A DNA stretch of 64,000 nucleotides, taken from the NCBI RefSeq assembly GCF_000737575.1, contig NZ_CP006270.1, positions 1,801,163 through 1,865,162 on the forward strand. Direction: 5' to 3'. The notes under the pieces are model-generated. The model saw nothing but the letters and a program-made list of their open reading frames with translations, did not search any database and was not told the origin of the DNA. Origin of the DNA: Synechococcus sp. KORDI-49 (GTDB lineage Bacteria > Cyanobacteriota > Cyanobacteriia > PCC-6307 > Cyanobiaceae). Positions 1-64,000 of this stretch are shown here, piece by piece (position 1 is the first letter of the stretch; every line of letters starts with the position of its first letter). A program made the position numbers and the translations under genes.

Positions 1-1278
<1,278 letters not shown>

Positions 1279-1358
1279 CGTAAGTTATCTTTCTTGGCAA
1301 ATTATAGGCTGCAACTCTGCGTTGTCCAAAGCCTTAGCACTATAGTTGCGATGAAGGC

Positions 1359-2852
1359 ATGGATGTGCAAATGCCAAAGCAAGTCGTCTCTTCCCTTCGC
1401 CCTGTTTTGCGCAGGATGGCCTTCACTTCATTCAACAGGATCTCCGCCTTGATGGCATTGGCCGGATTTCTGTGGATTTTGTTTCACAGTGCTCATGGCA
1501 TCAATGGTGATGAGATCGGTAGCGATGCTGGTCAGAACCTTCAGTCTGCCTTGAACCTTGTCGGTCATGGGGTTTATGGAGAAGGAGTCTTTGAGGGCAT
1601 TCCTGAGCATGGCTTCCGGAGAGAGCCATTCCCCAATGTTCTGCTGGCAATTCATCTTTTGATTTCGTCCTGGTTTGTGCCTGGGATGGACTTCACCCAA
1701 GCGCATCAGGATCAGGATTTTCTGCGCATTGCCAAAGGAGTTAATGTGAGTTATGTGGCTGTCTTGTTGGGGGGCTTGTGGATCCTGTTACGCCGTTTGA
1801 TTCGGCCTGAATTCATTGCGGACGGCTTATCTTTGGTTTTGTTTTTCTTTGTAGATCGCTATTTTATTCAATTTGAAATCAATGATCTGAATACGGAGTT
1901 GCCCGCATCCGCCTGCCTCGTGTGGGTCTCGCTGTTGCTTGTGCTCGCTCATCAGCAAGGGCAAGGGCGTTGGCTCATGGCCTCTGGATTGGGCTTTGGG
2001 CTCCTGGTGCTGACCAAGGCAAGCGGTGCCTATGTTGCGTTGGTGGCAATTCCTGTTTTGGCCTTTTATTTGCATTGTAAGGCTCCATATTTCCTGCGAA
2101 CTTTTGCATTGATCTCGCTCGGCTTTGCTTTGGCGGTGCTGCCTTGGGTCGTGAGAAATTCGCGGCATTTCAATCGGCCAGTGATCGCTCAGGGTGGCGG
2201 CGACGTGCTGTTGATCCGCTCTTCGTTTAATACAATGACTCCTGAGGAATACAGAAACTCATTTTATGCCTACGCGCCTGTCATTGTTCGTGATCATGTT
2301 CTCGGGCCTTCAATGTCACTGTCGGAAAATGATTTTGAGTGTGGCTATGCGTTAGACCGGTTTAATCGTAATCTTCCGTGTGATCGACTTGCGCTTGAAG
2401 AAAATCGGTATCAGGATGTGCGTTCGTTTTATCAGATTGGCAAGCGCGCCTTGCCGGGCTCCATGGGCCTCCTGCGAGACGAGAAGCAGGCTGTTGCCTT
2501 GAAGCGAATTCGTGAAAATCCTCTGCAACACATTCTCGTCTCTGTCCCGATGGCCTGGCGTGGTCTGTGGTCATTTGCGAAAGTTAAATACTGGCTGGGA
2601 ACAGGTCTTAATTTCTTTGCTTATGCATCAATGTTTGTTGCTGTTGTTCTTGGGATCGTCCAGAAGAAATTTATCTGGCTGGCCATCTCGATCATCCCGG
2701 CGGGATACTTTCTTTTCTATGCTTTTTTGAGCCATTTCATCCCGAGATATTCCGAGCCTATGATTCCCCTGGCTTTTGTATGCATGAGTGTTCTTGGTGT
2801 TGCGATAGCAAGTCAATGTCTGCCTTCGTCCTTCGGCCGTCTTCGTTTTTGA
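1359..2852 (+). CDS. polytopic membrane protein, probable GT-C type glycosyltransferase
   Basis: The 497-residue protein has roughly ten hydrophobic segments from about residue 30 to the C-terminus, with a large periplasmic-type loop (about 270-395) near the C-terminal half. An acidic GDEIGSD stretch follows the first membrane segment, the place where GT39/ArnT-like enzymes carry a catalytic Asp/Glu. This is why a lipid-linked sugar transferase is suggested. Sequence-level family assignment is weak. It is divergent from the GT2 gene at 397-1278, an attractive partner that would supply the lipid-linked sugar. The DNA is AT-rich (about 42% GC in the hand-counted line 2041-2100). Start could also be the in-frame ATG at 1371. 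Confidence 0.7.
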   Translation: MDVQMPKQVVSSLRPVLRRMAFTSFNRISALMALAGFLWILFHSAHGINGDEIGSDAGQNLQSALNLVGHGVYGEGVFEGIPEHGFRREPFPNVLLAIHLLISSWFVPGMDFTQAHQDQDFLRIAKGVNVSYVAVLLGGLWILLRRLIRPEFIADGLSLVLFFFVDRYFIQFEINDLNTELPASACLVWVSLLLVLAHQQGQGRWLMASGLGFGLLVLTKASGAYVALVAIPVLAFYLHCKAPYFLRTFALISLGFALAVLPWVVRNSRHFNRPVIAQGGGDVLLIRSSFNTMTPEEYRNSFYAYAPVIVRDHVLGPSMSLSENDFECGYALDRFNRNLPCDRLALEENRYQDVRSFYQIGKRALPGSMGLLRDEKQAVALKRIRENPLQHILVSVPMAWRGLWSFAKVKYWLGTGLNFFAYASMFVAVVLGIVQKKFIWLAISIIPAGYFLFYAFLSHFIPRYSEPMIPLAFVCMSVLGVAIASQCLPSSFGRLRF

Positions 2853-2861
2853 GTTGTACCA

Positions 2862-5255
2862 ATGAGCTTTCTTGCAGGACTCAACGACGCCCAGCGACGG
2901 GCGGTGGATCACCACGAAGGGCCCTTACTGGTTGTGGCTGGAGCCGGAAGCGGCAAGACCCGTGCGCTGACCCATCGCATCGCGCATCTGATCGGTGCCC
3001 ACGGAGTGGATCCAGCTCAGGTTCTCGCGGTCACCTTCACCAACAAGGCGGCACGGGAGATGAAGGAGCGGTTGGAGCTGTTGCTGGCTCAGCGGCTGGC
3101 TCAGAGTCAGTTCGGTCAGCCATGGAGCACGCTGCCGCCGGTGGAGCAGCGTCAGCTGCGCTCGCGTATCTACCGGGAGGTCACCAAGGAGCTCTGGATC
3201 GGCACCTTTCACGCGCTCTTCGCGCGGATGCTTCGCTTCGACATCGACAAGTTCAAGGACAGTGAGGGGCTCACCTGGACCCGTCAGTTCTCGATCTACG
3301 ACGAGGCTGATGCTCAGAGCCTGGTGAAGGAGATCGTCACCCAGGAGCTGCAACTGGATCCCAAGCGTTTTGAGCCGAAGAAGACCCGATGGGCCATCAG
3401 TAACGCCAAGAATCAGGGCTGGCTTCCCGATCAGCTGGAGGCCCATGCGGAAGGGCAGCGCGGCAAGCTCACCGCGGACGTGTACCGGCGTTATCGAAAG
3501 GCTCTGGCGGCCAACAACGCCCTTGACTTTGATGATCTGCTGTTGCTTCCGGTGCAGCTGCTCCAGCAGAACGAACAGGTGCGCAGCTACTGGCACCGCC
3601 GCTTCAGACATGTGCTGGTGGATGAATACCAGGACACCAACCGCACCCAGTACGACCTGATCAAGCTGCTGGTGACCGACGGGCGGGATCCGCAGAGCGT
3701 GGAGGACTGGAGCGGACGCTCCGTGTTCGTGGTGGGAGATGCCGATCAGAGCATCTACAGCTTCCGGGCTGCTGATTTCACGATTCTGATGGGCTTCCAG
3801 GACGATTTCGGCGATCAAGCTCCGGATGACACCACGCACACGATGGTGAAGCTGGAGGAGAACTACCGCTCCACTGCCACGATCCTGGAGGCGGCCAATG
3901 CCCTGATTTCTAATAACAGCGAACGCATCGACAAGGTGTTGCGCCCCACCCGGGGCGAGGGCGAATTGATCACCCTCACGCGTTGTGACGACGAGATCGC
4001 CGAAGCCGAGGCCGTGGTGCACCGGATTCGGATGATGGAGGCTGCGAATCCCGAACTCAGCTGGGGAGACATGGCGGTGCTTTATCGCACCAATGCCCAG
4101 TCGCGTGCGATCGAGGAATCCCTGGTGCGCTGGGGCATCCCTTACATCGTGGTGGGTGGTCTGCGTTTCTATGACCGGCGAGAGATCAAGGACCTTCTGG
4201 CCTATCTCCGACTGTTGGTGAATCCGGCGGACACCGTCAGCCTGCTGCGCGTGATCAATGTGCCGAAGCGCGGCATCGGCAAGACCACGATCCAACGCCT
4301 CACCGATGCTGCCAATCAGCTGGGGATTCCCCTTTGGGATGTGGTGAGCGATGCCGAAGCGGTTCGCTCCCTGGGTGGCCGTTCAGCCAAGGGGTTGCTG
4401 CAGTTCTGCGAACTGCTCAATGATCTGCGGCTGCGGGTGCAGGACGCTGCTCCGTCCGAGCTGATTCAGCAGGTGATGGAGAAGAGCGGGTACGTCGCTG
4501 AATTGATCACAGAAGCCACCGATGAGGCGGAGGAACGACGCCGCAACCTTCAGGAACTGGTGAATGCGGCGCTGCAGTATCAGGAAGAGAACGATGAGGG
4601 CGACCTGGAGGGTTTTCTGGCCACCGCCGCTCTCTCCAGTGATGCGGACAGCAAGGACACCGCGGCGGATCGGGTCACCCTGATGACCCTGCACAGCAGC
4701 AAGGGCCTGGAATTTCCCGTGGTCTTCCTGGTGGGGCTGGAACAGGGGCTGTTCCCCAGTTACCGATCGCTCGATGATCCCGCTTCTCTTGAAGAGGAGC
4801 GGCGTCTCTGTTACGTGGGCATCACCCGGGCCAAGGAGCGGCTGTTTCTTTCCCACGCCAGTGAACGGCGGCTCTGGGGTGGGATGCGGGAGGCCGCAGT
4901 GCCGTCGGTTTTTCTCTCGGAGCTGCCGGAAGCGCTGATTCAGGGAGATATTCCCCAGTCAGGAGGTGCCGCGCTGCGGCGGGAACGCCGGTTGGAGCGG
5001 CTTACCCGGGTTGATCGGGATCCACCGGCCTCCGCTCCAGCCAATGCGGTGCGCCGCCGTCAGGCCGGTCCAGCCCCTGGCCGCAGCTGGTGTGTGGGCG
5101 ACCGGGTCAGCCATGCCAGCTTCGGAATCGGTGAGGTCACCCACACCTTCGGCAGTGGTGAAAAGGTCTCGATCGCCGTGAAGTTCGCTGGGATGGGACC
5201 CAAGATCCTGGATCCGCGGTTGGCTCCGATCGAACCTGTTTCAGGCACCGATTAA
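2862..5255 (+). CDS. pcrA: UvrD/PcrA-type superfamily 1 DNA helicase
   Basis: This 797-residue 3'-5' DNA helicase acts in nucleotide excision and replication repair. Visible SF1 motifs are the Q-motif LNDAQRRAV, Walker A GAGSGKTR (about residues 26-33), VTFTNKAAREMKER, the Walker B region VDEYQDTN, GDADQSIYSFRAAD, and the C-terminal MTLHSSKGLEFPVVF and YVGITRAKERL. The C-terminal extension ends in a Tudor-like WCVGDRVSHASFGIGEV stretch, which in PcrA binds RNA polymerase. The length is normal for the family. It starts 9 bases after the upstream membrane protein, and GC content rises sharply at this gene (about 62%), marking the return to typical chromosome. Confidence 0.95.
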   Translation: MSFLAGLNDAQRRAVDHHEGPLLVVAGAGSGKTRALTHRIAHLIGAHGVDPAQVLAVTFTNKAAREMKERLELLLAQRLAQSQFGQPWSTLPPVEQRQLRSRIYREVTKELWIGTFHALFARMLRFDIDKFKDSEGLTWTRQFSIYDEADAQSLVKEIVTQELQLDPKRFEPKKTRWAISNAKNQGWLPDQLEAHAEGQRGKLTADVYRRYRKALAANNALDFDDLLLLPVQLLQQNEQVRSYWHRRFRHVLVDEYQDTNRTQYDLIKLLVTDGRDPQSVEDWSGRSVFVVGDADQSIYSFRAADFTILMGFQDDFGDQAPDDTTHTMVKLEENYRSTATILEAANALISNNSERIDKVLRPTRGEGELITLTRCDDEIAEAEAVVHRIRMMEAANPELSWGDMAVLYRTNAQSRAIEESLVRWGIPYIVVGGLRFYDRREIKDLLAYLRLLVNPADTVSLLRVINVPKRGIGKTTIQRLTDAANQLGIPLWDVVSDAEAVRSLGGRSAKGLLQFCELLNDLRLRVQDAAPSELIQQVMEKSGYVAELITEATDEAEERRRNLQELVNAALQYQEENDEGDLEGFLATAALSSDADSKDTAADRVTLMTLHSSKGLEFPVVFLVGLEQGLFPSYRSLDDPASLEEERRLCYVGITRAKERLFLSHASERRLWGGMREAAVPSVFLSELPEALIQGDIPQSGGAALRRERRLERLTRVDRDPPASAPANAVRRRQAGPAPGRSWCVGDRVSHASFGIGEVTHTFGSGEKVSIAVKFAGMGPKILDPRLAPIEPVSGTD

Positions 5256-5280
5256 CCTCCAGCCCAGCCTCCGACGGTCC

Positions 5281-5991
5281 GTGTCCTCCGCCAGTCAGCC
5301 GATCCCTGTGTTCATCGGCTACGACCCGCGGGAACGGGCGGCGACCAACGTCCTGATCGACAGCCTGTACCAGCACAGCAGTGTGCCGCTGGCGATCACG
5401 CCGCTGGTGACTCCGCAGCTGGAGGCCCAGGGTCTGTACCGGAGAGAACGGGATCCCAAGCAGAGCACGGCCTTTTCCTTTACCCGCTTCTTGGTGCCCC
5501 ATCTGATGGGGTATCAGGGCTGGGCCCTGTTCATGGACTGCGACATGCTCTGCCGGGCTGACATCAAGGGGCTCTGGGATCAGCGGGATGACAGCTTTGG
5601 CGCCATGTGCGTTCAGCACGAGCATGTTCCAGGGGAAACCGTGAAATTTCTCGGTGAGGTCCAGAGCGCCTACCCCAAGAAGAACTGGAGTTCACTGATG
5701 CTGCTGAACTGCAACCGCTGCACCAAGCTCACCGTTGATTACGTCAACTCCGCCACCGGTCTGGAACTGCATCGCTTCCACTGGCTGGAGGGTGACCACG
5801 AGATCGGAGCAATCACCGGAGGCTGGAACCACCTGGTGGATGTGCAGGTTCCGCCCGATTCCCAGGAGGCCTCGCCGATGCTGCACTGGACTCTGGGGGG
5901 CCCCTGGTTCCGCGAACAGCGCACGATGGGAGGGCCGCTGGCGGCGGAGTGGTTCAGCGCCCGCGATGACGCCATGAAGCTCTGGGACTAA
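5281..5991 (+). CDS. GT8-like glycosyltransferase
   Basis: The 236-residue cytosolic protein starts at GTG. It contains FIGYDPRERAATNVL at the N-terminus and a DxD-type motif in LFMDCDMLCRADI (about residues 80-92), followed by the GT8-like LEGDHEIGAITGGWNHL. These suggest a nucleotide-sugar-dependent transferase of the glycogenin/LgtC superfamily. Its TAA stop overlaps the kdsB start (TAATG), so the two genes are translationally coupled, and a role in adding a sugar to a Kdo-containing glycan is plausible. The acceptor and donor are not known. No membrane segment is seen. Confidence 0.72.
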   Translation: MSSASQPIPVFIGYDPRERAATNVLIDSLYQHSSVPLAITPLVTPQLEAQGLYRRERDPKQSTAFSFTRFLVPHLMGYQGWALFMDCDMLCRADIKGLWDQRDDSFGAMCVQHEHVPGETVKFLGEVQSAYPKKNWSSLMLLNCNRCTKLTVDYVNSATGLELHRFHWLEGDHEIGAITGGWNHLVDVQVPPDSQEASPMLHWTLGGPWFREQRTMGGPLAAEWFSARDDAMKLWD

Positions 5992-6779
5992 TGACGATTC
6001 AACGCAGCCTGGTGGCCGTTCCGGCCCGTCTGCAGTCATCCCGGCTGCCCAACAAGGTGATGGCGGACATCGGCGGCAAGCCGATGATCCAGCGGGTGCT
6101 GGAGCGCTGTCGGGAGGCATCCGGTGTGGCAACTGTTGTGCTGTGCACCGATAGCGATCAGCTGCGTGATCTGGCGGAGGGACTCGGCTTCCCTGCCTTG
6201 ATGACCTCGGAGCACTGCAGTTCCGGCAGCGAGCGGATCGCGTCGGTGGCCGAGCAGCTGATGGCCCTGGCCTGGGGGGATCAGGCCCCTGTGGCGGATG
6301 AGACGGCCATCATCAACGTGCAGGGCGACCAGCCCTTCATCGATCCGGCGGTGATCGAGGGGATGGTTACGGAGTTCGGTCGTCTCAATCCCGTGCCTGC
6401 CGTTGTGACCCCGGTGTATCGGCTGCATCCGGAGACGATTCACAACCCGAATGTGGTCAAGACCCTGCTCGCCCATGACGGCCGAGCGCTGTATTTCTCC
6501 CGCTCGGCCATTCCGCACGTGCGCGATGTGGACCCTGCCGATTGGCACCGACATGCCACCTACTGGGGGCATGTCGGGATGTACGGCTTCCGCGGGGATG
6601 TGCTGGCGGCATGGGATCAGCTGCCCGCATCGCCACTGGAGGATCTCGAACGTCTGGAACAGTTGCGCCTGATCGAGGCGGGGCACACGATCGCCAGTTT
6701 CGAGGTGAGTGGCACCTCCCTGTCGGTGGATACCGCCGATCAACTGGAGCAGGCCCGCCAGATGGCGGCTTCCGCCTAG
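5991..6779 (+). CDS. kdsB: 3-deoxy-manno-octulosonate cytidylyltransferase
   Basis: The 262-residue KdsB activates Kdo with CTP to CMP-Kdo before transfer to lipid A or capsule. Family hallmarks are the start VAVPARLQSSRLPNKV, VQGDQPFID and HVGMYGFRGDVL, with a C-terminal LEDLERLEQLRLIEAG. Length matches the family. Its start overlaps the stop of the preceding GT8-like gene by one base. Its TAG stop overlaps the stop of convergent kdsC in the four-base palindrome CTAG. Function is certain at family level. Confidence 0.96.
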   Translation: MTIQRSLVAVPARLQSSRLPNKVMADIGGKPMIQRVLERCREASGVATVVLCTDSDQLRDLAEGLGFPALMTSEHCSSGSERIASVAEQLMALAWGDQAPVADETAIINVQGDQPFIDPAVIEGMVTEFGRLNPVPAVVTPVYRLHPETIHNPNVVKTLLAHDGRALYFSRSAIPHVRDVDPADWHRHATYWGHVGMYGFRGDVLAAWDQLPASPLEDLERLEQLRLIEAGHTIASFEVSGTSLSVDTADQLEQARQMAASA

Positions 6780-7327
6780 TCGTTGCGATCCCGCCAGCCC
6801 TTGCGGCTGAGCATCTGCCAGCGACCTCGGGCCTGGAGCAGTCGTTCCGCCAGTTCGCGAACGGCTCCGTGCCCCCCACGGTGGTGCAGCACGGCATCAG
6901 CCCCGCGCCGCACCGGTCGGCAGGCATCGGCCGGGGCGAACAGCAGCCCGACCACCGGACGCACCGCCAGATCGTTGAGGTCATCCCCGAGAAAGGCGGT
7001 CTGAGCCTGGCTCACCTCCAGCTGCCGTTGCAGGGCACTGAGTGCCATCGGTTTGTCCTTGATCCCCACCAGGCAGTGGCGAATGCCCAGCTGACGGGCA
7101 CGCACCTCTGTGGCCCCTCCCTGACCACCGCTGAGGAAGGCGATCTCCAATCCCGCTGTCTGCAGAAGCCGGATGCCGAGACCATCCCGCACATCGAAGC
7201 GTTTGATCAACTGCCCGTCGGCTGAGAACCAGAGACCTCCATCGGTGAGGACGCCATCCACATCGAGCACGAGCAGCTGCACGTCGCGCAGCCGGCGTTG
7301 CAGCCACCACCAGCGCCAAGGGCTCAC
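6776..7327 (-). CDS. kdsC: 3-deoxy-manno-octulosonate-8-phosphate phosphatase (KdsC, HAD family)
   Basis: The 183-residue HAD-superfamily phosphatase removes the phosphate from Kdo-8-phosphate. Visible motifs are the nucleophile loop LLVLDVDGVLTDG, the Ser/Thr loop FLSGG, the IKDKPMAL lysine and the AFLGDDLNDL acidic motif, all typical of the C0-type KdsC. The GTG start at 7327 is chosen because the frame upstream runs through the end of kdsD and adds no conserved sequence. The GTGA overlap with the kdsD stop gives tight coupling. The stop overlaps the convergent kdsB stop. Confidence 0.92.
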   Translation of the reverse strand: MSPWRWWWLQRRLRDVQLLVLDVDGVLTDGGLWFSADGQLIKRFDVRDGLGIRLLQTAGLEIAFLSGGQGGATEVRARQLGIRHCLVGIKDKPMALSALQRQLEVSQAQTAFLGDDLNDLAVRPVVGLLFAPADACRPVRRGADAVLHHRGGHGAVRELAERLLQARGRWQMLSRKGWRDRND

Positions 7328-8337
7328 GCCAGACCCGCCTGCACGAGATCGTGAAGGCGCAGGAGTCCCTGCATCTCCTGATCCGAATTCACCACAGGCA
7401 GAACCGAGATCGGTTTGCGGCGGTTCCGCTCCATGCATTCCAGGGCATGAACCACCAGCACGTCCCCTTCCACCGTGATCGGATCCGCGGTCATCAGATC
7501 AGCGGCCGTCAGGCGGCTCCAGCCCTCTGTGCTGTGATCCTGCAGTGCGCGGCGCAGATCACCGTCGGTGATGATCCCCACCAGGGCACCGCTCTGATCC
7601 GAGCGCTCCACCCAGCCGCAGCCGATGCCATCGCGGGTGAGGCCACCGATCACCTCAGGCAGAGGCGTCTCGGGCTTCAAGGCATGCAGTTTCGAGGCCG
7701 GAACCATCAGGTCGGCCGCCGTCAGAGTGAGTTGTTTGCCCAGCGATCCGGCCGGGTGATTCAGCGCGAAGTCCGCCGGTGAAATGCCGCGTCGTTCCAT
7801 CCAGACCGCCGCCAGCGCATCACCGATCGCCATCGCCACGGCCGTGCTGGCGGTGGGCGCCAGATTCAGGGGGCAGACCTCCCGATCGACGCCGGCTTCC
7901 AGAACCACATCGCTGCCGCGGGCGAGGGAGGATTCCGCCCGTCCGACGATGGCGATCCGGCCGGTGCCGCGTCGCTTCAGATGGGGCAGCACCTCCAGCA
8001 GCTCAGCGGTTTCGCCGCTGTTGGAGAGCAGCAGACAGACGTCCTCCGGTGCCACCACTCCGAGATCCCCGTGCAGGGCATCCAGTGGGTTGAGGAACAG
8101 GGCCATCAGCCCGATCGAGGAAAAGGTGGCGGCGATCTTGCGGGCCACGATGCCGCTCTTGCCCACGCCCGTGATCACGAGCTTGGCTTTGCGATCGGCA
8201 CAGCGTTCCAACAGGGTCAGCGCCGCTTCCACCTGCTCGCTGCTCAGTCGTTCCGCCGCTGAGGCGATGGCGGTGGCTTCCTCCTGCAGGCAGCGGGTCA
8301 GAGCGGACAAGTGCCGGATCCGGGATGATCGATGCAT
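7324..8337 (-). CDS. kdsD: arabinose-5-phosphate isomerase (KdsD/KpsF)
   Basis: The 337-residue protein converts ribulose-5-phosphate to arabinose-5-phosphate, the first committed substrate for Kdo. It has an N-terminal SIS sugar-isomerase domain (GVGKSGIVARKIAATFSSIG, SNSGETAELLEVLP) and two C-terminal CBS domains (about residues 205-330, ending VVNSDQEMQGLLRLHDLV). Start ATG 8337 gives the normal family length. Longer in-frame extension would run antisense through the cca gene. It is followed by kdsC with a 4-base overlap, so the two form an operon. With kdsA and kdsB, the window supplies the whole route from ribulose-5-phosphate to CMP-Kdo. Confidence 0.94.
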   Translation of the reverse strand: MHRSSRIRHLSALTRCLQEEATAIASAAERLSSEQVEAALTLLERCADRKAKLVITGVGKSGIVARKIAATFSSIGLMALFLNPLDALHGDLGVVAPEDVCLLLSNSGETAELLEVLPHLKRRGTGRIAIVGRAESSLARGSDVVLEAGVDREVCPLNLAPTASTAVAMAIGDALAAVWMERRGISPADFALNHPAGSLGKQLTLTAADLMVPASKLHALKPETPLPEVIGGLTRDGIGCGWVERSDQSGALVGIITDGDLRRALQDHSTEGWSRLTAADLMTADPITVEGDVLVVHALECMERNRRKPISVLPVVNSDQEMQGLLRLHDLVQAGLA

Positions 8338-8355
8338 TGTCCTGCACGCCGCGCC

Positions 8356-9570
8356 ATGGACCTGCCGGGTGTGCCGAATGCTCTGCTGGATGCTCTCCGG
8401 GCTGCTTCCCGGGAGCTCGGCTGCGCTCATCTCGCCTTCGTCGGAGGGGTCGTGCGCGACGGACTGCTGCATCGGCGCCACGGTGTGGCCTGGCGCGGAG
8501 TTCCGGATCTCGATCTCGTGGTGGAAGGGGATGCCCGCCAGCTCGCCCTTGCACTGCAGCGAATCTGCGGCTCGGAGCGCCTCACCGCCTGCCGGGAGCA
8601 CGGCAGTTTCGGCACCGTCGAGCTCTGTCTGGATGGTGTGCTCCTGGATCTGGCGACGGCTCGCCGGGAGTCCTATCCCGCCCCCGGGGAGAATCCCGTC
8701 GTTCAGCCCGGCACCCTTCAGGCGGATCTGGTGCGGCGCGATTTCAGCATCAATGCGATGGCGTTCGATCTGATCTCCGGAGAACTGATTGACCCTCATG
8801 GGGGTCAGCGGGCTCTGCAGAAGCGTTCTCTGGAGTTGCTGCATCCCGGCAGCATCAGCGATGACCCCACCCGGGTTGTCCGCGCCGCCCGCTACGCCGC
8901 CCGTCTGGATTTCCATCTGGCCGATGACTCCCTTGAGCAGCTGCGTCAAACCATGGAGCGCTGGCCCTGGCGCTGGTCGACGGGGGATGCCAGGGAGAAG
9001 GCGCCCCCGGCGCTCTCCACCAGGCTGCGCATGGAACTGGATCGTCTGCTCCAGCGGGAACCCTGGGCGGAAGCCCTATCGCTTCTGCAGAGCTGGGGTG
9101 CGATGGCCCTTGTGGACCCTGCCTTGCAGGATGATCTGCCATGGAGGCAGCGGTTGATGGCGGCCTGCCGACTTCGGGTGCCGCTGCTGCCGGCGCTGTT
9201 GCTGGGGGCAGCCGATCCGCTTGAAGTGGCGAAGCGACTCGACCTTCCCGGACAGCAAACAAAGGTGCTCGGACAGTGCCGGGATCTGCTGGCCTGGCTG
9301 CCGGAGCACGCACCTCCGCCAGGCGCACCACCCTCCCAGTGGTGCCGCGCGCTGGAAGGGAGCGGCTGGTCCGCTGAGGCCGTGGTGCTGGCGGTCTGTC
9401 ATCGCCCTGCGGAGTGGAGGCTCCTGCTGCGCTGGTGGGGGCGCTGGCGCCATGTCCGCTCACCACTGACGGCAGCGGAACTGATCGATGCGGGTTGGTC
9501 CCCCGGTCCCGGACTCGGAGCCGAGCTCAGCCGGCTTCGTCTGCAGCGGATTGATCAGGAGGGGCGTTGA
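8356..9570 (+). CDS. cca: tRNA nucleotidyltransferase / poly(A) polymerase family (CCA-adding)
   Basis: The 404-residue class II nucleotidyltransferase has LAFVGGVVRDGLL, the catalytic DxD in PDLDLVVEGD, and RRDFSINAMAFDL, the core of the bacterial CCA-adding enzymes, followed by the RNA-binding motif DPTRVVRAARYAARL. It matures tRNA 3' ends. The only tRNA gene in this window does not encode its own CCA, consistent with need for this enzyme. Start ATG 8356 (MDLPGV) is preferred over the ATG at 8332, which lies inside the start codon of divergent kdsD. The C-terminal half is less conserved, so an A-adding or CC-adding variant cannot be excluded. Confidence 0.9.
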   Translation: MDLPGVPNALLDALRAASRELGCAHLAFVGGVVRDGLLHRRHGVAWRGVPDLDLVVEGDARQLALALQRICGSERLTACREHGSFGTVELCLDGVLLDLATARRESYPAPGENPVVQPGTLQADLVRRDFSINAMAFDLISGELIDPHGGQRALQKRSLELLHPGSISDDPTRVVRAARYAARLDFHLADDSLEQLRQTMERWPWRWSTGDAREKAPPALSTRLRMELDRLLQREPWAEALSLLQSWGAMALVDPALQDDLPWRQRLMAACRLRVPLLPALLLGAADPLEVAKRLDLPGQQTKVLGQCRDLLAWLPEHAPPPGAPPSQWCRALEGSGWSAEAVVLAVCHRPAEWRLLLRWWGRWRHVRSPLTAAELIDAGWSPGPGLGAELSRLRLQRIDQEGR

Positions 9571-10976
9571 TGCCACGACTGATCACGCTGCTGGTGTGCT
9601 CACTCTTCGCCATCAAGGCGCTGGTGCTGATCGATGCCACAGGTCTGTGGTCCGATGAGCTCTACAGCGTCGGAAAGAGTTTTCAACCAAGCCTGACGGG
9701 GTTGTTGGAGATGCTCCGCAACGACACCCACCCCCCCCTTTATTACATCGTGCTCTGGGTCTGGGGACAGGTTCTGGCTCAGACACCGCTGACTCTGCGG
9801 CTGCTGTCCTGGTTGGCTTACCTGGCCGGAGCGGCGCTGGTGGTGCGTCAGTCCGCGGCCATGACCTCCCTTGGTGCCACCCGAACCGCGGTCTCTGTGG
9901 CGGCTCTGCTGATGATCTGCAGTCCTTACCCCATCCGGTTTTCGGTGGAGGGCAAGAGCTACGCCCTGCTGGTGGCCCTTGTGGCGCTGAGCTGGTGGTG
10001 TCGCCGTCGCTGGCTGGAGGGCCGTGGTGCCGCCTGGACCTACGGGTTGAGTGTCGCTCTGGCATCGCTGACGCATTTCTACGGAGCCTTCCTGTTTGCT
10101 GCGGCGGCAGGCTGGGACGGTTGGCAGCGCCGCTGGCCGCTGGCTCGGGCGGCGTTGATCGGACTGCTTCCGACAACGCTCTGGATCGTTTATGCCTCGA
10201 CCTACCTGTTCAGCAGTCGCTCCGGCAGCTGGATCGGTGTTCCCGACTTTGCGTTGCTGGAAGACACCCTCGCCAGGGGTCTGGGTTGGTGGCCTCTGCC
10301 GCGACTGCTGGTGATGCTGGCGGTTGTGCTGCTGCTGCGTCGTCGGGGTCTGAAAACGGATGGCGGGGAACTGGACCGGTCGGCACGTTGGCGCCTGCTC
10401 GATCGGAGCGGCCTGATCCCCTCGGGACTCATGGTGCTGGCGGTGGTGCTGGTGTCTTTCCTCAAGCCACTGGCCTTCAGCCGTTACTTCGTGGTCCTGG
10501 TGCCCGCCGTCGTGACCTGGCTGGCGGTGGAGACCGCGGCTCTGTCCTTCAACCGCCTCGGTCGACGGCTGCTGGCCGTGATGGTGTCCCTGCTGTTGCT
10601 GGGCTGGTGGTTCCACAGCTTTCGCGAGATCCGGGCTGGCGGGGTGCGCGAGCAGAGCAATTTCCGCGCCGTCAGCCGCTTGACAGCAGGGATGACCGAG
10701 CGATTTTCACCGCGCCCGCGACTGTTCAACCTCAGCGATCGGATGGAAGGGGTTTCCCAGGTTCCCTGGGGAGATGAGGACGAGCTTGACGACCGTCTGA
10801 ACGTCTTCCCTGCTCCCACCGTCATCTGGCTGGCTGCGTCTGGGCCCGAGCCGGTGATGCGCCGCCGGCTTCTCCCTCTCGAGCGGCGTGTGAGGCAGGC
10901 CGGCTATCGCTGTGAGGTCAGATCAGCCGAACTCGCCAATGCCAGGGTCCTCCTCTGTAGTGCCGGGGAGACCTGA
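9570..10976 (+). CDS. GT39/ArnT-like membrane glycosyltransferase
   Basis: The 468-residue polytopic protein has about ten membrane helices. It carries the two hallmarks of GT-C enzymes that use polyprenyl-phosphate sugars: an acidic pair right after the first helix (LWSDELYSV) and DTHPPLYYIVLW in the first periplasmic loop. Such enzymes glycosylate lipid A, polysaccharide or protein on the periplasmic side. ATG 9570 is chosen over the TTG at 9567 because AGGAGG at 9557-9562 sits 7 bases upstream. It overlaps the cca stop by one base (TGATG). The acceptor is unknown. The lipid-sugar donor could come from the GT2 enzyme at 397-1278, but that is speculation. Confidence 0.82.
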   Translation: MPRLITLLVCSLFAIKALVLIDATGLWSDELYSVGKSFQPSLTGLLEMLRNDTHPPLYYIVLWVWGQVLAQTPLTLRLLSWLAYLAGAALVVRQSAAMTSLGATRTAVSVAALLMICSPYPIRFSVEGKSYALLVALVALSWWCRRRWLEGRGAAWTYGLSVALASLTHFYGAFLFAAAAGWDGWQRRWPLARAALIGLLPTTLWIVYASTYLFSSRSGSWIGVPDFALLEDTLARGLGWWPLPRLLVMLAVVLLLRRRGLKTDGGELDRSARWRLLDRSGLIPSGLMVLAVVLVSFLKPLAFSRYFVVLVPAVVTWLAVETAALSFNRLGRRLLAVMVSLLLLGWWFHSFREIRAGGVREQSNFRAVSRLTAGMTERFSPRPRLFNLSDRMEGVSQVPWGDEDELDDRLNVFPAPTVIWLAASGPEPVMRRRLLPLERRVRQAGYRCEVRSAELANARVLLCSAGET

Positions 10977-10977
10977 G

Positions 10978-13104
10978 TTACAGAACACAGCCGATCCGAT
11001 GCCAGGAATGCAGGGATTCCAGCCGCATGGCCAGCGTTTCTGAACAGCCGATCAGCAGCGGCCCGCAGGTCTGCGGATCCACCAGCAGCTCCAGCAATGC
11101 CCGATGGCGTGAACCTCCGATCGGGAGTCCCTCCAGGTTCAGATGGATCCTTGGGCCAGCCTTCCCGGCTGGTGCATCCAGCCAGCGCCAGGCACTGCGG
11201 TTCGCAGGGGCCAGGCTGCTGCAGTGACCGGCCTCCAGCAGTTCCAGAGCGCCGTTCAGGCTGGGGATCTTCACGGCATCCAGTTGCAGGCGACAGTCGT
11301 CGTCAAGCATTTCACCGAGATGTCCGAGCAGGCCGAACCCGGTGATGTCGGTGCAGGCATGCAGCTCCTCCTGTTCCGTTTCCTCGCGGAGCAGTTCCTC
11401 CAGGAGGGGGTGCTGGCTTGAGCCCATCATGCGCTCGGCACGGTCAAGATCCTCGGCGTCGGCAGCCCCCTGCATCGCGGCAGCGAACAGCACGCCGGTG
11501 CCGAGAGGACGGCTGAGCAGCAGTCGGTCGCCATGCCGCAGGCCTCGTTTGCTCCAGCCGGTTCCGGTGTGTTTCCGCCGGACCTGACCATTGACGCAGA
11601 GGGTCACCTGCATCCCGAGCGAGGCCGGTGCCGGGGTCGGATGACGGGCCTCCAGGGTGTGCCCGCCGATCAGCGCGGCTCCCTGAGGTTCCAGTGCCGA
11701 TTGCAGGCCAGCCAGGGTCTGGCGCAGCAGCTCGGATTGCAGCGGGCTCGACAGGGCCGGAACGGTGATCACCGCCTGGGCACTGGTCACCATGGCTCCG
11801 GAAGCCCAGAGGTCGGAACAGGCATGCAGAGCGGTCAATCGAGCGTTTCGCCACGGGTCGCTGAGCAGAGCTGGAAAGCCATCGACGCTCTGAAGCCAGC
11901 TTGAGCCTGCAGTTCCCGCTGGCAGCAGTTCAGCGGCATCCTCCGGTTGCTGCGCAGCGGAGCGGAGCCCCGACTCGGCAAGGGCTGCGGTCAGGGGAGA
12001 GGCTGCCAGCTTGGCGGCACAGCCTCGGCAGGCCATCGACGCGTCCGGATCGATGGAGTCCATCGTCTGCAGCTGCTGGAATCCCGCCATGAACCGGCGA
12101 TCGATCCGCTGCTTCCACCACCAGAGCCATCGAAAGGGTCCCAGCCGCCAATGGCCTTTCAGGGCCAGGGCCTGTGGAGCGGATCCTGGAATTCCGAGCA
12201 GCTGCAGGGCCTGACGCTGCGGTCGCCAGGGTCGGGTGCTTCCGCCCCGGCATCGGGCTTCGAGATTCGCCGCCAGGGGCCTTGCTGACCGCACAGCCCA
12301 GACGCCTGATGCGGGCCGGGGATCGGATCGGATCACAGCACAGTCTCCGCTCGCGAAGATCAGGGTCTCCCCTTCCACCTGCAGGTGGTGATCCGTGAGC
12401 AGCCGTCCGTTCTGATCCAACGGCAGACCGGTGGCCTGAAGCCAGCTGGGAGCACGACTTCCGGTGCAGTGGAGGGACGGTCCCGGCAAGGGTGCATCAG
12501 CTGGCTGCAGCTCGATCCGATGACGCTTCAGAACCTGCAGCACCCTCGCTTCCAGGCGCTTGGGAAACGCCTGCAGTCGCAGCGATCGTTCCGGCCAGCG
12601 GTGCCGCAGGGCCAACACCACTTCAACCGCCGCCAGCCCTGATCCGACGACGCAGAACGGCGCTGCATCCCCGGCCGGCTTCTCCAGATCCTCCGCTTCG
12701 AGAAAAGCCAGAGCGGGCTCCAGCGGTTTGATCGGCATTCCGCCTGAGGGTCTGGTCTCCGCACCGACATCGAGGCTGAGCAGTCCGAAGCGCAGGGGCG
12801 GTCGCTGCGAGAGTTCAAGCCGCTTGCCGGTGCTGTCCACGCCGGTGATCTCCGCGATTACCAGAGCGACCCCGGCACGAGCCGCGAGACGCCTCAGATC
12901 GATCGCTGCGTCCCGCCGCTGATAGATCCCGGCAATCAACCCGGGCACCATTCCCGAGTACAGCGCGGTGCTGTGCCGGTTCACCAGAATCACGGGGCGC
13001 CTCGGTCTCCGCTCCGGGTGCATGGCCCAGCGGCGCAGCACCAGGGCATGGCTGTGGCCGCCGCCCGCCAGCACCAGGGCATCCTCCGGGACAGCGGTCG
13101 TCAT
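10978..13104 (-). CDS. selD: selenide, water dikinase fused to N-terminal FAD/NAD(P) oxidoreductase domain
   Basis: The 708-residue protein has two domains. Residues 1-340 resemble NDH-2-type pyridine-nucleotide flavoproteins (LVLAGGGHSHALVLRRW, VVGSGLAAVEV, ASGDCAVI). Residues 350-708 are SelD, which makes selenophosphate from selenide and ATP: GCAAKL carries the catalytic Cys362 and Lys365, and IGGHTLEA, RPLGTGVLFAAA and TDITGFGLLGHLGEM follow. The usual second Cys of the GCGCK motif is Ala. The catalytic position is Cys, not selenocysteine. The fusion could couple NAD(P)H oxidation to selenium reduction, which is inference. The ATG overlaps the galE stop (ATGA). No selenocysteine or selenouridine gene is visible in the window. 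Confidence 0.9.
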   Translation of the reverse strand: MTTAVPEDALVLAGGGHSHALVLRRWAMHPERRPRRPVILVNRHSTALYSGMVPGLIAGIYQRRDAAIDLRRLAARAGVALVIAEITGVDSTGKRLELSQRPPLRFGLLSLDVGAETRPSGGMPIKPLEPALAFLEAEDLEKPAGDAAPFCVVGSGLAAVEVVLALRHRWPERSLRLQAFPKRLEARVLQVLKRHRIELQPADAPLPGPSLHCTGSRAPSWLQATGLPLDQNGRLLTDHHLQVEGETLIFASGDCAVIRSDPRPASGVWAVRSARPLAANLEARCRGGSTRPWRPQRQALQLLGIPGSAPQALALKGHWRLGPFRWLWWWKQRIDRRFMAGFQQLQTMDSIDPDASMACRGCAAKLAASPLTAALAESGLRSAAQQPEDAAELLPAGTAGSSWLQSVDGFPALLSDPWRNARLTALHACSDLWASGAMVTSAQAVITVPALSSPLQSELLRQTLAGLQSALEPQGAALIGGHTLEARHPTPAPASLGMQVTLCVNGQVRRKHTGTGWSKRGLRHGDRLLLSRPLGTGVLFAAAMQGAADAEDLDRAERMMGSSQHPLLEELLREETEQEELHACTDITGFGLLGHLGEMLDDDCRLQLDAVKIPSLNGALELLEAGHCSSLAPANRSAWRWLDAPAGKAGPRIHLNLEGLPIGGSRHRALLELLVDPQTCGPLLIGCSETLAMRLESLHSWHRIGCVL

Positions 13105-14144
13105 GAGCCGCTTCTGTACCCCATCGGATTCGCCTGCTGCCAGGCCCAGCCGTCGCGGCACATGTCCTCCAGCGTCCGGCTGGCCTCCCACCCCAGCACC
13201 TGTGCTGCCTTGCGAGGACAGGCCTCGAGGCGGGGCACATCGCCCGGGCGACGTTCCACCATCCGTCTCGGGATGGTGAGGCCTGTGGCTGCTTCAAAGC
13301 CGTTGACCACCTCAAGCACGGAAAGGCCGCGGCCTGTTCCGATGTTGAGGGTGAGATGCGTGGGGGCTGGCTGTCCGAGCAGATGGCGGAGGGTGCTGCT
13401 GTGGGCCTCCGCCAGATCCATCACGTGGAGGTAGTCGCGGATCCCGGTGCCGTCCGGTGTCGGGTAGTCCTGTCCGAACACCTGAAGAGACTCCCGTCGT
13501 CCGGCGGCCACCTGGGTGATGAACGGGAACAGGTTGTTGGGGACGCCCAGGGGATCTTCTCCGATGTGCCCACTGGGATGAGCACCAACCGGATTGAAGT
13601 AACGGAGGCTGGCAATGCGCCAGGGGCTCACTCGGCAGAGTGCCTGCAGCATCGTTTCCACGGCGAGCTTCGTCTGCGCGTAGGGATGCACGGGCGCTGT
13701 CGGTGTGTCCTCGCGCAGCGGGAACACCTCCGGTTCTCCGTACACCGTGGAGGTGCTGCTGAAGACGAGCGTGCGGCAACCGTGCCGCTCCATCGCTTCC
13801 GCCAGGCAACGGCTGCCGCTCAGGTTCACATCCCAGTAACGGAGAGGGTCGGCCACGGATTCCCCCACCGCCTTGAGCCCGGCGAAATGAATTACCCCAT
13901 CCACAGCGCCTGGGGCGGCACCGAACACCCGCTCGAGATCCTCTGCGGAGCGCACATCCCCCTCCACCAGGGTCAGCGCTTCGTTGTCGTGGCGATCGGC
14001 CAGCTCAAGCACGCGCTGCATCGGTTCAGGGCTGCTGTTGCTGAAGTTGTCCAGCACCAGAAGGGAATGGCCCTCGTTCAACAGCACAAGACAGGTGTGA
14101 CTGCCGATGAATCCCGCCCCACCCGTGATCAGAAATCGCGCCAT
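13101..14144 (-). CDS. galE: UDP-glucose 4-epimerase
   Basis: The 347-residue extended short-chain dehydrogenase interconverts UDP-glucose and UDP-galactose. It has the NAD-binding FLITGGAGFIGSHT at the N-terminus, SSTSTVYGEP with the catalytic Ser/Thr, and YAQTKLAVE with the catalytic Tyr/Lys, plus LRYFNPVGAHPSG typical of true GalE. ATG 14144 places the Rossmann motif at residues 3-16 as expected and has an AGGCGGA ribosome site. It is translationally coupled to selD downstream, a pairing with no obvious functional link. The product feeds the surface glycans encoded around it. Confidence 0.94.
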   Translation of the reverse strand: MARFLITGGAGFIGSHTCLVLLNEGHSLLVLDNFSNSSPEPMQRVLELADRHDNEALTLVEGDVRSAEDLERVFGAAPGAVDGVIHFAGLKAVGESVADPLRYWDVNLSGSRCLAEAMERHGCRTLVFSSTSTVYGEPEVFPLREDTPTAPVHPYAQTKLAVETMLQALCRVSPWRIASLRYFNPVGAHPSGHIGEDPLGVPNNLFPFITQVAAGRRESLQVFGQDYPTPDGTGIRDYLHVMDLAEAHSSTLRHLLGQPAPTHLTLNIGTGRGLSVLEVVNGFEAATGLTIPRRMVERRPGDVPRLEACPRKAAQVLGWEASRTLEDMCRDGWAWQQANPMGYRSGS

Positions 14145-14271
14145 TCCGCCTGGATCAGCCAAGGGTTTTGATGATTCTGCGCGGGAAACCGAACGATCGG
14201 GCAAGGTCTCCGACCATTGCGCTGAAAGGTCCTGAATCCGCCTCTATCTTTCGACGGGATCAGGAGTTGAC

Positions 14272-15033
14272 GTGGAAACCGGAACGACGGTTCAGGACCT
14301 GAGCCGCGTGATCAGTCCAGAGGGGCAGCAGCTCCTCCAGCACCACAACCTCTTGCGTCCGCTCATCGAGAAGATGGTGATCGACGAGACCACAGCGGCA
14401 GCGGTTGTTTCGGACGAGAAGCTGGCTGAAGCGAGGCTCGGCCTGCTGAAGCGCCGGGGATACACCTCCCTTGAGCAGTGGTCTGATCTCCTGACGGAAC
14501 TCGGCAAGAGTGACGATGATCTCAGCGGCCAGTTGCTGCGCACCCTGCGCGTCAGTGCCATGGCCCGAGAGAAATTCGCACCGAAGGCTGAGGCCCGATT
14601 CCTGGAACGCAAGAACGAGCTCGACCAGGTTGTGTACAGCCTGCTCCGCCTCAGCAACCGTTTTCTTGCCAGGGAGCTTTATCTGCAGATCGAATCCGGT
14701 GAAGCCAACTTCGCTGATCTCGCGGGCCGTCATGCCGAAGGGCCTGAACGCAACACCAACGGAATCGTCGGACCGGTCCCGCTCACCCAGGCCCACCCGA
14801 TTCTTGTGGAGAAGCTGAGGGTGGCGAAACCAGGGGACTTGCTGGAACCGTTCAAGGTCTCGGACTGGTGGCTGGTGGTCAGGCTGGAGCGCTATTCGCC
14901 CTCGACCTTCACCGACGAGGTCTCCGACGCCATGTGCAAGGAGATGTTTGACGCCTGGATCAACGAGCTGACCGCGTCTAGCTTGAGTCGCCTTCAGGGA
15001 GATGGCTCGGACGCCAGCGAGCAGACGTCATGA
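14272..15033 (+). CDS. parvulin-type peptidyl-prolyl isomerase of a type I secretion operon
   Basis: The 253-residue protein has an alpha-helical first half and a parvulin-like domain at about residues 145-230 (SGEANFADLAGRHAEGPERN, PVPLTQAHPILVEKL, PGDLLEPFKVSDWWLVVRLE). No signal peptide is seen, so it probably acts in the cytosol, where it could keep an unfolded export substrate competent. Start GTG 14272 has AGGAG at 14262-14266. It overlaps the following ABC exporter by four bases (ATGA), and HlyD follows, which is the basis for the secretion role. The reaction is inferred from fold and has not been shown for this protein. Confidence 0.82.
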   Translation: METGTTVQDLSRVISPEGQQLLQHHNLLRPLIEKMVIDETTAAAVVSDEKLAEARLGLLKRRGYTSLEQWSDLLTELGKSDDDLSGQLLRTLRVSAMAREKFAPKAEARFLERKNELDQVVYSLLRLSNRFLARELYLQIESGEANFADLAGRHAEGPERNTNGIVGPVPLTQAHPILVEKLRVAKPGDLLEPFKVSDWWLVVRLERYSPSTFTDEVSDAMCKEMFDAWINELTASSLSRLQGDGSDASEQTS

Positions 15034-17987
15034 CCCAGTCACCCCCCTTCCCCCTGCTTCAGCTGCCGGCGTTCAAGGATCTCAGCTCTGAGGGTGCCGC
15101 CCGGCTTCAGCAGGAGACGCGTGGCCTCAAGTTTGATCTCGGACATCAGCTGGTGGAGGACGGTGAGATTCCCGCCCGCGTGCTGGTGCTGTTGCAGGGC
15201 CAGGCCCGCCTGGTCGGTGAGCAGCGGGGACGCATGACCACGGTGGGCAAGTTCGGGCCGGGAAGCATCCTGGGAGCGGCAAGTCTGCTCTGCGGTCACC
15301 CCTGTGAGAACGTCGTCGCTGCCCAGGAGGTGGTGGCTGCGGCGATCCCGGATGAGACGTGGCTGCATCTGTACAAGACAGAGTCGAGTTTCCGCCGATG
15401 GTGCGATGGCCAGCTGTGGCCTCAGGAACTGCAGTTCCTTCTGGAAACCCTGATCGCAGGCTCGGCCAATGCCGAGATTTCCACGCTGCAGTTGCTCCAG
15501 ACCCACTACAAGGCCTGTCGCCACTGCGCTCCGACCGCTGAAGCGATCCGAGCCGCTCAGGATGAGGGCGCCACGGTTTTCCTCTCCTCCTCCTGGGGAG
15601 AAGCCTCCCCAGGTCGTCTCGTTCAGGCCGACTCGGATCTTCCTCCGACCGATCGTTTCGCCCCCCGCCTGGTGGCTCTGCCTCAGGAGGTGATGGATGC
15701 CCTCGGGGGTGACGCCAGTCTCACCACCACCGCCAGCGCGGTGGAGGATGCATCGACGTCCACCTTGACGCTGCTTCCGGCCTCTGAGGAGGAGGGATCC
15801 CTGCCTCCCGTGAGCCATTACAGCCCGGAACGGAATGTGGTCGACAGCCTTCGACTGATCCGCGCCGACGGTCCGATCGATGAGACCTTGGCCTGTTTCC
15901 AGATGCTGGCGCAGCTGATGAAGCTGCCGTTCCGGCGCGATTCGATCGAGAAGGTGCTGCGCGACAACCTGCGGCGTGGCCTCACCCCCAATCTTCAGCT
16001 CTGCGGACAGCTGGCCGCCAGCCTCGGTCTGCATGTGATGGCCGCCCGGGTTCCGGCTTCAGCGGGGACCCGGCTTCAGGTTCCGTCGATGATTCCCTGG
16101 AAGGGGGGGTTCGCCCTTGTGGTGGCCAGCAACGAGCGCGGCCTGAAGTTTGCCTCTCCGAAGCACGGCATGGTGAGCCTGACGACTTCGGAGCTGGAGA
16201 CGAGCTTTCCCGAGGGCATCGAGCTGCTGCTGATGGAGCGCTCCAATGCGACGCCTGAGCAGAACTTCGGCCCCGGTTGGTTCTGGCCCGCTCTGAAGCG
16301 CTACCGCGGAGTGCTCACCCAGGTGCTGGCTGCGAGCTTCGTGGTTCAGCTCTTCACCCTGGCCAACCCGCTGTTGATTCAGGTGATCATCGACAAGGTG
16401 ATCACGCAGCGAAGTCTCGACACACTGCAGGTTCTCGGTATCGCCCTTGTGGTGGTGACCATCCTGGAGGGTGTGCTCGGCAGCCTCAAGACCTTCCTGT
16501 TTGCCGAGACCACCAACCGAATCGATCAGCGCCTGGGAGCGGAAGTGATCGATCACCTGCTGCGTCTGCCCCTCGGTTACTTCGATCGGCGGCCCGTCGG
16601 GGAACTGGGCACGCGGGTCGCCGAGCTCGAGAAGATCAGGAACTTCCTGACAGGTCAGGCCCTGACGACGATTCTCGATGCGGCGTTTTCAGTCATCTAC
16701 ATCCTTGTGATGATCGTCTACAGCTGGCTGCTCACCCTGATCGCCCTCTCGGTGCTGCCGATCCAGGTCGGAATGACGATTCTCGGAGCACCGCTGTTCC
16801 GTCGTCAGTTCCGCGCCGCCGCCGAGGAGAACGCCAAGACTCAGAGCCACCTGGTCGAGGTGCTCACCGGCATTCAGACGGTCAAGGCCCAGAACGTTGA
16901 AATGGTCAGCCGCTGGCGTTGGCAGGAGTTCTATTCCCAGTACATCGCGCGCACCTTCGAGAAGACGATCACCGGCACGGCTCTGAACCAGACCAGCCAG
17001 GTGCTGCAGAAGATCTCCCAGTTGATGGTGTTGTGGGTCGGTGCCTCGATGGTCCTGAAAGGAGAGCTGACTCTCGGTCAGCTGATCGCTTTCCGGATCA
17101 TCTCCGGCTACGTGACCCAGCCGTTGTTGCGTCTGTCCACGATCTGGCAGCAGATCCAGGAGCTTCGGGTGAGCTTTGAACGCCTTGCCGATGTCATCGA
17201 CACTCCTGAGGAATCCGATGAGGTGGATAAATCAAAAGTGATGCTTCCGCCTCTGGAAGGTCAGGTGCGCTTCGAGAATCTCTCGTTCCGATTCCGGCCC
17301 GGCCAGCCGGAAGTTCTCAAGGACGTCAACCTTGAGATCAAGCCCGGCACCTTTGTCGGCATCGTCGGGCAGAGCGGCAGCGGCAAGAGCACTCTGATGA
17401 AGCTTCTGCCTCGTCTCTATTCCCCAGAGGAGGGCAGAATTCTCATCGATGGTTACGACATCGACAAGGTCGAGCTGTATTCCCTGCGTCGCCAGATCGG
17501 CATCGTTCCGCAGGATCCTCTGCTGTTCAGCGGCACCGTGAGCGAGAACATCGCTCTCACCAATCCTGAGGCTTCCAGTGAGGAGATCGTGCGTGCGGCG
17601 CGTCTGGCCAATGCCCATGATTTCATCATGGAACTACCCAGCGGATACAGCACCTCCGTCGGTGAGCGCGGGGCATCTCTCAGTGGTGGACAGAGACAGC
17701 GCGTGGCGATCGCCCGCACGCTGCTGAGCAATCCGAAGCTGCTGGTGATGGATGAAGCCACCAGCGCACTGGACTACGAAACCGAACGCAAGGTCTGCGA
17801 CAACCTTCTCGAGAATCTCAATGACCGCACCGTGTTCTTCATCACCCACCGCCTGTCGACCATCCGCAATGCGGACATCATCGTGATGCTGGATAAGGGC
17901 GCGGTTGTTGAACTCGGTACCCATGAGGAACTGATGAATCACCGGGGTCGTTATTTCGCCCTATACCGCCAGCAGGGGGACGCCTGA
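15030..17987 (+). CDS. type I secretion ABC exporter with N-terminal cNMP-binding-like and inactive C39-like domains
   Basis: The 985-residue protein has four parts. Residues 30-115 resemble a cyclic-nucleotide-binding beta-roll (GKFGPGSILGAASLL) but lack the phosphate-binding Arg. Residues 270-400 are a C39 peptidase-like domain in which DETLACF replaces the catalytic DCG..C motif and no His precedes ALVV, so it is probably a non-cutting substrate-docking domain as in HlyB. Residues 420-700 are the membrane domain. Residues 745-985 are the ATPase (Walker A GQSGSGKST 780-788, LSGGQ 884-888, Walker B LLVMDEA, H-loop ITHR). The architecture resembles HetC/Sll1180-type cyanobacterial exporters. 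It should export a large protein with an uncleaved C-terminal signal, but no substrate gene is in the window. Confidence 0.92.
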   Translation: MTQSPPFPLLQLPAFKDLSSEGAARLQQETRGLKFDLGHQLVEDGEIPARVLVLLQGQARLVGEQRGRMTTVGKFGPGSILGAASLLCGHPCENVVAAQEVVAAAIPDETWLHLYKTESSFRRWCDGQLWPQELQFLLETLIAGSANAEISTLQLLQTHYKACRHCAPTAEAIRAAQDEGATVFLSSSWGEASPGRLVQADSDLPPTDRFAPRLVALPQEVMDALGGDASLTTTASAVEDASTSTLTLLPASEEEGSLPPVSHYSPERNVVDSLRLIRADGPIDETLACFQMLAQLMKLPFRRDSIEKVLRDNLRRGLTPNLQLCGQLAASLGLHVMAARVPASAGTRLQVPSMIPWKGGFALVVASNERGLKFASPKHGMVSLTTSELETSFPEGIELLLMERSNATPEQNFGPGWFWPALKRYRGVLTQVLAASFVVQLFTLANPLLIQVIIDKVITQRSLDTLQVLGIALVVVTILEGVLGSLKTFLFAETTNRIDQRLGAEVIDHLLRLPLGYFDRRPVGELGTRVAELEKIRNFLTGQALTTILDAAFSVIYILVMIVYSWLLTLIALSVLPIQVGMTILGAPLFRRQFRAAAEENAKTQSHLVEVLTGIQTVKAQNVEMVSRWRWQEFYSQYIARTFEKTITGTALNQTSQVLQKISQLMVLWVGASMVLKGELTLGQLIAFRIISGYVTQPLLRLSTIWQQIQELRVSFERLADVIDTPEESDEVDKSKVMLPPLEGQVRFENLSFRFRPGQPEVLKDVNLEIKPGTFVGIVGQSGSGKSTLMKLLPRLYSPEEGRILIDGYDIDKVELYSLRRQIGIVPQDPLLFSGTVSENIALTNPEASSEEIVRAARLANAHDFIMELPSGYSTSVGERGASLSGGQRQRVAIARTLLSNPKLLVMDEATSALDYETERKVCDNLLENLNDRTVFFITHRLSTIRNADIIVMLDKGAVVELGTHEELMNHRGRYFALYRQQGDA

Positions 17988-17989
17988 CC

Positions 17990-19273
17990 ATGAAACTCAA
18001 CCCTTTTAAGCGCGATGATTCCACCGGCCTGGCGCAGCCGACCAACGGTGTGCAGGACGTGAACGGCGAAACGGTGTCGATCACGCGATTCGATGAGTCC
18101 GTGCTTCAGCAGGGGCGCTTCTGGATGCGCACCGTCACATGGACGCTGATCGGCACCACGGTGTTCGGTGTGGCCTGGTTGGCTCTCGCGAGAACCGAAG
18201 AGATCGTCGTCGCGACAGGAAAGTTGGAGCCGATCGGCTCGGTGAAGGACATTCAGATGCCTGTCGGGGGCGTTGCTGACGAAATCCTGGTGAAGGAGGG
18301 GGAGCAGGTGAAAGCCGGGCAGGTGTTGATGAAACTGGACACCGAAGCGAGTGAAGAGCAGCAGCGATCTCTTCAGACCCAGATGCAGGCGCTTCAGAAC
18401 AACCTTCAACTCAAGGACGATGAACTGAGTCTGAAACGCAAGGAGCTCCGCGATTACCTCGCTATGAATCGAGAGGAGGTGGCGATGCTCGAGAAAAATC
18501 TCGTTCTGGCCTCGGACATCCTCGGACGTCTGGAGGAACTGGCCCGCCAGGGAGCCACGCCGGAGCTGCAACTGCTTCAGCAGAGAAACACCGTTGAGGA
18601 GACCCGTGGTCGCCTGATGCAGACCCGCGTCGATCGGGACAGACAATCAGCCATCCTGAATCAGAACATCACGCAACTGCAGCAGGCGATCCAGCAGACC
18701 CGGTCCCAGGAGGCTGATCTGAAGGCGAAGCTTGCTGAAACGCGTGTGACCCTGCGGTATCAGCAGCTCAAATCCCCGGTGGATGGCGTGGTGTTTGATC
18801 TCAAGCCCACGTCCACCGGATTCACAGCCCAGTCCACCCAGACGGTGATGAAAGTCGTTCCTTATGGTTCCTTGGAGGCGAAAGTTGAGGTGCCGAGCAA
18901 CAAGATCGGTTTCGTCAAACTTCCTCAGGGACAGGACGGCAAGCCGGGTTGCCCGCAGGATCTCTCGATCTGCATGGATGCCGACATCAGCATCGATTCC
19001 TATCCGTCAACCGATTTCGGTGTGCTGAATGGCAAGGTCACCAAGATCGGTTCCGATGCTCTGCCTCCGGACCCTCAGGAACAGCGTGAACAACTCAGCT
19101 TTCCAGTCACCGTTGAACTGCAGCAGCAGCAGTTGAAACTCAAGAGCGGCACGTCACTGCCTCTGCAGGTGGGTATGAGCCTCACGGCGAACATCAAGCT
19201 GCGCAAGGTTTCCTATCTGCAACTGCTGCTCGGCGAATTCCAGGACAAGGCGGAATCGCTTCAGCGCCTCTGA
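17990..19273 (+). CDS. HlyD-family membrane fusion adaptor
   Basis: The 427-residue periplasmic adaptor links the ABC exporter to a TolC-type outer-membrane channel. There is one membrane helix (about residues 45-64), then a lipoyl/biotinyl-like half-motif (GKLEPIGSVKDIQMPVGGVA), a long coiled coil (about 118-250), the second lipoyl half (LRYQQLKSPVDGVVFDL) and a beta-barrel end. It starts two bases after the exporter gene and ends 9 bases before a glycosyltransferase. No TolC gene is in the window, so the outer channel is probably shared. Family call is firm. Confidence 0.92.
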   Translation: MKLNPFKRDDSTGLAQPTNGVQDVNGETVSITRFDESVLQQGRFWMRTVTWTLIGTTVFGVAWLALARTEEIVVATGKLEPIGSVKDIQMPVGGVADEILVKEGEQVKAGQVLMKLDTEASEEQQRSLQTQMQALQNNLQLKDDELSLKRKELRDYLAMNREEVAMLEKNLVLASDILGRLEELARQGATPELQLLQQRNTVEETRGRLMQTRVDRDRQSAILNQNITQLQQAIQQTRSQEADLKAKLAETRVTLRYQQLKSPVDGVVFDLKPTSTGFTAQSTQTVMKVVPYGSLEAKVEVPSNKIGFVKLPQGQDGKPGCPQDLSICMDADISIDSYPSTDFGVLNGKVTKIGSDALPPDPQEQREQLSFPVTVELQQQQLKLKSGTSLPLQVGMSLTANIKLRKVSYLQLLLGEFQDKAESLQRL

Positions 19274-19282
19274 TGGGATGAG

Positions 19283-20533
19283 ATGAGAGTTCTTTTTGTT
19301 CATCAGAACTTTCCTGGTCAATACATTCATATCGTTCAGAGGCTGGCACAACAGGGTGGTCATCAGATTGTCGCTCTCGGAATCCAGTCGATGGACACCA
19401 GTCGTAAGGTCCCCGATTCTGTTCATTATTTTCGTTATCCACTGAAGCGCGGCAATGCTGAAGACGCGCATCCGCTCGTGGTGGAAACAGAATCGAAGGT
19501 GATTCGTGCTGAGGCCGTTGCAGAGGCCGCTTGGCGTTTGAAGGGAAAGGGATTTGTTCCCGACCTGATCTGTGTGCACCCAGGTTGGGGCGAAGCTCTT
19601 TTCCTGCGAACCGTATGGCCTGAGGTTCCGATGCTCAGTTACCAGGAATTCTTTTATCAGGAGCATGGTTTTGACACCAATTTTGACTCCGAGTTTGAGC
19701 CCGAACGGGATTGGCAGAGGAAGGCAAAATTGATCATGAAAAATGCTTATCTGCACGTCACGCTGGAGCAATCAACCTGGAATATCTCGCCAACACACTT
19801 TCAGGCGAGCAGCTTCCCGGAGCATTGGCGCAGTCGGATCAGCGTCATTCATGACGGGGTGGACATGGCCCGCGCGGTGCCGGACCCTTCGCCTGCGCCC
19901 ATGACCCTGCCTGATGGCACTCGGCTTGAGGCTGGCCAGCCCGTCGTCACCTTCGTGAACCGACGATTGGAGCCCTACCGCGGCTGTCATACCTTCATCC
20001 GGGCTCTGCCTGCTCTTCAGAAGCGCTGTCCGGATGCCCGGATCATCGTTGTCGGCGAGACCACCGGGGTCAGCTACGGAGCGGCCTGCCCGGACGGCGA
20101 GTGGCGTGATCGTTTCCTGGCGGAGATCGAGGGGCGATACGACCCGTCGAGGGTGCATTTTACCGGCACGCTCCCTTACAGCTCATTTATCCCACTGCTC
20201 CAGCTGAGTGCCTGTCATGTGTATCTCACCTATCCCTTCGTGATGAGCTGGAGCCTGCTGGAGGCGATGGCCTGCGGTTGTGCCGTCGTCGGCTCCGATA
20301 CGGCTCCGGTTCGCGAGGTGATTCGCGATGGTCACAGTGGTTTGCTCGTGAACTTCTTCTCTCCAGGGGATCTTGCGGAGGCCGTGGCCGAACTTCTGCA
20401 GAACCGGCCGAGGGCCAGAGCTCTCGGAGAAGCCGCCCGTCGTCATGTGGAACAGCTGTATGACCGGGATGTGTGTGTCTCCCGGCAGCTGGCGCTGATG
20501 GATCTGGTGGCCAGCGGCAGCATCGCCGGCTGA
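19283..20533 (+). CDS. GT4-family glycosyltransferase
   Basis: The 416-residue GT-B enzyme has an N-terminal acceptor-side domain starting [18 protein letters not shown]. Its C-terminal donor domain has [20 protein letters not shown] and the sugar-nucleotide site [26 protein letters not shown] (Glu-x7-Glu pattern slightly varied). It follows hlyD by 9 bases and may be co-transcribed with the secretion operon, so modification of an exported glycoprotein is conceivable. GC content jumps inside the gene: hand-counted 60-base lines give 47-50% before 19,800 and 70-73% after 19,860, suggesting a recombinant origin. Substrates are unknown. Confidence 0.85.
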
Positions 20534-20568
20534 AACGGCAAACTGAGGCGCTGTTCCGATCTGATGCC

Positions 20569-21861
20569 GTGTCGCAGCTGCAGAGCCTCAGAGGCATGGT
20601 GGATCTCTTGCCGCAGGCTCTGGAGCGCTGGCAGGCGGTGGAAGCCGTTGCCCGTGAGCAGTTCCGCCGTTCCGGATTCGGCGAGATCCGCACGCCGCTG
20701 CTGGAAACCACCGACCTGTTCTGCCGCGGCATCGGCGAAGGCACCGATGTGGTGGGCAAGGAGATGTACAGCTTCACCGATCGCGGTGAGCGGTCCTGCA
20801 CGCTGCGGCCGGAGGGAACCGCATCGGTGGTGCGTGCGGCGCTGCAGCACGGACTGTTGAGCCAGGGCGCCCAGAAGCTCTGGTATGCCGGCCCGATGTT
20901 CCGCTACGAGCGGCCCCAGGCCGGACGACAGCGTCAGTTTCACCAGATCGGTGTGGAGTGGCTGGGGGCGGAGAGTGCCCGCAGTGATGTGGAAGTGATC
21001 GCGTTGGCCTGGGATCTGCTGGCCAGCCTCGGCGTCGGCGGGTTGGAGCTGGAGCTCAACAGCCTCGGTTCGGCGGACGATCGTCAGGCCTATCGCAAGG
21101 CTCTGGTGGATTGGCTCGAGCAGCGGCTGGAGCAGCTGGATGAGGACTCCCGCGCGCGATTGACCAGCAATCCGCTGCGAATTCTCGATTCCAAGAACAA
21201 GGACACCCAGGCCCTGCTCGAGCAGGCACCAACCCTGGCTGATGCCCTCAGCCCCGAGAGCCGCTTGCGGTTTGAAGCCGTGCGGCAAGGGCTGACCGCC
21301 CTGGGCATTCCCTATCGGCTCAATCCGCGGCTGGTGCGGGGCCTGGATTACTACAGCCATACCGCCTTTGAGATCACCAGCGATCAGCTGGGGGCGCAGG
21401 CCACCGTCTGTGGGGGCGGTCGGTATGACGGTCTGATCGCACAACTGGGTGGAGCGGCCACTCCAGCCGTCGGCTGGGCTCTGGGCATGGAGAGGCTGTT
21501 GCTGGTGCTTGAGGCGGCCGCCATGGCGGCTCCGAACGGGGCGGCGGCTCGGTTGGTGGGCTCGTCCGTACCCGATGCCTACGTGGTCAATCGCGGCGAC
21601 CAGGCGGAGACCATGGCTCTGACGCTGGCTCGCGCTCTGCGGGCTGCTGGCCTGACCGTCGAACTGGACGGGTCGGGATCGGCCTTCGCCAAGCAGTTCA
21701 AACGGGCGGATCGTTGCGGTGCCCGTTGGGCCCTGGTGCTGGGCGATGACGAGGCGGACCGTGCTGAGGTGCGGCTGAAGCCGTTGCTCGGACAGGGGGA
21801 GGAGGTCAGCTGGGCAGTGGCGGAGATTGCCGCGATCGTGGACGTGCTGCGCACCCCCTGA
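20569..21861 (+). CDS. hisS: histidyl-tRNA synthetase
   Basis: The 430-residue class II aminoacyl-tRNA synthetase shows motif 2 ([20 protein letters not shown]), the histidine-binding [12 protein letters not shown] and the motif 3 region [12 protein letters not shown], with a C-terminal anticodon-binding domain. GTG 20569 gives the standard start [15 protein letters not shown]. The frame remains open further upstream but that stretch lies inside the end of the GT4 gene and is not conserved. It is followed one base later by the UDP-sugar genes. Confidence 0.95.
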
Positions 21862-21862
21862 G

Positions 21863-22813
21863 ATGCGGATTCATCTCGTTACCGGCGGGGCCGGGTTCCT
21901 GGGCTCCCATCTGATTGATCGGTTGATGGAGGCGGGTGAGGAGGTGATCTGCCTCGACAACTACTTCACGGGCCGCAAGCGCAACATCGAGCGCTGGATC
22001 CGCCATCCCCGTTTCGAGCTCATCCGCCACGACGTCACGGAGCCCATCAAGTTGGAGGTGGATCGGATCTGGCATCTGGCCTGTCCGGCTTCGCCGATTC
22101 ACTACCAAACGAATCCTGTGAAAACGGCCAAGACCAGTTTTCTGGGCACCTACAACATGCTCGGCCTGGCCAGGCGGGTGGGAGCTCGGCTGCTGCTGGC
22201 CAGCACCAGTGAGGTGTACGGCGACCCGGAGGTGCATCCTCAGCCGGAGAGTTACCGGGGCTGCGTCAATCCGATCGGGATCCGCAGCTGTTACGACGAA
22301 GGCAAACGCATCGCCGAGACCCTCTGCTTCGACTATCAGCGCATGAATGGCGTGGAGGTGCGGGTGGCACGCATCTTCAACACCTATGGCCCGCGCATGT
22401 TGATCGATGACGGTCGGGTGGTTGGCAATTTCATCGTGCAGGCGCTGAGAGGTCAGCCCCTGACCGTCTTCGGCGATGGTTCCCAGACCCGTTCGTTCTG
22501 TTATGTCAGCGATCTGATTGAAGGGCTGATCCGCTTGATGAACGGTGACGGCACCGGTCCGATGAATCTCGGAAATCCAGGGGAGTTCACCATTCGTCAG
22601 TTGGCGGAGTTGGTGCGGGATCGCATCGATCCTGATTTGCCGCTGATTGAAAAGCCGTTGCCGCAGGACGACCCCCGTCAGCGACGCCCTCTGATCGATC
22701 TGGCAAGGCAGGAGCTGGGTTGGCAGCCGACTGTGCCACTGGAGCAGGGACTGGGCCCGACCATCGACTCCTTCCGTAAGGTCCTCGAACTTGAGGTGGA
22801 TCTGCGCGCGTGA
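21863..22813 (+). CDS. uxs: UDP-glucuronate decarboxylase (UDP-xylose synthase)
   Basis: The 316-residue extended SDR oxidises and decarboxylates UDP-glucuronate to UDP-xylose. It has [30 protein letters not shown], and [14 protein letters not shown] with the catalytic Tyr/Lys, plus [11 protein letters not shown], a set characteristic of UXS. Start ATG 21863 comes one base after the hisS stop. The downstream gene makes its substrate precursor (ugd, GTGA overlap), and a competing epimerase follows, so the three genes form a UDP-glucuronate branch for surface glycans. Confidence 0.93.
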
Positions 22814-24213
22814 CGGTTCAACGCATCTGCTGCATCGGCGCGGGCTATGTGGGCGGCCCGACGATGGCTGTGATCGCCGACCGCTGCCCGGAGATCCAGG
22901 TGACGGTGGTGGACATCAACCAGTCGCGCATCGATGCCTGGAACGATGCCGATCTCAGCAAGCTTCCTGTCTATGAGCCGGGTCTGGATGCGGTGGTGGG
23001 TCGTGCCCGGGGCCGCAACCTCAGCTTCTCAACGGCGGTGGAAGCCACCGTCGCGGCGGCGGACATGGTGTTCATTTCGGTGAACACCCCAACCAAGACC
23101 AAGGGGCTCGGAGCCGGTCAGGCCAGTGACCTGCGCTGGGTGGAAGCCTGTGCCCGCACCGTCGCTCAGGCCGCGACGGGACACACGATCGTGGTGGAGA
23201 AGAGCACGCTGCCGGTGCGCACGGCCGCGGCGATCAAGACGATCCTTGAGGCCGCCCAGGAGGACGATCAGCAGCGCAGCTTCTCGGTGCTCTCCAACCC
23301 CGAGTTTCTGGCGGAAGGCACGGCGATCCGGGATCTGGAGGCGCCGGACCGGGTGCTGATCGGAGGCGAAGACGCGGCATCGATCGATGCCTTGGCGTCG
23401 GTGTACGGCCACTGGGTGCCGGAGGCCCAGATCCTGCGCACCAACCTGTGGAGCAGTGAACTCTCCAAGCTCACGGCCAATGCGTTCCTGGCTCAGCGGA
23501 TCAGTTCGATCAATTCGATCGCGGCCTTCTGTGAAGCCAGTGGCGCTGATGTGCGCGAAGTGGCGCGGGCGATCGGCACCGACAGTCGCATCGGGCCCAA
23601 GTTCCTCAACGCCGGCCCTGGGTTCGGCGGCAGCTGCTTCCAGAAGGACATCCTCAACCTGGTGTATCTCTGCCGCCATTTCGGCCTGCCGGAGGTGGCT
23701 GATTACTGGGAGAGCGTGGTGGCTCTTAACACCTGGCAGCAGCACCGGATCGCGCGGCTGGTGGTGCAGAAGCTGTTCGGCACGGTGACCGGCAAGCGGT
23801 TGGCGATTCTCGGTTTCGCCTTCAAGGCGGACACCAACGACACCCGCGAGGCGCCGGCGATCCGCATCTGCGGTGATCTGCTGGAGGAGGGAGCGCAGCT
23901 GGCGATTCACGATCCCAAGGTGGACCCGGTTCAGATCGCCCGGGATCTGAAGCAGGAGGCGGCAGCGGCGGCAGGCGCCCTCAGCGGGACGGGCAGCTGG
24001 GCCCTGGCGGGTTCCGTGGAAGAGGCTGTCAGCGGTGCAGATGCGGTGCTGATCCTCACGGAGTGGCGTCAGTACCGCCAGCTCAACTGGGCTGATCTGG
24101 CCGCTCGGATGCGCCGACCGGCCTGGGTGTTCGATTCCCGCGCGGTGAGTGATCCGCATCAGGTGCGCGCCGCGGGTCTCAGTTTCTGGCGTGTCGGGGA
24201 CGGCGAGGGCTGA
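22810..24213 (+). CDS. ugd: UDP-glucose 6-dehydrogenase, long animal-like type
   Basis: The 467-residue enzyme oxidises UDP-glucose to UDP-glucuronate with two NAD. The NAD-binding start [18 protein letters not shown], the central helix [19 protein letters not shown] and the catalytic-Cys motif [10 protein letters not shown] are plain. Compared with recalled human UGDH, these and other stretches ([34 protein letters not shown]) are nearly the same, so it belongs with the longer eukaryote-like enzymes and not the roughly 430-residue bacterial TuaD type. GTG start overlaps the uxs stop. The stop overlaps the next ATG. Confidence 0.95.
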
Positions 24214-25235
24214 TGGCACGCACGGTTCTGGTCACCGGTGCTGCCGGCTTCATCGGTGCTGCGCTCTCACAGCGGCTGCTGGCCCAGGGTGATCGGGTGG
24301 TCGGACTCGACAACCTCAACAGCTACTACGACCCGGCCCTGAAACAGGCCCGTCTGCGTCAGATCGAGGTCATTGCACCGGCCGGAGCCTGGCGGTTTGA
24401 GCCGATGGCGCTGGAGGATGGTGAGGCCCTGATGGCCCTGTTCGCGGCGGAGCGGCCGCAGGTGGTGGTGAATCTGGCGGCGCAGGCAGGGGTCCGTTAT
24501 TCGCTGGAGAACCCGGCGGCCTACATCCAGAGCAACCTGGTGGGTTTCGGCCACATCCTGGAGGGCTGCCGGCACCACGCGGTTGGGAACCTGGTGTATG
24601 CCTCCAGCAGTTCGGTGTACGGCGGCAACCGCAATCTGCCCTTTCACGAGCGGCAGCCGGTGAACCATCCGGTGAGCCTCTACGCCGCCAGCAAGAAGGC
24701 CAATGAGCTGATGGCGCACACCTACAGCCATCTCTACGGTCTGCCGGCGACTGGTCTGCGTTTCTTCACGGTGTATGGGCCGTGGGGACGACCGGACATG
24801 GCCCCGATGTTGTTTGCCCGGGCGATCCTGGCCGGTGAGCCGATCAAGGTGTTCAACCACGGTCGGATGCAGCGCGACTTCACTTACATCGACGACATCG
24901 TCGAGGGAGTGCTGCGCTGCTGCCACAAGCCGGCCTCCGCGAATCCCGACTTTGACCCGCTTCAGCCGGACCCGGCGACGGCGGCTGCGCCCCACCGGGT
25001 GTTCAACATCGGCAACAGCCAGCCCACGGAGCTGCTGCGCTTCATCGAGGTGATGGAGGAGGCCCTGGGACGGGAGGCGATCAAGGATTTTCAGCCGATG
25101 CAGCCGGGAGATGTGGTGGCCACGGCCGCTGATACTCAGGCTCTTGAACAGTGGGTGGGCTTCCGTCCCAGCACGGCGATTGAAACCGGAGTGGAATGTT
25201 TCGCCCGGTGGTACCGCGATTTTTACAAGGTCTGA
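24213..25235 (+). CDS. UDP-glucuronate 4-epimerase-like NAD-dependent epimerase
   Basis: The 340-residue SDR has VLVTGAAGFIGAALSQRLL, SSSSVYGGNRNLPF, YAASKKANELMAHTYSHLYG and FFTVYGPWGRPDMAP. The last motif and the YSLENPAAYIQSNL stretch are typical of UDP-glucuronate 4-epimerases (LspL/CapI/GAE group), which make UDP-galacturonate. It is the last gene of the uxs-ugd unit, with a TGATG overlap, and competes with Uxs for the same substrate. It converges on the psbEFLJ operon, separated by a strong terminator that serves the opposite strand. Confidence 0.9.
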   Translation: MARTVLVTGAAGFIGAALSQRLLAQGDRVVGLDNLNSYYDPALKQARLRQIEVIAPAGAWRFEPMALEDGEALMALFAAERPQVVVNLAAQAGVRYSLENPAAYIQSNLVGFGHILEGCRHHAVGNLVYASSSSVYGGNRNLPFHERQPVNHPVSLYAASKKANELMAHTYSHLYGLPATGLRFFTVYGPWGRPDMAPMLFARAILAGEPIKVFNHGRMQRDFTYIDDIVEGVLRCCHKPASANPDFDPLQPDPATAAAPHRVFNIGNSQPTELLRFIEVMEEALGREAIKDFQPMQPGDVVATAADTQALEQWVGFRPSTAIETGVECFARWYRDFYKV

Positions 25236-25247
25236 GATTCAGGCATG

Positions 25248-25272
25248 AAAAAACCGGTCCAGAGGACCGGTT
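25248..25272 (-). terminator. rho-independent terminator of the psbEFLJ operon
   Basis: Perfect 9-bp inverted repeat AACCGGTCC (25252-25260) / GGACCGGTT (25264-25272) with a 3-base loop. On the minus strand the stem is followed by a run of six T (plus-strand A run at 25248-25253). It sits 24 bases after the psbJ stop, so it ends that operon. On the plus strand there is no T run, so it is less likely to stop transcripts from the epimerase gene. Confidence 0.85.
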
Positions 25273-25296
25273 GAACCACGGAAATGGTTCTGGAGA

Positions 25297-25497
25297 TCAG
25301 GCGGAACCCACCCCTGTGTAAGAGCCGTAGAAGAACAGACCGACCACAAACAGAACGGCCATACCGCCGGCCGTTGCCACAAGCCAGAGAGGGAGAACAC
25401 CTTCGGTCCAGCGGGAGCGCCAGGGCACGGCCGGACGGCCATCAGGAAGGCGATCAGGGATCCGGCCATCGGGATACAGAGACTTCTTGCTGCTCAT
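25297..25497 (-). CDS. psbJ: photosystem II protein J
   Basis: The 66-residue thylakoid protein has one membrane helix near the C-terminus ([21 protein letters not shown]) and the conserved end [10 protein letters not shown]. It is a small PSII subunit next to cytochrome b559. The N-terminal extension (about 30 residues: [20 protein letters not shown]) makes it longer than the roughly 40-residue plant and freshwater forms. It is last in the psbE-psbF-psbL-psbJ operon, with a terminator just downstream. Confidence 0.96.
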
Positions 25498-25507
25498 GGG
25501 TCAGACC

Positions 25508-25627
25508 TCAGTTGAAGAAGTAGCTGGAGAACAGCACACCGGTGGTGAACACCAGCAGCAGGCCGAGATAAAGGCTTGTGCGGTTGAGTTCAACCGGAAG
25601 GTTGTTGGGATTGGGATTGCGTTCCAT
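25508..25627 (-). CDS. psbL: photosystem II protein L
   Basis: This 39-residue protein has the standard start [20 protein letters not shown] and end LFSSYFFN, with a single helix. It is identical in layout to PsbL everywhere and helps quinone function at the PSII dimer interface. It lies between psbF (9-base gap) and psbJ (10-base gap). Confidence 0.97.
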
Positions 25628-25636
25628 GGAATCGGA

Positions 25637-25774
25637 TCAGCGGCGGATGAACTGCATCGCGGCCAGGGCACCGAGAAAGAAGACGGTGGGCACGCCGAGG
25701 GTATGGAGGGCCAGCCAACGCACCGTGAAGATCGGATAGTTGCGCGGCGTGGTGTTGATGGGTGTCTGTGTCAT
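25637..25774 (-). CDS. psbF: cytochrome b559 subunit beta
   Basis: The 45-residue protein has one helix and the haem-ligand His24 in [16 protein letters not shown]. It pairs with PsbE to bind the b559 haem in PSII. It begins 4 bases after the psbE stop and has the conserved end AAMQFIRR. Confidence 0.97.
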
Positions 25775-25778
25775 GGGG

Positions 25779-26027
25779 TTATTTCAGGCGGACGTCGAGT
25801 TCCGACTTGCCCTCATAGCGCTGGCTGACGACTGGGGCCTTGCTTTCGGTCGCCTGGAAGTAGGCGTCCGGCCGGGGGGTTCCAAAGGCGTCGTACGCCA
25901 GACCGGTGGATACGAACAGGAATCCCGCAAGGAAAATCGAAGGCAGGGTGACGGCGTGGATCACCCAGTAGCGGATGCTTGTGATGATCTCGAAAAACGG
26001 GCGTTCCCCGGTGGAGCCTGCAGCCAT
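25779..26027 (-). CDS. psbE: cytochrome b559 subunit alpha
   Basis: The 82-residue protein has haem-ligand His24 in [14 protein letters not shown], one membrane helix and a lumenal tail with the conserved YFQ and [12 protein letters not shown]. It is essential for PSII assembly. It is first in the four-gene psb unit. The 70-base gap to ycf48 holds a possible -10 box (minus-strand TAGGAT, 26057-26052) but no matching -35, so transcription may also run through from rubA-ycf48. Confidence 0.97.
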
Positions 26028-26097
26028 GGCTAGGGGTGTATCAGCCCGGAGATCCTAGGGGGTGACCAAGGATCGCGGGCCTGGTGATCAGGCTCAG

Positions 26098-27099
26098 TTA
26101 CAGAGCGTTGCCCACCCAGCGCAGCAGGTTGCCCCGCTCGCCAAGCACAAAGGCCCGATCGCCATCGAAAACCATGCGGGTGAAGTTGCTGGGCTGCCGG
26201 TCTCCAACCGGATCGATTTCCCAGCTGTCACCCCCATCTCGGCTCACCAGAAGGGTTCCATTGCCGCCGCCGGCCCAGATGGCACCCTCTGCATCCCAGC
26301 CCATGTCCATGTATCCGTAGCCGTTGGTGATCGGGATGATCGGCTTGCTCCAACTGTCGAAATTGCCGGGCTCGTCATTCAGTCGGATCTGGGCGCCGCG
26401 GGCAAGCATCCAGAGTTGCCCGTCCGGCTGGTACCCAATGCTCTGCAGTCTCTGGCTGCTGACACGCTGGTGCACCTGCCAGACGCTCTCCCCCGGTTCC
26501 CAGGTGGCGTAGAAGTTGCCGAGGCTGCTGACGCTGACGTACCCGCCGTCCTCGCGCCGACGCAGATCACGGACGGATCCAGCCGCATCGGAGACCTTCG
26601 CTTCCCAGCTGCCGCCGCTGTCGTGGGTTTCGTAGACGGCCCCGACGTTGGTGGCCAGTTCGGCGGAGTGCTTGTCAAGCGCTGTGATCAGGTAGGGCTC
26701 CCCGGGGAGCTTCGTGTCCAGAAACAGGCGGGTCCAGTTCTGGCCACCGTCGATCGTGTGCATCAACAGGCCAGGCTGCCCCGCGATCCAACCTTCGTCG
26801 CCGTTGAAATCGATGCTGATCAGGCGGAAGTTCTCTTCCTCCGGCAGATCCAGGCTCCGCTCATTCCAGGTGACTCCGTTGTCGTCCGTTTCCTGGATCA
26901 TCCGGTTGCTGCCCACCAGGAAACCGTGGGAGCGGTCGGTGAAGCCGACATCGAGGGGGTTCGATTCAGTGTCCAGGTTCTGGGCCTGCCAGGGACTGGA
27001 CGTGGCAACGGGCAGGCGGGTCGTGACACAGCCGCTGAGACTGATGCCCAGCACGAGCACCAGAAGGAGATTGGCGGCGGAGGAGAGCAGGCGATTCAT
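26098..27099 (-). CDS. ycf48: photosystem II assembly factor Ycf48 (HCF136)
   Basis: The 333-residue lumenal beta-propeller binds unassembled D1 and early PSII complexes. The start ATG 27099 gives a lipoprotein signal peptide (helix LLLVLVLGISLSGC, lipobox LSGC). Repeated propeller motifs such as NGVTWNER, GGQNWTRL, SGGSWEAK and GGDSWEID mark the blades, and the end is NLLRWVGNAL. The rubA gene lies 11 bases upstream and psbE 70 bases downstream, a gene order conserved across cyanobacteria. Confidence 0.95.
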   Translation of the reverse strand: MNRLLSSAANLLLVLVLGISLSGCVTTRLPVATSSPWQAQNLDTESNPLDVGFTDRSHGFLVGSNRMIQETDDNGVTWNERSLDLPEEENFRLISIDFNGDEGWIAGQPGLLMHTIDGGQNWTRLFLDTKLPGEPYLITALDKHSAELATNVGAVYETHDSGGSWEAKVSDAAGSVRDLRRREDGGYVSVSSLGNFYATWEPGESVWQVHQRVSSQRLQSIGYQPDGQLWMLARGAQIRLNDEPGNFDSWSKPIIPITNGYGYMDMGWDAEGAIWAGGGNGTLLVSRDGGDSWEIDPVGDRQPSNFTRMVFDGDRAFVLGERGNLLRWVGNAL

Positions 27100-27110
27100 G
27101 GTGATGCCGG

Positions 27111-27524
27111 TCAGCGCAGGGAATACAGCGAAAGGAAGAAGGCGAATGCCAGGGCCAGCCCGCCGAAGATCAGCACATTCTTCTGCCCCGGGGTCAGTCG
27201 GTTCACACCGAGGCCGTAGTTGAGGTTCTCCTCGAAGCCACTGGCCTTGCTGCGGGGGCCGATATCCCGGAACGCCGGCATCCGGCTGCGGCAGACCGGA
27301 CAACGGAAGCTGAGCGGATCCAGGTCCTCGAAGGCGGTGCCTGCTTCGATGCCCACTTTCTTGACCCCTTCGTCGGGGTCGTACACATAGCCGCAGCTCC
27401 GGCACTCAAAGCGATGAGTCCGGGGATCGGTCTCGGTGGGATCTTTTTCTGCACCGTCCGCAGGTTCGATCGACTCTGGCTGTCCGATCGCCTGTTGCTG
27501 GTCAGTCGCCGGATCGTCGCTCAC
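27111..27524 (-). CDS. rubA: membrane-anchored rubredoxin RubA
   Basis: The 137-residue protein has an acidic, low-complexity N-terminus, a rubredoxin domain with two CxxC pairs (CRSCGYVYDPDEG and FRCPVCRS) that bind one iron, and a C-terminal helix (VLIFGGLALAFAFFLSLYSL). RubA is needed for photosystem assembly. The GTG start at 27524 is the first in-frame start. The nearby ATG at 27538 is out of frame. It heads the rubA-ycf48-psbEFLJ order and is divergent from ndhC. Confidence 0.94.
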   Translation of the reverse strand: MSDDPATDQQQAIGQPESIEPADGAEKDPTETDPRTHRFECRSCGYVYDPDEGVKKVGIEAGTAFEDLDPLSFRCPVCRSRMPAFRDIGPRSKASGFEENLNYGLGVNRLTPGQKNVLIFGGLALAFAFFLSLYSLR

Positions 27525-27607
27525 CGCTGTGCTGTCATGCGGAGTGACTCTATCGGCGTCAACTGCTGGCAGTGAATGCCAAAATGGACCGGACTACGGG
27601 GACGTTC

Positions 27608-27970
27608 ATGTTCGCCCTGCCCGGCTATGACGCCTTCCTCGGATTTCTGCTGATTTCTGCAGCGGTTCCGGCACTTGCCCTGATCACCAACAAACTGCTG
27701 GCGCCGCGCAGTCGGGCTGGTGAACGGCAACTCACGTACGAGTCCGGCATGGAGCCGATCGGCGGTGCCTGGATTCAGTTCAACATCCGCTATTACATGT
27801 TCGCACTGGTGTTCGTCATCTTCGACGTCGAGACAGTGTTTCTTTATCCGTGGGCCGTTGCTTTTCACCGACTCGGTCTGCTCGCGTTCATCGAAGCGCT
27901 GATCTTCATCGCCATCCTGTTGGTGGCCCTGGCCTACGCCTGGCGCAAAGGCGCACTCGAATGGAGCTGA
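27608..27970 (+). CDS. ndhC: NAD(P)H-quinone oxidoreductase subunit 3
   Basis: The 120-residue thylakoid membrane subunit of the NDH-1 complex has three helices and the conserved [20 protein letters not shown] and [12 protein letters not shown]. Start ATG 27608 ([13 protein letters not shown]) matches the family. An in-frame ATG at 27572 would add 12 unconserved residues. ndhK begins right after its stop. Confidence 0.96.
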
Positions 27971-28726
27971 ATGATGTCTGAAACCACTCCGTCCATCCAA
28001 AGCCCCTCGATCACCGCTGTCCGCGATCTCCGGGAAGCCAGTTGCGGGCCGATCGGAGCTCCCGCCGTCACCAACGATCTCAGCGAGAACGTCATTCTCA
28101 CCAGCCTGGATGATCTCCATAACTGGGCACGGCTCAGCAGCCTCTGGCCCCTCCTGTATGGAACTGCCTGCTGCTTCATCGAGTTCGCTGCTCTGATCGG
28201 CTCCCGTTTCGATTTCGATCGCTTCGGCCTGGTGCCTCGCAGCTCACCGCGCCAGGCTGATCTCCTGATCGTGGCCGGCACCGTGACCATGAAGATGGCC
28301 CCGGCTCTGGTCCGCTTGTACGAACAGATGCCGGAGCCCAAGTACGTGATCGCCATGGGGGCCTGCACGATCACTGGCGGCATGTTCAGTGCTGACTCCA
28401 CCACCGCTGTTCGGGGTGTCGACAAGCTGATCCCAGTCGACCTGTACCTCCCGGGTTGCCCCCCGCGTCCGGAGGCGATTTTTGACGCCGTGATCAAGCT
28501 GCGCAAGAAGGTCGGTGATGAGTCCCTGGCCGAACGTCGCAAGCATCAGCAGACGCATCGCTATTTCACGGTTTCTCACCGGATGAAGCGGGTTGAAGCC
28601 CAGGTCACAGGGTCCTACCTGCGTGCTGATTCCCAGCGTGCCGCTCTCGCGGCTGCCCCTGAAGGCCTACTGCTGGCCACGGATGCTGCTGTTCTCACCC
28701 CCGTTGCCGACGCTGTCGACTCATGA
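27971..28726 (+). CDS. ndhK: NAD(P)H-quinone oxidoreductase subunit K
   Basis: The 251-residue NuoB-type subunit carries the last iron-sulphur cluster before the quinone. The four ligands are visible as Cys67 and Cys68 ([10 protein letters not shown]), Cys132 ([10 protein letters not shown]) and Cys163 (PGCPPRPE). There are two adjacent start codons (27971 and 27974). It begins at the base after the ndhC stop and overlaps ndhJ by four bases. Confidence 0.96.
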
Positions 28727-29283
28727 GTGAAACCCCTACGACTCCGCCGAAAGACGACTCGTCATCTCTGGCTGCAGCACAACCCGGACCTGTCAGCACC
28801 TGGTTGACCCAGCAGGGTTTCGAGCATGACCATCTCGATCCGGATCATTCCGGTATCGAGCAGATCGGTGTGGATGCGGCAGTCCTCCCAATCATCGCGG
28901 CGGCTCTGAAGAGCCACGGATTCGATTATCTCCAGTGCCACGGCGGCTACGACGAAGGTCCTGGACAACACCTTGTCTGCTTCTATCACCTGTTGGCCAT
29001 GCGGGAACAGGTGCAGGCCATGGCCGCCGGAGAGGAATCCACGCTTCGGGAAGTGCGCCTGAAAGTGTTCCTCTCGCGTGAAGGAACCCCGACTCTGCCC
29101 TCGATCTATGGGCTCTTCCGAGGAGCTGATTGGCAGGAACGGGAAACCTTCGACATGTTCGGCATCCAGTTCGAGGGGCATCCGCATCCCAAACGTTTGC
29201 TGATGCCTGAGGACTGGAAAGGCTGGCCCCTGCGCAAGGACTACATCCAGCCCGATTTCTACGAGATGCAGGACGCCTACTGA
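28723..29283 (+). CDS. ndhJ: NAD(P)H-quinone oxidoreductase subunit J
   Basis: The 186-residue NuoC-type peripheral-arm subunit shows [31 protein letters not shown] and a terminal [22 protein letters not shown], the classic 30-kDa subunit signature. ATG overlaps the ndhK stop (ATGA). Its end overlaps the stop of the convergent yvcK-like gene by 7 bases. Confidence 0.96.
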
Positions 29284-30677
29284 TCACGGTCCCGTGGGGT
29301 CTGATCCTTGCGGTGGCTGCGGTAGAAACGCATCACCGCGAGCGCGAGATTGCGGGGGTCGTGCCTGAGTGTCGCGGTCGGTCGTGCCCCCTGGAGGGGG
29401 GCCAGGGTGACGTCATAGCCCTCCGTCCGCAGTCGCTCCGCATCGCAACGGACCGGTTCCGCACCGCGGGCTCGGTAATGCTCGACCAGTGGAGAGGATT
29501 CCACGTTGTCTTGAGCCAACACAGCCGTGAACAGTCGGTCGTCGATGCCGAGGCTTGCCAGCTGGGCTTCGATCGCCCGGAGATGACCACCCACATCCAA
29601 ACCGTCGGTTTCTCCGGGCTGGGTCATCAGATTGCAGATGTAGAGCCTTGGCGAGCGGGATGACTGGATGGCCGACATCAGCTCCGGAACCAGCAGATTG
29701 GGAAGCAGCGAGGTGTAGAGGCTGCCGGGGCCCAGCAGGATCAGATCGGCGTTGGCGATCGCTTCGAGAGCGCGGGGAAGAGCCGGCGGGCGTTCCGGCA
29801 GACAACCGAGCCGAACGATCGGGCTTGGTGCCTTGCCGATGTTGCTTTCCCCCTCGATCCGCTCTCCGTTCTCCAACTCCGCCCAGAGCCTCACATCAGC
29901 ACTGGTGGCAGGCACCACCTGGCCCTGAACAGCCAGGACGCGACTGGAGGCCGTGATGGCCGTCTCCAGGTTGCCGGTGATGGCGGTGAGAGCCGAGAGG
30001 AACAGGTTGCCGAAGCTGTGGCCCTCGAGGCCGCTGCCAGCTGCGAAGCGGTATTGGAACAGTCTTGTCAGCAGTGGCTCCTCGGTGGAGAGTGCCGCCA
30101 GACAGTTGCGGATGTCTCCGGGGGGCAGCACCCCGAGTTCCCGACGGAGCACGCCGCTGCTGCCGCCGTCATCAGCAACGGTGACGATGGCGGTGATGTG
30201 ACTGCTGTAGCGCTTGAGCCCGCTCAGCAGGGTGGAGAGACCGGTGCCCCCTCCGATGGCGACGATGTTCGGGCCGCGGTTCAGCCGGCTCTTGGCTCGC
30301 AGGGCATCCACCAGAACCGTGTCCTTGTCAGGCGCCAGGGCCTGCTGGATGGAGCCGAAGCTGCGGCTCTGGCCCCACAGCACCAACCCGATCCCGACGA
30401 TCACCACCAGCGGGCCCGTGATCTCCCGCGGAAGCACCGTGGTGATGGTGCTCAACATCCAGCTCAGGGTCTCAATGATCCAGTAGATCGGCTTGAGATC
30501 AGCCCAGACGGCTGCTCCGAGCAGAGCCATCATCAGGCCGAGTCCGGAGGTGAGCAGCCAGCGCTTCACCACCAGTCCCGGCTGGAGCCAGCGGACCGCC
30601 CGCTGCGATCGGGTCACCAGATCCTTGCGTCGCTGGGCCCGTATCGCCCTGGCCCGTCGTTTGCTGTGCGTAGTCAC
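29277..30677 (-). CDS. YvcK/CofD-like protein with N-terminal membrane anchor
   Basis: The 466-residue protein's C-terminal 330 residues are the gluconeogenesis-factor/UPF0052 fold ([61 protein letters not shown]). In Bacillus, YvcK binds UDP-sugars and tunes envelope precursor supply. The extra N-terminus has a basic stretch and two helices (about 40-62 and 88-105), so the protein should sit at the membrane, a layout seen in cyanobacteria. A 2-phospholactate transferase activity (CofD) is not expected. The role here is unproven. Confidence 0.87.
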
Positions 30678-30763
30678 TTGCGCTTAGGGGCGATCGAGCA
30701 CGGCATTCCCTGAACTGTACGGAGACTCGGCGGTCGGGCAAAGATGGCAGCACATGTGCGTTC

Positions 30764-31555
30764 ATGCCTGTGGTCGGGGCCCAACCCGTCGTTGAGATGC
30801 GCGACCTCACCATGCAGTGGGGGCAGCGGCCAGTGCTGGATCGGGTGAATCTGCAGATGCAGCCTGGAGAGCGCCTGGCGGTGGTGGGTCCTTCCGGCGC
30901 CGGTAAGTCGACCGTGCTGCGCCTGTTGGCCGGTCTTCAGCTGCCCACGCAGGGCGAACTGTGTCTCTTCGGAAAGCAGCAGACCTATCTGCGGCTGGAT
31001 CAGACCCGACCTCCGGATGTGCGACTGGTGTTTCAGAACCCTGCCCTGCTGGCTTCGCTCACCGTGGAGCAGAACGTCGGTTTTCTGTTGCGGGAGCGGG
31101 GACGCATGACTGCCCGGGAGATCCGCCAGCGAGTGGAATCCTGCCTCGAGGCGGTGGGCCTCTACGACGTGGCCCATCTCTACCCATCCGAGCTGAGCGG
31201 TGGCATGCAGAAACGGGTGAGTTTCGCGCGGGCTCTCGTCGATGATCCGGAACGCGGAGACCAGGCCATGCCGTTGCTGCTCTATGACGAGCCCACCGCT
31301 GGACTGGATCCGGTGGCTTGCACCCGCATCGAGGATCTGATCGTGAAGACCACAACGGTGGCCAGAGGCTGTTCGGTGGTGGTCAGCCACGTGCGCAGCA
31401 CGATCGAGCGATCGGCGGAACGGGTTGTGATGTTGTACGGCGGCAGTTTTCGCTGGCAGGGCTCCGTGGAGGAGTTCCGCAGCACCGACAACCCCTACGT
31501 GGAGCAGTTCAGGACAGGTAGTCTTCGCGGACCCATGCAGCCCATGGAGTCCTGA
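30764..31555 (+). CDS. ABC transporter ATPase, MlaF/TGD3-like
   Basis: The 263-residue ATPase has Walker A GPSGAGKST, signature LSGGMQKRV (the MlaF/TGD3-type variant) and Walker B LLLYDEPTAGLDP, with the H-loop VVSHV. It is followed five bases later by an MCE-domain protein, so the pair forms part of a lipid transporter moving phospholipid or other lipid between the inner membrane and outer layers. The usual MlaE-type permease is not in this window and is presumably elsewhere. Confidence 0.88.
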   Translation: MPVVGAQPVVEMRDLTMQWGQRPVLDRVNLQMQPGERLAVVGPSGAGKSTVLRLLAGLQLPTQGELCLFGKQQTYLRLDQTRPPDVRLVFQNPALLASLTVEQNVGFLLRERGRMTAREIRQRVESCLEAVGLYDVAHLYPSELSGGMQKRVSFARALVDDPERGDQAMPLLLYDEPTAGLDPVACTRIEDLIVKTTTVARGCSVVVSHVRSTIERSAERVVMLYGGSFRWQGSVEEFRSTDNPYVEQFRTGSLRGPMQPMES

Positions 31556-31560
31556 CCGCC

Positions 31561-32484
31561 ATGCGACGCAGCATCCGCGATGCCATCGTCGGCTTCACCG
31601 TGCTTGGGGGCATCGTCGGGTTCGGTGCGACAGCTCTGTGGATGCGGGGGGTACGGCTCGGGGCCAGCACCTGGATGGTGACAGCACGTTTCGCTGATGC
31701 CGGTGGCCTGGCGGAGCGTTCACCGGTCACCTACCGGGGCATTCTGGTGGGTTCCGTGAAGACGATCCGTGTGACTCCAGAAGCGGTCGTTGCGGATCTG
31801 GAGATCAACCAAGGGGATCTGAAACTGGCTCAGCCGGTCACCGCCACGGTCGCTTCCGGCTCTCTGCTGGGGGGAGATGCTCTCATTGCCCTGGTCAGCA
31901 AGGGCAAGCCACTGCCGGAAGAGGCACCGCGGGCCAGTGCGGCTGACTGTGTTGGCAGCAGGCAGCTCTGCAATGGAGCGACGATCCAGGGGCAGGAAGC
32001 CCCCAGCCTCAGCACCGTGACCGAGACCATTCAGGCTCTGCTGTCTGAGGCCCAGAAAGCCAATCTCATCCCTGCTCTGGCGCAGTCCACCCAGCAGTTC
32101 GAAACCACGTCGAAGGATGCCTCACTGTTCCTGAACAACGCCGATCAGGCGGTTGCGGAGATCGAGCTGCTGGTGAAGCAGCTGCGGGCCGAGGCCGCCA
32201 AGGTCGAGCCGATGATCGAGAACCTGAATGCGGCCACCGGCAATGCCGTCAAGGCTTCGGCTCACGTGAACAACATCGTGGCTGCTCTGGACAATCCCAA
32301 GACCCTGAACGAGTTGCGGCAGACGGCGGCCAATGCTGCTGACCTCACTGCCAAGATCGATTCCGTCGGAGGTGATGTGGAGAAACTCACCTCAGATGAG
32401 GAGTTCATGAAAGGCCTGCGCAGCGTGACCATCGGACTCGGTGAGCTGTTCGCTGAGCTTTATCCGGCAGAGACCTCCAGGTAG
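31561..32484 (+). CDS. MCE/MlaD-family lipid-binding protein
   Basis: The 307-residue protein has an N-terminal anchor helix (about 10-30) and an MCE domain (RFADAGGLAERSPVTYRGILVGSVKTIRV) at about residues 38-110. An extended helical tail, as in TGD2-like proteins, forms oligomeric tunnels or spans the periplasm. It is coupled to the ATPase upstream. The stop lies two bases from the stop of convergent chlD. The transported lipid is unknown. Confidence 0.88.
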   Translation: MRRSIRDAIVGFTVLGGIVGFGATALWMRGVRLGASTWMVTARFADAGGLAERSPVTYRGILVGSVKTIRVTPEAVVADLEINQGDLKLAQPVTATVASGSLLGGDALIALVSKGKPLPEEAPRASAADCVGSRQLCNGATIQGQEAPSLSTVTETIQALLSEAQKANLIPALAQSTQQFETTSKDASLFLNNADQAVAEIELLVKQLRAEAAKVEPMIENLNAATGNAVKASAHVNNIVAALDNPKTLNELRQTAANAADLTAKIDSVGGDVEKLTSDEEFMKGLRSVTIGLGELFAELYPAETSR

Positions 32485-32485
32485 C

Positions 32486-34576
32486 TCAGATCCCATTGAT
32501 CGCATCCAGTGCCACGGCAGCGATCGCCTGATCACTGGCTTTGGGCAGCTGCACGTATCGCCCCCCGGCGGCTTCGGCCAGGTCCTTGCCCATGCCGCTG
32601 CCGATGAACTTGCGCTCGGTGTCGATCACCAGCAGCTTGATGCCGAGCATCCGGTAACGGCTCGCCACATCCAGCACCTCCTGCTTGAGGTCAGGTTTCT
32701 CGTCACCGTCCAGAACGGGCTGTCCGAGGGAGGTGCTCAGGGGTACGTTGCCGCGACCATCGGTGATGGCGACCACCACCACCTGGCCGAGATCACCCGT
32801 TGCCAGGGCATTGGCGCCCACACGGGCGGCCTGGGTGAGGCCATGGGCCAGGGGTGAACCGCCGCCGCAGGGCATCGATTCCAGCCGGCGGCGGGCGGCG
32901 GTGATCGACCGTGTGGGGGGCAGCAGCACCTCAGCCTGGTCACCACGGAAGGGAATCAGGGCCACCTCGTCGCGGTTCTCATAGGCCTCGGTGAGCAGGC
33001 GGATCACGGCGCCCTTGGCGCTCTGCATCCGGTTCAGGGCCATCGAGCCGCTGGCATCCACCAGGAACACCACCAGGGCACCGGCCTTGCGCTGCAGCAA
33101 CTTGGCACGCAGATCGCCCTCTTCCACGATCACGGTGCGGCCCGGTTCCCGTTCCCGCCGGATTTTCTGGTACGGCGCGGCAGCCCGCAGCGTGGCGTCC
33201 ACGGCGATCCGGCGCACGGGACCGCGGGGCAGCATCGGTTTCACGTACCGGCCGCGGCTGTCGCTGAGCACCACCGAGCGGCTGCCGCTGTTGCCGCTCT
33301 TGGCCTTGGCGGCATTGAACAGCAGCAGGTCGGGGTCCACGTCGATCGCTTCGGGATCGAGCATGAACTCTTCGGGTACGGCCGGCGGCGTCTGATCCTC
33401 CTCGCCGTCCCCCTCGTTGTCGTCGGTGCTGTCGTCCTCGCTGGTGTCCTCCGGCGGATCGTTCTCCTCCTCGCCGGATCCCTCCGGTGGCGGCGGTGGG
33501 CTGTCCTGTTCGTTCTGCTGATCCCCCTGGTCCTGGGGTGGCGGAGGGGGCTCCATCTGCTGATCTGGGGGTGGCATCTGGGAGGCCCGCGGTGCAATCA
33601 CCAGAGCCACGGCCACCTGCAGATCGTCGGCCTCCACCCTGTCCCGGCCGGAGAGTGCGGCGTGGGCCCTCGCCACCCGCACGGCATAGAGCTCGGAGCG
33701 ATGACCTTCCACGCCGCCGCGGATCGCTTCGGTGACCAGGTACTCGATCTGCTCGCGGCTGATCTGCACATCCGGCAGCCACTGGCGGGCCAGCAGCAAC
33801 TGCGTGGCCAGGGCGTCGGTCTCCTCACGCCAGGTCTCTGCGAATGAGCGGCTGCACTGGCCATGGCTGATCACCGCATTGGTGATCTCCACCCGCTGTT
33901 CGGTGCTCACCAGCTGGTTGGCGGAGAGGGCAATGGCAAAGCGATCCAGCAGGTGATCGCGGACGTTGCCCTCCTCCGGGTTGTAGGTGGCGATCAGCAG
34001 GGGCCGGCAGGGGTGGCTGAGGCTCAGACCCTCCCGTTCCACCCGGTTCTCGCCGCTGCCCACGGCCGCCAGCATCAGGTTGACGATGCCGTCGTCGAGC
34101 AGATTCAATTCATCGACGTAGAGCACACCGCGGTGGGCATCCGCCAGCAGGCCCGGCTGGAACACGGCGCTGCCGCTGGCCAGTGATGCGGTCACATCCA
34201 CCGCCCCCACCAGCCGGTCCTCGGTAATGCCGAGGGGGATCTGCACGAAGGGTGCCGGGATCACCCGGGAGGGCGCGTCTCCGCTGATCGTCTCGCGGGT
34301 GGCCGCATCCCATTCCTCCGGATTGAGGGGATCCAGGTTCCGGCCGACGCCGTTGTCGACGTCGAGGATGTCGATGGGGGGCAGCAGGGCGTGGAGGCCT
34401 CTGGCGAGCACGGATTTGCCGGTGCCGCGCCCACCGGCGATCACCACGCCGCCCAGGCCTGGATCAACGGCCGCCAGCAGCAGGGCGAGCTTGAGGGTGC
34501 CGTGGCCTGTGATCGCAGCCAGGGGGAAGGCTCGGGTCGCCCGGTCGTCGGTCACCGCAACACCGCTTGCCACCAT
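32486..34576 (-). CDS. chlD: magnesium chelatase ATPase subunit D
   Basis: The 696-residue subunit works with ChlI and ChlH to insert Mg into protoporphyrin IX for chlorophyll. It has an N-terminal AAA-like domain ([25 protein letters not shown]), a low-complexity acidic and proline-rich linker (about 355-425, runs of P, Q, E and D), and a C-terminal von Willebrand A domain with the metal-binding VDASGSMA and SPLAHGL. Start ATG 34576 excludes a poor 16-residue extension. It is divergent from folK with a 47-base gap. Confidence 0.95.
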
Positions 34577-34623
34577 GGATGCGTTCAGCCCGCATGTGCG
34601 CGCCAGTCTCGCTGATGCCCTCA

Positions 34624-35103
34624 ATGGACGATGCCCCGCTGGCCGTGGCCCTGGGAGCCAACCAGCCGAGTGCGGTCGGTTGGCCCCGCGACACCCTCAG
34701 GGCTGTGCGGCCTCTGCTTGAGGCAGAACTGACGGACTGGGCCGAGCAGCCCGCGCGCTGCCGCTGGTCGGCGTTGCTGGAGACCGCCCCGGTGGGGCCG
34801 GTGGAGCAGCCGGACTATTTCAATGCGGTGCTGCTAGTGGACGGCATGGCGATTGAGCCGACTGAAACGGCAGCTCTGCTGCTGCTGGATCGCCTGCACC
34901 AGCTGGAGCGGCAGTTCGGCCGCGATCGTGAGCAGGAGCAGCGCTGGGGCCCCCGCACCCTGGATCTGGATTTGCTGTTCTGGGGGGAACTGCGCCTGGA
35001 GCATCCTCGGTTGGTGCTGCCCCATCCGCGGCTGCATCTGCGGGCTTTTGTGATGGAGCCGCTGCTGCAGGCGATGGATGCCGCTCACCCGCCATGCTGG
35101 TGA
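34624..35103 (+). CDS. folK: 2-amino-4-hydroxy-6-hydroxymethyldihydropteridine pyrophosphokinase
   Basis: The 159-residue HPPK transfers pyrophosphate from ATP in folate synthesis. Visible motifs are [47 protein letters not shown] (two catalytic Asp) and [16 protein letters not shown]. The start is uncertain between ATG 34624 and ATG 34615 (three extra residues). Neither has a good ribosome site. A NUDIX gene follows 18 bases later, though the folate NUDIX step (FolQ-like) cannot be assigned to it. Confidence 0.93.
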
Positions 35104-35121
35104 GCCAATCGGCCTGATCCC

Positions 35122-35685
35122 ATGGCGCCGCTGCCGGCCCCGGAGCCCTTCGAGCTGCTGGACACCGTTGAAGCGGTCGATGCCCGCAAGATCCGCTTCG
35201 AGCGCAACCGGATCAGATTGCCGATGGGGGTGGAAGCCACCTTCGGGATGATCCGCCACCCGGGCGCGTCTCTGGCAGTGCCGATCACGCCGGATGGGCA
35301 TGTGGTGCTGCTGCGTCAGTACCGCTTCGCTGTGCAGGCGCGCTTGCTGGAATTCCCTGCGGGAACTCTGGAAGAAGGGGAGGATCCGCTGGAATCGATG
35401 CAGCGGGAGCTGGGGGAGGAGGCGGGCTACAGCGCTGCCCGCTGGGATGCGCTGGGTCCGATGCTGCCCTGCCCCGGTTACTCCGATGAGGTGATCCACT
35501 GCTTCCTTGCCCGGGAACTCACCCCTCTGGAGAATCCCCCAGCCGGTGATGACGATGAAGATCTGGAGGTGGTGCTGATGACGCCGATGGATCTGGATGC
35601 CCGGCTGGGATCCGGCGATGAATGGCTGGATGGCAAGAGCGTCACCGCCTGGTATCGAGCCAAACAATTGCTGGGCCTGGGATGA
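35122..35685 (+). CDS. NUDIX hydrolase, ADP-ribose pyrophosphatase-like
   Basis: The 187-residue protein has a NUDIX box in the stretch FPAGTLEEGEDPLESMQREL followed by GEEAGY, and an upstream VLLRQYRFAVQARLLEFPAG typical of the ADP-ribose/NudF group. It most likely hydrolyses ADP-ribose or a sugar nucleotide to monophosphates. Its stop overlaps the photolyase start (ATGA), and folK precedes it, so a FolQ-like dihydroneopterin role is a second possibility. Confidence 0.87.
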   Translation: MAPLPAPEPFELLDTVEAVDARKIRFERNRIRLPMGVEATFGMIRHPGASLAVPITPDGHVVLLRQYRFAVQARLLEFPAGTLEEGEDPLESMQRELGEEAGYSAARWDALGPMLPCPGYSDEVIHCFLARELTPLENPPAGDDDEDLEVVLMTPMDLDARLGSGDEWLDGKSVTAWYRAKQLLGLG

Positions 35686-37115
35686 CAACGCCTCGCGTTC
35701 TGTTCTGGCATCGCCGTGATCTGCGCCTGGCGGACAACCTCGGCCTTGCGGCGGCGGCGGAGATCAGCCCTGCGCTGACCGGTGTGTATGTGCTCGATCC
35801 GAATGTGATCGATCCGCCTGAGCAACTGCCTCCGATGGCGCCGGCTCGGCTGTGGTTCCTGATCGAGAGCCTGATCGAACTGCAGCAGCGCTGGCGGGAG
35901 GCCGGCAGCCGCTTGCTGATCCTCGAAGGGGATCCGGTGGCGGTGCTGCCGCAGCTGGCGGAACAGATCGGGGCGGAGTCGGTGGTGTGGAACCGCGATG
36001 TGGAGCCCTATGCCCGGGAACGGGACCGGCAGGTGGCCAAGCGCTTGCAGGCGGATGGCCGCATGGTGGTGGTGGATTGGGATCAGCTGCTGATCGCCCC
36101 CGAGCTGCTGAAGACCGGTGCAGGAGACCCCTACCGCGTTTATGGCCCGTTTCTGCGCAACTGGCGCGGCCAGGTGCAGGCCAAGCCGCCCATCTGTGTT
36201 GAAGCTCCCTCCGATCTCCTCGATCTGGAGGAGGGGGTGGTTCCTGATACCGCCCCCTTGGATGTCCTGGTGGGCAGCCACGGGTTTCAGGGCAGTGAGA
36301 TCTGCCCCTGCCGCCCCGGCGAATCAGCGGCTCTGCAGCAGCTCAGTTCGTTCTGTGATGGGGCCCTGTTCGGCTACGAGCCCGACCGCAACTTCCCTGG
36401 CGTTGTGGGCACGTCATATCTGAGTGCGGCGTTGAGTGTGGGCACCCTCAGCCCGCGTCAGGCCTGGTGTGCCGCCCTGGAGGCCCGTGAGCAGGCCCGC
36501 AGCGATGAACAGCGGCATGCCATCGGGGTGTGGGAGCAGGAGCTGGGGTGGCGAGAGTTCTATCAGCAGGCGCTGTTCCATTTCCCCGAGCTGGCGGATG
36601 GTCCCTACCGCGAGCAGTGGCGGCGCTTTCCATGGGAGAACAACACCGATTGGTTCGAGCGCTGGAAGGAGGGTCAAACCGGGATGCCGATCATTGACGC
36701 GGCGATGCGCCAGCTCAACCAGAGCGGCTGGATGCACAACCGCTGCCGCATGATCGTGGCGTCATTCCTGGTGAAGGATCTGATCTGTGACTGGCGCTGG
36801 GGCGAACGCGCCTTCATGGAGTTGGAGGTGGACGGCGATCTGGCTGCCAACAACGGCGGCTGGCAATGGAGCGCCAGCAGTGGCATGGATCCCAAACCGC
36901 TGCGCATCTTCAATCCGGCCACTCAGGCCAGCAAGTTCGATGCCGATGGCGACTACATCCGTCGTTGGTTGCCGGAGCTGCGTCACGTCAGCAGCAGGGA
37001 TCTGATCAGCGGCGAGATCGGCGCGCTGGAACGGCGCGGTTATCCCGAGCCGCTTGTGGAGCACAAGCGTCAGCAGGCGCAATTCAAGGCGCTTTACGCC
37101 ACCATCCGCGGCTGA
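35682..37115 (+). CDS. phrA: deoxyribodipyrimidine photolyase, class I
   Basis: The 477-residue blue-light DNA repair flavoprotein reverses cyclobutane pyrimidine dimers. It has the N-terminal antenna domain (VLFWHRRDLRLADNLGL, WNRDVEPYARERD) and FAD domain motifs GTSYLSAALSVGTLS, WREFYQQALFHFP, GQTGMPIIDAAMRQL, GWMHNRCRMIVASFL and DGDLAANNGGWQWSA. This is the complete, canonical enzyme. A second, split photolyase-like system lies 2.9 kb downstream. The 3' end overlaps the convergent DegT gene by 22 bases. Confidence 0.95.
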   Translation: MTTPRVLFWHRRDLRLADNLGLAAAAEISPALTGVYVLDPNVIDPPEQLPPMAPARLWFLIESLIELQQRWREAGSRLLILEGDPVAVLPQLAEQIGAESVVWNRDVEPYARERDRQVAKRLQADGRMVVVDWDQLLIAPELLKTGAGDPYRVYGPFLRNWRGQVQAKPPICVEAPSDLLDLEEGVVPDTAPLDVLVGSHGFQGSEICPCRPGESAALQQLSSFCDGALFGYEPDRNFPGVVGTSYLSAALSVGTLSPRQAWCAALEAREQARSDEQRHAIGVWEQELGWREFYQQALFHFPELADGPYREQWRRFPWENNTDWFERWKEGQTGMPIIDAAMRQLNQSGWMHNRCRMIVASFLVKDLICDWRWGERAFMELEVDGDLAANNGGWQWSASSGMDPKPLRIFNPATQASKFDADGDYIRRWLPELRHVSSRDLISGEIGALERRGYPEPLVEHKRQQAQFKALYATIRG

Positions 37116-38311
37116 TTCACGTCGCAGGTGGGGTTGATCAGTTGCTCGAGAACAGACACAACCTGCTGCTGCTCCAGTTCATTGAGTTCCGGGAAGATCG
37201 GCAGGCTGAGCACCTGGGAGCAGGTTCTCTCGGTCGCGGGCATCGATCCGGGCTCGAGACCCAGATGGCTGTAGGCGGGCTGGCGGTGAATCGGGATGGG
37301 GTAGTACACGATCGTGTTGATGCCTTCGTCCTGCAGCCGCTCCTTCAGCCAGTCACGGCAGCAGCTCTCCGGCAGTCCGTGACTGCTGCTGATCGCTGAG
37401 GGGCTGCACTGGGCCTGACAGGTCGGCTGACCGGTGGGGCAACTGCTGACACGCACAACGAACTGGTTCCAGCTGTGGCCCTCTTCGTCTGTCGGAAGCG
37501 TGATACCGGGCAGATCAGACAGCAGCTCCCGGTAGCGCGCGGCAATCTCCCGACGGCGGTCGATCCACTCGCTGAGCTTGGGCAGCTTGACGTTGAGCAC
37601 AGCAGCCTGGATGGCGTCCAGCCGGCTGTTGTATCCCAGGGCCGTATGCAGGTAGCGGCGGGGCATCCCATGCACGGCCAGTTCCCGCATGGTCTGGGCG
37701 AGGGTGTCGTCATCGGTGGTGACGGCGCCTCCATCGCCTGCGCCGCCGAGATTTTTGGTGGGGAAAAAGCTGAAGCAGCCCACATCGCCGAAGCTGCCCA
37801 CCGCCTGGTCCTGCCAGGTCGCTCCGGTGGCCTGGGCGCAATCTTCGATCACCCGCAGGCCATGGCGGGAAGCGATCTCCATCAAACGGGTCATGTCCAC
37901 CGGCCGACCGAACAGATGCACCGGCATCAGCGCGCGTGTGGATCCGGTGATGGCGGCCTCGATCTGATTCAGATCGATCAGGAAGGTCTCCGGGTCCACA
38001 TCCACGAAGATCGGTGTCGCACCGACCGCACTGATCGCTTCGGCCGTGGCGAAGAAGCTGAAGGCGCAGGTGATCACCTCGTCGCCAGGACCGATCCCGA
38101 TGGCCCGCAAGGCCAGGATCAAAGCATCGGTTCCGCTGTTGCAGCCGATGGCGTGGCGCGTGCCGACGTTGTCGGCAAAAGCATGCTCAAACGTGCTGAC
38201 CTGTGGCCCGCCGATGTACTGACCGCTGCGCAGCACACCGAGAACAGCCTTCTCGAGGTCCGTGCCGAGATCGGTGATCTGCTGGCTGAGGCTGAAGGGA
38301 GGCACGTGCAT
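37094..38311 (-). CDS. DegT/DnrJ/EryC1/StrS-family PLP-dependent sugar aminotransferase
   Basis: The 405-residue protein transfers an amino group to a nucleotide-linked keto-sugar. GCNSGTDALILAL, the PLP-binding DVGCFSFFPTKNLGGAGDGGA (Lys186) and YNSRLDAIQAAVL are diagnostic. Between the VVRVSS strand and WLKERLQDEGI, residues about 290-320 form a Cys-rich insertion (Cys291, 298, 302, 317, 318) not usual in this family. Start ATG 38311 (MHVPPFS) is preferred over the GTG at 38320. Its partner sugar genes are not adjacent, so the product is unknown. Confidence 0.88.
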   Translation of the reverse strand: MHVPPFSLSQQITDLGTDLEKAVLGVLRSGQYIGGPQVSTFEHAFADNVGTRHAIGCNSGTDALILALRAIGIGPGDEVITCAFSFFATAEAISAVGATPIFVDVDPETFLIDLNQIEAAITGSTRALMPVHLFGRPVDMTRLMEIASRHGLRVIEDCAQATGATWQDQAVGSFGDVGCFSFFPTKNLGGAGDGGAVTTDDDTLAQTMRELAVHGMPRRYLHTALGYNSRLDAIQAAVLNVKLPKLSEWIDRRREIAARYRELLSDLPGITLPTDEEGHSWNQFVVRVSSCPTGQPTCQAQCSPSAISSSHGLPESCCRDWLKERLQDEGINTIVYYPIPIHRQPAYSHLGLEPGSMPATERTCSQVLSLPIFPELNELEQQQVVSVLEQLINPTCDVNQPRMVA

Positions 38312-38345
38312 GGCGCTCACCTTAGGCCGCCTCTCAGGCCCTGGA

Positions 38346-38933
38346 TCAGCCGAACCAGTCCGGCTCCAGGCCGGGATGCCATTTCACATTGCAGCCTACC
38401 GATGGAATCTGATCGGGGTTCACCGGTTCGCCTGCGAGCACTGCGTTGAGAGCAGCCCGCAGGTCGCTTCCATCGAGAGGCTGGTCGTTGCCGGGACGGC
38501 TCCCGTCGAGCTGGCCTCTGTACTGCAGCGTCTGGGGGCTGCTCTCATGGCTGCCAGCAAACAGATAGAACTCCGGTGTGCAGGCGGCTCGCAGGGAGCG
38601 GGCCAGAGTCTGGTCCTGATCCATCAGGTATGGGAAGCTCCAGCCGTGACGTTCCGCCTGCTCCATGAGCTGGTCGGCTCCGTCCTGCGGGTGAGTGATC
38701 AAGCTGTTGCTGCTCACAGCCAGAAGCTGGATCCGATCCCGGTAATCCCGGTCCAGCCGGGTCAACTCCGGTTCGATGTGCTTGACGAAGGGGCAGTGGG
38801 CACAGATCACCATCATCAGCACCGGCTTCTGATCCAGGGCTGAACGATTGAGGGACGCCCCGCTGGTCGTGGGCAGCTGGAAGTCCGGCAGATCCGTGCC
38901 CAGGGGCAGCATCGTCGAGGGGGTCAGGGCCAT
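38346..38933 (-). CDS. thioredoxin-fold redoxin (AhpC/TSA-like)
   Basis: The 195-residue protein with a peroxiredoxin/TlpA-like fold has LPLGTDLPDFQLPTT, a CxxC site in CAHCPFVK, and QLLAVSSNSLITHPQDG, PYLMDQDQTLARSLRAACTPEFYLF. This is the CxHCPFVK subgroup of uncharacterised thioredoxin-family proteins in cyanobacteria and planctomycetes. ATG 38933 has a GCGGAG site 3 bases upstream. In-frame starts up to 38984 exist. No signal peptide is seen, so it probably acts in the cytosol. The electron donor and target are unknown. Confidence 0.82.
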   Translation of the reverse strand: MALTPSTMLPLGTDLPDFQLPTTSGASLNRSALDQKPVLMMVICAHCPFVKHIEPELTRLDRDYRDRIQLLAVSSNSLITHPQDGADQLMEQAERHGWSFPYLMDQDQTLARSLRAACTPEFYLFAGSHESSPQTLQYRGQLDGSRPGNDQPLDGSDLRAALNAVLAGEPVNPDQIPSVGCNVKWHPGLEPDWFG

Positions 38934-38996
38934 GGCTCCGCTGCAGGAACAGGTGCTCTCCATCAGGATGGCGTCCACTGGCATTCAGGTGAGGTC

Positions 38997-39527
38997 ATGC
39001 CGGGACGAAGCTGGTGTCAGACGGCATGGAGCCTGGGACTGTGCCTGTCTCTGCTGGCCTGCGGATCCAAGGATCAGCAGGAGGAATGGACCATCTATGC
39101 GCTGCAGCGCAACGAGCCTCACGACGGTCTGGCTGTCGTGAATCAGCCGGATGGTTTCGGCCTGCACATCTTTCTGGAGACCGACACCCGGGATCCCTCC
39201 ATCTGCAGGCCCAGATGGCTTCCGGATCCGGCCCGGCTGTTCAACGGTCGTGGTTCAGCACCCTTCAGCTCAGGATTGGCGACCCGCCAGGAATTCTTCG
39301 AGGCCATGACGCGGGATGCCGTCGTTTCATCCCTGCAGCAGGAGCTGGAAGCCCTCTGCAAGCAGCGCGCTCCCGATGCCCGTTGGCAGTGGCTGGATCC
39401 CCCACGCTCTGAGGTGGAAGTGACCCCGGTTCAGTTGCCGGCACTGGAGGAGGAGGATCTGCTCACCGACCCCTACGAGGAGCTTCAGAGACAGAAGGCA
39501 CTGTTGGGGGATGTCGTCCCCAACTGA
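38997..39527 (+). CDS. putative lipoprotein of unknown function
   Basis: The 176-residue protein has an N-terminal hydrophobic stretch and lipobox (SLGLCLSLLACGS), so the mature protein should be lipid-anchored at Cys22. The rest is soluble and ends in an acidic tail (ALEEEDLLTDPYEELQRQK). No known domain was recognised. It is divergent from the redoxin gene and converges on the split photolyase genes. Confidence 0.72.
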   Translation: MPGRSWCQTAWSLGLCLSLLACGSKDQQEEWTIYALQRNEPHDGLAVVNQPDGFGLHIFLETDTRDPSICRPRWLPDPARLFNGRGSAPFSSGLATRQEFFEAMTRDAVVSSLQQELEALCKQRAPDARWQWLDPPRSEVEVTPVQLPALEEEDLLTDPYEELQRQKALLGDVVPN

Positions 39528-39549
39528 AACGGCGGGACACCCGTGGGCT

Positions 39550-39978
39550 TCAGTAGGCCGCCCAGACGACGGGTTCCGCTTCGCGCCAGTAGCGGCTGAA
39601 GCGTCCGAGTCGTGGTGGCCGGGGCAGCTCCACAAAGGGATCGGGAGCCAGTTCCGCGATGGGGAGCTCGGCTTCAATCGCCTGGAGGATCCGCTGCAAC
39701 CGTGGATCCACGGCGGAGCTGGTCACCACGCCGTCCGCCTCGTGTCGCCTTGCGAAGGCCAGCACCTCAGAGGCCACATCCCCCTTGCGCAGGGTGACGG
39801 GTAGCTCCAGGGCCGCCTCGTAGAGAAAACCCAGTCGCTTGCGGCTGACCCGATTGGCTTCGATCCAATGGGTGTCGAAGACGAACAGAGCCGGTGCGTC
39901 CGGCCACGCCCGCAGGGCGGGATTGGCAGGGCCCAGGGCCTCCTCGTGAATCCAGAGAATCGGTCGTTGCATCGTCAT
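39550..39978 (-). CDS. stand-alone photolyase-like N-terminal (alpha/beta) domain
   Basis: The 142-residue protein matches the antenna domain of photolyases and lacks the FAD domain. PILWIHEEALGPANPALRAW matches the usual WFRRDLRLxDNPAL (but the RRDLR residues are lost), followed by LFVFDTHW, LRKGDVASEVLAFARRHEADGV and a terminal GRFSRYWREAEPVVW. It lies 15 bases after the separate FAD-domain gene, so the two are probably co-transcribed and may reassemble. The order is the reverse of that in full-length photolyases. Confidence 0.75.
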   Translation of the reverse strand: MTMQRPILWIHEEALGPANPALRAWPDAPALFVFDTHWIEANRVSRKRLGFLYEAALELPVTLRKGDVASEVLAFARRHEADGVVTSSAVDPRLQRILQAIEAELPIAELAPDPFVELPRPPRLGRFSRYWREAEPVVWAAY

Positions 39979-39993
39979 GACGTTGTTCGGGAC

Positions 39994-40896
39994 CTAGCGC
40001 TTGGGGCGGGCCAGGGCGGCACTGGCACCGCTGCGACCCCGACCATCACGCCGGGTGGGGCCATTGCCGCCGTCCCGAATGGCTGGCATCGGGGCAAAAA
40101 GCTGGCTCTCAAGCTGGTCGTAACTGCCCTCGAATGGGCAGTTGCCGGCGCTGGGGCATGCATCGCAGTAGCGGCCATCGCTGTAGCGCTCGAGGTTTCC
40201 GCGGTTGAAGAAGTAGGGCTTGTGGCTGAAGCTGCTGGCGACCCATTGCCAACTGAGGTGGTTGCTGGCGGGATCGCCATCCAGCAGGTGCTCGAGGAAC
40301 CAGTCGGCACCGGCCTTCCAATGCACCCGACGCCAGTGCACCAGCCAGGCGGCCATCCACATCCGCGCGTGGTTGTGCAGCCATCCTGTGGTCACGAGCT
40401 CCTCGCGGAAGCCATCCATGCAGGCCAGTCCGGTGCGGCCTTCGCGCACGTCTTCGGGAAGCTCCCGGGAGTAGCTGGCGGCGTCATGGCCTGTCTTGAA
40501 CGCTTCCAGGTCGTCATGGATGCCGTCGCCCAGATCGAGCCACATCCGCTGCCAGAAGTCGCGCCAGCCCAGCTCGTTGATCAGCTTGCCGCCGTCGTCC
40601 CGTTTCCGGATGCGATGGAAGACCGCCTGCTTCACCTCCGCCAGCGTCAGCACGCCATGGCGGATGTATGGGGAGAGGCCGGTGACGGCGCCGTTCAGAT
40701 GGTTGCGGCTTTTGGCGTAGCGGGACGGCTGCACCCGCGCCAATCTGGCTTCTGCGGCCTGACGGCCACCAGGAATCGGGCTGAGCGGTCCCTCTGCGCT
40801 GGGGAATTCCTCGATCAGCAGCGCCTCAAGCGCGTCTCGTGAGGCGAACTGACGGGGCAGATCGCCAGGGCTGGGAGGTGACGGGGTGCTGGGCAC
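39994..40896 (-). CDS. photolyase/cryptochrome-like FAD domain with four-Cys FeS-type pattern
   Basis: The 300-residue protein matches the C-terminal FAD-binding half of photolyases: NGAVTGLSPYIRHGVLTLAEV, WRDFWQRMWLDLGDG, GWLHNHARMWMAAWLVHW and DGDPASNHLSWQWVAS. It has Cys159 and Cys244, Cys247, Cys253 (YCDACPSAGNCPF), i.e. C-x84-C-x2-C-x5-C. Recalled FeS photolyases (PhrB/CryB class) carry a similar C-x87-C-x2-C-x12-C with ACPF after it. An iron-sulphur cluster is therefore likely but unproven. The antenna domain is the next gene. The end (TRRDGRGRSG) is basic and low complexity. Confidence 0.8.
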   Translation of the reverse strand: MPSTPSPPSPGDLPRQFASRDALEALLIEEFPSAEGPLSPIPGGRQAAEARLARVQPSRYAKSRNHLNGAVTGLSPYIRHGVLTLAEVKQAVFHRIRKRDDGGKLINELGWRDFWQRMWLDLGDGIHDDLEAFKTGHDAASYSRELPEDVREGRTGLACMDGFREELVTTGWLHNHARMWMAAWLVHWRRVHWKAGADWFLEHLLDGDPASNHLSWQWVASSFSHKPYFFNRGNLERYSDGRYCDACPSAGNCPFEGSYDQLESQLFAPMPAIRDGGNGPTRRDGRGRSGASAALARPKR

Positions 40897-40979
40897 CGGC
40901 CTTCTGAAGCGAGCGAGCCGAGATCCTGGCGGGGGATGGGGGAGAATCGCGCGATCTGAACCCGTTCCGGTCCGTCCCG

Positions 40980-41762
40980 ATGCTGCTTGATCTCACCGGC
41001 AAGAAGATCCTTGTCACCGGCATCGCCAACAACCGCTCCATCGCGTGGGGCATCGCTCAGCAACTCAAGGCTGCCGGCGCTGAGCTGGGCATCACCTATT
41101 TGCCGGATGAGAAGGGCCGCTTTGAAGCCAAGGTGCGAGAGCTCACAGCGCCGCTGGAGCCCAGCCTGTTTCTGCCACTCAATGTGCAGGACGCCGAGCA
41201 GATGGCCGGTGTCTTCGCGGAGATCAAGGACAAATGGGGCGTGCTGGATGGTCTGGTGCACTGTCTTGCCTTCGCCGGCAAGGAGGAACTGATCGGCGAT
41301 TACAGCGCCACCACCGCCGAAGGCTTTGCCCGCTCGCTCGACATCAGTGCCTACTCCCTGGCGCCACTCTGTGCCCACGCCAAGCCGCTGTTCAGCGAGA
41401 AAGCCGGGGTGATCACGCTCTCCTACCTGGGGGCTGAGCGCGCCATCCCCAACTACAACGTGATGGGTGTGGCGAAGGCTGCCCTCGAGGCATCAGTGCG
41501 ATATCTGGCAGCGGAGCTGGGTCCGGAGAAGCAGGTGCGCGTGAACGCCATCAGTGCCGGCCCGATCCGCACGCTGGCCAGCTCCGCCATCGGCGGCATC
41601 CTCGAGATGATTCACAACGTGGAGGAGAAGGCGCCCCTGCGCCGCACGGTCACCCAGATGGAGGTGGGCGGCACCGCTGCTTTCCTGCTCAGTGATCTGG
41701 CCAGTGGCATCTCGGGTCAGACCATCTACGTCGATGCGGGCTATTGCGTCACCGGTATGTAA
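40980..41762 (+). CDS. fabI: enoyl-[acyl-carrier-protein] reductase (NADH)
   Basis: The 260-residue SDR of fatty-acid synthesis has GKKILVTGIANNRSIAWGIA, the FabI active-site Tyr-x6-Lys as NYNVMGVAKAALEASVRYLA, and NAISAGPIRTLASSAIGG. Length and motifs are standard. The gap to the divergent FAD-domain gene is 83 bases. hisB follows 29 bases downstream. Confidence 0.96.
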   Translation: MLLDLTGKKILVTGIANNRSIAWGIAQQLKAAGAELGITYLPDEKGRFEAKVRELTAPLEPSLFLPLNVQDAEQMAGVFAEIKDKWGVLDGLVHCLAFAGKEELIGDYSATTAEGFARSLDISAYSLAPLCAHAKPLFSEKAGVITLSYLGAERAIPNYNVMGVAKAALEASVRYLAAELGPEKQVRVNAISAGPIRTLASSAIGGILEMIHNVEEKAPLRRTVTQMEVGGTAAFLLSDLASGISGQTIYVDAGYCVTGM

Positions 41763-41791
41763 GGCAGCATGAGGGCAGCTGAGCAGCGGTG

Positions 41792-42400
41792 ATGGCACGG
41801 CAGGGAGAGATCCATCGGGTCACCGGCGAGACCGATGTGAAGGTGCGGCTGGATCTGGATGGCACCGGTCAGTGCCAGGCCAGCACCGGAGTTCCTTTTC
41901 TCGACCACATGCTCCATCAGATCAGCAGCCACGGACTGATCAATCTGGAGATCAAGGCGGTGGGGGACACCCACATCGATGATCACCACACCAATGAGGA
42001 TGTGGGCATCGCTGTGGGCCAGGCCCTGGCTCAGGCCCTGGGTGACCGTCGCGGCATTCACCGCTTCGGTCACTTCGTGGCGCCCTTGGATGAAGCCCTG
42101 GTGCAGGTGGTTCTCGACTGCTCAGGCCGCCCTCATCTGAGCTACAGCCTCAGCATCCCCACCCAGAAAATCGGCACGTACGACACCGAGCTGGTGAAGG
42201 AATTCTTCGTCGCCGTGGTGAACAACAGTGGCCTCACCCTGCACATCCGCCAGTTGGACGGCGTGAATTCCCACCACATCGTGGAAGCCTGTTTCAAGGC
42301 CTTCGCCCGGGCGTTGCGCATGGCCACGGAAATCGACCCACGTCGGGCCGGTGCCATTCCCAGCAGCAAGGGCGTGCTGGAGCAGGCGGGAGCCAACTGA
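41792..42400 (+). CDS. hisB: imidazoleglycerol-phosphate dehydratase
   Basis: The 202-residue enzyme of histidine synthesis has the repeated metal-binding motifs [22 protein letters not shown] and [17 protein letters not shown], plus [11 protein letters not shown] 41792 is used. A GTG directly before it (41789) is possible. It follows fabI and precedes a carotenoid oxygenase with a 61-base gap. Confidence 0.96.
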
Positions 42401-42461
42401 TCACCGAAGCCGCGCTTCACAGTCCGTTACGAGAGGATGGGGTGGTATCGATCGCCTGCCC

Positions 42462-43931
42462 GTGACCGTCGCTCCTGCCCGCCCCTACAACCGCAGCGAC
42501 TGGGCCAGTGCCTTCGTCAATGTGGAACAGGAGCTCACCGATGTGGCGCTGTCACCCGTTCGTGGAACGGTGCCGGTGGAACTCCGCGGGACGTTTTACC
42601 GCAATGGTCCCGGTCGCCTCGAGCGTGACGGACATCGCGTTCATCACCCCTTCGATGGCGACGGCATGATCGCCGCCATGCGTTTCGACAACGGACGCGT
42701 GCAGCTGACCAACCGCTTCGTGCGCACGGAGGGCTGGCTGGCGGAGGAGAAGGCGGACAAGGTGCTGTATCGCGGTGTGTTCGGCAGCCAGAAGCCCGGC
42801 GGGCGGCTGGCCAACGCCTTCGACCTGCGGTTGAAGAACATCGCCAACACCAATGTGGTGCGCCTGGGTGATCAGCTGCTGGCCCTCTGGGAGGCCGCTG
42901 AACCCCATGCCCTTGATCCTGAGAGCCTGGAGACCCGCGGACTCTCGCGTCTGGATGGTGTGCTCAAGAAGGGTGAAGCCTTCAGTGCCCATCCTCGGTT
43001 TGATCCAGGTCACCACGGCCGCCCCTGCATGGTCACCTTCGGGGTCAAAACAGGGCCCCGCAGCACCATCCGGCTGATGGAGTTCGCCACCGAAGGTCCG
43101 GACGCCGGTGCGCTGCTTCACGACCGCTCCGACAGCTTTCCAGGCTTCGCTTTTCTGCATGATTTCGCCATCACCGCCAACTGGGCGGTGTTCCTGCAGA
43201 ACGCCATCGCTTTCAACCCCCTGCCCTTCGTCACCGGTGAGAAAGGAGCAGCCCAGTGTTTGCAGTCCAAGCCGGGCGGCAAGGGGCGCTTCTGGCTGAT
43301 CCCGCGGGATTCCGGTCGTTTCGCCGGCCAGAAGCCCCGCATCCTCGAGGCCCCCGATGGATTTGTCTTCCACCACCTCAACGCCTTTGAGGACGGCGAT
43401 CACGTGGTCGTGGAGAGCATCGTGTACGACGACTTCCCCACGATCGGTCCTGATGAGGATTTCGCTGAGGTGGATTTCGACACGGTGCCTGAAGGGATCC
43501 TGCACCGCTGCCGCCTTGATTTGAGCCGTGAAACCGTGCAGACCGAGCGGATCTCAGAGCGCACCTGCGAGTTCGCCATGGTGAATCCAGACCGTCAGGG
43601 GCTGAGTGCCCAGTACGCCTGGATGGCGGTGGCGGAGCGGGAAACCGGCAACGATCCGCTTCAGGCGATTCAGAAGCTTGATTTGAAGTCCGGCACCACC
43701 CACACGTGGAGTGCTGCACCCCGCGGATTTGTGAGTGAGCCGCTGATGGTGCGCCGCCCCGGTGCTGAGGCGGAGGATGACGGCTGGGTGCTGGACCTGG
43801 TCTGGAACGGAGCCCGCCAGGCATCGGATCTGGTGATCCTTGATGCGCGCGATCTGTCTGAGGTGGCGTTGCTGGAGCTGCCTCTGCCTGTCCCCCACGG
43901 TCTGCACGGCAGCTGGGCTCCGACCCACTGA
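42462..43931 (+). CDS. carotenoid/apocarotenoid oxygenase
   Basis: The 489-residue RPE65/CCD-family enzyme cleaves carotenoids or apocarotenals at the polyene chain. The four iron-binding His fall in FSAHPRF (177), AFLHDFAIT (233), FVFHHLNAFEDGD (304/305) and VPHGLHGSW (482), as in Synechocystis apocarotenal oxygenase. GTG 42462 starts the conserved region. The substrate is unknown, and retinal formation from apocarotenals is one possibility. Confidence 0.9.
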   Translation: MTVAPARPYNRSDWASAFVNVEQELTDVALSPVRGTVPVELRGTFYRNGPGRLERDGHRVHHPFDGDGMIAAMRFDNGRVQLTNRFVRTEGWLAEEKADKVLYRGVFGSQKPGGRLANAFDLRLKNIANTNVVRLGDQLLALWEAAEPHALDPESLETRGLSRLDGVLKKGEAFSAHPRFDPGHHGRPCMVTFGVKTGPRSTIRLMEFATEGPDAGALLHDRSDSFPGFAFLHDFAITANWAVFLQNAIAFNPLPFVTGEKGAAQCLQSKPGGKGRFWLIPRDSGRFAGQKPRILEAPDGFVFHHLNAFEDGDHVVVESIVYDDFPTIGPDEDFAEVDFDTVPEGILHRCRLDLSRETVQTERISERTCEFAMVNPDRQGLSAQYAWMAVAERETGNDPLQAIQKLDLKSGTTHTWSAAPRGFVSEPLMVRRPGAEAEDDGWVLDLVWNGARQASDLVILDARDLSEVALLELPLPVPHGLHGSWAPTH

Positions 43932-43994
43932 CAGCTCAGTCGGATCTGCACACAACCAGGCCCCTTCTGCACATCCACTGGACACATTCAGTGT

Positions 43995-44726
43995 GTGCAG
44001 CGGATCTATATCGAAGGAAGCAGCAGCTGGATCAAGTTGCGCAGTTCAGTTCGTCGAACGATCAATCTCGTGCTTGCTGCACTGGGTACAGCCATGGCAG
44101 CAACAGCTGTTGTCCCCAGAACAGCTGCCGTGCAGGCTCAGGAGCCTCCTTGCGCTGGCACGGTGCTGCAGCTGTCGATCAACGAGACCGGCCCACTCTC
44201 CATCGATCGTTTCCGTTTCCATCTCCTGCTCAATGGTGAGGGAGATCGCGAGCAGGCGGCCATGGATCAGCTCAATCAGAGACTCTCAACGCTTCGCTTG
44301 CAGCTCAATCCCCTGGTATCAGGGACGCTCACGGTTTCTTCGCCCACCACATCCCGTCAGAGCAGCCGTGTGCGCGTGTCCGGTGAGACGAAAAGGGGGA
44401 ACTACAACACACTGATTCAGTCGGTCGGACGGTTGCCCGGAGTTCGCCTTGTGGGGATGCAGTCGATCCCTGATCAGGACGATTCGGAGACGTTGAAGCA
44501 GAGCTTGATGCAGGCTGGTCTGCGGCGTGGCAAACAAGAAGCTGAGAGAACGGCCAAAGCCATCGGTGCAGCCAGGGTGAAGCTGATCCGCATCAACAGA
44601 ACCAGCATCGGCGGCATTCCGCGGCCGATGCTGAAATCAGTTTCAGAGGATGCGCCATTCAGGCCGGATGAAGCTCCGGATCCAGAGATCGCGGTGCGCA
44701 TGCAGCTGGATTACTGCCTGTTTTGA
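43995..44726 (+). CDS. SIMPL (DUF541) domain protein, exported
   Basis: The 243-residue protein has a signal-like region (about 22-50, ending AVQAQ) preceded by basic residues, and a SIMPL domain with GLRRGKQEAERTAKAIGAARVKLIRI near the C-terminus. The family is periplasmic or outer-membrane linked and poorly understood. Start is GTG 43995. A GTG two bases earlier is out of frame. It converges on the BCCT gene, with only 7 bases between stops, where a weak hairpin lies. Confidence 0.78.
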   Translation: MQRIYIEGSSSWIKLRSSVRRTINLVLAALGTAMAATAVVPRTAAVQAQEPPCAGTVLQLSINETGPLSIDRFRFHLLLNGEGDREQAAMDQLNQRLSTLRLQLNPLVSGTLTVSSPTTSRQSSRVRVSGETKRGNYNTLIQSVGRLPGVRLVGMQSIPDQDDSETLKQSLMQAGLRRGKQEAERTAKAIGAARVKLIRINRTSIGGIPRPMLKSVSEDAPFRPDEAPDPEIAVRMQLDYCLF

Positions 44727-44733
44727 TCCCTAA

Positions 44734-46281
44734 TCACAGAGATTGGGTGTTGATTCTCGACAGCTCCTTCCAGGCCAGGCGGGGGGCGCTCCACAGGGTT
44801 CCGAGCACGAGCGGTGTGACCGGGACGGCAGCAATCACGATGAATGCCTGGAGGGCATCGATGGAATCGGCACCCGATCCGATCCGCAGCAGCACCAGCG
44901 TCAGGCTGCCGATGATCAGAGCCCAGAACAGGCGCAGTGCGGCTGGGGGCTCCTGGCGACCGCTCACCACCATCGCGGCGGCGTAGCTCATCGAATCGGC
45001 ACTGGTGCACATGAACAGCACCACCAGCACCAGGCCCACCAGGATGAACACTCCCGAGATGGGAAGTTGCTGGAGGATCGCCAGCAGCGCTCCTGCGTGT
45101 CCCTCAGCGGCAAGGGGACCGCTGATGGCCCCCGCTTTATCCAGCTCGAGGGCCATGCCGGTGCCGCCGAGAAGTGTGAACCAGATGTTGGTCACCAACG
45201 GACAGAGGATCGCCACGGCCAGCACCAGCTCCCGGATGGTTCGTCCGCGGCTGACTCCTGCAGTGAACAGGCCCATCAGGGGTGCATATCCAAGAAACCA
45301 GCCCCAATAGAAAACGGTCCAGCCATTGACCCAGCCCTCGTTGGCGGAGGTCCGGTTCAGAGCCATCTGGGGAAGATGCGTCAGGTAGGTGGAAAATCCG
45401 CTCACGAAGTGCTGGATCAGAAACCAGCCAGGGCCGAGCAGCAGCAGTCCGCTCGCCATGGCCAGCGTCAGCCATACGTTCAGTTCAGAGAGCCACTTGA
45501 TGCCCTTCTGGATGCCACTCACCGTTGAAGTGGCGAACACCGCCGTCAGCAGCACAACAACCAGGGATTGCATGCCGGCCGTGTCACTGAGCCACGGCAG
45601 TTTTCCCGCCGCATTGCTGAGCTGAAGCGACAGGAACCCCAGCGGTCCGACGGTGCCTGCGATGGCAGCAACCACGGAGAGTCCGTCGGCAAGTGCGCCG
45701 ATCGGCCCCTCCACCATGGCTTTGGGAAGCAACGGCACCAGCAGGGTTCGCGGCCGGAGTGGCTCACCACGTCGCTCCAGGATCGAGAAGGTGATCGTCA
45801 CGGTGGTGGCGACAAGAGCCCAGGCCAGAAAACCCCAGTGGAGAAAGCTGACCGCAAGAGCCGGATCCACCGCAGCCGCACTGCTGCCTTCGATGCCTTG
45901 GAAATGGGGCGCCGGGGACTGGAAATGGGTGAGCGGTTCGGCAGCGGACCAGAACACTCCTCCCCCTGCCAGCAGGGTGCAGATCAGCACCGCACACCAG
46001 TCAAAGAATTTCAGGCTGGGCTTTGCCTCGGGCCCTCCGAGCCTGAGGCTGCCGAGGGGGCTGATGGCCATGCCCATGGCGATCAGGAACAGAACCACAA
46101 CCATCCAGAGCCAGACACCTCCCAGCAGGGAACTCACGAAGGCCTTGCCTTCGCTGGTGAAGGTTTCAGCCAGGGTGAGATCGACAGCAGCCACCAGCAG
46201 AAAGATCAGCAGCGGTCCGGCCCCGACCCAGAGAGGGCTTTCCCGGATCCAGTGGCGTGGGGTCTTGGCGGAATCAGACAT
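44734..46281 (-). CDS. BCCT-family betaine/choline/carnitine-type transporter
   Basis: The 515-residue permease has about 12 membrane helices. The family signature reads FYWGWFLGYAPLMGLFTAGVSRGRTIREL, where BetP-type proteins have FYWAWWISWxP. Two Trp of the aromatic region are Phe and Tyr, and a substrate other than glycine betaine is possible. It is the last gene of a four-gene operon (methyltransferase, dehydrogenase, oxidase, transporter), starting 11 bases after the oxidase stop. It probably imports or recaptures a quaternary or N-methylated zwitterion by coupled transport. Confidence 0.9.
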   Translation of the reverse strand: MSDSAKTPRHWIRESPLWVGAGPLLIFLLVAAVDLTLAETFTSEGKAFVSSLLGGVWLWMVVVLFLIAMGMAISPLGSLRLGGPEAKPSLKFFDWCAVLICTLLAGGGVFWSAAEPLTHFQSPAPHFQGIEGSSAAAVDPALAVSFLHWGFLAWALVATTVTITFSILERRGEPLRPRTLLVPLLPKAMVEGPIGALADGLSVVAAIAGTVGPLGFLSLQLSNAAGKLPWLSDTAGMQSLVVVLLTAVFATSTVSGIQKGIKWLSELNVWLTLAMASGLLLLGPGWFLIQHFVSGFSTYLTHLPQMALNRTSANEGWVNGWTVFYWGWFLGYAPLMGLFTAGVSRGRTIRELVLAVAILCPLVTNIWFTLLGGTGMALELDKAGAISGPLAAEGHAGALLAILQQLPISGVFILVGLVLVVLFMCTSADSMSYAAAMVVSGRQEPPAALRLFWALIIGSLTLVLLRIGSGADSIDALQAFIVIAAVPVTPLVLGTLWSAPRLAWKELSRINTQSL

Positions 46282-46292
46282 GGAAAACGGGC

Positions 46293-47483
46293 TCAGAGAC
46301 GGACAGCTGTGCGCTGGTGGCTCCAGCAGGACAGATCAACGGCGGGTTGGTTCCCACTGGCCAGTCGTGCCAGGGAGTCCCCGATCAACGGGGCGAACTT
46401 GAAGGCCTGACCGGAGCCTCCCGTGAACAGGCTGAGATTCGGGCTGAGCCGATCCAGCACGAAATTCACATCACTGGTCATGGAGTAGGGGCTCATCACC
46501 GTTTCCACGCGCTCCTGCACGCCTTCAACGTTGTTGAACAGAAAGGTGTCAAGCAGTTCCACAAGCCTTGGCGGCGGCTCCGTGGCCATGGCATTGGGCT
46601 CGGCCACGCGGAGCTCCTGGGGAGCCCAGTCGATCCCGGCTTTGATCCGCGGGCGGCCATCAGCCGTGTGGCTGAGAACGGGGAAGCCGTAATAGAGACC
46701 GCCGTCGTCCCCGCGTTTCTGCTGGAAGCAGAACCACTGGGGATAGCGATCGGCCAGGGCCGGATCGACGGTGTAATGGGCCCAGAGCATGGGCCAGACC
46801 TCGAGTTTCGGAGCCAGCCCCAGCGGAGCCAGAAGCAGCTGACTCCAGATGCCGCTGGTCACCACCACCTGGCCTGCGCTGATGTGATGGCCGTTCTCGA
46901 GGGTGACGCCCGCGCCATCGGGATCGATGCCGGCCACGGGGCAGTGTTCGATCAGCTGCTGACCTGCGTTGCGGGCGGTGCGGGTCCAGTGGGCGATCAC
47001 CTTGTCACTGCGCACCGCGCCGGCGGTGGGCTCGAACAGTCCGGTGAAGTCCGGTTTCGGGTTCAGCGGAAACCGTGCCTTGATCTCTTCAGCACGGAGG
47101 GCTTCATAGGGAATGCCCTGGTCGTCCATCACGCGGCGGGCGCCGGGAATCGATCCCTCAATCGTTTCCTCATCCCAGCTTTCGCCGTAGAAGAGCAGTC
47201 CGTGCGTTTCGCGCAGTTGCTCTCCGGCATGGGTTTCCTCCTCCCTCCAGAGGCGATTGGCCTCCTGAGCAAGCCTGCAGAGCACCGGATCGGAGTACAT
47301 CTCGCGGAACATCCGGGTTTCTCCGAAGCTGCTCGCCCTGGCATGGGCCAGGGTCCTGGCCTCCAGCAGCACCACATCGCCGATGCCGTGACGGGCCAGG
47401 GAGGCGGCGCAGCTGAGCCCGGCCATTCCGCCGCCGATGATCACGACAGCGGCCTGGGACGGCAGAGAGGAGGGTTGGGTCAT
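46293..47483 (-). CDS. FAD oxidase of the MSOX/SolA/pipecolate oxidase/NikD family
   Basis: The 396-residue flavoprotein has the FAD-binding VVIIGGGMAGLSCAASLARHG and SSFGETRMFREMYSD, the oxygen-activating Lys281 (RIKAGIDW, aligned with MSOX Lys265) and FTGGSGQAFKFAPLIGDSLARL. The Cys that covalently holds FAD in MSOX, SolA and NikD (CLYTxTPD) is here Ser331 (SPYSMTSD), so FAD is probably bound without that bond. The substrate is a secondary or cyclic amino acid by family precedent. ATGA overlap with the upstream dehydrogenase gene couples the two. Confidence 0.87.
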   Translation of the reverse strand: MTQPSSLPSQAAVVIIGGGMAGLSCAASLARHGIGDVVLLEARTLAHARASSFGETRMFREMYSDPVLCRLAQEANRLWREEETHAGEQLRETHGLLFYGESWDEETIEGSIPGARRVMDDQGIPYEALRAEEIKARFPLNPKPDFTGLFEPTAGAVRSDKVIAHWTRTARNAGQQLIEHCPVAGIDPDGAGVTLENGHHISAGQVVVTSGIWSQLLLAPLGLAPKLEVWPMLWAHYTVDPALADRYPQWFCFQQKRGDDGGLYYGFPVLSHTADGRPRIKAGIDWAPQELRVAEPNAMATEPPPRLVELLDTFLFNNVEGVQERVETVMSPYSMTSDVNFVLDRLSPNLSLFTGGSGQAFKFAPLIGDSLARLASGNQPAVDLSCWSHQRTAVRL

Positions 47484-48532
47484 GCGGCATCTCCGAAGCT
47501 GAGGCCGATGGGGTCGCTGCTGGATTCAGCCACGTCCACCAGAGCAGCCCCAACCGAGAGCCCCTGATCGCGCCGACTCAGGTAGTTGGCGGCCCGCTGC
47601 CGGACCTCGCAGCGCACGAAGGAATACACGTCCTCCGCACCGGCGTTGTTCCAGGCCTCCGGGGAGAACCGCTCGATGGAATCGGCAATCACGGCACCCG
47701 CATTCACCAGGGGATCCGGCAGCACACGGATGCCACGGCGGCGCAGCTCATCGGCCAGTTGCGGGTTCTGGAAGGGGGCGTTGGCAGCCGGAACTACGGC
47801 CTCCGTGCGGAGGGCGTCTGCCATGGCTGCATCGATCAGGCCGGAGATGGAGCAGGGCAGCAGCAGGTCCAGCTTCAGCTCCCACCAGGAGCATCCCTGC
47901 GGCAGCGGCGTCGCGCCGGGTATGGAAGCCCGTTCACGACTGAGATCCACGGTGAAGACCGTCCAGCCGTGGTCCACCAGGGCGCGGGCGACGGTGCCTC
48001 CCACCGCGCCGCATCCGTGCACCAGGGCGCGCCCGGGCTTGGCAGTTTTCAGGTCCGTCTCCAGCACGGCTTCGACGGCGCCCAGGGTGCCGTGAGCCGT
48101 GGCAGCACTGGCATCCACCGGACTGCCGACCGCAGCCAGCACGTGCGGTGTGAGCTCGGTCAGCCGCTCCATGTCCTCAAGGCTGGTGTTGAGGTCACAG
48201 CCGGTGATCATGGCTCCGTCGAGCGACTGCAGCAGCTCGGCGGTGATGTTGATCAGTTCATCCTTGACCGCTGCAGGCTCCGAGGCCCGGGCCACGATCT
48301 TGCCGCCGGCGAAACCGGTGCCATAGAGATCGTGCTTGTGGGTCATCAACCCTGCAAGACGTTCGCCATCAGCGATGCAGGCTTCATCACTGGGGTAATT
48401 GAGAAGACGAAGGCCACCGTTGGCAGGTCGCTTGGCGTCGGTGTCCTCCGCCACCACGAACACCGAGAGGTGATCCGAGACGTGCTCGGCAAGCACCGAG
48501 ACACTCGGTGTGGGTCTTGTTTGGGTTGTCAT
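47480..48532 (-). CDS. Glu/Leu/Phe/Val (ELFV)-type amino-acid dehydrogenase
   Basis: The 350-residue protein resembles leucine/phenylalanine dehydrogenase, with substrate- and catalytic-site residues at Lys66 (LMTHKHD), Lys78 (FAGGKIVARA) and Asp113 (GCDLNTSLEDM), and a Rossmann motif VHGCGAVGGTVARAL at 171-185. It should deaminate an amino acid or aminate a keto acid with NAD(P). Specificity cannot be read from the sequence. ATG 48532 shares one base with the methyltransferase stop (TGATG). The operon context suggests it feeds the oxidase that follows. Confidence 0.87.
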   Translation of the reverse strand: MTTQTRPTPSVSVLAEHVSDHLSVFVVAEDTDAKRPANGGLRLLNYPSDEACIADGERLAGLMTHKHDLYGTGFAGGKIVARASEPAAVKDELINITAELLQSLDGAMITGCDLNTSLEDMERLTELTPHVLAAVGSPVDASAATAHGTLGAVEAVLETDLKTAKPGRALVHGCGAVGGTVARALVDHGWTVFTVDLSRERASIPGATPLPQGCSWWELKLDLLLPCSISGLIDAAMADALRTEAVVPAANAPFQNPQLADELRRRGIRVLPDPLVNAGAVIADSIERFSPEAWNNAGAEDVYSFVRCEVRQRAANYLSRRDQGLSVGAALVDVAESSSDPIGLSFGDAA

Positions 48533-49569
48533 CAGGCGACCTTCTCCATGATCTGGTGGTGCTCGACGTAATCCAGGCTCCACTCACTCGGAGCTTCAGC
48601 GATGCGTTGCTCCAGCTGCGTGTAAACCTGATCAGCGACGCTGTCTCCTGCCACGCTGGCGAAGCTGTGCCGGCTCCAGCTGCGGATGGTGGCCATCAGT
48701 CCTGCTGCAAAAGCAGCGGTGTCTCCGTTCTCGTTCCAGCGGCGGCGGTACGGGCACTTCACATACACCGTGCGTTCGTTCACCAGCCGCAGGCCGTTGC
48801 GATAGGGCGCTGAGGTGGTGTCCTTCAGCGGAGCCATGAACTCCTCTGGAGACTTGTAGAAATTCAGAACCGTTCCACTGCGGTACTGCTCCTCGGAGAT
48901 CACGCCTTCATCAGCCAGGCCACGCCAGATCTGATGCAGCTGGTCATGCACGTTGCGGGTTTCGCCACCGTTGTGACCCAGATAGCGGCCTTCCCCATCG
49001 CGGGAGAGGTTCACGGTCAGCAGGCGCCCGCCGACCTTCAGTTCGCGGCTGCGCAGTTCGAGGATGAACGTCCAGTCCTTCATCGCCTGGGTTGTGAAGC
49101 GCTCCAGTGCTTCTGCATCCCCTGAGGCGAGCACATGGGTATGCGTCTCCAGCTGGCCAGGTGATGCACTCAGCCAGTGCATCGCGGTGGCGGAGAAGCC
49201 GAAGCTCACCGTGTTCGGCCCCACGGAGGGTTCGTAGAAGCTGCGGGCACTCACCAGCACCGTCGGTTTCGCAGGGCGCGGGATCTGCAGGGCCAGGTTC
49301 TCGGCCAGAGCGACGTTGTCATTGCTCGGCAGATCGTTGCCGATCAGGGTCAGGTGGGCCTCGGGCTGGTTGCCATGCAGGCGATCCAGCACTTGATTCC
49401 AGAGACCGACGGCAGTGCCGCCGTCGGCGGCTCCGTAATCGATCAGCACGTGACTGTCAGAGACAGCCAGTTGGTCAACACAAGTCAAGGCCCAGTCCGA
49501 GGCGGCTTCGATGCAGAGGAGTGCGCCTTCGGTCTGCGCGCTGTAACCCGTGGTCATGGCGATGGCCAT
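48532..49569 (-). CDS. SABATH-family SAM-dependent methyltransferase
   Basis: The 345-residue enzyme belongs to the plant-like carboxyl/N-methyltransferase family (Methyltransf_7). The SAM-binding VLIDYGAADGGTAVGLW (41-57), NDLPSND (78-84), RSFYEPSVGPNTVSFGFS and TAMHWLS (128-134) are diagnostic, and GYSAQTEG near the start matches the SAM/substrate loop. Members methylate carboxylates or ring nitrogens (caffeine, trigonelline synthases). It is first in the operon. Start ATG 49569 has GAGG only 3 bases upstream. ATG 49557 is the alternative. The substrate is unknown. Confidence 0.87.
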   Translation of the reverse strand: MAIAMTTGYSAQTEGALLCIEAASDWALTCVDQLAVSDSHVLIDYGAADGGTAVGLWNQVLDRLHGNQPEAHLTLIGNDLPSNDNVALAENLALQIPRPAKPTVLVSARSFYEPSVGPNTVSFGFSATAMHWLSASPGQLETHTHVLASGDAEALERFTTQAMKDWTFILELRSRELKVGGRLLTVNLSRDGEGRYLGHNGGETRNVHDQLHQIWRGLADEGVISEEQYRSGTVLNFYKSPEEFMAPLKDTTSAPYRNGLRLVNERTVYVKCPYRRRWNENGDTAAFAAGLMATIRSWSRHSFASVAGDSVADQVYTQLEQRIAEAPSEWSLDYVEHHQIMEKVA

Positions 49570-49645
49570 GAACCTCGTCAGCGGCAGGGTTCACCGTACA
49601 GGACTCGTTTTTCAGCCCCCCGTGACACAGAGCACCTGGGTGTGT

Positions 49646-50227
49646 TCAGGCGGCCTGAAGCAGCTCCCTGAGGCCTGGTTCCAGCTGGGCGAAAGCCCGC
49701 CCCCGGTGCCCGTGATGCTTCTTTTCGCTGAGCGGCATCTCGGCGAAGGTGAGGCCGGTGCCCGACACCTCGAAGACGGGGTCGTAGCCGAAGCCTCCGT
49801 CGCCGCGGGGCTCAGTGGTGATCGAGCCCTCACAGCGACCCTCCACCTCCAGCAGCACCGTCCCGTCGGGTGCGGCCAGGCAAAGGGCAGCGATAAAGCA
49901 GGCAGAACGGTCCTCAACCTCACCCAGAGCATCCAGCAGTTTTGCGATCCGCTCGGGATCTGTGGGTGCATAGCGCGCCGAATGCACACCGGGGGCTCCG
50001 TCCAGGGCCGTGACACTCAGGCCCGAGTCATCGGCCAGGGACCATTCGCCACAGGCGGCCGCCACGGCCCGAGCCTTGATGCGGGCATTGGCGGCGAAAC
50101 TGGCGCCGGTCTCCTCAATGTCCAGACCGCTGGGCTGGGGTTGCACGTCCAGAGGAAGCGCGCCGAGCAGGCCCTGGAATTCGCGGATCTTGCCCTGGTT
50201 TCCACTGGCGATGATCAGACGTTTCAT
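49646..50227 (-). CDS. rdgB: non-canonical purine NTP pyrophosphatase (HAM1/RdgB)
   Basis: The 193-residue house-cleaning enzyme hydrolyses dITP and XTP. It has LIIASGNQGKIREFQGLL, LADDSGLSVTALDGAPGVHSARYA and GDGGFGYDPVFEV, all signature motifs. The ATG overlaps the stop of the upstream phosphohexomutase by four bases (ATGA). A gap of 76 bases separates it from the methyltransferase operon downstream, which may have its own promoter there. No convincing -35/-10 pair was seen. Confidence 0.95.
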   Translation of the reverse strand: MKRLIIASGNQGKIREFQGLLGALPLDVQPQPSGLDIEETGASFAANARIKARAVAAACGEWSLADDSGLSVTALDGAPGVHSARYAPTDPERIAKLLDALGEVEDRSACFIAALCLAAPDGTVLLEVEGRCEGSITTEPRGDGGFGYDPVFEVSGTGLTFAEMPLSEKKHHGHRGRAFAQLEPGLRELLQAA

Positions 50228-51687
50228 GCGGCTTCGGCGAAGCGTCGGGCCCAGCTCAGCACGGCGTTGACCCGTTCGGCATCGGGGGCTTCGCAGTAGA
50301 GACGCAGCAACGGCTCGGTGCCCGAGAAGCGCAGCATGAGCCAGTGGCTCGGTCCCAGTCGGAGCTTGATGCCGTCCGTGCTGATCACGCTCTGCACGGC
50401 GGTGCCGGCGACCTCCTCCGGTGGTGCATCCGCCAGCAGGGTCTCCAGCCGCCGGCGGGCGTCCATATCGGCCAGCCGCAGGTCGAGCCGGTCGTAATGG
50501 CTGGCTCCGCCGTGGCGCTGCTGCAGGTCATTCAGACGTGCCCCAAGCGGTTGCCCGCTCTCCACCAGGGCTTCCAGCACCAGCATCGCCGCGAACAGGG
50601 CGTCTCGCTCGGGTAGGTGCATTCCGAATCCGACACCGCCTGATTCCTCTCCGCCGATGAGGACCTCACCCGCCAGCATTTCCGCAGCGATGTATTTGAA
50701 ACCCACGGGCAGCTCCTGAACCTCGCGCCCGAGCCCCTCGGCCACCAGGCGCATCAGGTCCGAGCCACTCACGGTCTTCACCACGGTTCCAGGCAGTTGC
50801 CTGGCCCGAGCCAGATGATCAATCAGGAGCGGCATCAGCAGCTGGGTGCTGCAGAACCGGCCCGTTTCATCCACAGCGGCGATCCGATCTCCGTCTCCGT
50901 CGAACACGAGTCCGACCGCCGGCGTCCCCGCTGCCGTTGAAGCCTGCACCGCAGTGATCAGCTGGCTCAGGTAAGGAGCCAGCGGTTCCGGCGGATGACC
51001 GCCGAACAGTGGGTCGCGCTCACTGCGGATCTCCTCCACCAGACCATCGCCGGAGCAGTCCAGAAGCTCGGAGACACATCCCGCCGCCGAGCCATGCATC
51101 GGGTCGACGATCACCTTCAGGTTCATGGACCTGAGTCCCTCTCTCAGGGCCGTCAGATCGAGTTTGCGGCGCAGACCCTCCAGATGCTCCCGCCTTCCGT
51201 CGAAGCGGTGGATCGTTCCCTGAATCGGAGCTGTGATCCCAGCGGCAGCCAGTCGTCTCTCCACAGCGGCGGTGAAGTCACCCTCCACCGAACCACCGAA
51301 GGGCCCCTTGATCTTGAGCCCCAGCCATTCGGAGGGATTGTGACTGGCGGTGATCACCAGAGCGCCCAGGGCACGTCGCTCAACGACCGCCCAGCTGCAG
51401 GCGGGTGTGGGCACAGCTGTCTCGGTGAGCAGTGGTTCCAGCTCGCTGCCGCGGACGGCGGCTGTGATCGCCTCGGCCAGTTCAGGTGCCAGAAAGCGCC
51501 GGTCATAGCCGATCACGACGGTGCGACTCTCAAGGCCTGCCGGGGCGCGATGGGCGAGTTCCTGAGCCGCTGCCGCCGCCACACGCAGCAGGCGTTCCAC
51601 CGTGATGTCCACCCCGAGAACGCCACGCCAGCCATCGGTGCCGAATCGGATCGGAGCAGGGTGCAGAGGCAGGGGGGCTGAGGACAT
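50224..51687 (-). CDS. phosphohexomutase (phosphoglucomutase/phosphomannomutase family)
   Basis: The 487-residue alpha-D-phosphohexomutase has the start IRFGTDGWRG, the catalytic Ser in VITASHNPSEWLGLKIKGPFGG (about 112), the metal loop DGDGDRIA, the sugar loop GGEESGGVGF and the phosphate loop RFSGTEPLLRLY. It interconverts 1- and 6-phosphates of a hexose. Glucose, mannose or glucosamine cannot be told apart by eye, although GEESGG favours the PGM/PMM group. It is divergent from the TM0106-type nuclease gene. Confidence 0.9.
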   Translation of the reverse strand: MSSAPLPLHPAPIRFGTDGWRGVLGVDITVERLLRVAAAAAQELAHRAPAGLESRTVVIGYDRRFLAPELAEAITAAVRGSELEPLLTETAVPTPACSWAVVERRALGALVITASHNPSEWLGLKIKGPFGGSVEGDFTAAVERRLAAAGITAPIQGTIHRFDGRREHLEGLRRKLDLTALREGLRSMNLKVIVDPMHGSAAGCVSELLDCSGDGLVEEIRSERDPLFGGHPPEPLAPYLSQLITAVQASTAAGTPAVGLVFDGDGDRIAAVDETGRFCSTQLLMPLLIDHLARARQLPGTVVKTVSGSDLMRLVAEGLGREVQELPVGFKYIAAEMLAGEVLIGGEESGGVGFGMHLPERDALFAAMLVLEALVESGQPLGARLNDLQQRHGGASHYDRLDLRLADMDARRRLETLLADAPPEEVAGTAVQSVISTDGIKLRLGPSHWLMLRFSGTEPLLRLYCEAPDAERVNAVLSWARRFAEAA

Positions 51688-51740
51688 GGAACACCTGGCA
51701 GCGAACAGGATCTAGCAGTTGCGCGCCGTAGGGTCGCCTC

Positions 51741-53243
51741 ATGGGTGACACCCCGCCTGCCGACAACGCTCTCACCGATCGTTTGCTGCGCAGCTGGCTG
51801 CGCTGTCGGCGCAAGGCGTGGCTGGATCGTCATGGTGATGCGGCTGATCGGTTGTGGACCGCGCATCGCAATCTTCAGCTCGATGATCAGCAGCGTTGTT
51901 TCGCGGCGCTTCTACGGCAGCCTCCCGGACGGGGAGAGGCGTCCTGTCGCGATGGTGCCGAGTCGGTTGTCGGTCTGCGCTTGAAGGGCACTGGTCCTTC
52001 CGGGGAGCCGCTCGAGGCCCATCCACCCCTGCTTCGACGGGTGAAGGGACAGAGCCGCTGGGGGGCTTTCGCCTACCAGCCGGTCATTGCCCGTCAGGGT
52101 CGTCGTCTCACCAGGGAACATCAGCTGCCCCTGGCCCTGATGGGCCATCTTCTGGAGCAGGTTCAGGACAGTCCTGTCCAGGACCTGCTGGTGCTGGGGG
52201 GATCCGGTCGGCGGCTGGAGCGGGACCGGGTCGGATTGTCTTCAGGTCTCCGTCGCCAGCTCAGCGAGGCTCTGCGAAAGCTGGGCCAGGATCTGCAGCG
52301 TTCCCAACCTCCGGCGCTGGCGGCGGATCGTCGCAAGTGTTCTCTCTGCAGCTGGCGAGTCAGTTGCAACGCCGTTGCCGCCTCCGAGGGGCATCTCAGT
52401 GAGGTGAGCGGCATCGGCGCCCGTCGGCGCGAAATGCTGATGGAGATCGGTATCCGCGGCCTCGAGGATCTGGCGGCGGCTGAACCCGATCGGCTGGCGG
52501 CGCAGATGGAACGCTTCGGCGATCAGCACGGCGTGGTGGCGCGCACATTGGTGGCCCAGGCACGGGTCCAGCGGGACGGCCGGGTGGAACGTCTGCTGAG
52601 GTCACCGGCTGTGCCGGAGCTTGAGACAGCGCCCGGAGTTCTGCTGTACGACATCGAGTCGGATCCCGACGCCCGTCACGATTTCCTGCATGGTTTCGTT
52701 TGCCTGCCCAGGGATTCCAGCGGGGCCTGGCTGCCGCATGCCGCGAAATACCACCCTGTCCTGATGCTTCAGGACCATCCGGAGGAACGCAGCTGGAGAC
52801 GGTTGACGTGCTTGCTGGATCGATTCGCCTCCTGGCCCGTGCTGCATTACGGAGAAACGGAGTCTTTGGCCCTGCGACGCATGGCCCAGCGCCAGGGACT
52901 TGCGGATGCTGATCTCACCGACCTTCGGCAGCGGCTCGTGGATGTGCACGCCAGGGTGCGCAGCCACTGGCGCTTGCCGCTGAACAGCTACGGACTCAAA
53001 TCCGTTGCGGCCTGGCGGGGATTCCGCTGGGGTCAGGCCGGCGCCGATGGGGCCCGTGCGCTGCTCTGGTGGCGTCAGTGGCAGGGGGAAGGTGAACGAC
53101 GCCGGGGACATTCCCATGCCCTGGATCGGATCTTCCGGTACAACCGCGATGACTGTCTGGCGACCTGGGCTGTCGCTGAATGGTTGCTGAAGCGGGATGG
53201 TGCTCCTGATCAGGAGGAACCGGCAGAAACCGGCGGGTCCTGA
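51741..53243 (+). CDS. TM0106-family RecB-like nuclease
   Basis: The 500-residue protein has an N-terminal Cas4/RecB-type nuclease-like half with four Cys in an iron-sulphur pattern (Cys22, then Cys200, 203 and 209 in CSLCSWRVSC), a helix-hairpin-helix (VSGIGARRREMLMEIGI, about 220-240) and a C-terminal RNase-H/DnaQ-like exonuclease domain (LLYDIESDPDARHDFLHGF; IFRYNRDDCLATWAV with closing Asp). It is probably a DNA repair or processing nuclease. Its 3' end overlaps the ygfZ gene on the other strand by 34 bases. Confidence 0.83.
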   Translation: MGDTPPADNALTDRLLRSWLRCRRKAWLDRHGDAADRLWTAHRNLQLDDQQRCFAALLRQPPGRGEASCRDGAESVVGLRLKGTGPSGEPLEAHPPLLRRVKGQSRWGAFAYQPVIARQGRRLTREHQLPLALMGHLLEQVQDSPVQDLLVLGGSGRRLERDRVGLSSGLRRQLSEALRKLGQDLQRSQPPALAADRRKCSLCSWRVSCNAVAASEGHLSEVSGIGARRREMLMEIGIRGLEDLAAAEPDRLAAQMERFGDQHGVVARTLVAQARVQRDGRVERLLRSPAVPELETAPGVLLYDIESDPDARHDFLHGFVCLPRDSSGAWLPHAAKYHPVLMLQDHPEERSWRRLTCLLDRFASWPVLHYGETESLALRRMAQRQGLADADLTDLRQRLVDVHARVRSHWRLPLNSYGLKSVAAWRGFRWGQAGADGARALLWWRQWQGEGERRRGHSHALDRIFRYNRDDCLATWAVAEWLLKRDGAPDQEEPAETGGS

Positions 53244-54025
53244 AACCCTCCAGGCCGCTGAAGGATCAGACATTGACCTTCCGGTCCCTCAAGCTCCCCT
53301 TCCTGCAGCCATTGCCGGCGCACCAGCGCAAGACCGATCCAGCGTTGACCTGGCGTCACCTCCAGGCTGGAGGTGACGACACCAGCACGGTCACCGTTGC
53401 ATCCGAGTTTCGCTTCGGCACTGATCGCAGCTGTGCTGCTCCAGCAGCGCAGCTGCTGCTTCACCCCACCGCTCGACGCCAGCTTGGCCATGGTTTCCTG
53501 GCCGAGGTAGCAACCTTTTGACAGGCTGATCCGCCTTGCCAGGCCAAGTTCAAAGGGATTGGTGTCGCCTGTCAGCTCTTGGCTCGACGGCCAACCCTGA
53601 AGGAGTCGCCATTGTTCGAGGGCATCAGCATCCGCCAGTGGCAGGTCCGAGCAGTCCTTCGGAAGCCCCTGCCCCGGGAGCAGCCAGGCCACGGTGTCAG
53701 CGTCGGGAAGGGTCTGAAGACGCTGTTGGCGTCTGCCAGCGCTGACGCGGACGCGATCAGCCGGAAAGATCACCTGATCGAAGCCATTGGTGATGGCGTC
53801 GGCCTCACCAGCCAGCACCAGAACATCCGCGCCCGTCGGATCCATCCGGATCTCCAGCAGCCCCCTCAGCCGTCCTGTGGCGCTCAGCCAGCAGCTCTGG
53901 ACCAGAACACCATCTGGAATCTCCTTGAGGTCGGCACTGGTCTGACCCTGGAGAAAGTCACGGGCTCCCGGCCCCTCCAGCCGCAGCAGCGGGAAGTCGT
54001 CCTGCCAGAGCAGTGTTGCGGTCAT
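53210..54025 (-). CDS. ygfZ: folate-binding YgfZ/GcvT-like protein
   Basis: The 271-residue protein contains the YgfZ motif KGCYLGQE (Cys essential in Fe-S cluster assembly or repair), an [21 protein letters not shown] start and [16 protein letters not shown]. It assists Fe-S enzymes and binds folate. ATG 54025 overlaps the pyrE stop (ATGA), a pair linked by transcription and not pathway. The 3' end overlaps the convergent nuclease gene by 34 bases. Confidence 0.9.
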
Positions 54026-54606
54026 GCCGCGAGCTCCAGGGCGCATCCGGCCACCTCTGAAAGTCGATAGAGGCTGATCAGTTCCAGCCCGGCCGATTCC
54101 ATTGCGGCTGCACCTCCCTCCTCACGATCCACGATGGTGACGACCCGCTGCACGCGGAAGCCGGCGTCCTGCAGCTGCTGCACGGCTTTGAGGGCTGAAC
54201 CTCCTGTGGTCACAACGTCTTCGAGAACGGTCACGATCGATCCTGGCGCCGGCAGAGGACCCTCCAGCCAGGCGGCAGTTCCATGGCCTTTCGCCTGTTT
54301 GCGCACGATCAGAGCATCGAGAGGCCTGTCGGACAGGGCCGCCGCCATCGCCACCCCGCTCACGAGCGGGTCAGCCCCAAGGGTGAGACCGGCGACGGCG
54401 GCGGCGTCCTCCTCCACATGAGCCAGCATGGCTGTGCTGATCAGAGCCAGGCCTCGACCGCTGAGACTCACCGGCTTGCAGTTGACGTAATGCTCGCTCT
54501 GGCGGCCTGAAGCCAGCTTGAACGTCCCCCGTCGGTAAGCCTCCATGGCAAGGCGCTTCAGAAGGAGCCTGGTCGGGTCTTCCGCAGGGGCCGGAGGACT
54601 GGGCAT
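54022..54606 (-). CDS. pyrE: orotate phosphoribosyltransferase
   Basis: The 194-residue enzyme of pyrimidine synthesis has the PRPP site [42 protein letters not shown] and [16 protein letters not shown] 54606 is used. A TTG 21 bases upstream is in frame but adds nothing recognisable. It is the first gene of a two-gene unit with ygfZ. Confidence 0.94.
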
Positions 54607-54665
54607 GGGACTAGCCGCACGCAACAACGTTCCTTAGTTTGCGCTCAGAGGCATGACGTCCCGCG

Positions 54666-55124
54666 ATGCAGCGGCTGCTGTCGGTTCCGTTTCTGCTGTT
54701 CCTGATGCAGGTGGCTGCTCTTCCAGTCCAGGCAGGTCCTGTCCTCTGCAGCAGCTCCCTGGAGGTCGGCGAGCCGGGAACGGCCCCGGTGGAGGTCACG
54801 GTCTGCGAGCCGGTTCAGTCCACCTCAAAGCTGGTCACTCAACGCTTCTTCACCTGGACCGCTCCCTATGCCAGGGGGGTCGATCTGATGCATCAGATCA
54901 CTGACCTGTTCGGTGTCGCTCGGGGTGGAACGGATGGCAACCGATGGATGGGTCTGGGATTCCCCGATCAGACGATCATTTGGGACAGCAGTGCGATTCA
55001 CAACACCACGGCAGCTCTGCTGGAGCAGCAGAGTCCTGCGATTCCCTGGAGGACCATGGATCTGCCGAATGGATTCAATGCTGGTCTGTCCGGGAGCGTC
55101 CCAGGGACAGCTCCATTGTGGTAA
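54666..55124 (+). CDS. small secreted protein of unknown function
   Basis: The 152-residue protein has an N-terminal signal peptide (RLLSVPFLLFLMQVAALPVQAGP, likely cut after VQA). The mature part has two Cys early on (LCSSS, VCEPV) that might form a disulphide. No family was recognised. Notable stretches are HQITDLFGVARGGTDGNRWMG and FPDQTIIWDSSAIHNT. It ends 17 bases before a tRNA gene and is divergent from pyrE. Confidence 0.65.
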   Translation: MQRLLSVPFLLFLMQVAALPVQAGPVLCSSSLEVGEPGTAPVEVTVCEPVQSTSKLVTQRFFTWTAPYARGVDLMHQITDLFGVARGGTDGNRWMGLGFPDQTIIWDSSAIHNTTAALLEQQSPAIPWRTMDLPNGFNAGLSGSVPGTAPLW

Positions 55125-55141
55125 CACTCAGGCAGGACCCC

Positions 55142-55214
55142 GGGGGTCTAGCAATCTGGTGAATGCAGCGAACTCATAATTCGCCTAAGGCGAGTTCGAT
55201 CCTCGCGACCCCCA
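55142..55214 (+). tRNA. trnM: tRNA with CAU anticodon (tRNA-Met, or tRNA-Ile2)
   Basis: A 73-base cloverleaf: acceptor GGGGGTC / GACCCCC (55142-55148, 55207-55213) with discriminator A; D stem GCA/TGC; anticodon stem GCGAA/TTCGC with loop CTCATAA, anticodon CAT at 55175-55177; T stem GCGAG/CTCGC with TTCGATC. CCA is not encoded. CAU can be initiator or elongator Met, or Ile2 after lysidine change. The first acceptor pair is G-C, so an initiator (normally unpaired C1-A72) is unlikely. Confidence 0.93.
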
Positions 55215-55227
55215 TCCACTTCTTCTG

Positions 55228-56511
55228 ATGCGGCTGTTCCTGCTGGTCCTGCTCATGGTCCTGCCGGCTTTTTTTGCCGCTGCCGAAATCGCACTGCTGC
55301 GGTTGCGACCCAGCCGCGTTGAGGTGCTGGTGGAGGAAGGGCTGCGCGGCGCAGCAGCTGTTCAGCGCCTGCAGCGTCACCTCAAACGGGCTCTGATGGT
55401 GTCCCAGTTGGGAGCGACTCTCGCCATCGTCGCGCTCGGCTGGGCTGGTCGTGGACTCGGCATGCGGCTCTGGCCGGACGGAACTGCCGGCGCTGTCTGG
55501 CTGGATACGGGGCTGTTTCTGACAATCGTTCTGAGCGCGACGCTCGTTGCCGGTCTCTTGCCGAAGGCCTGGGTGCTCAATCGTCCCGAGTCGGCGGCAT
55601 TGCGGCTGGCTCCTGTCCTGGAGACGGTGATGCGCTGTCTGTCCCCGCTGATCAATGTCCTGGAATCGCTGTCGGCACTTCTGCTGCGGTTGGCAGGACT
55701 GGCGCCCCAGTGGGATGCCCTGGTGCCGGTGCTCTCGGCCGGGGAGCTGGAAACCCTGATCGAATCCGGCCGGGTCACGGGTCTCTTCCCGGACGAGCGC
55801 AACATCCTCGAGGGGGTCTTCGCGCTGCGCGATACCCAGGTCCGTGAGGTCATGGTGCCGCGGTCGGGGATGGTGACCCTGCCGGTGGACGTGCGGTTCG
55901 CTCAGATGATGGAAGCCGTCCACCACACGCGCCATGCCCGTTTCCCGGTGATCGGGCAGTCGCTGGATGACGTCAGGGGAATTCTCGATCTACGGCAGAT
56001 GGCGGAACCGATCTCCCGGGGTGAACTGGTTGCCGAGTCTCCCCTGGAGCCCTATCTGCAGCCAGCCGTGCGCGTGCCGGAGACCAGCACCCTCGCTGAA
56101 CTGCTGCCGATGATCCGCAGCGGGCAGCCTCTGATTCTTGTGGTGGATGAACACGGTGGCACCGAGGGTCTGGTGACCGCCGCGGATCTCACCGGTGAGA
56201 TCGTGGGGGACGAGCTGCAGCACGATCCCCATGAGCCCGAGTTGCAGCCGGTTGAGGATCAACCGGGGATCTGGCTGGTGGCTGGGGATCTCGAGATTTT
56301 CGAGCTGAACCGGCAGCTGAACCTCGAGCTTCCCGAGGCAGACGACCATCACACGCTGGCGGGGTTCCTGCTGGAGCGGCTGCAGCACATCCCGTCCCCC
56401 GGAGAAGCCCTGCGCTTCAACGGTCTTCAGTTCGAAATCACAGCCATGGCCGGGCCGCGGATCGAGCGGGTCCGTCTGGTCCTGCCGGATCAGACTCAGG
56501 ATGACAAGTGA
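55228..56511 (+). CDS. HlyC/CorC-family (CNNM, CBS) membrane protein
   Basis: The 427-residue protein has an N-terminal CNNM/DUF21 domain with four helices (FLLVLLMVLPAFFAAAEIALLRLRPSR, about 1-170), two CBS domains (VREVMVPRSGMVTLP, about 205-330) and the C-terminal CorC/HlyC transport-associated domain (GDLEIFELNRQLNLELP, about 348-425). Members move or regulate Mg and Co. It starts 13 bases after the tRNA gene and precedes a Gfo/Idh oxidoreductase. The substrate ion is not identifiable. Confidence 0.88.
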   Translation: MRLFLLVLLMVLPAFFAAAEIALLRLRPSRVEVLVEEGLRGAAAVQRLQRHLKRALMVSQLGATLAIVALGWAGRGLGMRLWPDGTAGAVWLDTGLFLTIVLSATLVAGLLPKAWVLNRPESAALRLAPVLETVMRCLSPLINVLESLSALLLRLAGLAPQWDALVPVLSAGELETLIESGRVTGLFPDERNILEGVFALRDTQVREVMVPRSGMVTLPVDVRFAQMMEAVHHTRHARFPVIGQSLDDVRGILDLRQMAEPISRGELVAESPLEPYLQPAVRVPETSTLAELLPMIRSGQPLILVVDEHGGTEGLVTAADLTGEIVGDELQHDPHEPELQPVEDQPGIWLVAGDLEIFELNRQLNLELPEADDHHTLAGFLLERLQHIPSPGEALRFNGLQFEITAMAGPRIERVRLVLPDQTQDDK

Positions 56512-56548
56512 ATCCCCGATAATCTCCCCCTGCGTCCAGGGCTCGCTG

Positions 56549-57556
56549 ATGTCTCCCGACCCCATGGTTCCGGTGAAGGTCGGGGTGATAGGTATCGGCA
56601 ACATGGGTTGGCACCATGCCCGGGTGCTGAGCCTGCTCAAGGATGCGGATCTGGTGGGTGTGGCCGATCCGGATGCAGCGCGGGGACAGCTGGCAACCGA
56701 GCAGTTCGGGTGTCGTTGGTTCGCGGATTACCGGACCATGCTTTCGGAGGTGGAGGCGGTCTGCATCGCGGTTCCGACCCTTCTGCATCATTCCGTCGGC
56801 ATGGCCTGCCTTGATGCCGGCCTTCACGCTCTGATCGAGAAGCCGATCGCGGCCAGCCAGGATGAAGCTGCGGCGCTGATCGAGGCGGCCACGCGTGCCG
56901 GCCGGTTGCTCCAGGTTGGCCATATCGAGCGGTTCAACCCCGCGTTCCGGGAACTCACGAAGGTGGTGGCAAATGAGGAGGTGGTGGTCCTGGAAGGGCG
57001 CCGCCACAGTCCTCATGCCGATCGAGCCAACGACGTCTCGGTCGTTCTGGACCTGATGATTCATGACATCGATCTCGTGCTGGAGCTGGCCCAGGCGCCG
57101 GTGGTGCGTCTCGCGGCGGCCGGAGGTCGCAGCTCCGAAGGCCCGATCGACTACGTCAACGCCACCCTCGGTTTCGACAACGGCGTCGTGGCCAGTCTCA
57201 CCGCCAGCAAGATGAGTCACCGCAAGATCCGCAGCCTCAGTGCGCATTGCCGCTCGAGCCTCGTGGAGACGGATTTTCTCAACCACACCCTTCACATCCA
57301 TCGCCGCGCCCATGAGTGGTATTCCGCGGACCATGGCGAGCTCCTGTACCGAAATGACGGCTTCATCGAGGAGGTGAGCACCACGTCGATCGAGCCGCTC
57401 TACGCCGAACTGGAACACTTCCTGCAGTGCGTCCGGGGCAGGGAGACCCCGGCCGTGGATGGTCAGCAGGCGTCCAGGGCGCTGCGACTGGCGGACCTGA
57501 TCGAGCAGGCGGTCGAGCATCCCGACATGGGCGTGCCGCTCACTGAGCCGATCTGA
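56549..57556 (+). CDS. Gfo/Idh/MocA-family NAD(P)-dependent sugar oxidoreductase
   Basis: The 335-residue protein has the Rossmann start VGVIGIGNMGWHHA (11-24), the family EKP (97-99) and VGHIERFNPAFREL, then LDLMIHDIDLVLEL with the catalytic His. It resembles UDP-N-acetylglucosamine 3-dehydrogenase-like enzymes of surface polysaccharide synthesis, so a UDP-sugar oxidation is a fair guess but not certain. Start ATG 56549 is chosen. An earlier in-frame ATG at 56501 overlaps the CorC gene. Confidence 0.85.
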   Translation: MSPDPMVPVKVGVIGIGNMGWHHARVLSLLKDADLVGVADPDAARGQLATEQFGCRWFADYRTMLSEVEAVCIAVPTLLHHSVGMACLDAGLHALIEKPIAASQDEAAALIEAATRAGRLLQVGHIERFNPAFRELTKVVANEEVVVLEGRRHSPHADRANDVSVVLDLMIHDIDLVLELAQAPVVRLAAAGGRSSEGPIDYVNATLGFDNGVVASLTASKMSHRKIRSLSAHCRSSLVETDFLNHTLHIHRRAHEWYSADHGELLYRNDGFIEEVSTTSIEPLYAELEHFLQCVRGRETPAVDGQQASRALRLADLIEQAVEHPDMGVPLTEPI

Positions 57557-57563
57557 TCTCCGA

Positions 57564-60500
57564 TCACACCAGCCCTTCCTGTTCCGCCAGTTCCCGCAGG
57601 GCTGCGATCTGCCAGCGGCGACACACATCCGGGGAGGAGCCGTAGAACTGACCCCAGGCCATGGCTTTGTGCTGTGCGTAGGAGCTGGGGTCCTGCTCAG
57701 GGTGGCCCTGCTGCCAACCGACACGCACGGCATGGCCGATCACCACATCCAGGGCGAGATCGTCATCGAATCGCACCTCCGGGTTGGCCTCCACGAAGGC
57801 CATCAGGGAGAGCAGGCATTCGGTGCAGAGCTGCCGGTACTCCGGAGCCGTGATCCGGCTCAGCAGGTGCTCCACCTGGGTGGCGAAGTTGCGTTCCCCA
57901 GCTGTCTTTTCCAGGATCAGACGGCTGTTGAGTCGGTTGCGGCGCTCCAGCTTGTCCCCGATCACGAGGCCGCGGCAGTGCTGCAGCAGGGACCAGATGC
58001 CGGCGTAGAAATCGCGGGGAACCCGTTGCAGCGTCCCGAGTCGGATGCGGTGCTGCAACCAGTCCCCGCTGCTGGGAGGCTCCGCCAGCGGATCAGGCAC
58101 CTTCCACTGCACGCGGCCGCTCACATGCAGCTGTTCCCCCCGCTTCAGTGCCGCGCGGGCGTGATCCACGTCCGTCAAGACGGCACGCAGACGACAGCGG
58201 ACCGCGTGCGGTGCCTCGTTGCAGAGTGCTTCGAAGGCCTCGTCCTGACTGAGCTGCTGCTCGGCGGCCAGTTCCGAGGTGAGCAGCAGCAGCAGTTGTC
58301 CGAGCTGGAGCGTCAGGCTGCCCTTGAGGAGATCCGGCTCGCGTCGGGCCACGCTGTCGAGGGCGAGCAGCAGTTCCTGTTCCAGCATCCGTTCGCGACC
58401 GTCGCGGCCGCTGGTGCGATCGATCAGAGCCGCGATCGCACTGCTGTCCTGCGGCGTGCTCAATCGGGAGTCGGCGGTGTAGTTGCGACCGACGACCACC
58501 TGCTTCTGACGGACCAGCAGATCGGTGAGGGCATCCTCCAGCTGGGGATGCACCATCCCCATGGCGCCGGCGCAGCGACGCACGACACTCCAGTCTCCGC
58601 AATGAAGTCCCCGGTGATAAACCTCGTCCAACAGTGCATCGATATCCACGGGCTGCCCCTGCTTGGTCCCCTGGATCCCACCGCCGCCCTGTCGCTGCTG
58701 CAGCAGTTCGAGCACTTCGGCCTGCTCGTGCAGAGAAGCGCTGTTCCAGAGCCGAATCTGCAGTTCTTCGATCGAGGTCTCATCCAGTTCCTGCTCCTCG
58801 GCGGCCGTCAGGTCCCTGAGATCGGTGGCGTCGCGCAGCAGCGGTGGTGACTGGTCGCGGACGCGCCGCTGCCTGGTCGGTGTATCGGAGGGCTCCGGAA
58901 GCGCTTGCCACTGTCCGTGAGGCGCCAGCTCGCTCAGCCGGTCGAACCGGACCGGGATTCCGGCGATCTCACCCGACTGAAGGGTATGACCGAGTTTCAG
59001 GAAGGCCTCCGGGTGGCGTTGCAGCGCCTCCGCTCCGACCGGGATCAGAAGCAGAGGCAGCCCCTCCCCACGCCAGTGGCGCTGGAGCAGATGCAGTTCA
59101 TCCACAACGGTGTCCGCCAGTTGCAACGGGTCATCGGCCAGATAGCTGTTGCTGTCCTCCAGCACCGCAGCCGTATGGGCCATGGCGATGCCCCGCCGGC
59201 GGTAGAACCGGGCAGTTTCCTCGGTTTCAATGCGCTGTCCCGGCTGACCACTGAGCCCGAGCTTGGCGTTGCTTCCCAGCACACAGAGATCGTCACTCAG
59301 CTCGGCGGAGGCCCGCACCGTCACGTCGCCGCCGCCGTCCACCGGCAGACCTGCTGCCATCAGCGCCTCCAGCACAGATGGTGTCTCGGCAGCCATGGCG
59401 ACCAGCACCGCTTCGGCTCCAAGGGTGGTGGGTGAACGCCGTTCGCAGGGATCCAGGTCCTCCGGCGTGATCAGTCGTGCGAGCAGCATGTCTCCCACCC
59501 AGACCAGGCTCTGGGTCCAGATCAGCGGCAGGTTGGCGTTCGCCTGGCGGGGCTGACTGCCGGGGACCTGGCGTTCCTGGTCCACCTTGTCGTCGGGTAC
59601 CCGGTACAACTCCGGGAACAGCTGCTCCCCGTCCTGCTCCACCGCCAAGGGGGTGAGTCGGGCTCGCCAGCGGCGGGCGTCGTCCCACCGTTCTTCACAG
59701 CAGGCCGTCACCAGTTCGAAGGCCAGGAACAGCGGCCATTCCGATTCGATCCCCTCGAAGGCCGACAACTCCTCCGGCTCGTAATGCAGTCGTGAAACGT
59801 CCTCCACCGGTGTCTGGTGCCCGTCGCGAAGGAACCGCTTGTAGCCGTAGGCGCCGCCGAGTTCCCGTCGGATCCGTCGCACCGTTCGCTCGATCAGAGA
59901 GCGGTCTTCTACCGCCCATGCGGGGTAGCCCACCACCGAGAGGCAGGCACTGTCGGCTTCCTTGCTGGCCGATTCCCGGGGGAGAAGGCTCTCGAGCGCC
60001 CGTCTCAGCCGCACGATGGCTCCCTGAGGAATCAGCAGTTGACGGCTGCCGTCACCGTGGTGGCCGAAGAGGTCCAACCCCTCGAGCCCCTCCAGGGCGG
60101 CTTTCGCCATTCCGATGGAACTGGCGTTGCGTTCCGGCAGCCCATGGTTTCCCTTGTCGCCCCGTTCCCAGATGCCGTAGTCGCGGGTCCTGTAGGCCCT
60201 CGCCACGTAGTAAATCAGGTTCTGAATGAAGTCCGCTTCATCCCTGCTCTGGATGACGGGGAGACCGCCGCGGGTGAGCTGGGCCAGCTGCAGCAGATAG
60301 AGCGAGGTGGCATCCAGTTGCAGATGACCCCAGGCGTGATCGGCCACCACGGGCTCACCGCTGCGGCTGTCGTATTTGGCATGGAGGGCGTCGCCGGGGT
60401 CGAGGCTGCTCTTGAACCGCTCCACTTTTCCGGCCTGCCGCATCATCGATCGCAGCAGACCCCGCATCAGGGCCAGCACACGCTGTTCCAGCTCCCAGGC

Positions 60501-60773
60501 CCGACTGCAGCGCGCGCCATGACGTCGTCGGTGGGCGAGGGCAAGCCCCCACACGCACTGGATGGAATAGACGCAGTCCCGCACCCAGGCATCGCCGTAA
60601 TCGCCGTGGACGGTGTGGGCGGTGCTGGCAGGCAGCAGTCCGCTGATCGGGTCCTGTCGCTGCAGCACCACCCTTTCGATCGATCGATCCAGTCGCTCCA
60701 GGATCCGGTCGCTCTGGCTTGGGTCGCTGACGGTCTCCGTTGCCGACACAACCATGAGCCGCTCCACCACCAT
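57564..60773 (-). CDS. phosphorylase kinase alpha/beta-subunit-like protein (GH15-related)
   Basis: The 1069-residue protein has a first 450 residues strongly resembling animal phosphorylase kinase regulatory subunits (GDYGDAWVRDCVYSIQCVWG, MRGLLRSMMRQAGKVERFK, VVADHAWGHLQLDATSLYLL, ADFIQNLIYYVARAY, DYGIWERGDKGNHGLPERNA). The fold is glucoamylase-like (GH15), and the rest is helical with a C-terminal region found in that family. No kinase domain is present. Its role is unknown: binding or hydrolysing glucan, or regulating glycogen phosphorylase, are options. Start is ATG 60773 or 60755 (GGAG 6 bases upstream of the latter). Confidence 0.88.
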   Translation of the reverse strand: MVVERLMVVSATETVSDPSQSDRILERLDRSIERVVLQRQDPISGLLPASTAHTVHGDYGDAWVRDCVYSIQCVWGLALAHRRRHGARCSRAWELEQRVLALMRGLLRSMMRQAGKVERFKSSLDPGDALHAKYDSRSGEPVVADHAWGHLQLDATSLYLLQLAQLTRGGLPVIQSRDEADFIQNLIYYVARAYRTRDYGIWERGDKGNHGLPERNASSIGMAKAALEGLEGLDLFGHHGDGSRQLLIPQGAIVRLRRALESLLPRESASKEADSACLSVVGYPAWAVEDRSLIERTVRRIRRELGGAYGYKRFLRDGHQTPVEDVSRLHYEPEELSAFEGIESEWPLFLAFELVTACCEERWDDARRWRARLTPLAVEQDGEQLFPELYRVPDDKVDQERQVPGSQPRQANANLPLIWTQSLVWVGDMLLARLITPEDLDPCERRSPTTLGAEAVLVAMAAETPSVLEALMAAGLPVDGGGDVTVRASAELSDDLCVLGSNAKLGLSGQPGQRIETEETARFYRRRGIAMAHTAAVLEDSNSYLADDPLQLADTVVDELHLLQRHWRGEGLPLLLIPVGAEALQRHPEAFLKLGHTLQSGEIAGIPVRFDRLSELAPHGQWQALPEPSDTPTRQRRVRDQSPPLLRDATDLRDLTAAEEQELDETSIEELQIRLWNSASLHEQAEVLELLQQRQGGGGIQGTKQGQPVDIDALLDEVYHRGLHCGDWSVVRRCAGAMGMVHPQLEDALTDLLVRQKQVVVGRNYTADSRLSTPQDSSAIAALIDRTSGRDGRERMLEQELLLALDSVARREPDLLKGSLTLQLGQLLLLLTSELAAEQQLSQDEAFEALCNEAPHAVRCRLRAVLTDVDHARAALKRGEQLHVSGRVQWKVPDPLAEPPSSGDWLQHRIRLGTLQRVPRDFYAGIWSLLQHCRGLVIGDKLERRNRLNSRLILEKTAGERNFATQVEHLLSRITAPEYRQLCTECLLSLMAFVEANPEVRFDDDLALDVVIGHAVRVGWQQGHPEQDPSSYAQHKAMAWGQFYGSSPDVCRRWQIAALRELAEQEGLV

Positions 60774-60800
60774 CCTTAAATTCTCCAACGCCGCCCTTCG

Positions 60801-61544
60801 GTGATCGATCCCGTGAGCACCAACCCCGACGACCGTCGCCGCTGCAGCGTTCTCGGAGTTCCCGTTGATGCCTGTCGCGATGTGCGTGCGGCAGCGGTCG
60901 GACTGCATGCCGCCGGTGGCGGCCGCATCGTGACGCTCAATGCCGAGATGACCATGGCGGCCCGGGCCAACCCGGAGCTTGGCCAGGCCATCGCCACGGC
61001 GAATCTTGTGATTCCGGACGGTGCCGGAGTGGTCTGGGCCCTGTCGCTGCAGGGGGTGAACGTGGTGAAGAGCGCCGGGATCGAGCTGGCCTGGAGCTTG
61101 CTTCGCTACGCAGCGGCTCATCAATGGCGCGTGGCCCTTGTGGGATCAGCGCCTGCTGTGATGGATGTGCTGCGGCGGGAGCTGCCGCAGCGCCTTCCTG
61201 GCCTGAATCTGGCTTTGGCGGTGGACGGCTACCAGCCTGCCGAGGCCTGGCCGGGTCTGGAGGCTGAACTGCGGGACCTGAAGCCGGATCTTGTGCTGAT
61301 CGCCCTTGGCGTGCCTCGCCAGGAAACCTGGTCCCAGCGGGTCTGCCAGGGCGCTAGTGGTGTCTGGATGGGTGTTGGGGGAAGTTTTGACGTCTGGGCA
61401 GGCGTCAAACGTCGTGCTCCCGCCTGGATGTGCAGATGGCAGATCGAGTGGCTCTACCGGCTGCTTCAGGAACCGAGCCGCTGGCGTCGCATGCTGTCAC
61501 TGCCGGCCTTCGTCTGGGATGTGCTGCGGAAGGGTCGGGCCTGA
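60801..61544 (+). CDS. WecG/TagA/CpsF-family glycosyltransferase (GT26)
   Basis: The 247-residue enzyme adds the second sugar to a polyprenyl-linked oligosaccharide at the membrane. It has VTLNAEMTMAARANPELGQAI, IPDGAGVVWAL, VLIALGVPRQETW and GVGGSFDVWAGVKRRAPAW, the hallmarks of the family. A GTG start at 60801 or 60813 is possible. It is divergent from the phosphorylase-kinase-like gene (27 bases) and converges on psbK. Acceptor is unknown. Confidence 0.9.
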   Translation: MIDPVSTNPDDRRRCSVLGVPVDACRDVRAAAVGLHAAGGGRIVTLNAEMTMAARANPELGQAIATANLVIPDGAGVVWALSLQGVNVVKSAGIELAWSLLRYAAAHQWRVALVGSAPAVMDVLRRELPQRLPGLNLALAVDGYQPAEAWPGLEAELRDLKPDLVLIALGVPRQETWSQRVCQGASGVWMGVGGSFDVWAGVKRRAPAWMCRWQIEWLYRLLQEPSRWRRMLSLPAFVWDVLRKGRA

Positions 61545-61553
61545 ACCGGGTGT

Positions 61554-61697
61554 TCAGCGGAAGCCGACGGATGCTTGCCAGACGAAGGCAAGCAGCAGGA
61601 AGAAGACCGGAATCAGAGGCAGGATGTCGATCAGTGGAGAGAAGGCCTGGTAGGCCTCGGGCAGCTGTGCCAGCAGGTCGAGGGTGTAAGCGGCCAT
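61554..61697 (-). CDS. psbK: photosystem II protein K
   Basis: This 47-residue precursor has a short leader and a conserved mature part starting about [22 protein letters not shown], ending [10 protein letters not shown]. It is a single-helix subunit at the PSII periphery. It follows tgt by 31 bases on the same strand, a common cyanobacterial order. It is too short for most automatic cut-offs and was read directly. Confidence 0.96.
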
Positions 61698-61728
61698 CCC
61701 TGGTGTCGATTCGGGCGAGGGCTGGACG

Positions 61729-62847
61729 CTACCACGTGTGGTGAGCTGGGGAGTCCGGCTCCCAGGGAGCGAAATCCTCTGAAAAACAACCGTCCTGAAT
61801 CGCTGCCGCCATGGCGTTGGTGAAGCGGATCAGCTGGGTGATGTTGTGGATGCTCAACAGGGTCAGGCCGAGCAATTCGTCGCTGCGGATCAGATGATGC
61901 AGATAGGCCCGCGTGTGGCCTGTGCAGGCGATGCAGCGGCAGCTTGGATCGAGGGGAGTGTGGTCATGGCGGAAGCGCGCGTTGCGAAGATTCCAGCGTT
62001 CGCCTCCCACCAGGGCCGTGCCATGACGGCCCAGCCGGGTGGGCAGCACGCAGTCGAACAGGTCGATGCCGTGCGCCACAGCCAAGGCCATCTCCCGCAG
62101 GGTTCCGATTCCCATCAGGTAGCGCGGGCGGTCCACGGGGAGGAGAGGGGTGACATCCCTCACAATCCGGTGCATCTCCTCCACCGGTTCTCCGACACTC
62201 ACCCCACCGACGGCGATGCCCGGCAGCTCGAAGGCCGAGACCGCGCGGGCGCTCTCCCGTCGCAGATGGGGGAAACAACCGCCCTGGACGATGCCGAACA
62301 GGGCCTGATCCTCACGGGTGTGGGCGTTGACGCAGCGTTCCAGCCAGCTGTGGGTGCGCCGGCAGGCATCCACCACATCATTTTCTGTTGCCGGATAGGG
62401 AGGGCACTGATCGAAGGCCATGGCTACATCGGCACCCAGCGCCATCTGGATCGATGTGGCGCGTTCGGGTGTCATGTCGATGATCCGTCCATCGCGCGGG
62501 TTCCGGAACACCACTCCACGGTCATCAATGCGGTTCAGATCGCCGAGACTGAAGACCTGGAAGCCGCCTGAATCGGTCAGCATTGGACCGCTCCAGCCCA
62601 TGAAGCGGTGGAGACCACCCGCCTCGGCAATGATGTCCTCCCCCGGCTGGAGATGCAGGTGGTACGTGTTGGAGAGAACCATCTGGGCGCCGGTCTCCTG
62701 CAGCTGCCCGGTGCTGACGCCCTTCACCGTCGCCAGGGTCCCCACCGGCATGAACCGAGGGGTCTGAACCACCCCGTGAGGCGTTGTGAAGCGGCCGCAG
62801 CGGGCAGCTGTCCGCGGGCAATGCGCTGTGATCTGGAAGCCGAACAA
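61729..62847 (-). CDS. tgt: tRNA-guanine transglycosylase
   Basis: The 372-residue enzyme swaps guanine 34 for preQ1 in tRNAs with GUN anticodons. It has [14 protein letters not shown], the substrate loop [10 protein letters not shown], the base-exchange Asp in [17 protein letters not shown] and the zinc site [17 protein letters not shown]. The TTG at 62847 is the only plausible start: an in-frame TAG lies 30 bases upstream and no ATG or GTG occurs between. AGGGG sits 10 bases upstream. Confidence 0.94.
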
Positions 62848-62897
62848 GTCCGTGGCACCCCTGCGCTGAACCTACGGTGAGAGCTGACCCACCCGGC

Positions 62898-63653
62898 ATG
62901 GCCATCGCGCGGACCCCGCCCTGTTGGCTCGCGGATCTCGCCGGAGCCTGGATTTTCTACACCGTGCTGCCGGCCTGGCCATGGCCGCCGCCACGGTTCA
63001 GACGCATCGCTCGCTTCGCACCCTGGATCGGCCTTCTGATCGGCAGCTCGCAGGCGGTTCTTTGGTGGGTGCTGACAGAGCTGGGCTGGTCGCCGATCGC
63101 GCTGGCTCCGCTGGTGCTTGCTGTTGGGATCTGGCTCAGCGGGGGGCTGCATCACGACGGGTTGATGGACACCACCGATGGTCTGGCCGCAGGGGTGGAG
63201 CGTCGTCTGATCGCGATGGAGGACAGTCGTGTCGGTGCCAGCGGTGTTCTGGCGCTGGTGATGCTGCTCCTTCTGGAGGTGGCTGCGCTGATCCAACTGG
63301 GATCCTTTGCTCCCATCGCGCTGCTTTTGACGGGGTTCTGGGCGCGGGTGGCGCCGCTCTGGGCGATGGCGCGGTTCGACTATCTGCGGCCGGAGGGTTC
63401 CGCGGCCTTCCATCGGCGGCATGGCCGCCCGTGGCTGGATGCGGTCCCGGCACTGCTGGCGCTGCCTCTCCTGGCATGGCTCTCAGATCCTGTGTCGGCC
63501 CTGGTGGGTCTGCCCGTCGCCGTCCTCTGTGCTGATCGACTCGGACGACGGCTCGGCGGTCACACGGGTGACTCTTACGGGGCCTCGCTGGTGCTGACCG
63601 AGGGCTTCACGCTTCTGGTTCTCTCCCTGATACCGGCGGCAACGTCAGCCTGA
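62898..63653 (+). CDS. cobS: adenosylcobinamide-GDP ribazoletransferase (cobalamin synthase)
   Basis: The 251-residue membrane enzyme joins the lower ligand in cobalamin (or pseudocobalamin) synthesis. It has the diagnostic GGLHHDGLMDTTDGLAAG and VGASGVLAL with about six helices and RRLGGHTGDSYGAS near the end. ATG 62898 is chosen over the upstream GTG at 62877. Its 3' end overlaps the convergent histidine-kinase gene by 47 bases. Confidence 0.94.
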   Translation: MAIARTPPCWLADLAGAWIFYTVLPAWPWPPPRFRRIARFAPWIGLLIGSSQAVLWWVLTELGWSPIALAPLVLAVGIWLSGGLHHDGLMDTTDGLAAGVERRLIAMEDSRVGASGVLALVMLLLLEVAALIQLGSFAPIALLLTGFWARVAPLWAMARFDYLRPEGSAAFHRRHGRPWLDAVPALLALPLLAWLSDPVSALVGLPVAVLCADRLGRRLGGHTGDSYGASLVLTEGFTLLVLSLIPAATSA

Positions 63654-64000
63654 ACAGGTTGCCAAGCGCCGGCAGATCAGAACTTGGAGAGACCACAGGC
63701 TGGTCGCCGGGCCTGACGCACAGCTGCAGGCTTCCGCCGTTCCGCTCTGCCAGATGGCGGGCCAGGGACAGGCCCAGGCCTGTTCCTGGCCGTTCCTGTC
63801 CGGCCTCTCCGCGCACGCCCCGCTCGAAGATTCGGCTGCGCTCATGTTCCGCGATGGGTGGTCCGGCATCCCAGACCGCGAGACCGTCCTCCATCAGGGC
63901 CAGGCCGATGGCACAGCCCGGGGGGCTGTAGCGGAATCCGTTCTCCAGCAGGTTGGCAACGATCTCACTCACCGCAGCCCCGCCCGTGGTCTGTTCGGAC
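63607..64000 (-). CDS. sensor histidine kinase, C-terminal catalytic domain only
   Basis: The frame is open to the right edge, so the N-terminal sensor and phosphoacceptor parts are missing. The catalytic ATPase domain is clear: N box VANLLENGFRYSPPG, G1 VWDAGPPIAEHE, F box FERGVRG and G2 GTGLGLSLARHLAERNGGSLQL. It is a two-component kinase of unknown signal. Its end overlaps cobS by 47 bases in opposite orientation. Confidence 0.9.
   Translation of the reverse strand, partial: SEQTTGGAAVSEIVANLLENGFRYSPPGCAIGLALMEDGLAVWDAGPPIAEHERSRIFERGVRGEAGQERPGTGLGLSLARHLAERNGGSLQLCVRPGDQPVVSPSSDLPALGNLFRLTLPPVSGREPEA

Follow-up and report, generated by a model that had tools for sequence, protein, structure and literature searches.

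A conserved four-gene operon as a likely route for homarine synthesis and recapture in marine Synechococcus

Among the described systems closest to the locus reported here, the nikkomycin NikC-NikD branch of Streptomyces runs from lysine to 1-piperideine-2-carboxylate (P2C) and on to picolinate, with NikC serving as an aminotransferase and NikD featuring covalent FAD at Cys321 and Trp355; functional roles are also known for Glu101 and Asp276 of NikD. In the SABATH methyltransferase family, N-methyltransferases acting on nicotinate exist, and an N-terminal Gln (Gln25 in SAMT) holds the substrate carboxylate in the carboxyl methyltransferases. Within the ELFV dehydrogenases, two pairs of positions, Lys89/Leu40 and Ser380/Val294, set the specificity of glutamate and leucine dehydrogenases (PMC2723916), while betaines are, as the family name conveys, the cargo of BCCT proteins. 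Homarine (N-methylpicolinate) is a common marine betaine whose pathway or synthesis genes are stated as not known (PMC8269262; PMC8269247), and no published homarine pathway was found in the literature that we searched. An earlier note, made from the sequence alone, had read a four-gene locus as a possible homarine operon and knew of no such operon.

We evaluated this locus in a window (the whole stretch of DNA analysed) of 64,000 nucleotides from Synechococcus sp. KORDI-49. Checking the open reading frame list revealed one four-gene set on the minus strand at 44734-49569, which we refer to as MT, DH, OX and BCCT (Table 1). As read from the sequence, MT and DH overlap by 1 base (TGATG), DH and OX overlap by 4 bases (ATGA), and OX and BCCT are separated by an 11-base gap. 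The coordinates, junctions and families claimed in the earlier note were all confirmed. For DH, a longer reading frame starting from GTG and reaching 48583 is an alternative. Upstream on the same strand, a HAM1-type gene ends 76 bases before MT and precedes the operon in 50 of the 58 distinct retrieved loci that extend far enough beyond MT; we interpret it as a housekeeping neighbour that may possibly be co-transcribed with the operon. A scan for sigma-70 promoters came up empty (0.7 expected), and the number of terminator-like sites was close to that expected by chance (5 versus 3.0, sd 1.7).

Table 1. Genes of the proposed homarine operon and its upstream neighbour, with positions numbered within the window.
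Feature	Position	Strand	Description
MT	48532-49569	-	SAM-dependent methyltransferase of the SABATH family, 345 aa; proposed to form homarine as a picolinate N-methyltransferase
DH	47480-48532 (from ATG)	-	ELFV amino-acid dehydrogenase, 350 aa; proposed L-lysine alpha-dehydrogenase yielding 1-piperideine-2-carboxylate
OX	46293-47483	-	flavin oxidase of the MSOX/NikD type, 396 aa; proposed to convert 1-piperideine-2-carboxylate to picolinate
BCCT	44734-46281	-	betaine/choline/carnitine-type transporter, 515 aa; proposed uptake/recapture of homarine (or related betaine)
HAM1-type non-canonical purine NTP pyrophosphatase	49646-50227	-	upstream neighbour; Pfam Ham1p_like E 1e-57

We propose that this operon likely makes and recaptures homarine by way of lysine, P2C and picolinate, though no enzyme has been assayed. 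DH would use NAD(P)+ to deaminate L-lysine at the alpha position, and the resulting keto acid would close spontaneously to P2C, from which OX, as a NikD-type flavin enzyme, would take four electrons to give picolinate, with O2 the likely acceptor. MT would then place the methyl group of SAM onto the ring nitrogen of picolinate, and BCCT would take back leaked homarine. Compared with the nikkomycin branch, lysine would be deaminated by an ELFV dehydrogenase rather than an aminotransferase, and the picolinate would be N-methylated rather than entering a peptidyl nucleoside.

Co-conservation of the genes, which the earlier note had named as a check, held. Strong matches to MT and to OX occurred in an identical set of 70 of 400 family genomes, with strong DH matches in those same 70 plus one more (G030), so the association is not due to chance. 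Of 34 congeners, 28 carried BCCT; the remaining six were the same six that lacked MT. Gene order was kept as MT-DH-OX-BCCT in 54 of 58 loci, the remaining four being MT-DH-OX; these loci were distinct, at least 9 kb long with at least 4.5 kb beyond MT, and were obtained via matches to the operon genes, including genome stretches that we selected ourselves. The additional DH in G030 had neither MT nor OX within its 18-kb locus, and therefore offers no clue to the substrate of DH. Beyond these genomes, one scan of viral contigs using two short patterns from the MT alignment returned 58 pattern hits and no relatives, while on plasmids OX matched 117 records, all below 60% identity (12 of them listed), and MT matched 3, the best being a Rhizobium plasmid SABATH gene at 32%. 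We rejected that gene and its adjoining FAD gene as a pathway relative, the FAD protein being glycine-oxidase-like and not NikD-like. No annotation was shown for two further plasmid stretches (H14, Sinorhizobium; H3, Halostella). For residue-level comparisons, 33 chosen loci yielded 32 MT, 33 DH, 32 OX and 28 BCCT sequences, of which 25, 26, 24 and 20, respectively, were aligned with those of the window; a split OX (locus L082) and a BCCT with an internal stop (L090) were omitted on purpose, and others were left out to limit near-duplicates.

Turning to the oxidase, OX belongs to Pfam DAO (E 9e-47), and its profile searched against the PDB matched NikD best (148 bits), ahead of T. roseum sarcosine oxidase (130), MSOX (124) and MTOX (104). 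Its AF2 model (such models cover MT and OX) had NikD (2q6u) as the best Foldseek match by E-value, although MSOX entries matched no worse by TM-score. At the active site, E109 and D285 are the equivalents of NikD Glu101 and Asp276 in 25/25 sequences, meeting the NikD active-site criterion, and equivalents of NikD Arg53, Tyr258 and Lys358 are present as well; MSOX, TrSOX and SolA instead have a gap at the Glu101 place and His at the Asp276 place (Asn in an MSOX mutant entry). The outgroup DadA likewise has Glu at the Glu101 place. Phylogenetically, OX groups with NikD (support 82/80), a moderate and long-branched grouping. The second NikD criterion, a covalent-FAD Cys plus Trp355, is not met, since OX has Ser331 (or Val/Phe329 in the NikD register) and Gln359 in place of Trp355 in 25/25. 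The suggestion of a NikD-like oxidase held at the level of the acidic residues, and while these residue swaps are shown, conversion of P2C to picolinate is inferred without an enzyme assay.

A competing reading takes OX as a sarcosine or N-methyl-amino-acid oxidase in an operon that turns over glycine-betaine-like compounds imported by BCCT. In its favor, OX is an MSOX-family member, its top match when the window OX alone is the query is T. roseum sarcosine oxidase (124.8 bits, just above NikD at 121.8), which is also the nearest by identity (34.3% versus 32.1% to NikD), and SYNW0229 of strain WH8102 is annotated BetT (PMC2874817). Against it, the monomeric sarcosine oxidase criterion (His269, covalent Cys315) is not met, with Asp285 and Ser331 at those places in 25/25 and the NikD Glu present; WH8102 has its glycine betaine synthesis and ProVWX elsewhere, at SYNW1913-1917 (PMC2874817); and it is not evident what role a methyltransferase or an ELFV dehydrogenase would play in the breakdown of sarcosine. 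We consider this reading very unlikely.

DH carries both ELFV domains above cut-off (PF00208, ELFV_dehydrog, E 6e-16; PF02812, ELFV_N, E 4e-7), with catalytic K66, K78 and D113 in 27/27 sequences, and so meets the ELFV criteria (both domains, two Lys and Asp). This fold family and these catalytic residues are common to leucine, phenylalanine, tryptophan and glutamate dehydrogenases, and the best PDB matches were leucine-type and tryptophan dehydrogenases. The substrate end of the pocket differs, with N38/D284 (27/27 sequences, the same in 4/4 MAFFT modes) occupying the places of Lys92/Ser380 in GdhA and Leu/Val in LeuDH, such that DH fails the glutamate/leucine dehydrogenase criterion; E. coli Lys92 is what we take to be Lys89 of PMC2723916. 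As a point against, of two PDB alignments of DH that extend across D284, that with 8gxd places a gap of two residues there and that with 6acf places none. To our knowledge, no ELFV enzyme acts on lysine. A pocket with Asp suits basic amino acids, lysine among them, which supports the claim of a lysine dehydrogenase as far as residues can; the substrate is inferred and has not been assayed.

Because Asp284 is compatible with any basic side chain, DH and OX could instead start from ornithine or some other basic amino acid to give pyrrole-2-carboxylate or a related heteroaromatic acid, which MT would methylate, and MSOX structures have been solved with proline and thioproline (entry titles). Homarine, however, is the compound measured in these strains, and N-methylpyrrole-2-carboxylate is not a betaine, therefore leaving the BCCT gene unexplained; we give this alternative very little weight.

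MT, the sole PF03492 (Methyltransf_7) match in this genome, scored well above the curated cut-off (E 4e-22; 79 versus 29.8 bits). Its AF2 model (pLDDT 81) matched 5f2k best by Foldseek and then plant SABATH N- and O-methyltransferases, including N-methyltransferases for xanthines, with the 29 best matches being what we take to be all SABATH proteins, so that MT meets the family criteria by both profile and fold. Family, fold and the conserved Trp132 are common to MT, the coffee trigonelline/caffeine synthases and mycobacterial FAMT, whereas MT differs in its low identity to solved members (12–21%), its bacterial operon setting, and Ala16 at the carboxylate Gln. D44, H131 and W132 are kept, and Ala is at 16, in 26/26 aligned sequences, which fails the carboxyl O-methyltransferase criterion; the Gln was placed by alignment to 8wwq, and residues 1–12 just before it are poorly modelled. 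Counting against N-methylation, the nearest solved relative is a fatty acid O-methyltransferase. Methylation of N rather than O, and the exact substrate, remain inferred, with no assay.

That relative is also the support for reading MT as a carboxyl methyltransferase whose product is a methyl ester (e.g., methyl picolinate, or an indole ester with DH acting like the tryptophan dehydrogenase ScyB), as is Trp_DH_ScyB being the top NCBIfam match of DH, at 93 bits far under its 600-bit cut-off. Against this, the Gln of carboxyl methyltransferases is Ala in all 26 aligned MT sequences, an Asp in the DH pocket is unsuited to tryptophan, and esters are not expected as BCCT cargo, making this reading highly improbable. 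Both the reading of OX in sarcosine catabolism and that of DH as a tryptophan dehydrogenase were rejected on residues.

BCCT matches its family over residues 19–504 (Pfam BCCT, E 1e-131, 440 bits), meeting the full-length criterion, and its nearest solved structures are TmaT and DddT, followed by BCCT and BetP entries. It resembles them across most of its length. As to the aromatic box that marks a BetP-type glycine betaine carrier, looked at here without a BetP alignment, W149 and W154 are kept, while F329, Y332 and V157 (21/21 sequences) differ from TmaT: Phe329 is Trp in both TmaT and DddT, Tyr332 is Trp in TmaT and Tyr in DddT, and Val157 is Tyr in TmaT. Specificity for homarine is inferred, the substrate being unknown. 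If BCCT does recapture leaked homarine, the cell could therefore hold homarine as a compatible solute, an osmolyte role that we likewise only propose.

Both Synechococcus strains tested, WH8102 and WH7803, contained homarine (PMC8269262, PMC10134881). WH7803 holds the operon (CT971583.1), and for WH8102 a five-gene operon from BetT (SYNW0229) to SYNW0233 has been predicted computationally (PMC2874817), which fits the layout found here, judging from its published description alone. Comparing operon presence with measured homarine, as the earlier note had suggested, thus gave both in WH7803, and homarine with a fitting published operon in WH8102. Against a simple fit, corrected homarine differs about 90-fold, reaching up to 18 mM in WH8102 versus ~0.2 mM in WH7803 (PMC8269262, PMC10134881). 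Diatoms and E. huxleyi contain homarine too, which the operon need not explain.

It could also be that MT makes homarine from picolinate derived by quinolinate decarboxylation, a route cited by Heal et al. (PMC8269262), with DH and OX serving another step or recycling a related compound. This is very unlikely as well, given that across the 400 genomes every strong OX match is accompanied by MT (DH is found without it in one), that the four genes include no decarboxylase-like gene, and that DH and OX already complete a route from lysine to picolinate. Those refuting conditions that could be tested came out in favor of the lysine-to-homarine reading, and three tests able to fail (OX against NikD, the DH pocket, homarine in strains) all came out in favor, albeit without assay.

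A bolder interpretation, which we also regard as likely when taken as a whole, is that the operon contains the whole genetic pathway for homarine and would be found widely among marine Synechococcus, with a patchy distribution among high-light Prochlorococcus, comprising the first lysine-specific ELFV dehydrogenase (a new enzyme activity), a NikD-type oxidase without covalent flavin, a bacterial SABATH N-methyltransferase and a dedicated BCCT recapture carrier. If true, the named operon would provide knock-out targets in cultured strains, with the few genomes in which it is missing or broken, one of them by an MT frameshifted in the assembly, serving as natural controls, and would allow homarine producers to be read from metagenomes and transcriptomes.

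The stretch from 44734 to 49569 is filled by four minus-strand open reading frames encoding a SABATH methyltransferase (MT), an ELFV dehydrogenase (DH), a NikD/MSOX-type flavin oxidase (OX; MSOX, monomeric sarcosine oxidase) and a BCCT-type transporter (BCCT), joined by TGATG (MT/DH), ATGA (DH/OX) and an 11-base gap (OX/BCCT) in a genome that is a single contig of 2,585,813 bases. This confirms the four-gene operon of the earlier note, which had also proposed that it could make and take up an N-methylated betaine, possibly homarine (N-methylpicolinate). In the proposed route, DH would remove the alpha-amino group of lysine, the resulting keto acid would cyclise to 1-piperideine-2-carboxylate, OX would aromatise this to picolinate, MT would N-methylate picolinate to homarine and BCCT would recapture the product, such that, with activities inferred, each gene would have one job and no step would be missing. 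The proposal survived the available tests and we consider homarine from lysine likely, with the caveats that no enzyme assay supports it and that OX has neither the covalent Cys nor the Trp355 of NikD.

Coordinates of the operon and of other features discussed (G, genome in the survey; L, fetched locus)
Feature	Location	Strand	Description
MT	window 48532-49569	minus	Pfam: SABATH methyltransferase
DH	window 47480-48532	minus	Pfam: ELFV dehydrogenase
OX	window 46293-47483	minus	Pfam: DAO-type flavoprotein
BCCT	window 44734-46281	minus	Pfam: BCCT carrier
SIMPL-domain (DUF541) gene	window 43995-44726	plus	convergent with the operon
MT of G234	L076, G234:C1:267200-268227		frameshifted
MT of G239	L077, G239:C2:100598-101628		frameshifted
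OX of G112	L082, G112:C1:280968-282153		frameshifted
BCCT of G267	L090, G267:C1:2315328-2316863		internal TGA stop
DH homologue of G030	L099 (G030:C23) 8552-9580		orphan
SABATH stretch, Rhizobium sp. CB3171 plasmid	L154 6226-11339		SABATH gene and neighbours

Among 400 genomes drawn from the family (59 genera), we found strong matches to MT in 70 (72 raw, two of them weak), to OX in 70 (195 raw, the remainder at E 1e-9 or weaker) and to DH in 71 (94 raw). The MT and OX genome sets were identical and the DH set added only G030, so the co-conservation that the earlier note had offered as a check held. These genomes span 6 of the 59 genera (7 with G030). Within the window's genus (g1), which we take to include Synechococcus CC9605 and CC9902, 28 of the 34 genomes have BCCT, as do 17 of the 19 of high quality, and the six without it were the same six without MT, two of them (G216, G261) at least 98% complete. 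Across the phylum, 12 of 291 drawn genomes matched at E 1e-20, confined to g1 and a second genus, g34.

Of the distinct fetched loci, 58 extend 4.5 kb or more beyond MT; their gene order was MT-DH-OX-BCCT in 54 and MT-DH-OX without an adjacent BCCT in four. HAM1, a non-canonical purine NTP pyrophosphatase gene, precedes MT in 50 of the 54, and two of the remaining four begin at MT. The flanks are often conserved: PGM-HAM1 adjoins one end of the operon, and beyond the opposite end come the SIMPL-domain gene, a carotenoid-oxygenase-like gene and HisB, with L087, L097 and L098 among the exceptions. The SIMPL-domain gene holds its place in many loci, at 36-52% conservation where found versus 66-96% for HAM1, PGM, the carotenoid-oxygenase-like gene and HisB.

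DH keeps its catalytic residues, Lys66, Lys78 and Asp113, in all 27 sequences compared. Two positions distinguish GluDH (Lys89, Ser380) from LeuDH (Leu40, Val294) (PMC2723916), and at both DH has its own residues, Asn38 and Asp284 (27/27). All four MAFFT modes place these on Lys92 and Ser380 of E. coli GdhA, and a profile alignment to GdhA likewise sets Asp284 on Ser380. From an acid at this position we predict a substrate with a basic side chain, matching the lysine that the homarine route requires, an inference without a DH structure that rests on one alignment register. In the PDB-search alignments 6acf agrees at Asp284 and 8gxd shows a small gap beside it, so the register remains provisional until a structure exists. 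The orphan homologue in G030 is ~60% identical and has the same Asn38/Asp284; no MT or OX was found in its locus, nor a BCCT match in that genome, which hints at a further use of the same dehydrogenase.

For OX, a 25-sequence profile against all PDB sequences ranked NikD top (148 bits), followed by T. roseum sarcosine oxidase (TrSOX, 130), MSOX (124) and N-methyltryptophan oxidase (104). A caveat to a NikD-like reading is that single-sequence and identity comparisons slightly favour TrSOX (124.8 versus 121.8 bits for the window's OX alone). By E-value the AF2 model (pLDDT 77) matched NikD best, MSOX entries following closely, and by TM-score MSOX entries were equal to or slightly above NikD. 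In an alignment with NikD, MSOX, TrSOX, E. coli SolA and DadA (outgroup), OX retains the family-wide Arg60, Tyr265 and Lys362. Glu101 and Asp276 are known as residues setting NikD apart; OX Glu109 and Asp285 align with them in 25 of 25 sequences, whereas in MSOX, TrSOX and SolA the former place is a gap and the latter is His (Asn in an MSOX mutant entry). DadA also has Glu at the first, within a gappy region. OX differs from NikD in Gln359 for Trp355, Lys281 for Arg, and Ser331 for the flavin-binding Cys. A 12-sequence tree grouped OX with NikD (support 82/80, with long-branch warnings). From sequence, fold model and tree, with no assay, we take OX for a NikD-like enzyme from a new subgroup rather than NikD itself.

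MT is a SABATH protein by both sequence and fold. Carboxyl methyltransferases hold their substrate via a Gln, and Ala16 of MT aligns with that position in the geniposidic acid methyltransferase 8wwq; by inference from this alignment, the replacement leans against ester formation, but among solved structures the one most closely related to MT is that of an O-methyltransferase. Within its family BCCT comes closest to TmaT and DddT. All 21 BCCT sequences have Phe329, where both of these carry Trp, Val157, where TmaT carries Tyr, and Tyr332, which DddT shares and TmaT replaces by Trp; the most that these residues say is that the cargo need not be glycine betaine. On a Rhizobium plasmid, a SABATH gene (32% to MT) adjoins a glycine-oxidase-like flavoprotein, a weak radical-SAM/B12-binding match and a membrane-protein-like ORF amid transposases, apparently a separate small biosynthetic cluster.

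Homarine is reported by Heal et al. in both Synechococcus strains that they tested, WH8102 being the richer and WH7803 the poorer. After the authors' correction the concentrations reach 18 mM and are ~0.2 mM in WH7803 (PMC8269262, PMC10134881), which carries the operon (record CT971583.1); this wide difference between two strains is a caveat to the link. In WH8102, SYNW0229-0233 is predicted as one operon with BetT as SYNW0229, whereas SYNW1913-1917, elsewhere in the genome, cover ProVWX and the synthesis of glycine betaine (PMC2874817); the predicted operon fits the order BCCT-OX-DH-MT-HAM1, judging from the published prediction with the WH8102 DNA itself unread. As the source of homarine Heal et al. 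point to quinolinate, citing earlier work, and they describe the pathways as uncharacterised (PMC8269262); Boysen et al. point to missing genetic information on homarine (PMC8269247). No homarine synthesis gene was named in the title or abstract start of the papers listed by searches of the open-access literature (preprints and most subscription papers outside scope).

All four loci without an adjacent BCCT (L072-L075) belong to genus g17, which we take to be high-light Prochlorococcus, two of the genomes being, we take it, MIT9215 and MIT9515. A BCCT gene lies elsewhere in the presumed MIT9515 genome and was absent from the other three. MT occurs in 10 of 200 g17 genomes (4 of 66 high-quality ones), and in six further short loci (L134, L136-L140) DH and the start of OX adjoin it. 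Across L072-L075 and these short loci the trio proteins are 49-56% identical to those of the window. Given the family, g17 and phylum counts, we conclude that the genes are widespread among marine Synechococcus, with a patchy distribution in Prochlorococcus. Prochlorococcus copies without a neighbouring BCCT would retain synthesis without dedicated recapture. Broken copies also occur: MT is frameshifted in G234 (taken to be CC9902) and G239 and reads through without a frameshift in G089 (taken to be BL107), and the other operon genes were matched in the genomes with a frameshifted OX or an interrupted BCCT. These may be sequencing or assembly errors or real losses (natural knock-outs) and could act as natural tests of the operon's role.
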